In this document: positions 1 to 21,932 of the stretch, piece after piece
How the letters are laid out: each line of letters starts with the position of its first letter
Numbering within the stretch: the stretch's first letter is position 1
IMG/VR virus record: IMGVR_UViG_3300037189_005526
Location: 1-21,932 of that record
Length of the DNA stretch: 21,932 nt
Reading direction: 5' to 3' (one strand)
Source: a virus
Made by a program: the position numbers and the translations under genes
Notes under the pieces: generated by a model
The model's database searches: none
Seen by the model: the letters and a program-made list of their open reading frames with translations, nothing else
What the model was told of the DNA's origin: nothing

Positions 1-170
1 TCTGTTTTCATTGCATCTAGGGTACCAATAATGTCACTAAAAGACCCACCACTGACACTAGCGTCACAATAACCCATAAGTGTGCCATCACGATTGTAAT
101 AAACTTCTTTAATTTCATAATACTTACCTTCGATTTCATCTTCAAATTCCATTACTCTATAGTTCCACAT
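1..170 (-). CDS. small conserved-type phage protein, cut by window edge
   Basis: The reading frame begins at ATG 170 and stays open to the left edge of the window, so the C-terminus is missing. It starts MWNYRVMEFEDEIEGKYYEI and contains a second stretch EVYYNRDGTLMGY, giving alternating charged and aromatic residues that suggest a small beta-rich fold. The start lies inside the last codons of the upstream gene (14-base overlap with its stop at 157-159), the tight packing seen throughout this leftward block. I do not recognise a function with certainty; short proteins with this MWNYR opening are, to my memory, seen in phage genomes, but that is recollection and not a search result. Confidence 0.6.
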   Translation of the reverse strand, partial: MWNYRVMEFEDEIEGKYYEIKEVYYNRDGTLMGYCDASVSGGSFSDIIGTLDAMKT

Positions 171-666
171 TGTCGGCTCCAAGTATTTCTAATAATAAGT
201 CATCATAACTTAATAAGTTTTTGTCTTCACCAAATTCAATTGTTAGCAACAACCTAGGCTCTTCAAAGTTCAGCACCATATGGTTAACCTGTGTATTAAA
301 TATATAATACGTATCGGGCTGGTACTGTAGCTCAATAAACTCACCAACTACAACATCTTTATCATGGGTAAATACACAATGACTCATACCATCATAAGGG
401 TTCAGCACCATATTAATACTTACACCCCTACGAGTATCTGTGTGCCAATTGTAAAAAGTATTCGGTGGTAGCATCACAACGCCACCCATCAACGGATGCC
501 TGCTACCAATATCCGCAATTACAGGGTCTTGCGCTAATATGTCATTAGGAATGCGTGTTGCATCAAAGTTAAAATACTTAACCCACTCAGCATTAGGTCG
601 CATGGCTTCATTTATTACAGCTTGCGTTATATTTGATTTAGTTTTTATTTCATAAAATGGATTCAT
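157..666 (-). CDS. putative 2-oxoglutarate/Fe(II)-type oxygenase (aspartyl hydroxylase-like)
   Basis: This 169-residue protein has the spacing expected of a double-stranded beta-helix iron oxygenase: an HxD pair at H75-T-D77 in the segment NWHTDTRRGVSINMVLNP, and a distal histidine H129 in FNTQVNHMVLN, followed nine residues later by R138 in EEPRLLLTIEF, a position that could bind 2-oxoglutarate. This arrangement resembles aspartyl/asparaginyl beta-hydroxylase-like or short oxygenase domains. Known members hydroxylate protein side chains or small molecules; the substrate here is unknown. The ATG at 666 overlaps the stop of the small membrane protein gene upstream (ATGA overlap), and its own end overlaps the next gene by 14 bases, so the genes are probably translationally coupled. 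An alternative is a degenerate cupin fold without catalytic activity. Confidence 0.5.
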   Translation of the reverse strand: MNPFYEIKTKSNITQAVINEAMRPNAEWVKYFNFDATRIPNDILAQDPVIADIGSRHPLMGGVVMLPPNTFYNWHTDTRRGVSINMVLNPYDGMSHCVFTHDKDVVVGEFIELQYQPDTYYIFNTQVNHMVLNFEEPRLLLTIEFGEDKNLLSYDDLLLEILGADNVEL

Positions 667-821
667 CGTCTATCTCTCCGAGTATGCTTAGCACGTACTG
701 CCATCACTGTTTTAGTTTTTAACTTTTGCCCATACATATACACCACATACATAGTACATAACATGCACACCAAGAAGCCTAAAAAGAACGACAAGAAATA
801 ACACAACATATATTCAATCAT
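663..821 (-). CDS. small single-pass membrane protein (52 aa)
   Basis: Reading the gap between two larger genes reveals a 52-codon frame from ATG 821 to a TGA at 663-665 that overlaps the ATG of the next gene. Residues 4-30 form one strongly hydrophobic stretch rich in Leu, Phe, Met, Val and Cys; the tail from about residue 33 is basic (KLKTKTV, then AKHTRRDRR). This is the pattern of a single-pass inner-membrane protein with a positive cytoplasmic tail, so an N-out/C-in topology is predicted from the positive-inside rule. The start is four bases after the upstream stop. No function is recognised; a holin-like or membrane-anchoring role cannot be told apart from sequence alone. Confidence 0.6.
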   Translation of the reverse strand: MIEYMLCYFLSFFLGFLVCMLCTMYVVYMYGQKLKTKTVMAVRAKHTRRDRR

Positions 822-825
822 CTTT

Positions 826-993
826 TCAATCATTTGGCATCTCTAGTTCGTTAATATCAACTTCAATTTCTCTATCGCTAGGTAACTTAACCATTGCGGA
901 TGTAGGGAAGTGTCCTGCTTTTAATACTTCAACGACACACTCGCCTTTAGTCCACCACATCCACCTATGTAACCACAATTTTTTATCCCTCAT
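826..993 (-). CDS. hypothetical small protein (55 aa)
   Basis: The start was placed at ATG 993 rather than further upstream because a GGAGG sits four bases before it and because this ATG overlaps the stop of the preceding nuclease-like gene in an ATGA arrangement. The protein opens MRDKKLWLHRWMWWTKGE, unusually rich in tryptophan, and ends with an acidic segment EIEVDINELEMPND. A likely small beta-barrel or SH3-like fold is inferred from the pattern of short strands around a basic/aromatic start, but no family is recognised. It is part of a run of tightly coupled leftward genes downstream of the polymerase. Confidence 0.6.
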   Translation of the reverse strand: MRDKKLWLHRWMWWTKGECVVEVLKAGHFPTSAMVKLPSDREIEVDINELEMPND

Positions 994-1349
994 AGTTCCT
1001 CCACACCATTTTTCCAATGAACTAAAAATTCTTTGAACCGTTCTACTCCTGCACCAATTGGCACAAGTATGCCATCCGTATCCATATGGTAGAACTCTTC
1101 CACCACCATTGAACCTGTGTCGGTATGTCCTTGAATAATTAATACTGTAAACTTATCTGATATTCTAGCTAGCTGTTTAAGTAGTATGTTTTGCCCCACG
1201 CTAATTGCTTCGCCTTCTCGTTTCCATTCACCTACCAGAAAGTATCCATTTCTTTCCATTACCATATCAATGTTTGACGGCACAATCTTGCCCATCAAGC
1301 CATTCAAATCTTTAAAATCTATATGCACTGCATTGGGGTTTCGCATCAT
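990..1349 (-). CDS. putative PD-(D/E)XK nuclease (resolvase/RecB-like)
   Basis: The 119-residue product has a compact PD-(D/E)XK pattern: D28 in VPSNIDMVMER, then E41-W-K43 in YFLVGEWKREG, followed by Q53 in SVGQNILLKQLA. D, ExK and the downstream Gln in a helix are the metal-binding and catalytic core of Holliday junction resolvase-like and RecB-like nucleases. The C-terminal half (FTVLIIQGHTDTGS) could complete the sheet. In phages such small nucleases act in recombination, branch resolution or DNA degradation during replication. Start is ATG 1349, overlapping the stop of the previous gene as TAATG; a second ATG follows directly at 1346. It lies in the same transcription unit as the polymerase and the VRR-NUC protein, which fits a DNA-processing role. 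The exact substrate is not deducible. Confidence 0.6.
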   Translation of the reverse strand: MMRNPNAVHIDFKDLNGLMGKIVPSNIDMVMERNGYFLVGEWKREGEAISVGQNILLKQLARISDKFTVLIIQGHTDTGSMVVEEFYHMDTDGILVPIGAGVERFKEFLVHWKNGVEEL

Positions 1350-1582
1350 TACTGCATAACCTCTTCTGTATCTGACATGTTGGGTACCCCATCAAAATCA
1401 TGTTCCATACCTTTCATATAAATTTCTCTAGGTACCTCCCCCATTTTTGCTGTAATTGCACTAGCAATTGATAAGATTGCCAAAGCTTCACTAAATTGTA
1501 CTTCCATTGATTCTATATACTGCATAACAGCATATGCGCGACTAAGAATTTCATCTGAATCCATAAGTTCTTGAGTTTCCAT
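1349..1582 (-). CDS. hypothetical protein (77 aa)
   Basis: A 77-residue mostly helical protein. Residues about 10-48 are an amphipathic stretch with repeated Ala, Ile and Met (AYAVMQYIESMEVQ, then EALAILSIASAITAKMG), and the C-terminus is acidic (FDGVPNMSDTEEVMQ). A GGAG lies upstream of ATG 1582. Its stop shares bases with the next start (TAATG), so translation is probably coupled. I recognise no family; helix-rich small proteins of this sort are common accessory genes in phage replication operons. Confidence 0.6.
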   Translation of the reverse strand: METQELMDSDEILSRAYAVMQYIESMEVQFSEALAILSIASAITAKMGEVPREIYMKGMEHDFDGVPNMSDTEEVMQ

Positions 1583-1583
1583 A

Positions 1584-1787
1584 TTAATGCTCCTTTGGTG
1601 GTTGTCTAAAGCCGTTAGGCACTTGCCCAGCGGTTAGTTCTTGCATGACAAGTAGTAACTTCTCTAACACCTTTTCGTGGTCATCAAGTCGTTCTTGCAT
1701 GTTAACTAAACCTACGTGCATCTTGGTTAAAGCCTCACGCAACTGTGCATCTGTAAGTGGTACTCCCGCTCCTTGTGGTTCACTCAT
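1584..1787 (-). CDS. hypothetical coiled-coil protein (67 aa)
   Basis: The start is set at ATG 1787 because TTAGGAG stands a few bases before it; a longer in-frame extension to 1889 has no such site and a composition unlike its neighbours. The product begins MSEPQGAGVPLTDAQLREA and continues with a heptad-like helix (LVNMQERLDDHEKVLEKLLL) suggesting a short coiled coil, then a Pro/Gln tail ending PPKEH. Such proteins may be oligomerising adaptors, but no function is recognised. It ends two bases before the start of the next leftward gene. Confidence 0.6.
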   Translation of the reverse strand: MSEPQGAGVPLTDAQLREALTKMHVGLVNMQERLDDHEKVLEKLLLVMQELTAGQVPNGFRQPPKEH

Positions 1788-1872
1788 TCTAATTCTCCTA
1801 AAAATTGGTGGGGTACTCACGTAATTACGATTATAAAAGTGGGCACAATATATCGTGCGCTTTCCCCCATAG

Positions 1873-2007
1873 CTAAAACAAACAATCACCTACCGCATCT
1901 AATAATTCCATGTACGATAACTTCTTCTCTACTATTTCTACTGCACCTTCATGGGCATAATCAAAATACCTAACGGCTTCGCCTTCTTCGTCAAGTAGCA
2001 CCCACAT
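1873..2007 (-). CDS. hypothetical small protein (44 aa)
   Basis: Found by reading the gap: ATG 2007 overlaps the upstream stop in a TAATG junction and the frame ends at TAG 1873-1875. The 44-residue product starts MWVLLDEEGEAVRYFDYAHE and then has EGAVEIVEKKLSYMELL. The acidic and aromatic composition matches other small proteins in this block, and the coupled start argues that it is translated. The 85 bases after its stop, up to the start of the coiled-coil gene, hold only that gene's ribosome-binding region. No function is recognised. Confidence 0.55.
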   Translation of the reverse strand: MWVLLDEEGEAVRYFDYAHEGAVEIVEKKLSYMELLDAVGDCLF

Positions 2008-2378
2008 TATTTATTTAACCGTTGTAACCGTTCAAGTTCAGCTTTTGCATAAAACAAAATCTTTTTAATTCCCCGTACTTCATCACTATGCGATGCCCTG
2101 CCATACCGATAGCACTCTCGGAATATCTCACCAATCTGTGCGTTCATATTCCTATCGCTAATTAAATCTTGCAACTCGGTTGCGCCATCAGGTAACTCAT
2201 AATAACTAGCCGTTGCCCCGTCTGATTTTTCTTTTGTTGGTACCCACCCCTTTGGTGTTGCTTCATATTCTGTACTTCGTTTATATGCATCCATTGGGTC
2301 TACCCATTCTTTATCTGCTCCGCTTCCCATAACTTTTACTCCATTCGTCCATTTGTCATAACTAACTTTAATGTCCAT
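2007..2378 (-). CDS. DUF3310-like phage protein
   Basis: The start is placed at ATG 2378 (MDIKVSYDKW), which lies in the final codons of the upstream gene; the longer frame to 2423 would overlap that gene much more and has no obvious site. The C-terminal half reads ATASYYELPDGATELQDLI, then a helical segment with IFRECYRYGRA and a closing helix KKILFYAKAELERLQRL. This order (a Y-x-L-P start, a Lys/Arg-Tyr-Gly helix, then a Lys-Ala-rich helix) recalls DUF3310, a small phage family sometimes labelled nucleotide-kinase-like without biochemical proof. The match is by eye and weak in the middle. A second protein in the window (5827-6282) has a clearer version. Confidence 0.5.
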   Translation of the reverse strand: MDIKVSYDKWTNGVKVMGSGADKEWVDPMDAYKRSTEYEATPKGWVPTKEKSDGATASYYELPDGATELQDLISDRNMNAQIGEIFRECYRYGRASHSDEVRGIKKILFYAKAELERLQRLNK

Positions 2379-2799
2379 CAAACATCCCCAATCCACTCTG
2401 AATACCACTAAACATATGCCCACCCTTACGTCTTGGCGGAGGAGCTATTGGCGTTTTTAGTAATCGAACGATGCGAGCGTGAGGTACTGTAGGTTTTATT
2501 TCAACTTTCTCTTCCTCATTTTCTTCCATCAGTTCTTCATCAGTAGCTTTATCTAACAATTTAGAATAGTCTTTTGGTACATATACCGCACTTGTTCGCC
2601 CATACTTGTATGAGCAACCACTTAAACGCTCTCTATAGATATGCCTAGAGTTACGTAAAACTTTTATAAAGTGGTCTACTTGGCACTTGGATAGACTTAA
2701 AGCGTCTTGTAGTTCACCGCTAGTTACTTCTTTACCTACCATGTAGTCTAGTATCCGTATACGAATTTTCTCACCTTCAACTGATGCTTTTACTTGCAT
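2368..2799 (-). CDS. putative winged-helix DNA-binding protein
   Basis: A 143-residue protein whose first 75 residues look like a winged helix-turn-helix: KIRIRILDYMVGKEVTSGEL gives helix 1 and the start of helix 2, LSLSKCQVDHFIKVLRN the recognition helix (about 34-50), and IYRERLSGCSYKYGRTSAVY the beta wing. The rest is low-complexity: an acidic run (EELMEENEEEK) then a Pro/Arg-rich segment (APPPRRKGGH). It may regulate phage transcription or bind DNA during replication. ATG 2799 is preceded by a strong AGGAG. The following gene starts within its last codons. The DNA target is unknown; one of the palindromes upstream is possible but unproven. Confidence 0.55.
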   Translation of the reverse strand: MQVKASVEGEKIRIRILDYMVGKEVTSGELQDALSLSKCQVDHFIKVLRNSRHIYRERLSGCSYKYGRTSAVYVPKDYSKLLDKATDEELMEENEEEKVEIKPTVPHARIVRLLKTPIAPPPRRKGGHMFSGIQSGLGMFDGH

Positions 2800-2815
2800 T
2801 ACGCTTCTCCTTTCA

Positions 2816-3061
2816 TTAATACTGCGTCCACGAATTTCTATGCGAAACTACATCACTAAATGCAAACCCACTTTGTTGGTCTACGTTCCGCATACATTCC
2901 TCCACAATAATGTTTATATTTATGTCATCAAACCCCTCATCTTGATGGGTTTGATTATTAATCCCTCCAATCATCCTTGCGGTTTTTAATTGGTTTGGGG
3001 TTAATTTACGCCGTATAAGGGGGCGTATCTCTTCCTCAACAATTTCCATATGATTTTCCAT
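2816..3061 (-). CDS. hypothetical protein (81 aa)
   Basis: This frame overlaps the 3' end of the polymerase gene by 26 bases when started at ATG 3061; a second ATG at 3049 (MEIVEEE) would shorten the product by four residues, and neither has a strong ribosome-binding site, so the start is uncertain. The protein has a charged N-terminal helix (EIVEEEIRPLIRRKLTPNQ), a middle with many Asp/Asn/Ile residues (FDDININIIVEECM) and an aromatic end (HRNSWTQY). No family is recognised. Its placement directly after the polymerase in the same operon suggests an accessory replication gene, but that is context only. Confidence 0.5.
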   Translation of the reverse strand: MENHMEIVEEEIRPLIRRKLTPNQLKTARMIGGINNQTHQDEGFDDININIIVEECMRNVDQQSGFAFSDVVSHRNSWTQY

Positions 3062-4859
3062 AGCCCGATTCACAATTTAATGGTAAGTCCATACCCCACT
3101 TAGGTCGCATCCTCATGCACATCTCAACATACTCAACTGCGGTACTTACTTCTGCTTCGGGTACGATACAAGCAATAGCATCATGCACAGTCATTACTAC
3201 TTTATACTTCTTATTTACTTGCAACATCTGTTCGCCAATAGCAATACGCGCAAGTGCTTGACATACATTCTCAACTACTTTGCCACCATAGATGCGGTTC
3301 GGGATGGTGGCTTTCCCTTTCTTCGTGTCGTAAACAAACTCGTCTTTACCTTTTTCATTTAATTGTTTACGTAAGTTTGGGTACTTAATATACATACCAT
3401 TAGGCAGTCTGATACCTTTACGCCCTTCAACTGATAGCACACCCTTGCGCCCAAGCGGGGCGGTTTGGTCATTCAAAATTGCTTCTAGTGCAAGCCCTGC
3501 TTGTCGCCAAAGAATAGGTATCCACTCATAGGTACTTCGGTACACATCAATGATGCGCTTTGTTTCATCGGCTGTAAGTTCAACATTGTCACGGAGCAAC
3601 TGGGCTTGGAACTTAACTGAACCCATCCCATACCCTGCACCCAAAATTGTCGTCTTACCCATAAATCGTTCGGGTTTTGTGATTTCATTGACTGGCTTTC
3701 CGTAAATACTGCTTGCCATAATTTTATAAACATCCTCGTTTCTAGCAAACGCATCAACAAGGTCGTTCTGTTCTGCCAACCACGCTAGTGTTCGCGCTTC
3801 AATTTGCGAGCTATCTGCATCAACCATCAAATAACCACCCGGGGCTAAAATTGCATGTTTCAAAACGGATGCACGAGGTAAGTTTTGCAGGTTTACTTTG
3901 TCATCGCCACCCCATCTACCCGTATGAGCCGCGTAATATCTAAGCGGGATAGGTAGCTTGCCCCGATTGGCAATCCCAATAAATCTTTCGGTGCGCGTTT
4001 CTTCAAGTGTTGACTTAGTACCAAGACGAGCCGCAACTAACGCTTGCACCATAGGCTTCGGGTGTTCTGCTAATGCTTTAAACTCCTCATCAGTCTTAGC
4101 AAATGCCCATGTTTCTTTGCCTGTAGTCGGGCTAATCTTACGTGGTGGCGCTACACCTAGTTCATATAAAGCGTTAGCAAACATTTCATTGCTCATCAAT
4201 TGCTTTTTATCTATATCAACAATATCAAGTAATGCTTCTTTCTCTTTTTTGACTACTTCAAGATGCCCACGCAATACAGTTTCATCTAGCTCAAGGCTTG
4301 GTTCTGTAAACATCCGTATAGTTAAGTCAATCAATTTATACTCAACTAATGGGAAGTCTTTACTCATCTCAGCAAAGATACGTTGTGTAAGAGCCACATC
4401 ATTAATACAATATTCACCATAACAAAGAAGGCTTTCCGCATCAAAATCTATCCTCCGCTTTCCAAGTGCATTAACAACTTCCGTACCTTTAACACCAGCA
4501 CCATAATGTTCAGCCAACTTAGCTAAACTCCCACCAACTTCTGTACCATGAATAGCACGTGCCATAGATAAGGTATCAATGATTGCTTTAGGGAAGATGC
4601 CAAAATGCCAACTTAATATAGCCATATCAAACACAGCGTTATGTGCAACTACCATATGCTCGTGCATACTCAAGCCATCTAAGAACCCTTGCATCTGTGT
4701 CTTAGTACCACTAAACCATACAGGGTCAGCATCATCAACACCCACAGCTACGCCAATCACCTCAAATTCGGGTGAGCGTATGTATTCTTCCGTAGTCATT
4801 TTGCTCAATGAAAATGTTTGGGAGTAATATGTTTCAAAATCTAACGTGATGATTTTCAT
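3036..4859 (-). CDS. family A DNA polymerase with 3'-5' exonuclease
   Basis: A 607-residue replicative polymerase of the T7/PolA type. The N-terminal DEDD exonuclease has motif I D7-x-E9 (TLDFET), motif II N74...D78 (AHNAVFD) and motif III Y150-x3-D154 (YCIND). The polymerase domain has motif A D349-SSQI-E354, motif B R398-x3-K402-x7-Y410-G411, and motif C H559-D560 (TVHDA). All catalytic residues seem present, so it should be active with proofreading. It is shorter than T7 gp5 (about 700 residues), consistent with lack of a recognisable thioredoxin-binding insertion. The O-helix position equivalent to E. coli Phe762 is Leu406 (see findings). The ATG at 4859 overlaps the stop of the upstream gene (ATGA), so translation is coupled. 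No separate primase or helicase gene was recognised in the window. Confidence 0.95.
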   Translation of the reverse strand: MKIITLDFETYYSQTFSLSKMTTEEYIRSPEFEVIGVAVGVDDADPVWFSGTKTQMQGFLDGLSMHEHMVVAHNAVFDMAILSWHFGIFPKAIIDTLSMARAIHGTEVGGSLAKLAEHYGAGVKGTEVVNALGKRRIDFDAESLLCYGEYCINDVALTQRIFAEMSKDFPLVEYKLIDLTIRMFTEPSLELDETVLRGHLEVVKKEKEALLDIVDIDKKQLMSNEMFANALYELGVAPPRKISPTTGKETWAFAKTDEEFKALAEHPKPMVQALVAARLGTKSTLEETRTERFIGIANRGKLPIPLRYYAAHTGRWGGDDKVNLQNLPRASVLKHAILAPGGYLMVDADSSQIEARTLAWLAEQNDLVDAFARNEDVYKIMASSIYGKPVNEITKPERFMGKTTILGAGYGMGSVKFQAQLLRDNVELTADETKRIIDVYRSTYEWIPILWRQAGLALEAILNDQTAPLGRKGVLSVEGRKGIRLPNGMYIKYPNLRKQLNEKGKDEFVYDTKKGKATIPNRIYGGKVVENVCQALARIAIGEQMLQVNKKYKVVMTVHDAIACIVPEAEVSTAVEYVEMCMRMRPKWGMDLPLNCESGYGKSYGNC

Positions 4860-5317
4860 TTGCCTTTACCAAACGCACGTCTAGTTTCAAGTTTAGTTAA
4901 AGCATCATATAACTCTTGTTTTTCTGTTTTAGATTGTTGCTCTAAGTATCCACGCATTATGTCTATCTGCGAATTAGGAACCGAAATTGTTTTGGGCGTA
5001 TTGCTTTGGTATTGGGCGGAAGCATGATAGTTCCCATCATCTGCATCAGCAAGAAGTCTAGCCATAACATCTTGGGTAAACTCTTCTGCACGTATCTGTT
5101 GCATTTTATCGCGCAGCTCTATTATTTCTGCCATGCTTAAAAAATGTAATTGGTGTTCCCAATGCGGTTTAGCATTGGGGTTTTTGAAGTGTGCGTCAAC
5201 ACGTTGATAGATTTGCTCTACTATGTCGCGCCACTTTACGGCTGTCTTGCTATTCACATAAAACTCATCGGGATTACTTTCCATCCGTTCAAGTAATATT
5301 TGTACGCCTTTGTTCAT
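4856..5317 (-). CDS. hypothetical protein upstream of polymerase
   Basis: A 153-residue mainly helical, charged protein starting MNKGVQILLERMESNPDEF. A middle segment (HWEHQLHFLSMAEIIELRDK) and the tail (EKQELYDALTKLETRRAFG) look like amphipathic helices. It starts inside the VRR-NUC gene (29-base overlap) and ends by overlapping the polymerase ATG by four bases, so it is translated as part of a nuclease-unknown-polymerase cassette. This position suggests an accessory role at the replication fork, for example a polymerase partner, but no domain is recognised. One copy of the 15-base palindrome lies about 24 bases before its start, within the upstream coding sequence. Confidence 0.7.
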   Translation of the reverse strand: MNKGVQILLERMESNPDEFYVNSKTAVKWRDIVEQIYQRVDAHFKNPNAKPHWEHQLHFLSMAEIIELRDKMQQIRAEEFTQDVMARLLADADDGNYHASAQYQSNTPKTISVPNSQIDIMRGYLEQQSKTEKQELYDALTKLETRRAFGKGK

Positions 5318-5609
5318 TTGATAATTCCTCTATTAGCTCACCTAACAATGTTAGGTTATTTTCGTTGATTACGATTGTCCTGCCACCTGCATCTCGGATG
5401 CTCTGCATCTCTTTTTCTTGCAAGGCGGTTGGCTTGTTGTCACCTGCTTTACACTCTATGCCTAAGAATAATCCGTTGGCGCAACATATAATGTCAGGCA
5501 CACCACTACGCCCATACCCATGTGTTGCGGGGAAAAAGTAATATATGCCATGAGCCTTAAGTAGCTTAACGGCTCGGTCTTTAACTTTCTTTTCAGGGGT
5601 AAGTGCCAT
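5289..5609 (-). CDS. VRR-NUC domain nuclease
   Basis: A 106-residue stand-alone VRR-NUC protein. The diagnostic core is RSGVPDIICC (G36-V-P38-D39), then GLFLGIECK (E52-x-K54) and TALQEKEM (Q64), giving the D, ExK and Gln of a PD-(D/E)XK nuclease, followed by the AGGRTIVI strand. Stand-alone VRR-NUC proteins in phages are proposed to cut branched DNA such as Holliday junctions. The frame is open upstream to a TTG at 5642, but that codon lies inside a good -35 element and has no ribosome-binding site, so the start is placed at ATG 5609 (MALTPEKKVK). No Shine-Dalgarno is visible before this ATG; a promoter just upstream suggests a leaderless message. Its 3' end contains one 15-base palindrome coding for part of NLTLLG. 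Confidence 0.85.
   Translation of the reverse strand: MALTPEKKVKDRAVKLLKAHGIYYFFPATHGYGRSGVPDIICCANGLFLGIECKAGDNKPTALQEKEMQSIRDAGGRTIVINENNLTLLGELIEELSNEQRRTNIT
5341..5355. repeat. 15-base dispersed inverted repeat, copy 1
   Basis: Exact CCTAACAATGTTAGG: two 7-base arms around one central base. It lies in the end of the VRR-NUC coding sequence, about 24 bases before the start of the next leftward gene. Confidence 0.85.
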
Positions 5610-5614
5610 AGCCC

Positions 5615-5642
5615 ATGATAACACATGGTTGGACAAAGTCAA
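5615..5642 (-). promoter_or_regulatory. candidate leftward sigma70 promoter, possibly leaderless
   Basis: On the minus strand TTGACT (5637-5642) and TATCAT (5615-5620) are separated by 16 bases, a good sigma70 match. Transcription would begin near 5608, at or within a base of the ATG at 5609, so the mRNA for the VRR-NUC protein would have almost no leader. The absence of any Shine-Dalgarno before that ATG fits. Unlike the three promoters further right it lacks the GACCAAA box and the palindromic -10. Confidence 0.55.
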
Positions 5643-5826
5643 GGGGAGAATAGATTTATTTTTGAGAGGGGGGAGGGTGGTGGGATATGTAGATTACTTG
5701 CCCACCTCAAGGCGTGAAAGGAATTAGCTAATTGAAAACGTTTGGGGTAATTAGCTAACCCCGATTTGTTTTCGCATCTACAAGGCTACTAGCAAATCGG
5801 GTTGTATCGTAACCCCTTTAATTTTA
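5643..5826 (-). other. noncoding leader with inverted repeats
   Basis: This 184-base gap between leftward genes has no credible frame. It contains a 9-bp hairpin with arms CCCGATTTG (5760-5768) and CAAATCGGG (5793-5801), which extends to 11 bp if one C is bulged, with a 24-base loop. It also has the exact 12-base palindrome AATTAGCTAATT (5722-5733), a second copy of AATTAGCTAA (5749-5758) flanked by GGGGT and ACCCC, and a purine-rich run just above the promoter at 5642. No T-run follows the hairpins on the minus strand, so a simple intrinsic terminator is not supported; a structured leader or small RNA is possible. Confidence 0.4.
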
Positions 5827-6282
5827 TTAGTCGGTAGTCAGCAACTCATTAGTTAAATACCATATTGCGGCTTTAATGTCTGCACGTTTGTTGTCGCTAT
5901 TGGCTCTAAAGATATGAGCTACTGCGCTACCTAGATTGAAGTTTAGCTTATAGTCGGCTATTAAATCAACTGCCTTTGTGTATTTTTCCGAATACTTAGG
6001 CATAATTTCTTCCTTGACTTGTGGCTTAACATCTGCTTTAACTTCTGCTTTAGCTTCTGTTGATTTACCTACTGCAATGCGTGTTGCTACTTCGGGTAAC
6101 TTAGCACCTGTACTTTGCGCGTCACGCATTAGTTTGCGTTGCTCATATACTATTGTTACGTTTACCTTAGCGCGTTCAGCAATTGTCTTAGGCGATAAGT
6201 CGGGGCGGGTAGCTAACATCTGTCTTACTCGCGCCGTTCTGTTAATCTTTTGTTTCTTAAATGTTGGTTGTGTCGTTGTCAT
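5827..6282 (-). CDS. HTH protein fused to DUF3310-like domain
   Basis: The start is set at ATG 6282 (MTTTQPTFKK), six bases after GGAG; the ATG at 6294 has no such site. The 151-residue product has three parts. Residues about 15-52 look like a helix-turn-helix (RVRQMLATRPDLSPKTIAER, then KVNVTIVYEQRKLM). Residues about 62-95 are an Ala/Lys/Glu/Val linker with repeats of the AEVKADVKPQVK kind. Residues about 99-146 read YTKAVDLIADYKLNFNLGSA, then a helix with HIFRA and KAAIWYLTNEL, the DUF3310 signature of a Gly followed by an Arg-Ala helix and a Lys-Ala-x-x-Tyr-Leu helix. The HTH half suggests DNA binding; DUF3310 has no proven activity. It overlaps the upstream ribbon-helix-helix gene by 26 bases. 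Confidence 0.6.
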   Translation of the reverse strand: MTTTQPTFKKQKINRTARVRQMLATRPDLSPKTIAERAKVNVTIVYEQRKLMRDAQSTGAKLPEVATRIAVGKSTEAKAEVKADVKPQVKEEIMPKYSEKYTKAVDLIADYKLNFNLGSAVAHIFRANSDNKRADIKAAIWYLTNELLTTD

Positions 6283-6439
6283 TTCGTTCTCCATTTAGGT
6301 TTGTAAAATCTTTTAATACAGCTCTGATTGTCGCTTGGATTTTAGTCGGGTAGTGTTTAACTAGGTAGTCATACACATCCTTATCAAGTCGCAAGCTAAT
6401 TAGTTTTAGTGATACATGGTTTGCTTTTTTACCTCTCAC
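6257..6439 (-). CDS. ribbon-helix-helix DNA-binding protein
   Basis: A 60-residue protein with the ribbon-helix-helix pattern: strand KLISLRL (12-18), helix A with DKDVYDYLVKH, and helix B with KIQATIRAVLKDF. This looks like the MetJ/Arc/BrnA group, whose dimers insert the strand into the DNA major groove and often repress their own operon at palindromes. No partner toxin gene (such as BrnT) is seen next to it. The start is GTG 6439, which overlaps the upstream stop as GTGA and has AAGGAG and a second AAAGGA before it. It is a reasonable candidate to bind the 15-base palindromes of this region, by inference only. Confidence 0.65.
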   Translation of the reverse strand: MRGKKANHVSLKLISLRLDKDVYDYLVKHYPTKIQATIRAVLKDFTNLNGERNDNDTTNI

Positions 6440-6609
6440 AATCCTTTCTCCTTAGTTTTATTACGATTTTCCGATGGTGGTGTCCACCCATGTTTGCGCC
6501 ATGTTCGCGCAACATCAGTATGCTCGGCTTTTACATACTTAAAATCTTTATCAAAAACAGATGGTGTTTTAGGTGGTGTCATTATTTTTTCTTTCTTAAC
6601 TAGCTTCAC
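6436..6609 (-). CDS. hypothetical basic protein (57 aa)
   Basis: Started at GTG 6609 because a textbook AAGGAGG stands five bases before it; an internal ATG at 6582 has only a weak purine run. The protein is basic and Lys-rich at both ends (VKLVKKEKIMTPPKTPSV and SENRNKTKEKGL) with a middle VFDKDFKYVKAEHTDVA followed by RTWRKHGWTPP. No family is recognised. It begins within the last codons of the 300-residue gene and ends overlapping the ribbon-helix-helix GTG. A 15-base palindrome lies 14 bases before the GTG. Confidence 0.6.
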   Translation of the reverse strand: MKLVKKEKIMTPPKTPSVFDKDFKYVKAEHTDVARTWRKHGWTPPSENRNKTKEKGL

Positions 6610-7498
6610 TCTGTCCTCCTTGCCTAACAATGTTAGGTAGCATATTGATAACAAACACATCCTCCTCGCATTTGAAACCCACGTTATCTATTGCTTCACC
6701 ATTGGCTACTAATTTAAGCATACCCACTTTAGTTTTGATTTCGGGCGTTACCTCATCACGATGGAATGAAACTGCGGGTGTATCTTTGAATGTAAAGTAA
6801 AACACATCGCCCATCAATGTCACCATACTAGCTCTACCCTCTGCGTATGCTTTCTCTAGTTCACTTGATTTGTCTTTTTCTTGCCATGCGGTTTCAAAGT
6901 TTTCAAGTCCATCAATACTCATTCCTGCACCCGCCGTAAACGCCCTAAACTCGGCAAGGTTTTCTCTGATATAAAGTAACATACCTTTATTCATGTTGCG
7001 CCATATGTCATGAAAGTTTTGTTGCTTTCTGTACCTATAATTACCTAATATATCTTTACCCCTAATAGTTATTTCTTTAACTAATTCCTTGTCAGTCTTA
7101 GGGAAAAACATTTTTGATACTAGCTTAAGAGCTTTCTTTAAGTCTTTTGTGCGCGTAACGCTACCACGTTGTCGCTCTTTCATGATGCGGTCATTAGTTA
7201 CAAAAAACCTATTCCCACCCCAATACTCTGCACCTAGCCTACCTAATATATCTTTACCTTGCGTTACAGTAAACTCGTATGCCCATAGTGAATCTACTTC
7301 ACTATATGTTCTGCCGTTATAATCTACGTTCTTATAGTCACGGCTAACGCTGTTTGGTGTGAATGTCCACGTTGGATGCCTCTTGGCAAGTTCCTCTACA
7401 AACATCATTGCGCTAGGTTTACCCTGCACTTGTAACGTTACCCTACTGCCATCGCGTAACTCTATTTCCTCGCTATGTAATTTGATATTAGCTAACAT
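6596..7498 (-). CDS. hypothetical protein (300 aa), MoxR/VWA operon
   Basis: A soluble 300-residue protein with no signal peptide or membrane segment. Features visible: an N-terminal beta-rich part (IKLHSEEIELRDGSRVTLQV), a central basic helical segment (KERQRGSVTRTKDLKKALKL, TDKELVKEITIRGKDILGNY) and a C-terminal part with VFYFTFKDTPAVSF and VFVINMLPNIV. The phrase GKDILG occurs twice, near residues 82 and 147. I do not recognise a family. It lies two genes downstream of the VWA/ATPase pair in the same transcription unit and may be its client or regulator, a context inference only. The ATG at 7498 overlaps the preceding small gene by 11 bases; its 3' end holds one 15-base palindrome read as PNIVR. 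Confidence 0.75.
   Translation of the reverse strand: MLANIKLHSEEIELRDGSRVTLQVQGKPSAMMFVEELAKRHPTWTFTPNSVSRDYKNVDYNGRTYSEVDSLWAYEFTVTQGKDILGRLGAEYWGGNRFFVTNDRIMKERQRGSVTRTKDLKKALKLVSKMFFPKTDKELVKEITIRGKDILGNYRYRKQQNFHDIWRNMNKGMLLYIRENLAEFRAFTAGAGMSIDGLENFETAWQEKDKSSELEKAYAEGRASMVTLMGDVFYFTFKDTPAVSFHRDEVTPEIKTKVGMLKLVANGEAIDNVGFKCEEDVFVINMLPNIVRQGGQSEAS
6623..6637. repeat. 15-base dispersed inverted repeat, copy 2
   Basis: Exact CCTAACAATGTTAGG within the last codons of the 300-residue gene, 14 bases before the GTG start of the next leftward gene. Confidence 0.85.
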
Positions 7499-7667
7499 TT
7501 TTAATCTCCAATTCTGTTACATCATACGTATCTGTTGAAGTGTGTATTGGCTCACCCCATGAGCCATCAAAGGTATTTGCTTGTTTGATTGCATCGGCTT
7601 CATCATTAGCTCTAACCAATATTTCGTACACAAACTTTTCTGTAATTAAAACCTTAAAGTACGCCAT
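7488..7667 (-). CDS. hypothetical small protein (59 aa)
   Basis: Read from the gap: ATG 7667 lies one base after the stop of the VWA gene, with AGAGGA shortly upstream, and the frame ends at TAA 7488-7490 inside the start of the next gene (11-base overlap). The product starts MAYFKVLITEKFVYEILVRA, predicted as a beta-beta unit, followed by an acidic helix NDEADAIKQAN and a Thr-rich tail. Both ends are tightly coupled to neighbours, which supports translation. The beta-beta-alpha order resembles small phage proteins of unknown role. Confidence 0.65.
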   Translation of the reverse strand: MAYFKVLITEKFVYEILVRANDEADAIKQANTFDGSWGEPIHTSTDTYDVTELEIKNVS

Positions 7668-7668
7668 C

Positions 7669-8910
7669 TTAGTATTCCTCTCTCACATGAATTGTTTTAC
7701 CTATTGGTGCATATGTTTTCTTGTTACGCACGATAGTCCATAATACAGGCGCGTTCCAATTGTCCCCCCATCTGTCAATATAGCCGTCAGTTAAGATAAT
7801 GATTGCTTCGGGCTTAATACCTTTCTCTTGCATATAGTCAATCATACAAGTCGGGTTTGTACCACCACCACCTTTTGGCTTTGTTGAGCTAACAATGTTA
7901 GGCAATGTAGCCATGTCATATTCCTCATGCCCTGCAACTTCACTATCCCAATAAAACAAATCTACTTTTTCGGGATGCACTTCGGTTGCGATAGCTTGCA
8001 CCTCTGCCAAAAATTCTGATAGTTCCCTACCTTGAATAGAGCCACTCGTATCAATGCCGATAACTAAATGCCCTACACTCTCACCTACCATGCTAGGCAT
8101 ATACGTATCGGTTGATAAGTAACGGCGATTTACCCTACGCCAACTGCTTGCATCTTTAGCATTGCACGTAGCTTTAACAAACTCACGTAGTACCTCGCGC
8201 CAATCAACTTCGGGTTCTACCATCTCCTCCAATGCGCGGTCTAGCCCACCCCGCCCACTACCTGCTACCTTGTTATGTGCAATGATGCCCTGTCGTATAG
8301 CTTGGTCAATCTCTTTAGCAAGTGCGGTCTTTTCTGCCTCAGTAAGATTTTTACCACCATCCCAATCATGGTCATCCATACTGTTAGGCTCATCATCGCT
8401 ATCAGCAAAGATACCCTCGCGGTTCTCTTTGTCCTCTTTAAGTAAGTCAAACACTTGTTTGGTATTCATCCCGCGATACTTCTCATCAACATATCCAAGA
8501 GCCTTACCATCTTTCGTTGGCATTGCCATGAAACTCTCGTTCGAGTCTAAATCTTTCAATTGCAAGTTAATCACAAAGTCATTCGCTAGGTTGCATAGCT
8601 GTCTGTCTTGCTCGGCTAACTTACGCCATGTAGTGATATGCCTGTATGCTTTATGCAAAGTTTCATGTAATACTACGAACGTAAACTCTTTATCATCCAT
8701 ACCCTGCACAAACTTGCGCCCATAAAGCTCATCACGCCCATTGGTAGATGCCGTTGGTACATTCGGATTGTCTGTAATAGCGGTCTTACCCACTGTCATC
8801 AAGCCACTCCACAATGCAAACTTCGGGTTACGCATAATGCTAATCTTAATCTTACTAAGCCTACGTTCTTCTTTGTCACGTACTACTATTTCTGTTTGTT
8901 CAGCTAACAT
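7669..8910 (-). CDS. VWA domain / metallopeptidase-like protein (DUF2201 type)
   Basis: A 413-residue protein with two recognisable parts. The N-terminal part has H82-E-T-L-H86 (FTFVVLHETLHKAYRH), an HExxH zinc-peptidase signature, followed by a long helical and acidic linker (about 150-205). The C-terminal part is a von Willebrand A domain with the MIDAS motif D287-T-S-G-S291 (VIGIDTSGSI), a Gly/Thr segment (GGGGTNPT) near 347-354 and D375 in IIILTDGY. This matches the putative metallopeptidase plus VWA-like arrangement called DUF2201. Such proteins typically work with a MoxR-type AAA+ ATPase, and one is encoded directly upstream. In bacteria these pairs remodel or insert cofactors into client complexes; the phage client is unknown. 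The ATG lies in an imperfect copy of the 15-base palindrome. Confidence 0.85.
   Translation of the reverse strand: MLAEQTEIVVRDKEERRLSKIKISIMRNPKFALWSGLMTVGKTAITDNPNVPTASTNGRDELYGRKFVQGMDDKEFTFVVLHETLHKAYRHITTWRKLAEQDRQLCNLANDFVINLQLKDLDSNESFMAMPTKDGKALGYVDEKYRGMNTKQVFDLLKEDKENREGIFADSDDEPNSMDDHDWDGGKNLTEAEKTALAKEIDQAIRQGIIAHNKVAGSGRGGLDRALEEMVEPEVDWREVLREFVKATCNAKDASSWRRVNRRYLSTDTYMPSMVGESVGHLVIGIDTSGSIQGRELSEFLAEVQAIATEVHPEKVDLFYWDSEVAGHEEYDMATLPNIVSSTKPKGGGGTNPTCMIDYMQEKGIKPEAIIILTDGYIDRWGDNWNAPVLWTIVRNKKTYAPIGKTIHVREEY
7888..7902. repeat. 15-base dispersed inverted repeat, copy 3 (one mismatch)
   Basis: GCTAACAATGTTAGG, one difference from the consensus, inside the VWA gene where it is read in part as LPNIV. 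This is the only near-full copy in the middle of a large gene. Confidence 0.65.
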
Positions 8911-8917
8911 TGTTAGT
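8903..8917. repeat. 15-base dispersed inverted repeat, copy 4 (two mismatches)
   Basis: GCTAACATTGTTAGT; the two outer bases differ from consensus while the inner 13 are kept. The start codon of the VWA gene (8910) lies at its centre. Confidence 0.6.
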
Positions 8918-8922
8918 TCTCC

Positions 8923-9990
8923 TTAAAGTAAGTCCTCGTTCTTTTGTACCCAATCAGCAAATTTGCTACTGCTAAATGCAATTGATTGCTTGGTCGGGTT
9001 CTTGGCAATGTTGATTGCAAAACACGCTTGCCATTCGGGTTCAAAGCGTTCTAGGTAGTCCATAAAGTTACCAATGCTTTCTTTAGTAACACTAGCGATT
9101 GCACCAAAAATCATAATTGCACTAGCCCCTGCGCTATCGGGTACACGCGCGGTTTTAGGGTTCTTAACCACATTCTCGAACGGCTCTAATTGGTCTGAAT
9201 AGTCAATGTACGCTTGCATATCACGTGATGCACTCTCACCGATTGCGCCACTCATAGCACATATCAATGTGTCCATATCAATCTTACTGCGTACCTTAAC
9301 AATCTCACTTACACGCTCTAAGCTACGTGGGGATACGAACGCGGTCTGTACCTTTTTTGGATTGTAGATATACGGATTTTCTTGTTGGTCACCCTCTAGG
9401 TAACTCGCTAACGCATGAGGGAATTGTCGTACCCAAGCTAACACTTCGGGCGCGATACCATTATTCATTGCCCACTCAATCCACTCCTCCGCGTTCGGCT
9501 TGCGTACTGTTAGCGGGATGATACGATTTCTACTATGCGCTTTAAGGTTGTCACCTAGTCCATCACTTCCTAAGTTACCTGTTAAAAAGATAATGCTCTT
9601 AGGGTTGACTGATATATCACCCAAGCGCGGGTTAGCTACCTCAAGTAAGGGGTGCAACATATTTTTTACAGGTTCAGCACCTTTGGTAAACTCATCTAAC
9701 ATTGTTATAACAGGGTTGCCTGTATGTACCTTAAAGCGTGAGTTCGGATAGTATGCCGTTGTCTTATTCTCATGATTGATAACAGGCATTGCAATGTCAC
9801 CTAAGTCCATGTTAGGCACATCAAGGTATGCCACTTCATGATTTGGCAATTGTGCCGATAATGTTTTAAGTAATGATGATTTGCCTATACCCGCTTCACC
9901 TTGCAACAGGTATCTATTCATCGGTGTTGCTAAAATCAATTGTGCCGCTTGCGCTAGTGTTACTGTCTTACCAAAATTTAATTCAGCCAT
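8923..9990 (-). CDS. MoxR-type AAA+ ATPase
   Basis: A 355-residue AAA+ protein. Walker A is G31-EAGIG-K37-S38, Walker B is ITMLDEF with D99-E100, sensor 1 is in IIFLTGN (N139), and arginines R153/R155 after LKAHSR could serve as the finger; a lid-like helical region follows (SPRSLERVSEIVK). The shape and the Walker B sequence place it with the MoxR group, chaperone ATPases that act on VWA-domain partners. The VWA/HEXXH gene lies only 12 bases downstream, so the two are very likely one functional unit. ATG 9990 has AAGGA seven bases before it, and a palindrome-controlled promoter (10042-10070) stands in front, making this the first gene of a leftward transcription unit. Confidence 0.9.
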   Translation of the reverse strand: MAELNFGKTVTLAQAAQLILATPMNRYLLQGEAGIGKSSLLKTLSAQLPNHEVAYLDVPNMDLGDIAMPVINHENKTTAYYPNSRFKVHTGNPVITMLDEFTKGAEPVKNMLHPLLEVANPRLGDISVNPKSIIFLTGNLGSDGLGDNLKAHSRNRIIPLTVRKPNAEEWIEWAMNNGIAPEVLAWVRQFPHALASYLEGDQQENPYIYNPKKVQTAFVSPRSLERVSEIVKVRSKIDMDTLICAMSGAIGESASRDMQAYIDYSDQLEPFENVVKNPKTARVPDSAGASAIMIFGAIASVTKESIGNFMDYLERFEPEWQACFAINIAKNPTKQSIAFSSSKFADWVQKNEDLL

Positions 9991-10037
9991 GATACGTTCC
10001 TTAAAGTAAAGTTAAAATGATACTGCTTGCTACTGTT

Positions 10038-10058
10038 TAACATTGTATTACAATGTTA
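10038..10058. promoter_or_regulatory. 21-base palindromic operator over the -10 of promoter P1
   Basis: TAACATTGTA, one central base, then TACAATGTTA: a perfect 10-1-10 inverted repeat. It covers the TACAAT -10 (10042-10047) and reaches into the spacer, so a protein bound here would block RNA polymerase. Each half contains ACAWTGT, the core of the 15-base dispersed palindrome. Confidence 0.65.
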
Positions 10059-10070
10059 TAAATAAGTCAA
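10042..10070 (-). promoter_or_regulatory. leftward promoter P1, upstream of MoxR/VWA operon
   Basis: On the minus strand TTGACT (10065-10070), a 17-base spacer, and TACAAT (10042-10047). A GACCAAA box lies four bases upstream of the -35 (10075-10081), and a 15-base palindrome lies beyond it (10086-10100). Transcription would begin near 10035, leaving a leader of about 45 bases before ATG 9990. The same order of elements recurs at 14286-14325 and largely at 12927-12967. Confidence 0.75.
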
Positions 10071-10085
10071 CTGCTTTGGTCATTG

Positions 10086-10100
10086 CCTAACAATGTTAGG
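10086..10100. repeat. 15-base dispersed inverted repeat, copy 5
   Basis: Exact CCTAACAATGTTAGG, extending to GCC...GGC at 10085-10101. It spans the stop codon of the 311-residue gene and lies 15 bases upstream of the -35 of P1, a typical operator or activator position. Confidence 0.85.
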
Positions 10101-11031
10101 CTTTATTATAAAAATCCCACAAACCACTAAAATACGCACCATAGGTATCGCGCTTGGCTCTGCCATTATCCGTTACGTTCGCATTAAAATACTCATCGCG
10201 GTATAAGCCCATAAGCACCCTATCAAAATCACGTATTAAACTATCCGCGCGGATAATAAACCCGCTTGTATTCCAATCGTACTTGCCAAAGCTATGCACC
10301 ATTATCAACATTGCTTTGTAATACCCATCAAATCTATCCTCGCTTTTGTCGGATATGTATTCCTTAAATTTTGCTATGTTATTTATAAATTCTTTTCCAT
10401 CATCGTGTAAGTGATTAAAGTGCCTAATACGCCCAAAGTCCACGTTGTATAGTTCTCTGCCTAATTGGTTAGTCAGTTCCTCGCGAGTAAAAGCCTCTGC
10501 CCCACGTAACTTAGCCATACCATCCATGTATTGCATGAAGTCGCTATGCCTTGCGCGGATTGCTTTTGTGTTTTCGCGGTTGATTGTATGCGTGACTTCG
10601 GGCTTGCTATCTAAAAAGTGATAGTTTCCATCATCCCCGCGCTTAATAAATAAACTCTCGCTACGCCTAAGTCGTTGGTCTACGCCACCTATGCCAATGA
10701 TTAAGCTATGGTCAAAGATATATGCGTTCACCTCTCTGCGTAGCACATCCCATATAAAGTTTGCCGTTGAAGTAGTGTTATATGAATAATTCTTAACCTC
10801 TACCCGCCCATCTTTATAAAAGGTAACAACAGGTTGTGCGTACATAATGCACTCAATAGCATCATCAGCATCGCGCTTTTTAATCATGTACCACGTATTG
10901 CGTCTATGCCCTAGCGGTCTATCATCGGTTGCCCGTCTGCGAATAGGTTTAGTTTCCTCCCATTGCTTTAGTGCTTCAGCATAATTGTTAATCTTATTGA
11001 TACCCGAATTTCTACTGTGTCCATATGGCAT
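10096..11031 (-). CDS. hypothetical phage protein (311 aa)
   Basis: A soluble 311-residue protein. The N-terminal third has RPLGHRRNTWYMIKKRD, then CIMYAQPVVTFYKDGRVEV and NTTSTANFIWDVLR; a strand pair ending in Asp-Gly-Arg followed by a Thr/Ser-rich turn is a pattern I associate with phage proteins of unknown function. The rest is largely helical and charged, with an Arg-rich region near 125-131 (DQRLRRSES) and a C-terminal DTYGAYFSGLWDFYNKA. AAGGAA stands eight bases before ATG 11031. It is the last gene of a leftward unit; its stop overlaps a 15-base palindrome and the next promoter follows directly. No enzyme motif is seen. Confidence 0.7.
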   Translation of the reverse strand: MPYGHSRNSGINKINNYAEALKQWEETKPIRRRATDDRPLGHRRNTWYMIKKRDADDAIECIMYAQPVVTFYKDGRVEVKNYSYNTTSTANFIWDVLRREVNAYIFDHSLIIGIGGVDQRLRRSESLFIKRGDDGNYHFLDSKPEVTHTINRENTKAIRARHSDFMQYMDGMAKLRGAEAFTREELTNQLGRELYNVDFGRIRHFNHLHDDGKEFINNIAKFKEYISDKSEDRFDGYYKAMLIMVHSFGKYDWNTSGFIIRADSLIRDFDRVLMGLYRDEYFNANVTDNGRAKRDTYGAYFSGLWDFYNKA

Positions 11032-11041
11032 GATATTTTCC

Positions 11042-11173
11042 TTAATGAAAAAGTTTTAATTGTCTTGCTCTGTGTCTTACTGTTAATAACTCCATCGCCC
11101 TGCCCTCTGATAAGCACTCAATGTATGCCTTAATCCATTTAATAAATACCCTACCGCGTTCTGCTTTGCTCAT
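11042..11173 (-). CDS. hypothetical basic small protein (43 aa)
   Basis: A 43-codon frame from ATG 11173 to TAA 11042-11044, filling the space between two accepted genes. It overlaps the 3' end of the upstream gene by 23 bases, with AAAGGA upstream, and its stop is ten bases before the next ATG. The product MSKAERGRVFIKWIKAYIE continues to a basic end with VRHRARQLKLFH, predicted as one or two amphipathic helices. No function is recognised; its basic charge could suit nucleic acid binding. Confidence 0.5.
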   Translation of the reverse strand: MSKAERGRVFIKWIKAYIECLSEGRAMELLTVRHRARQLKLFH

Positions 11174-11336
11174 GCCATATTCCTTTCATCACTTGGTTGT
11201 ATGCTTCTACTTCATCCTTTGCGAATATTGCATATGTCTGCCTTTCAGTTTTTGCAAAGCTATCCCATATCTCTTGGTCTAACATTACATAAAATGAAGT
11301 GCTACTTCTGCGCCATATCTTTTCAATCTTTGCCAT
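11151..11336 (-). CDS. hypothetical protein (61 aa)
   Basis: The start is placed at ATG 11336 (MAKIEKIWRRSSTSFYVM), which overlaps the end of the upstream gene by 14 bases; the longer frame to 11393 would overlap it much further. The protein has a beta-hairpin-like first half and a helical second half (AKDEVEAYNQVMKGIWHEQ). No family is recognised. Like its neighbours it belongs to the short-gene cluster driven from promoter P2. Confidence 0.55.
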   Translation of the reverse strand: MAKIEKIWRRSSTSFYVMLDQEIWDSFAKTERQTYAIFAKDEVEAYNQVMKGIWHEQSRTR

Positions 11337-11544
11337 ATTGCACATCCAACATTCTCTGCGTTGTTGCCCATGCACTAAGTTCATCATCAGCAAGTATGTG
11401 TGTATAGCTTCGGTCTTTTCTTACTATTACAAAATCATCATCTGTCGGTCTGTCAAACGTTACATAGTAAAAATGCCTGTTGCCCCCAAACATCGCTTTC
11501 CCATCACGTTCTACCCTAACAATGTTAGGCTTATTTGTTTTCAT
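11323..11544 (-). CDS. hypothetical protein (73 aa)
   Basis: Starts at ATG 11544 or the adjacent GTG 11547, both within the end of the upstream gene. The product is beta-rich at first (KPNIVRVERDGKAM, HFYYVTFDRP), then has a helix (ADDELSAWATTQRMLD). Codons 6-10 (PNIVR) are encoded by an exact 15-base palindrome, which suggests the site, not the peptide, is under selection. No function is recognised. Confidence 0.6.
   Translation of the reverse strand: MKTNKPNIVRVERDGKAMFGGNRHFYYVTFDRPTDDDFVIVRKDRSYTHILADDELSAWATTQRMLDVQYGKD
11515..11529. repeat. 15-base dispersed inverted repeat, copy 6
   Basis: Exact CCTAACAATGTTAGG, just inside the start of the 73-residue gene and directly after the stop of the upstream gene. 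Confidence 0.85.
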
Positions 11545-11818
11545 CACCGCCCCTTAGTAACTTAGCTATGTCTTTCTTAGCGATAGCGCAAGCCAATACC
11601 TCTTGCGGGAATTGTGCACCCATCTTTTCAGCAAGGTTAGCTACGAAAGCCAACTGCGCTTCTTTGTATTTCTTTTGGCTAGGCACTAACGCCATTGCGC
11701 TTGCATAGTTCATCCACGCAATGAGTATCCGTTGCTTTACGCTAGGTTGTACCTGTACCACTTGCATTTTAGGTTCTGGGGCTAATGTTGCTTTTCGCTT
11801 TCGCTTAATCTCTGCCAT
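11531..11818 (-). CDS. hypothetical basic protein (95 aa)
   Basis: A 95-residue protein with a strongly basic start (MAEIKRKRKATLAPEPKM), a Val/Gln stretch, and then helices with many alanines (IAWMNYASAMALVPSQKKY, QEVLACAIAKKDIAKLLRG). The basic tail suggests contact with DNA, RNA or an acidic partner, but no domain is recognised. ATG 11818 follows the upstream stop by one base and its 3' end overlaps the next start, so it is coupled on both sides. Confidence 0.65.
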   Translation of the reverse strand: MAEIKRKRKATLAPEPKMQVVQVQPSVKQRILIAWMNYASAMALVPSQKKYKEAQLAFVANLAEKMGAQFPQEVLACAIAKKDIAKLLRGGDENK

Positions 11819-11819
11819 G

Positions 11820-12074
11820 TTAGCTCATACTCCTAGCAAGTAACGCCTTGTTTAGTGAAGGCGCATAAAGTCGCTTCTTATAGCCACGCCCAATGTTTAG
11901 GCTCTTGTAATAGAATAGGGCGTTCGCAAAGTCACCTGTAAAAGTCCACTTGGTTTTGTAACTGCTTCGGTCTTTGCCTATCTGCACCATGAATACAGTC
12001 TTGTTAGTAAACGCGAGATACTCACCATTGAATGTCACGCTCTTATGAATTGTCTTGTTGTTTGCTTCACTCAT
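11820..12074 (-). CDS. hypothetical protein (84 aa)
   Basis: An 84-residue protein with repeated beta-strand-like segments (HKSVTFNGEYLAFTNKTVFM, then SSYKTKWTFTGDFANALFYY) and a basic C-terminus (GRGYKKRLYAPSLNKALL). The start ATG 12074 overlaps the upstream stop by eight bases. Many aromatic and Lys residues suggest a small beta-sheet nucleic-acid-binding or inhibitor protein, but this is a guess from composition; no family is recognised. Confidence 0.65.
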   Translation of the reverse strand: MSEANNKTIHKSVTFNGEYLAFTNKTVFMVQIGKDRSSYKTKWTFTGDFANALFYYKSLNIGRGYKKRLYAPSLNKALLARSMS

Positions 12075-12222
12075 CTCTTAACCCTTTTTTTAATAACTCA
12101 ATTGCTTCTTGATTTGGATTGTCACCTAGCATCAGTACGTACAATGCTTTCTTGATGTCGTTAATCAGCTCATTATCTGCATCACTAATAACATCGTCTA
12201 ACATCACCTCGTTCTTATTCAT
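12067..12222 (-). CDS. hypothetical acidic protein (51 aa)
   Basis: The start is ATG 12222 (MNKNEVMLDDVISDADNEL), which overlaps the stop of the upstream gene in an ATGAATAA junction; the longer frame to 12270 would intrude into that gene. The 51-residue product is acidic and helical, ending NPNQEAIELLKKGLRDE. No function is recognised. Confidence 0.55.
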   Translation of the reverse strand: MNKNEVMLDDVISDADNELINDIKKALYVLMLGDNPNQEAIELLKKGLRDE

Positions 12223-12394
12223 CCTGTACCTCCATGTCTTGCATCTCTGTATCAATAAAGTTAAACGCATCCTCTATCCACTTATCAAGGTTGACTAACA
12301 TTGTTAGGTTCTTGCACTCTAACGCCTTGCGTGTAGCTTCCTCGCTACTCTCTGCCCATAGGTCGTACTCATCACGTTCAATAGATGTATTCAT
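12215..12394 (-). CDS. hypothetical acidic protein (59 aa)
   Basis: A 59-codon frame from ATG 12394 to TAA 12215-12217, overlapping genes on both sides by 17 and 8 bases. A GGAGG stands about ten bases before the ATG. The product is acidic (MNTSIERDEYDLWAESSEEA, then WIEDAFNFIDTEMQDMEVQDE). It contains a near-perfect 15-base palindrome encoding NLTML. No family is recognised; acidic small proteins are sometimes phage inhibitors of host proteins, which is only a general possibility here. Confidence 0.6.
   Translation of the reverse strand: MNTSIERDEYDLWAESSEEATRKALECKNLTMLVNLDKWIEDAFNFIDTEMQDMEVQDE
12294..12308. repeat. 15-base dispersed inverted repeat, copy 7 (one mismatch)
   Basis: ACTAACATTGTTAGG inside the 59-residue acidic gene; the first base differs from consensus. 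Confidence 0.7.
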
Positions 12395-12488
12395 TGCTCA
12401 ATCCTCCACATACAACAAAAATAAAATAAACAAACAAACCAATTGCACATACCCACGCTATTAGCGCATCCCATTTATCAGCGTTCAT
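12378..12488 (-). CDS. single-pass membrane miniprotein (36 aa)
   Basis: The start is ATG 12488, with AGGTGG upstream and two bases after the stop of the preceding gene; the longer frame to 12569 lies in the wrong frame of that gene and is discarded. The product MNADKWDALIAWVCAIGLFV continues with YFIFVVCGG and ends LSNEYIY. Residues about 8-29 form one hydrophobic segment, so a single-pass inner-membrane protein is predicted. The role is unknown. Confidence 0.55.
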   Translation of the reverse strand: MNADKWDALIAWVCAIGLFVYFIFVVCGGLSNEYIY

Positions 12489-12490
12489 GA

Positions 12491-12826
12491 TTATTCCACC
12501 TCTCTTAGTTTGTATTCTACGAACCCGCCCTTGCGTATCATGTCTTTCATCTCTTGCGTTCCCATCCAAAAACTAACATCATCGGGGCGTGTCTTACTTT
12601 GTTGCCTTGTTGTCGTAACTGAATACTTATCGTTGTTGCCTATCCATTTACCGATTGCATAGTCATACACATACATTGGGAAGTGATAGCCGTATGAATA
12701 AACCACGTACATATTTTCTCTTGCTTCACTAAATACTGAGCCGTTCCGTGTCTGTGGATTGCGTACAAAAAATTGTCTACGCCCATTTACTTCTTTTCTT
12801 GCATTGCTTAATGTTGTTGCACTCAT
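12491..12826 (-). CDS. hypothetical phage protein (111 aa)
   Basis: First gene of the leftward unit driven by promoter P2. The 111-residue product has a basic start (ARKEVNGRRQFFVRNPQT), an aromatic central part (NMYVVYSYGYHFPMYVYD), the phrase GKWIGNNDKYSVTTTRQQSK and a C-terminal KDMIRKGGFVEYKL. The Tyr-rich strand followed by Lys-Tyr-Ser-Val-Thr-Thr and a basic run is a pattern I recall from small phage proteins of unknown function. ATG 12826 has AAAGG about nine bases upstream, and a 15-base palindrome lies 25 bases before it. Confidence 0.7.
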   Translation of the reverse strand: MSATTLSNARKEVNGRRQFFVRNPQTRNGSVFSEARENMYVVYSYGYHFPMYVYDYAIGKWIGNNDKYSVTTTRQQSKTRPDDVSFWMGTQEMKDMIRKGGFVEYKLREVE

Positions 12827-12850
12827 GATATTTTTACCTTTCGTATGTTG

Positions 12851-12865
12851 CCTAACATTGTTAGG
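12851..12865. repeat. 15-base dispersed inverted repeat, copy 8
   Basis: Exact CCTAACATTGTTAGG, extending to GCC...GGC at 12850-12866, between promoter P2 and ATG 12826, hence in the mRNA leader and downstream of the promoter. Confidence 0.85.
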
Positions 12866-12926
12866 CGGGTTAGTGTTACGTTTTGTTTTATAGTATGTTG
12901 CTTGCTTGATTTCATACTATGGTTCT

Positions 12927-12955
12927 ATTGTATTACAATGTTAGAATAAATGCAA
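12927..12955 (-). promoter_or_regulatory. leftward promoter P2
   Basis: On the minus strand TTGCAT (12950-12955), a 17-base spacer, and TACAAT (12927-12932). The -10 lies in a 6-1-6 palindrome, ATTGTA-T-TACAAT (12927-12939). A GACCAAA box lies five bases upstream of the -35 (12961-12967), inside the 35-base repeat. Transcription would begin near 12920 and serve the genes from 12826 leftward. Confidence 0.7.
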
Positions 12956-12957
12956 GT

Positions 12958-12992
12958 GGTTTTGGTCGTGTAATACAATGTAAGTGACTAAA
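12958..12992. repeat. 35-base direct repeat, copy A
   Basis: A 35-base sequence repeated exactly at 13065-13099. It includes the GACCAAA box (minus strand) and GTAATACAATGTAAG, so it carries both elements that recur at the leftward promoters. Confidence 0.85.
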
Positions 12993-13064
12993 GATTGCGA
13001 GTTTATTTTTTAGCGTAAAACTAAACTAATAGTGTAGAAAGAAAGAAAAAAATAAACTACAAGG

Positions 13065-13099
13065 GGTTTTGGTCGTGTAATACAATGTAAGTGACTAAA
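13065..13099. repeat. 35-base direct repeat, copy B
   Basis: Exact second copy of 12958-12992, 107 bases to the right. A TTGTAG lies five bases beyond its GACCAAA box, as at P2, but no good -10 stands 17 bases further, so it may be a decayed promoter or a pure binding site. Confidence 0.8.
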
Positions 13100-13374
13100 T
13101 ATAATCTTACGTTGTAATACGTTGTAAGGAAAAAGTGTATTGTAAGAATTTTATTTTGGTTTTCTTACATTAGTTCTTACAATATAAAACCGCGTGGCTC
13201 TAGGTTAAGATTAAGTTTTTAAGTGTAATGTAAGAATGTAAGAGAGAAAAAAGAGTATATCTATGTAGCGTTCTTTTTCTTGCCGTATTGCTCGTATTAC
13301 GTGCTAATAATTTTATGCGCTTTCAAAATTATAAGTTTTCTTACAATAGCCCGCAAACCCATTGAAAATTCGTT

Positions 13375-13480
13375 AAGTCATTGATTTAATGTGTAAGATT
13401 TCAAAAACAGGTTTTCTTACAATACAAGCTAAGTCATTGATTATGTTACGTAAGATTTTTTCAGTTTTCTTACAATACAA
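13375..13480. repeat. imperfect 56-base tandem repeat with TTTTCTTACAATACAA
   Basis: Two units begin AAGTCATTGATT at 13375 and 13431 and both end in TTTTCTTACAATACAA, with GTAAGATTT between. A third CTTACAATACAA follows at about 13489, and related copies occur near 13170 and 13338, so the units look like iterons. Confidence 0.75.
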
Positions 13481-13506
13481 AATAAAAGTCTTACAATACA
13501 AAAAAG

Positions 13507-13602
13507 CCCCTCGCGTCTGTGAAAACTATCATTTTGGCAAAATGATGAAACGCCTTAAACAAAATCCCCTCGCGTCTGTAAGAACTATCATTTTGGCAAA
13601 AT
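13507..13602. repeat. 37-base direct repeat pair with inner palindrome
   Basis: Copies at 13507-13543 and 13566-13602 match at 35 of 37 bases and are offset by 59. The first contains the 9-1-9 palindrome ATCATTTTG-G-CAAAATGAT (13528-13546). The second has a different symmetry, TCATTTTGG and CCAAAATGA at 13588-13596 and 13603-13611. No T-run follows, so these look more like protein-binding or RNA-structure elements than terminators. Confidence 0.75.
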
Positions 13603-13617
13603 CCAAAATGAGAAAAG

Positions 13618-13632
13618 CCTAACAATGTTAGG
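13618..13632. repeat. 15-base dispersed inverted repeat, copy 9
   Basis: Exact CCTAACAATGTTAGG, extending to GCC...GGC at 13617-13633, directly beyond the T-run of the terminator. Confidence 0.85.
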
Positions 13633-13634
13633 CA

Positions 13635-13658
13635 ATAAAAAACCCGCCGAAGCGGGTT
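13635..13658 (-). terminator. intrinsic terminator of the 13676-14221 gene
   Basis: On the minus strand AACCCGC, a TTCG tetraloop, GCGGGTT, then a run of T (TTTTTTATT with the stem end). The hairpin is at 13641-13658 and starts 18 bases after the stop of the early gene. The UUCG loop makes it very stable. It should insulate the early gene from everything downstream. Confidence 0.9.
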
Positions 13659-13675
13659 TGGTTTGGTGAGGGGGA

Positions 13676-14221
13676 TTATCCTAGCATTGTCACATTGACA
13701 CCCAAACACGCCAACGCTTGGGTAATATGTTTTTGCGCCTCAACAATTTTGGTGTCAAGGTTTTCCTGTTTGGAATTGAATTTCCAAAGCGTGGTTAATT
13801 CCTCAACATTGCGCAACATTGCGCCACGTGCTGGGCTTGTTGCCTCGCCTGTATCGCCCTCGCCCTCGCCCTCGCCTGTATCGCCCTCTGATTTTTCGGG
13901 TTCGCCGTAACGCTCAACCTTACCAAAGTTACAAACCCTTTTCCAAACCACGCTTGGGTTCGTGTGGTTCGCCTCGTTCAATACTTTATAAAATGCTTTC
14001 TTTTCCGCGAGTACAGGCTTTGCCTCATCGCTTTGGTCTGAGTGCTCAATATCAAACCAATCAATACCGAACGCGCCGTTAAGCAATACTGAGTATTCAC
14101 GCATTGCGCCGTATCCGCGAACCAAACTATTCGCCACCTCATTACGCGCCGTTGATAACGCGCTTTCTAACAATGATACTGTTGGTTCGGTTGTTGCTGT
14201 TGCTGTTGTTTTCTTAGTCAT
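13676..14221 (-). CDS. hypothetical early protein (181 aa) with acidic repeat
   Basis: The start is ATG 14221 (MTKKTTATATTEPTVSLLES), with AAAGG upstream; the frame continues to 14239 through a TTG, which is less likely. The protein has a Thr/Ala-rich N-terminus, a helical region (ALSTARNEVANSLVRGYGAM), a segment NHTNPSVVWKRVCNFGK, then an acidic low-complexity linker (GDTGEGEGEGDTGE) coded by a short DNA repeat, and a C-terminal helical part (LRNVEELTTLWKFN and KHITQALACLGVNV). No family is recognised. It is the gene nearest the divergent control region, with a dedicated promoter (P3) and its own strong terminator, so it is probably made early and in quantity, for instance as a host-takeover or DNA-binding protein. 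That role is inferred from position only. Confidence 0.7.
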   Translation of the reverse strand: MTKKTTATATTEPTVSLLESALSTARNEVANSLVRGYGAMREYSVLLNGAFGIDWFDIEHSDQSDEAKPVLAEKKAFYKVLNEANHTNPSVVWKRVCNFGKVERYGEPEKSEGDTGEGEGEGDTGEATSPARGAMLRNVEELTTLWKFNSKQENLDTKIVEAQKHITQALACLGVNVTMLG

Positions 14222-14285
14222 GATAATGTAACCTTTCAAAGTGTACTCGTTGGGTATGCAATGTGCCCGCCGTCAACTTAAGTAC

Positions 14286-14314
14286 ATTGTAGATGAACTT
14301 TGTAATACAGTCAA
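14286..14314 (-). promoter_or_regulatory. leftward promoter P3
   Basis: On the minus strand TTGACT (14309-14314), a 17-base spacer, and TACAAT (14286-14291). A GACCAAA box lies four bases upstream (14319-14325), and a 15-base palindrome beyond it (14333-14347), the same order as P1. Transcription would begin near 14279 and the leader is about 60 bases before ATG 14221. Confidence 0.75.
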
Positions 14315-14332
14315 CAACTTTGGTCGCAATAG

Positions 14333-14347
14333 CCTAACATTGTTAGG
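14333..14347. repeat. 15-base dispersed inverted repeat, copy 10
   Basis: Exact CCTAACATTGTTAGG, 18 bases upstream of the -35 of P3. It is the rightmost copy; none occurs in the rightward structural genes. Confidence 0.85.
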
Positions 14348-14370
14348 AATACAGGGCTAGGCGGTAGCCG

Positions 14371-14545
14371 TACCCCCCAAACAGGCAAAGAGGAGTCCCA
14401 TTACCTTCTTAATCTGTGTTTTGCACATTAGATGAGCATTTTTGAAAACACCCCCCGGTCATGTTTGTGTTACAACACCCCCCACCCCTATATATTTTGG
14501 AAACACCCCCCTATCAAATATATTTGACATACCCCCGGGGGGTAT
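14371..14545. repeat. array of C6 tracts in divergent control region
   Basis: Runs of six C occur at 14373-14378, 14451-14456, 14478-14483 and 14506-14511, three of them as AACACCCCCC spaced 27 and 28 bases, followed by a C5/G6 palindrome. In an otherwise AT-rich sequence this is unusual. The complementary strand has matching G6 tracts. Close to 27-28 base spacing, near 2.6 helical turns, suggests either a bound protein or G-rich strand structure. Confidence 0.6.
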
Positions 14546-14552
14546 ATTTTTT
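14529..14552 (+). terminator. possible rho-independent terminator or palindrome
   Basis: ATACCCCC-G-GGGGGTAT is a perfect 8-1-8 inverted repeat followed by ATTTTTT on the plus strand. As RNA it could fold with a three-base loop and end in U, like an intrinsic terminator, shielding the rightward operon from upstream transcription. No plus-strand gene lies to its left, so an operator role is also possible. Confidence 0.4.
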
Positions 14553-14563
14553 AAAAATATACT

Positions 14564-14591
14564 TTGACACTTTATATTTGTATGCTATATT
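14564..14591 (+). promoter_or_regulatory. candidate rightward promoter of the structural operon
   Basis: TTGACA (14564-14569), a 16-base spacer and TATATT (14586-14591) on the plus strand; the -35 is a perfect consensus match. Transcription would begin near 14598, about 31 bases before ATG 14629. It lacks the GACCAAA box and the palindromes of the leftward promoters, so the two directions may be regulated separately. Confidence 0.6.
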
Positions 14592-14628
14592 CGCGATATC
14601 ACCCCTTTGCTGACAAGAAGCATGGAAT

Positions 14629-15234
14629 ATGATTGTTAAAGTAGAACCAACAAAAGACCACAAAATCCCCTACGACATCCAAGATGATGAGACGGAAACG
14701 TACATTGACGAGCTAAAAGTCGTTGCCAACACCCAAGATTTGCTAGAACAGCTTAACGGCCCACCCGAAATGGACACCGAGACAGCAGTTAAATCCGCCA
14801 AACTACTTGAGCAGTCCCTAAAAACTCACGATAAAAAGGCCCTAGGCACCGAAGCGGTGGCATATGGTGCAAAAGGATTCCTCCAGGCATACAGTAAACG
14901 GCTTGCATTCGATATGAATGACGTGCGAACCGCGCTTACACAGAAGTTATTAGAGCTTGCAAACTGTGGGGATGCTAGATTTGAGCTAAAAGCCATTGAG
15001 TTATTGGGTAAACATAGCGATATTGCCCTATTTACCGAGCGTTCTGAGGTCACAGTCAACTATAAAACCTCATCTGACCTAGAAAATGCAATCAAAGAGC
15101 GTATAAAACGCCTACTTAACGCAGATATTGTAGATGTAACCCCTCTGGATAGTGCCTCACTAGATGATATGCTAGGTGTTGCGGTAGTAAAACCACGTGA
15201 AACTGAGGAAGGAGACGTGGTTGACGAAGAATAG
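14629..15234 (+). CDS. terS: terminase small subunit
   Basis: A 201-residue protein directly upstream of the large terminase. The middle reads AYGAKGFLQAYSKRLAFDMN, then a helix with ALTQKLLELANCGDARFELK and the phrase KAIELLGKHSDIALFTERSE, which I associate with phage small terminase subunits that recognise phage DNA and present it to the large subunit. An N-terminal acidic part (DIQDDETETYIDELK) and an acidic tail ending EEGDVVDEE flank it. The ATG at 14629 has only a weak purine run before it. The large-subunit start lies within its final codons, suggesting coupled translation. Its rather long N-terminal part before the core may hold the DNA-binding region. Confidence 0.75.
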   Translation: MIVKVEPTKDHKIPYDIQDDETETYIDELKVVANTQDLLEQLNGPPEMDTETAVKSAKLLEQSLKTHDKKALGTEAVAYGAKGFLQAYSKRLAFDMNDVRTALTQKLLELANCGDARFELKAIELLGKHSDIALFTERSEVTVNYKTSSDLENAIKERIKRLLNADIVDVTPLDSASLDDMLGVAVVKPRETEEGDVVDEE

Positions 15235-16750
15235 TCCGATAAAAGATGTAAATCTTAAGGATATACCCAGTCTACTGCATCTATTTACAAAAGAAGAGCA
15301 GGCTCGCATCCTTGAAGAGCTTGGAATACTTGAGAATTTAAAGAATAAGGAGATGGCACAGCACAAATTCATGTCATTTGTGAAAAAAGTGTGGCCTACG
15401 TTCATTGGAGGGCGGCATCATGATAAAATGGCAAGTGCGTTTGAAAGAGTGGCTAGCGGCGAGGTTAAGAGGCTTATTATCAACATGCCTCCGCGGCATA
15501 CTAAATCTGAGTTTGGCTCCTATCTACTACCTGCTTGGTTCTTGGGTAAATTTCCAGCGAAAAAGGTCATCCAGACATCGCATACCGCTGAGCTTGCCGT
15601 TGGCTTTGGACGTAAGGTTAGAAACCTTGTCGACTCAGAGGTCTACAAGTCTATATTCCCAGGCGTGGGGCTACAAACTGACTCAAAAGCTGCTGGACGA
15701 TGGGCCACAAACCACGGCGGTGATTACTTTGCGATTGGTGTTGGAGGCGCTGTTACAGGGAAGGGCGCGGATATTCTTATTATTGATGACCCTCACTCCG
15801 AGCAGGAAGCAGCACTAAGCGAGGTTAACCCAAAGATATACGACAAGACATACGAGTGGTATACATCCGGTCCTCGTCAGCGGTTACAACCAGGCGGTGC
15901 AATTATTATCATTATGACACGCTGGTCTAAGAAAGATTTGACTGGTCAGGTGTTAAAAGCTGCAGCACAGCGGTCAGGTGAGGAATGGGAAGTTATTGAG
16001 TTCCCGGCGCTATTTGAGGGAGACAAACCCCTGTGGCCTGAGTTCTGGAGTGTAGAAGAGCTAGTGGCATTGCGCTCAGAATTGCCGGTAGGCAAGTGGA
16101 TGGCGCAGTATATGCAGAGCCCGACGTCAGATGTGTCGGCTATTATTAAACGCGAGTGGTGGCAGATATGGGAAGAAGAACACCCTCCAGGGTGTGAGTT
16201 TATTATTCAGTCATGGGATACGGCATTTACTAAATCTGAACGGGCCGACTATAGTGCATGTACAACATGGGGGGTATTTTACCATCCCGATGACACCGGT
16301 ATATCCCAAGCAAACATTATTTTACTAAATGCGGTCAAAAAGCGTATGGAGTTCCCGGAACTTAAAGCTAAAGCATATGAGTCTTATAAAGAGTGGGACC
16401 CCGATGCGCTAATTGTCGAGGCAAAGGCTTCAGGCGCACCACTAATATATGAGCTACGCGCTATGGGGATACCTGTACAAGAATTTGTACCAAGTAAGGG
16501 TAACGACAAGATTGCCCGTATGAATGCTGTTGCAGATATATTTGCATCTGGTAGAGTATGGGTACCGCAGACCCGTTGGGCTGATGAACTCGTGGAAGAG
16601 GTTGCATCATTCCCATCAGGCGAGCATGATGACTTGGTTGACTCGATGACGCAGGCTATGCTGCGCTTCCGCAAAGGGGGCTTCTTATCCCTACCGTCTG
16701 ACCATAAAGATTATGAAATGATGCCAAGAAGAAAGGCAGCGTACTACTAA
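15221..16750 (+). CDS. terL: terminase large subunit
   Basis: The packaging motor. The start is set at TTG 15221, preceded by AAGGAG with a six-base gap; an upstream in-frame GTG at 15197 has no such site. Numbered from that TTG the protein has 509 residues. The N-terminal ATPase has a Walker A-like MPPRHTKSEF (K95; most relatives show G-K-S where this has T-K-S), Walker B ILIIDD (D189-D190) and the coupling segment IIIIMTRWSKKD. The C-terminal RNase H-fold nuclease has D333 in QSWDTAF, E400 in LIVEAKASG and the D470-D471...D474 group in GEHDDLVDSM. Both activities look intact: ATP-driven translocation and cutting of concatemers. The packaging type cannot be decided by eye. Confidence 0.95.
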   Translation: MTKNSPIKDVNLKDIPSLLHLFTKEEQARILEELGILENLKNKEMAQHKFMSFVKKVWPTFIGGRHHDKMASAFERVASGEVKRLIINMPPRHTKSEFGSYLLPAWFLGKFPAKKVIQTSHTAELAVGFGRKVRNLVDSEVYKSIFPGVGLQTDSKAAGRWATNHGGDYFAIGVGGAVTGKGADILIIDDPHSEQEAALSEVNPKIYDKTYEWYTSGPRQRLQPGGAIIIIMTRWSKKDLTGQVLKAAAQRSGEEWEVIEFPALFEGDKPLWPEFWSVEELVALRSELPVGKWMAQYMQSPTSDVSAIIKREWWQIWEEEHPPGCEFIIQSWDTAFTKSERADYSACTTWGVFYHPDDTGISQANIILLNAVKKRMEFPELKAKAYESYKEWDPDALIVEAKASGAPLIYELRAMGIPVQEFVPSKGNDKIARMNAVADIFASGRVWVPQTRWADELVEEVASFPSGEHDDLVDSMTQAMLRFRKGGFLSLPSDHKDYEMMPRRKAAYY

Positions 16751-17292
16751 TGGATAACTATTTTATTGGAAAAATCCCTGCTGACGTGTGTAATATTGTA
16801 TCATCTGAACTTATAGAAAATAAAAGCCAAGCAGCCGCATTACATAGAGATGGGAAGTTAGTTAATACAGCAATACGCGATACAACGGTTTGGTTTGCAC
16901 CTGAATGGTATTGGTTTAATGGGGTACTACAGCAATTAGGATTAGAAGCCAATATTAAAACAGGATGGAATTTTAACATACATCAGCTAGAAACTATGCA
17001 ATATGCCGAATATAAGCCAGGACAACATTATAAATGGCATAGTGATGTTACTGTTCTGGAAGGGCACTCAACAGATAGAAAAGTAACTATAGTATGCGCC
17101 ATGAATGATATGGATGAGTATACAGGGGGGCAATTGCAGATTAAAGATATAAAAGGTGAACTAATAGAACCAAAATTAAATAAAGGCGATGTTATTGCAT
17201 TCCCTTCATTTTTATTACATACAGTAACCCCAGTTATAACAGGTAATAGATATTCAGCAACTATGTGGCTTAGTGGGCCAGCATTTAGATAA
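16750..17292 (+). CDS. 2-oxoglutarate/Fe(II) dioxygenase (PKHD/prolyl hydroxylase type)
   Basis: A 180-residue oxygenase with all expected residues: H97-x-D99 in YKWHSDVT, H157 in FLLHTVTPV and R167 with S169 in NRYSATMWL, which binds the 2-oxoglutarate carboxylate. A Gly-Gly strand (YTGGQLQI) and GDVIAFPSF precede the distal His, as in prolyl 4-hydroxylase and PKHD-type enzymes. Such enzymes hydroxylate proteins, nucleic acids or small molecules using O2 and 2-oxoglutarate. It starts in a TAATG overlap with the terminase and is followed by a short gap to the portal. By eye its codons are more AT-rich than those of the terminase upstream, so a later insertion (moron) is likely. The substrate is unknown. 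Confidence 0.9.
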   Translation: MDNYFIGKIPADVCNIVSSELIENKSQAAALHRDGKLVNTAIRDTTVWFAPEWYWFNGVLQQLGLEANIKTGWNFNIHQLETMQYAEYKPGQHYKWHSDVTVLEGHSTDRKVTIVCAMNDMDEYTGGQLQIKDIKGELIEPKLNKGDVIAFPSFLLHTVTPVITGNRYSATMWLSGPAFR

Positions 17293-17307
17293 TTAAAGGA
17301 TTAGTAA

Positions 17308-19809
17308 ATGGCAATTGATAAAAGTTTATACGCAGCGCCGCAAGGTCTAGACGAGATGCTCGCACAGCAGAGCCAAGAACCAGACATTGAAATTGAGATT
17401 GAAGACCCAGAAAGCGTTACGCTAAACATTGGGGATATGGAACTTGAGTTCATGCCGGATGAAAACGAAGATGAGTTTAATGTTAACTTAGCTGAAGACA
17501 TGGATGACCGCGAGCTTGTAACTATTGCATCGGAACTTACCGCTGATTTTGAAGATGATTGTTCATCACGTAAAGACTGGATTCAAACCTACGTAGATGG
17601 TCTAGAGTTACTTGGTATGAAGATTGAGGAGCGTAGTGAACCATGGGAGGGCGCATGTGGGGTATACCACCCGCTACTAAGTGAAGCGCTAGTTAAGTTC
17701 CAAGCAGAGACTATGATGTCAATGTTCCCAGCAGCGGGTCCAGTTAAAACACAGATTATTGGTAAAGAGACACAAGAGAAGAAAGACGCTGCAGAACGTG
17801 TTCAAGATGATATGAACTACCAGCTTACAGACGTGATGCAAGAATACCGCCCTGAACACGAGCGTATGCTGTGGGGCCTAGGCTTAAGCGGTAATGCGTT
17901 TAAAAAAGTTTATTTTGACCCACATTTAAACCGTCAAGTATCAATTTTTGTTCCAGCGGAAGATATTGTTGTTCCATATGGTGCAAGTGACCTTCAATCA
18001 GCTGAGCGTGTAACACACGTCATGCGTAAAACTGAAAACGAATTAATCCGTTTGCAACAGGCAGGATTCTATCGTGATGTTGATTTAGGTGAGCCATCAA
18101 ACGTCCTTGATGAAGTAGAGAAGAAGATTGCTGAAAAGATGGGTTTCCGTGCGTCATCGGATGACCGTTTCAAAATTCTTGAAATGCATGTTGACTATGT
18201 AATGCCGGGAGATGAGCATAAAGATGATAAGGGCCATAAAACAGGTATTGCTCGTCCATATATTATTACAATTGAAAAAGGCACTAATACTGTCTTAGCC
18301 ATTCGCCGTAACTGGGAGCCAGATGATGAAACATTCCAAAAACGCCAACACTTTGTCCATTATGGATATGTTCCTGGGTTCGGGTTTTATTATTTTGGCC
18401 TTATTCATCTTGTCGGTGCTTTTGCTAAGTCTGGCACTAGTCTTATTCGCCAGCTTGTTGATGCTGGTACCCTATCTAATTTACCAGGCGGTTTTAAAAC
18501 CCGTGGTTTACGCGTTAAGGGTGACGATACCCCTATAGCTCCAGGTGAGTTCCGTGATGTAGACGTACCAAGTGGTACTATGCGCGACAACATTATGCCA
18601 CTACCATATAAGGAGCCATCACAAGTTCTTATGTCCTTACTACAAAATATCGTAGATGAAGGTCGTCGCTTTGCTAATACAGCAGATTTACAGATTTCTG
18701 ATATGTCAGGCCAAGCACCCGTAGGAACTACATTAGCTATTTTAGAACGTACGTTAAAAGTAATGTCAGCAGTACAAGCGCGTATTCACTACTCAATGAA
18801 GCAAGAATTAGGCTTATTAAAACAAATTATTGCCGCATATACCCCTGAAGAATATAGCTATGACCCAGTTGAGGGTGACCGTAGGGCTAAAAAAGATGAT
18901 TATGATTTAGTCACAGTTATTCCAGTATCTGACCCTAATGCATCAACAATGGCGCAGAAGATTGTGCAATATCAAGCAGTTCTCCAATTAGCGCAACAAA
19001 CACCACAGATTTATAATATGCCTTTGTTACACCGCCAGATGCTAGACGTCATGGGTATAAAAAATGCAAGTAAACTAATCCCTATGGATGAAGACCAAAA
19101 ACCAACAGACCCAGTAACTGAAAACCAAAATGTATTAAAAATGAAACCTGTTAAAGCATTTTTAACACAAGACCATCAAGCTCACATTACGGTCCATATG
19201 GCTGCAATTCAAGACCCTAAGATACAAAAACTTATGCAAGGCAACCCACTGGCGCAGCAAATACAGGCGGCAATGATGGCGCATGTTAACGAGCATTTAG
19301 GCTTTGCGTATCGTATTCAGATTGAGCAGCAATTAGGGTTTGCATTACCACCACAACAAGATGAATCTGGCGATGATGTACCAATGGACCCACGTACAGA
19401 AGCGCAGTTGTCTCCAATGTTGGCGCAAGCTTCACAGCAACTATTACAACAGAACCAAGCACAAGCATCACAAGAGCAAGCACAACAAGCTCAGCAAGAC
19501 CCAATTATCCAAATGCAACAGCAAGAGTTACAACTTAAAGCACAAGAACAGCAACGTAAAGTTCAAAAAGACCAAACGGATGCAGAGTTTAAAGCACAGC
19601 AGTTACAACTAGAAGGCATGCGCCTGTTAGCACAGCATAAGTCATCTAGCGAGCAACAAAAGAATGACATGATTAAAACAGCAGCACAACTAGAAGCAAG
19701 CAAGAAACAACATGTAATAGATAAAGGTGTAGATGTATTGAAACAATTATCAACACAGAACCATAGAGATAGACAATTACTAAACAAACCGACAAAAGGT
19801 GAAAAATAA
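17308..19809 (+). CDS. portal protein
   Basis: A large 833-residue portal. AAAGGA stands before ATG 17308. After an acidic N-terminus (DIEIEIEDPES, ELEFMPDENEDEF) there is SSRKDWIQTYVDGLELLGMK, then a typical portal core: GVYHPLLSEALVKFQAE, MLWGLGLSGNAFKKVYFDP, FVPAEDIVVPYGASDL and HYGYVPGFGFYYFGLIHLVG. A helical stretch with RTLKVMSAVQARIHY and a hydrophobic/Gly segment near GFKTRGLRVKG follow. The C-terminus (about residues 695-775) is a long Gln/Ala-rich coiled coil, reminiscent of the barrel in podovirus-type portals. Twelve copies would form the DNA entry ring at a capsid vertex. The length and barrel suggest a podovirus-like or P22-like style, by inference. Confidence 0.85.
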   Translation: MAIDKSLYAAPQGLDEMLAQQSQEPDIEIEIEDPESVTLNIGDMELEFMPDENEDEFNVNLAEDMDDRELVTIASELTADFEDDCSSRKDWIQTYVDGLELLGMKIEERSEPWEGACGVYHPLLSEALVKFQAETMMSMFPAAGPVKTQIIGKETQEKKDAAERVQDDMNYQLTDVMQEYRPEHERMLWGLGLSGNAFKKVYFDPHLNRQVSIFVPAEDIVVPYGASDLQSAERVTHVMRKTENELIRLQQAGFYRDVDLGEPSNVLDEVEKKIAEKMGFRASSDDRFKILEMHVDYVMPGDEHKDDKGHKTGIARPYIITIEKGTNTVLAIRRNWEPDDETFQKRQHFVHYGYVPGFGFYYFGLIHLVGAFAKSGTSLIRQLVDAGTLSNLPGGFKTRGLRVKGDDTPIAPGEFRDVDVPSGTMRDNIMPLPYKEPSQVLMSLLQNIVDEGRRFANTADLQISDMSGQAPVGTTLAILERTLKVMSAVQARIHYSMKQELGLLKQIIAAYTPEEYSYDPVEGDRRAKKDDYDLVTVIPVSDPNASTMAQKIVQYQAVLQLAQQTPQIYNMPLLHRQMLDVMGIKNASKLIPMDEDQKPTDPVTENQNVLKMKPVKAFLTQDHQAHITVHMAAIQDPKIQKLMQGNPLAQQIQAAMMAHVNEHLGFAYRIQIEQQLGFALPPQQDESGDDVPMDPRTEAQLSPMLAQASQQLLQQNQAQASQEQAQQAQQDPIIQMQQQELQLKAQEQQRKVQKDQTDAEFKAQQLQLEGMRLLAQHKSSSEQQKNDMIKTAAQLEASKKQHVIDKGVDVLKQLSTQNHRDRQLLNKPTKGEK

Positions 19810-20006
19810 TGGAGTATAAAATATTTGATGTTCTTCTTAGCGAGTACAAAAGTCGCATGGATATGCTTTCAGAGGCATTAATACGTGGTAATTGTCCAAC
19901 AATAGAGGAATATCGGTATATATGTGGTCAGTTACGAGGACTTGAAGCCGCATGTTTAATAATTACAGACCTCAAACAAAAACAGGAAGAAGATTTTGAT
20001 GACTAA
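19809..20006 (+). CDS. small conserved-type protein (65 aa) after portal
   Basis: A 65-residue protein that starts in a TAATG overlap with the portal stop and ends overlapping the GroES-like gene by eight bases. It is helical: VLLSEYKSRMDMLSEALIRG, then a short region with NCPTIEEYRYICGQLRGLE and an acidic end KQKQEEDFDD. I recall small proteins of this kind behind portals in phages, but cannot assign a function. A role in head assembly is suggested by position only. Confidence 0.65.
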   Translation: MEYKIFDVLLSEYKSRMDMLSEALIRGNCPTIEEYRYICGQLRGLEAACLIITDLKQKQEEDFDD

Positions 20007-20454
20007 TATAAATTTAGCACAAGCACTAGATTTATCAAAGCTGGCAGAAACAGCTAAAAAAGAAGCACAAGAGGAAGCAGAAATACGAGCAATCGTAGGG
20101 GATGCAACCGATGTAGAGAAAGCAGCCCAATTACCAAGACCTTCCGGATACCATATTCTTTGCGCAATTCCTGAAAAGGAAAAAGAGTATGACAGTGGGT
20201 TGGTTAAAGCTGATGAGACACTTAAGATGGAAGAAACCATGACTACGGTTTTATTTGTAGTTGCGTTAGGCCCTGATTGCTATAAGGATGAAAAACGATT
20301 TCCTAGCGGTCCATGGTGTAAAGAAGGTGACTTTATCTTAGTGCGTCCGCACTCTGGTAGTAGATTGGTAATTCACGGTCGTGAGTTCCGTTTAATTAAT
20401 GATGATACTGTCGAGGCTGTAGTTGATGAGCCACGCGGTATTATTCGCAAATAA
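19999..20454 (+). CDS. GroES-like co-chaperonin (Cpn10)
   Basis: Start ATG 19999 was preferred over the TTG one codon earlier. The 151-residue product has an N-terminal helical extension of about 45 residues rich in Ala/Glu/Lys (LSKLAETAKKEAQEEAEI), then a Cpn10 fold: PRPSGYHILCAIPEKEKEYD leading into a possible mobile loop (DSGLVKADETLK), TTVLFVVALGPDCY (the GVVVAVG-type strand), KEGDFILVRPHSGSRLVIHG and FRLINDDTVEAV. GroES-like phage proteins, such as T4 gp31, form a lid on host GroEL to fold the capsid protein. Here it lies between portal and scaffold genes, which fits that job. The N-terminal extension is unusual compared with bacterial GroES (about 95 residues). Confidence 0.85.
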   Translation: MTNINLAQALDLSKLAETAKKEAQEEAEIRAIVGDATDVEKAAQLPRPSGYHILCAIPEKEKEYDSGLVKADETLKMEETMTTVLFVVALGPDCYKDEKRFPSGPWCKEGDFILVRPHSGSRLVIHGREFRLINDDTVEAVVDEPRGIIRK

Positions 20455-20464
20455 GGAGTACAAG

Positions 20465-21415
20465 ATGCCTGAATTTGAGAAAGAAGAATATACGTTCCCC
20501 GATGAGCAGCCTGAAGTAAAAACTAGTAAGGATAAGTTTGAGATTGAAATAGAAGATGATACCCCTGCAGAAGACCGCAATCGTCAGCCTATGCCAAAAG
20601 AACTTGTTGAGGAATTAGACAAAGATGACCTAGAGCAATACGATGATAACGTAAAACAAAAGCTTAAACAAATGCGCAAAGTTTGGCATGATGAGCGCCG
20701 AGCTAAAGAATCTGCATACCGTGAGCAACAAGAGGCTATTAATCTAGCTCAACGTGTAGTAGAAGAAAACAGACGTTATAAACAAATGCTTCATACTGGT
20801 GAGTCTGAGTATAAATCCGCAATGGAAATTGCCGCTAATTATGAGTTAGCAGCCGCTAAGCGAGCATACAAAGACGCATATGATACAGGCGATACAGATG
20901 CTGTAATTGAAGCACAGCAAGCAATGCAAAAAGCAAACATTCGAATTGCTCAAGTACAAAATTTTAAGTTACCCCCTTTACAAGAAGGAGAAAAGGGTGT
21001 ACAAACTCAATATCAAGAGCCAATCCAACAGGCTCCTGTAAATCGTCCTGACTCTCGAGCCTCAAATTGGCAAGAAAATAACCCTTGGTTTGGTCAAGAC
21101 GAGGAGATGACTGCTGCTGCATTAGGCTTACATGAAAAGCTTAAACGTAACGGCGTTGTCGTTGGCTCAGACGAATATTACAGCACATTGGACAAAACAA
21201 TGCGCAAACGATTTGATGACTATTTCGGCGAATATGAACCTCCGCAGGAAAAGAGTGAACGTGCTCCCACAAAACCGAGTAATGTAGTAGCTCCGGCAAC
21301 TCGTAGTACTTCATCTAACAAGATTAAGCTACGTACAAGTCAAGTCCAGTTAGCAAAAAAACTTGGATTAACCCCTGAACAATATGCTCAAGCAGTATTA
21401 AAATTGGAGAAATAA
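20465..21415 (+). CDS. scaffold/capsid-assembly protein
   Basis: The start is ATG 20465, six bases after AAGGAG; the upstream in-frame extension to 20423 would overlap the GroES-like gene. The 316-residue product is highly charged and mostly helical: an acidic N-terminus (PEFEKEEYTFPDEQPEVK), long coiled-coil-like helices (KQKLKQMRKVWHDERRAKES, AYREQQEAINLAQRVVEENR), a Pro/Gln/Ser linker, and a basic Lys-rich C-terminus ending LGLTPEQYAQAVLKLEK. This acidic-helical body with a basic C-terminal tail is the standard plan of phage scaffold proteins, and it stands before the capsid gene. It could alternatively be an internal core protein. No protease motif is seen. Confidence 0.75.
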   Translation: MPEFEKEEYTFPDEQPEVKTSKDKFEIEIEDDTPAEDRNRQPMPKELVEELDKDDLEQYDDNVKQKLKQMRKVWHDERRAKESAYREQQEAINLAQRVVEENRRYKQMLHTGESEYKSAMEIAANYELAAAKRAYKDAYDTGDTDAVIEAQQAMQKANIRIAQVQNFKLPPLQEGEKGVQTQYQEPIQQAPVNRPDSRASNWQENNPWFGQDEEMTAAALGLHEKLKRNGVVVGSDEYYSTLDKTMRKRFDDYFGEYEPPQEKSERAPTKPSNVVAPATRSTSSNKIKLRTSQVQLAKKLGLTPEQYAQAVLKLEK

Positions 21416-21416
21416 A

Positions 21417-21869
21417 ATGGCTGAAATAAATAAATTAACTCGTGAACTCGACACTCGAGCAGTAACTGAGCGTCCAAAACAGTGGCAACAACCAGAATTA
21501 TTGCCAGAACCCGATAGACAAGAAGGATATGCTTATCGCTGGATTCGTGTTTCAACTTTAAATAGTGCTGACCCCCGTAATTTATCTGCCAAGCTCAGAG
21601 AAGGTTGGGAAGCAGTAAAGAGTGAAGAACAACCACAACTAGCAATGTTAGCCGACCCTAATAGTCGGTTTAAAGATAACATTGAAGTTGGGGGGTTATT
21701 ACTATGTAAGACTCCAAAAGAATTTGTAGAACAACGGAATGCACATTTCGACAATCTATCAAAATCCCAAACCGAGTCTGTAGATAATAACATCATGCGT
21801 CAAAGTGACCCTCGTATGCCAATCTTCCAAGAACGGAAATCGAGCACTAGCTTTGGCAAAGGTAATTAA
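21417..21869 (+). CDS. hypothetical head-region protein (150 aa)
   Basis: A 150-residue protein between scaffold and capsid, starting one base after the scaffold stop. It has a Gln/Pro-rich segment (PKQWQQPELLPEPDRQEG), then an ordered core YAYRWIRVSTLNSADPRNLS, AKLREGWEAVKSEEQPQLA and the phrase SRFKDNIEVGGLLLCKTP, followed by a helix and a disordered tail ending STSFGKGN. I recall similar sequences beside capsid genes in marine phages, with no assigned role. Head completion or decoration is possible by position only. Confidence 0.65.
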   Translation: MAEINKLTRELDTRAVTERPKQWQQPELLPEPDRQEGYAYRWIRVSTLNSADPRNLSAKLREGWEAVKSEEQPQLAMLADPNSRFKDNIEVGGLLLCKTPKEFVEQRNAHFDNLSKSQTESVDNNIMRQSDPRMPIFQERKSSTSFGKGN

Positions 21870-21889
21870 TTTAATTAAGGAGTATTTTT

Positions 21890-21932
21890 ATGGCATATCC
21901 TGTCGTAGCAGCACCTTATGGGCTAAAACCCA
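21890..21932 (+). CDS. probable major capsid protein, 5' end only
   Basis: AAGGAG stands seven bases before ATG 21890, and the frame MAYPVVAAPYGLKP runs to the window end. The opening resembles the start of capsid proteins of podovirus-like phages, and the gene follows scaffold and head-region genes, where the major capsid gene is expected. Only 14 codons are visible, so this is an inference from context and a short opening. Confidence 0.6.
   Translation, partial: MAYPVVAAPYGLKP

Follow-up and report, generated by a model that had tools for sequence, protein, structure and literature searches.

Three leftward promoters that share one detailed design, in the early region of a roughly 63-kb, uncultured phage, raise the question of whether separate groups of early genes are controlled together and, if so, by what. 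The promoters (P1, P2 and P3) lie on the minus strand of a 21,932-nucleotide stretch of DNA, referred to here as the window, and are early-gene promoters of a virus of bacteria. The virus seems to govern its early genes by two shared switches.

All three promoters are genuine features of the sequence. A sequence-only reading of the window had described each as a TTGACT or TTGCAT -35 element, an exact 17-nt spacer, a TACAAT -10 element and a GACCAAA box four or five nucleotides further upstream, and this description was borne out: box and core occur together three times in the window and in none of 400 dinucleotide shuffles. P1 (10042–10070; TTGACT at 10070–10065, TACAAT at 10047–10042) would drive a moxR-like ATPase gene (8923–9990, minus strand; Pfam AAA_5 and PHROG 1297) and a VWA (DUF2201) gene (7669–8910, minus strand). 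P2 (12927–12955; TTGCAT at 12955–12950, TACAAT at 12932–12927) would drive a cluster of small genes, and P3 (14286–14314; TTGACT at 14314–14309, TACAAT at 14291–14286) the first early gene (13676–14221, minus strand), which encodes a helical protein of ~181 amino acids. The core pattern TTG-N3-N17-TACAAT is found four times in the window, compared with 0.5 in shuffles. The hexamers of P1 and P3 match the sigma70 consensus at 10 of 12 positions across their 17-nt spacers, within the 16–18 nt that separate the near-consensus -35 and -10 elements of sigma70 promoters.

The moxR family of this phage is encoded on hundreds of IMG/VR contigs; as a hint to the host, a search of genome contigs for moxR gave a single distant match. 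An orthologous P1 promoter was found 5' of moxR in relatives, where the P1 and P2 cores read TTGACW-N12-TGTGN-TATAAT. Extended -10 elements (TGn or TRTGn) define a recognised class of sigma70 promoters, which the relatives' P1 and P2 cores resemble; P1 and P2 of the window differ in having lost the TG (TGTAA-TACAAT). Separately, a 19-bp perfect palindrome, AACATTGTAATACAATGTT (10039–10057), which the sequence-only reading had missed, covers the P1 -10 element and contains near-copies of a TAACA half-site. From their sequences, P1–P3 appear to be strong early promoters of the host sigma70 type, and this forms part of the explanation that we favour.

The first of the proposed switches is the box itself. 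At P1 (10081–10075) and P3 (14325–14319) it lies 4 nt from the -35 element and consists of one arm, no left arm having been found at P1. At P2 it lies 5 nt away (12967–12961) and is the right arm of a dyad, the left arm of which, TTTAGTC (12986–12992, minus strand), stands 18 nt from the box, that is, 8 nt plus one helical turn of 10; this second arm had been missed in the sequence-only reading. GACCAAA alone occurs nine times in the window against 3.2 expected, and one of these copies (13068–13074) belongs to a duplicate of the P2 upstream block, shifted by 107 nt (family D5; 13055–13102, minus strand, 92% identical), that carries TTTAGTC at 13093–13099 and is without a good -10 element.

In relatives, GACCAAA corresponds to the 3' half of an inverted repeat, TTTNGTC-N8-GACNAAA, which lies 4 nt 5' of the -35 element. 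The P1 box occupies the position of this right arm, and the 18-nt gap of P2 recurs in relatives L314 and L317. Matches to TTTNGTC-N5-22-GACNAAA in relatives mostly have a gap of 8 and are followed by N2-AC-TTGAC or a close variant of that sequence. The dyad with this gap, 4 nt from the -35 element, is present in 10 of ~118 distinct promoters having 17-nt spacers; over all offsets the gap of 8 was observed 13 times, whereas swapping the right arms between promoters gave 3.2 (maximum 8 of 300). The two arms also change together, as in TCTAGTC/GACTAGA and TTTGGTC/GACCGAA, and inverted repeats are present at P1 as well as P2 in L170, L263, L278, L286, L293, L351, L354, L359 and L360. A recognisable dyad (at least 6 of 7 arm pairs) was limited to 21 of 112 loci, most relatives being without one, and the closest moxR relative (L134, with a 96% identical protein) keeps the P1 core and has GACTATA in place of GACCAAA. 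As sequence patterns, the sites and their conservation are nevertheless established.

An explanation that needs no dedicated factor is that the CCAAA or A-rich stretch 5' of the -35 element is a proximal UP element, contacted by the alpha subunit of RNA polymerase, and that P1 and P2 are alike because strong promoters converge. The position of the box matches that of the proximal UP subsite, and CCAAAAAAC stands immediately 5' of the -35 element in many relatives. It would leave unexplained the inverted left arm at set gaps of 8 (or 18) with its matching changes, as well as a genome-specific sequence common to P1 and P2. Furthermore, when promoters were sampled by their cores only, 9 of 34 family members had GACNAA at the box, compared with none of 81 similar promoters of other viral contigs. 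We regard the UP element as improbable.

Evidence for a shared factor comes from comparing promoters within and between genomes. In 40 relatives, P1 and P2 boxes are far more alike within than between genomes: over the 27 nt 5' of the -35 element, same-genome similarity was 13.4 compared with 10.7 in permutations (z 8.8). It peaks 3–11 nt 5' of the -35 element, is weaker at left-arm positions, falls to z ~2 further up and reaches 0 at -76 to -102. The comparison shows concerted evolution of P1 and P2, with a likeness that declines upstream, and P1 and P2 probably have one trans-acting factor in common. Gene conversion between P1 and P2, or a recent duplication, could also produce within-genome likeness without functional meaning, and the duplicated P2 upstream block confirms that such copying occurs; against this, the likeness is focused next to the -35 element, and promoter arms fit their own partners better than arms from other promoters. 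Copying as the explanation is thus quite improbable. The proposal that the box sits where a regulator acts fared well in this respect, the box being a conserved regulatory element that links P1 and P2 both through their concerted evolution and through inverted repeats at the two promoters. The idea of a regulon of three promoters was supported in part, for P1 and P2; P3 has the box in common with them in this phage alone, and P3-class promoters of relatives have other upstream sequence.

The common factor could be encoded by phage or host. A host transcription factor bound to the dyad, so that the promoters report host physiology and differences between phages follow those between hosts, would be compatible with hosts that may differ among phages, and with a box that co-varies clearly with no phage protein (r about 0.2–0.33 for the P3 product, 0.27 for VWA). 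It is harder to reconcile with box versions that vary among relatives resembling one another in gene content, with P1 and P2 still matched in each, and no host factor with such a site could be named; we consider a host factor unlikely, if less so than the UP element. A phage-coded factor is plausible. Sigma region-4 proteins were rejected as candidates: they are present in relatives, none was detected here with PF04545, and they and the dyad almost exclude each other (1 of 29 compared with 20 of 83, the loci not being independent). Gene families enriched in genomes with the dyad were mostly lineage-specific or wrong-frame open reading frames. A scan of IMG/VR for GACCAAA with a promoter was not counted as evidence because, among the matches listed, most were due to chance by a rough estimate.

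The second proposed switch is a 15-bp palindrome, located at 10086–10100 upstream of P1, where it reads CCTAACAATGTTAGG, and at 14333–14347 upstream of P3. The sequence-only reading correctly placed it 5' of the box at two promoters, at distances that proved to be 4 nt (P1) and 7 nt (P3) instead of 7–10. It had missed some eight copies away from P1 and P3. One lies at 12851–12865 in the P2 leader, ~26 nt ahead of the first start codon, which is the usual position in relatives, another at 5341–5355, 25 nt 5' of a start codon, and further copies at 6623, 7888, 8903, 11515, 12294 and 13618, with a half-broken copy at 9696; the start codon of the VWA gene falls within a copy. The dispersed pattern, [AC]TAACA-N-TGTTA[GT], occurs about ten times across the early genes of the window, and genomes generally carry some 10–20 copies each. 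Its inclusion in an upstream design did not hold up, since relatives carry it dispersed in the early region and downstream of the -10 element, in the leader (44 of 53 P1 and 40 of 50 P2 promoters); judged from these positions, it is an element separate from the box. Palindromes are usually found in leaders or directly before ribosome sites, and a leader palindrome is present in 29 of 34 family members and in none of 81 other promoters sampled by core only. Named phages whose terminase is similar (HTVC027P, DSL-LC04 and 023Pt_psg01) lacked the repeated palindrome in the stretches fetched.

Sites of this kind might act as RNA hairpins, in terminators, mRNA stabilisers or translation controls. 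They score as short hairpins and cluster 10–39 nt before start codons, although 34% lie within coding sequence. Their single-base variants are mirror-symmetric, with the pair-breaking C>A and G>T equally tolerated (63 and 57 cases), and changes that keep a G-U pair are rarer than their mirror images (2 compared with 14); the G-U-tolerant pairing and strand-specific variation of a hairpin or terminator are therefore not seen. The length of the centre is mostly constant per genome and varies among genomes. This mirror-symmetry test rules against the RNA hairpin, which we judge very improbable, and from the pattern of variants the palindrome is read as a double-stranded DNA site.

A candidate for the protein that binds the palindrome, CTAACANTGTTAG, is the one encoded by the first gene downstream of P3. 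Among about 20 protein families tested, it alone co-varied strongly with palindrome class (r 0.49–0.58, p<0.002, with moxR distance removed), and 64 of the 66 palindrome-bearing loci that were covered have a homologue. The link is modest because the spacing class changes at least five times on the tree of this protein, compared with seven for moxR and six for VWA. Structure searches with its AlphaFold model (pLDDT 82) found nothing significant in the PDB or a viral library and matched no DNA-binding fold. A ribbon-helix-helix (RHH), BrnA-like protein, attractive as a binder and found in 14 of 14 records, did not co-vary with the site (r -0.2) and is the less favoured candidate; Foldseek (E 4.7) and VIA (Z 3.7, rmsd 3.8 over 45 residues) matched its structure to ParD2 weakly.

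Taken as a whole, we favour, with somewhat better than even confidence, sigma70-type early promoters with two shared controls, for which we infer the binding proteins, their effect and their timing. In the first, TTTNGTC-N8-GACNAAA, or a version one helical turn longer or with a single arm, would bind a regulator whose specificity drifts from phage to phage, coupling P1 (moxR/VWA) to P2 (the small genes) and, in this phage, P3. Activation is likelier for this factor, although repression is possible, because the right arm, at about -46 to -40, is placed for contact with RNA polymerase. In the second, the palindrome, found in leaders and at junctions between genes throughout the early region, would serve as an operator in double-stranded DNA. 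Its most likely effect is to repress or block transcription of the early genes, and the first gene downstream of P3 probably encodes the protein that binds it. Integrase (PF00589) was found in none of 14 relatives' records (59–74 kb, which may be fragments). A more specific scenario is tentative and rather doubtful: a large, uncultured lineage, in which no integrase was found, would combine two linked networks, one built on a quickly evolving dyad regulator common to the early promoters and the other on an array of symmetric sites resembling stoperators. The first early protein, of a new DNA-binding family, would bind the array and shut off early transcription from leaders and junctions. Within the literature searched, no description of such a two-switch early control system was found. 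If this is so, the early regulation of a widespread set of uncultured phages can be read as a code of genome-specific sites with a candidate regulator, and its natural co-variation offers a way to learn regulator specificity. Stoperator-like control would then exist beyond temperate actinobacteriophages, and testable promoters and operators would be available for phages without known hosts.

The closest analogues appear to be dyad-type phage promoters and the stoperators of mycobacteriophage L5. In the late promoters of phages P2 and P4, a symmetric site with half-sites TGT-N12-ACA, 5' of the core of several promoters, is used by a small activator, Ogr or Delta. Here too a two-fold symmetric site lies at a fixed distance 5' of the core of several promoters, with two arms at P2 of the window and one at P1 and P3; the differences are that the promoters are early, have good -35 hexamers and carry GTC/GAC half-sites 8 nt apart. 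Operators for KorB of plasmid RK2, a shared silencer, adjoin their target promoters or lie far from them (PMC11790492). The palindromes likewise lie near or far from promoters and differ in site sequence, and a ParB-family protein (PF02195) was found in none of the 14 relatives' records, which may be fragments. In temperate phages such as L5, stoperators are the binding sites of an immunity repressor. Those of L5 and cluster A phages are asymmetric 13-mers, more than 20 in number, that follow the direction of transcription and are each recognised by a monomer; they lie within promoters and short intergenic spaces and are proposed to block both initiation and elongation (PMC9283540). The likeness is in the many copies of one site placed in promoters and short intergenic spaces; the sites described here differ in being palindromic, in numbering about 10–24 per genome in most records, and in lying in the early region of phages in which no integrase was found.

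Three leftward promoters, P1 (10042-10070, driving moxR and VWA), P2 (12927-12955, small-gene cluster) and P3 (14286-14314, first early gene), are present on the minus strand of the window when the sequence is read directly, as the sequence-only reading had described. The GACCAAA box that it placed four or five bases upstream of each -35 lies 5 nt away at P2 and 4 nt away at P1 and P3. A palindrome does stand upstream of the box at P1 and P3 as proposed, but at 4 and 7 nt respectively, not uniformly at 7-10. The pattern GACCAAA-N3-5-TTG-N20-TAYAAT has three sites in the window, exactly these promoters, and none in 400 dinucleotide shuffles; the bare TTG-N20-TACAAT occurs four times, with 0.5 expected. 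An extra same-strand GACCAAA, at 13068-13074, belongs to a second copy of the block upstream of P2, shifted by 107 nt. A strong rightward promoter-like site, TTGACA-N16-TATATT with TG preceding the -10, lies at 14564-14591, just ahead of a rightward gene at 14629.

The window is a virus record, and those of its proteins that were tested are identical to those of a 63-kb IMG/VR contig. Leftward early genes comprise the first early gene, small genes, moxR, VWA, a ribbon-helix-helix (RHH) protein, nuclease and DNA polymerase, and the rightward genes are terminase, portal-region and following genes. No tyrosine integrase (PF00589) was found in 14 related records of 59-74 kb, and named phages offer only distant moxR relatives, 20-26% identical among the matches listed. 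Sampling of relatives was exploratory, many tests were run, and the relatives are not independent of one another.

Comparison of about 118 distinct 17-nt-spacer promoters, taken from moxR relatives, indicates that the GACCAAA box is half of a dyad. In part of this set the 7 nt at the box position are mirrored upstream, in versions that include TTTAGTC-N8-GACTAAA, TCTAGTC-N8-GACTAGA and TTTGGTC-N18-GACCGAA. Pairs with a gap of 8 and at least 6/7 arm matches numbered 13. Exchanging right arms among promoters gave 3.2 (maximum 8 in 300), so each arm fits its own partner beyond a common consensus. P2 of the window has both arms, 18 nt apart and thus one helical turn more, as do the related loci L314 and L317, and P1 and P3 have the right arm only. 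Assuming that transcription starts 7 nt past the -10, the right arm would fall at about -46 to -40 and the centre of a gap-8 dyad near -50. In a sample chosen by core sequence alone, GACNAA occupies the box in 9/34 promoters of palindrome-bearing contigs and 0/81 others. No protein stood out as dyad binder in the co-variation test. Between moxR and VWA, many relatives (L137 9065-9241, L144 9038-9232, L318 7387-7539 and some 20-25 other loci) encode a stand-alone sigma70 region 4.2 fragment (PF04545) of 50-66 aa, and L138, L333 and L360 have longer sigma-like proteins of ~200 aa. Across relatives these proteins and the dyad are almost mutually exclusive, and no PF04545 protein was found in this phage.

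The sequences upstream of P1 and P2 bear the mark of evolution in concert. Over the 27 nt upstream of the -35, 13.4 positions agree within a genome versus 10.7 with partners permuted (z 8.8; 40 non-redundant genomes). Promoters were picked by core hexamers and extended -10, leaving these 27 nt unused, so the upstream likeness is not circular; core conservation is partly so. The likeness peaks 3-11 nt upstream of the -35, drops to z about 2 farther out and vanishes at -76 to -102; the leader gives a weaker signal (z 3-4). Gene conversion and genome-to-genome differences in composition can both contribute to it, but the steep drop with distance disfavours composition as the whole cause of this concerted pattern. 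In relatives, what stands ahead of the promoter lying ~1.3-1.5 kb upstream of P2 is a palindrome together with an AT-rich TTTATTGTT element, not the dyad; of the genomes compared, therefore, only this phage has the box at P3. The closest moxR relative, L134, is without GACCAAA even at P1.

The 15-base palindrome is a second system, separate from the dyad. The window has 10 copies of CTAACA-N-TGTTAG, and near-exact copies number 10-24 in most related records; the 63-kb record containing the window also gives 10, so its remainder seems palindrome-free. Within a genome the length of the centre and the sequence of the arms are mostly constant, but both differ between genomes: most have a single central base, about 20 have two and L187 has none, arms elsewhere are ATAACA, GTAACA or CTGACA, and a few genomes mix classes. 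In relatives, a copy follows the -10 by 27-83 nt at 44/53 P1 and 40/50 P2 promoters. The 697 copies avoid coding sequence (34% versus 74%) and concentrate 10-39 nt ahead of start codons; a further peak, at -10 to -1, comes from copies that contain the start codon, as for VWA in the window (CTAACA-ATG-TTAG, 8903-8917). Among single-mismatch copies TAAC/GTTA is nearly invariant, and the outer C>A (63) is matched by its mirror G>T (57). An RNA hairpin predicts the reverse pattern of variants; changes keeping a G-U pair numbered 2 versus 14 for their mirror images, which rejects the hairpin, so the palindrome is recognised as double-stranded DNA. In P1 and P2 spacers of relatives a TAAC half-site often precedes the -10 (13/34, versus 4/81 other promoters), and a 19-bp palindrome overlies the -10 of P1 in the window; the palindrome factor may thus also contact the promoter core.

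The leading candidate for that factor is the ~181-aa P3 product (13676-14221, minus strand). Its divergence tracks palindrome class with moxR distance removed (r 0.49-0.58, p<0.002, with few two-base-centre genomes in the test), the only strong co-variation signal among about 20 families. A homologue is found in 64/66 covered palindrome-bearing loci. The link is modest, however: spacing class still needs at least 5 changes on its tree, versus 7 on moxR and 6 on VWA, and structure searches with its model matched no known fold. The one-copy RHH protein (6257-6439) is present in 14/14 long related records, resembles the antitoxin-type BrnA (best member 3.1e-5) and is modelled by AlphaFold as an extended stretch and then two helices; its divergence does not track palindrome class (r -0.2), and no toxin gene was identified adjoining its gene. 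A further DNA-binding candidate at 5827-6294 has a possible N-terminal HTH and what we take to be a DUF3310-type C-terminal domain.

The non-coding stretch 13141-13583, which lies in the interval from the first early gene to P2, has ~11 TGTAAGA/TCTTACA boxes, possibly a replication origin or regulator array, with similar arrays at L355 2822-3187 and L356 6157-6504. Beside it, at 13497-13602, are two 47-nt repeats, 89% identical and 59 nt apart (CCCCTCGCGTCTGT...ACTATCATTTTGGCAAAAT), carrying an inner hairpin. Directly downstream of P2, 80/91 relatives encode a four-cysteine family (L153 4534-4743, L145 5090-5308, L143 4839-5039), weakly DksA/TraR-like (phrog_54, 3.9e-5 for L153), which was not found in the window.

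We propose that P3, P2 and P1 would be transcribed early by host RNA polymerase. As the P3 product builds up, it would occupy the palindromes beside P3 and those of leaders and gene junctions and so reduce early transcription, its own included, and a dyad factor would bring P1 and P2, and in this phage P3, to equal level or timing. The sites, their conservation, the concerted evolution of P1 and P2 and the reading of the palindrome as DNA are observed; the binding proteins, the direction of their effect and the temporal order are what the scheme proposes. No ParB-family protein (PF02195) was found in 14 related records, which sets the palindromes apart from KorB operators, and L5 stoperators are asymmetric and oriented (PMC9283540), a class to which the palindromes here do not belong. 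As a scheme of two switches, the arrangement can be likened to shared-dyad phage promoters and to stoperators or KorB operators (PMC9283540, PMC11790492).
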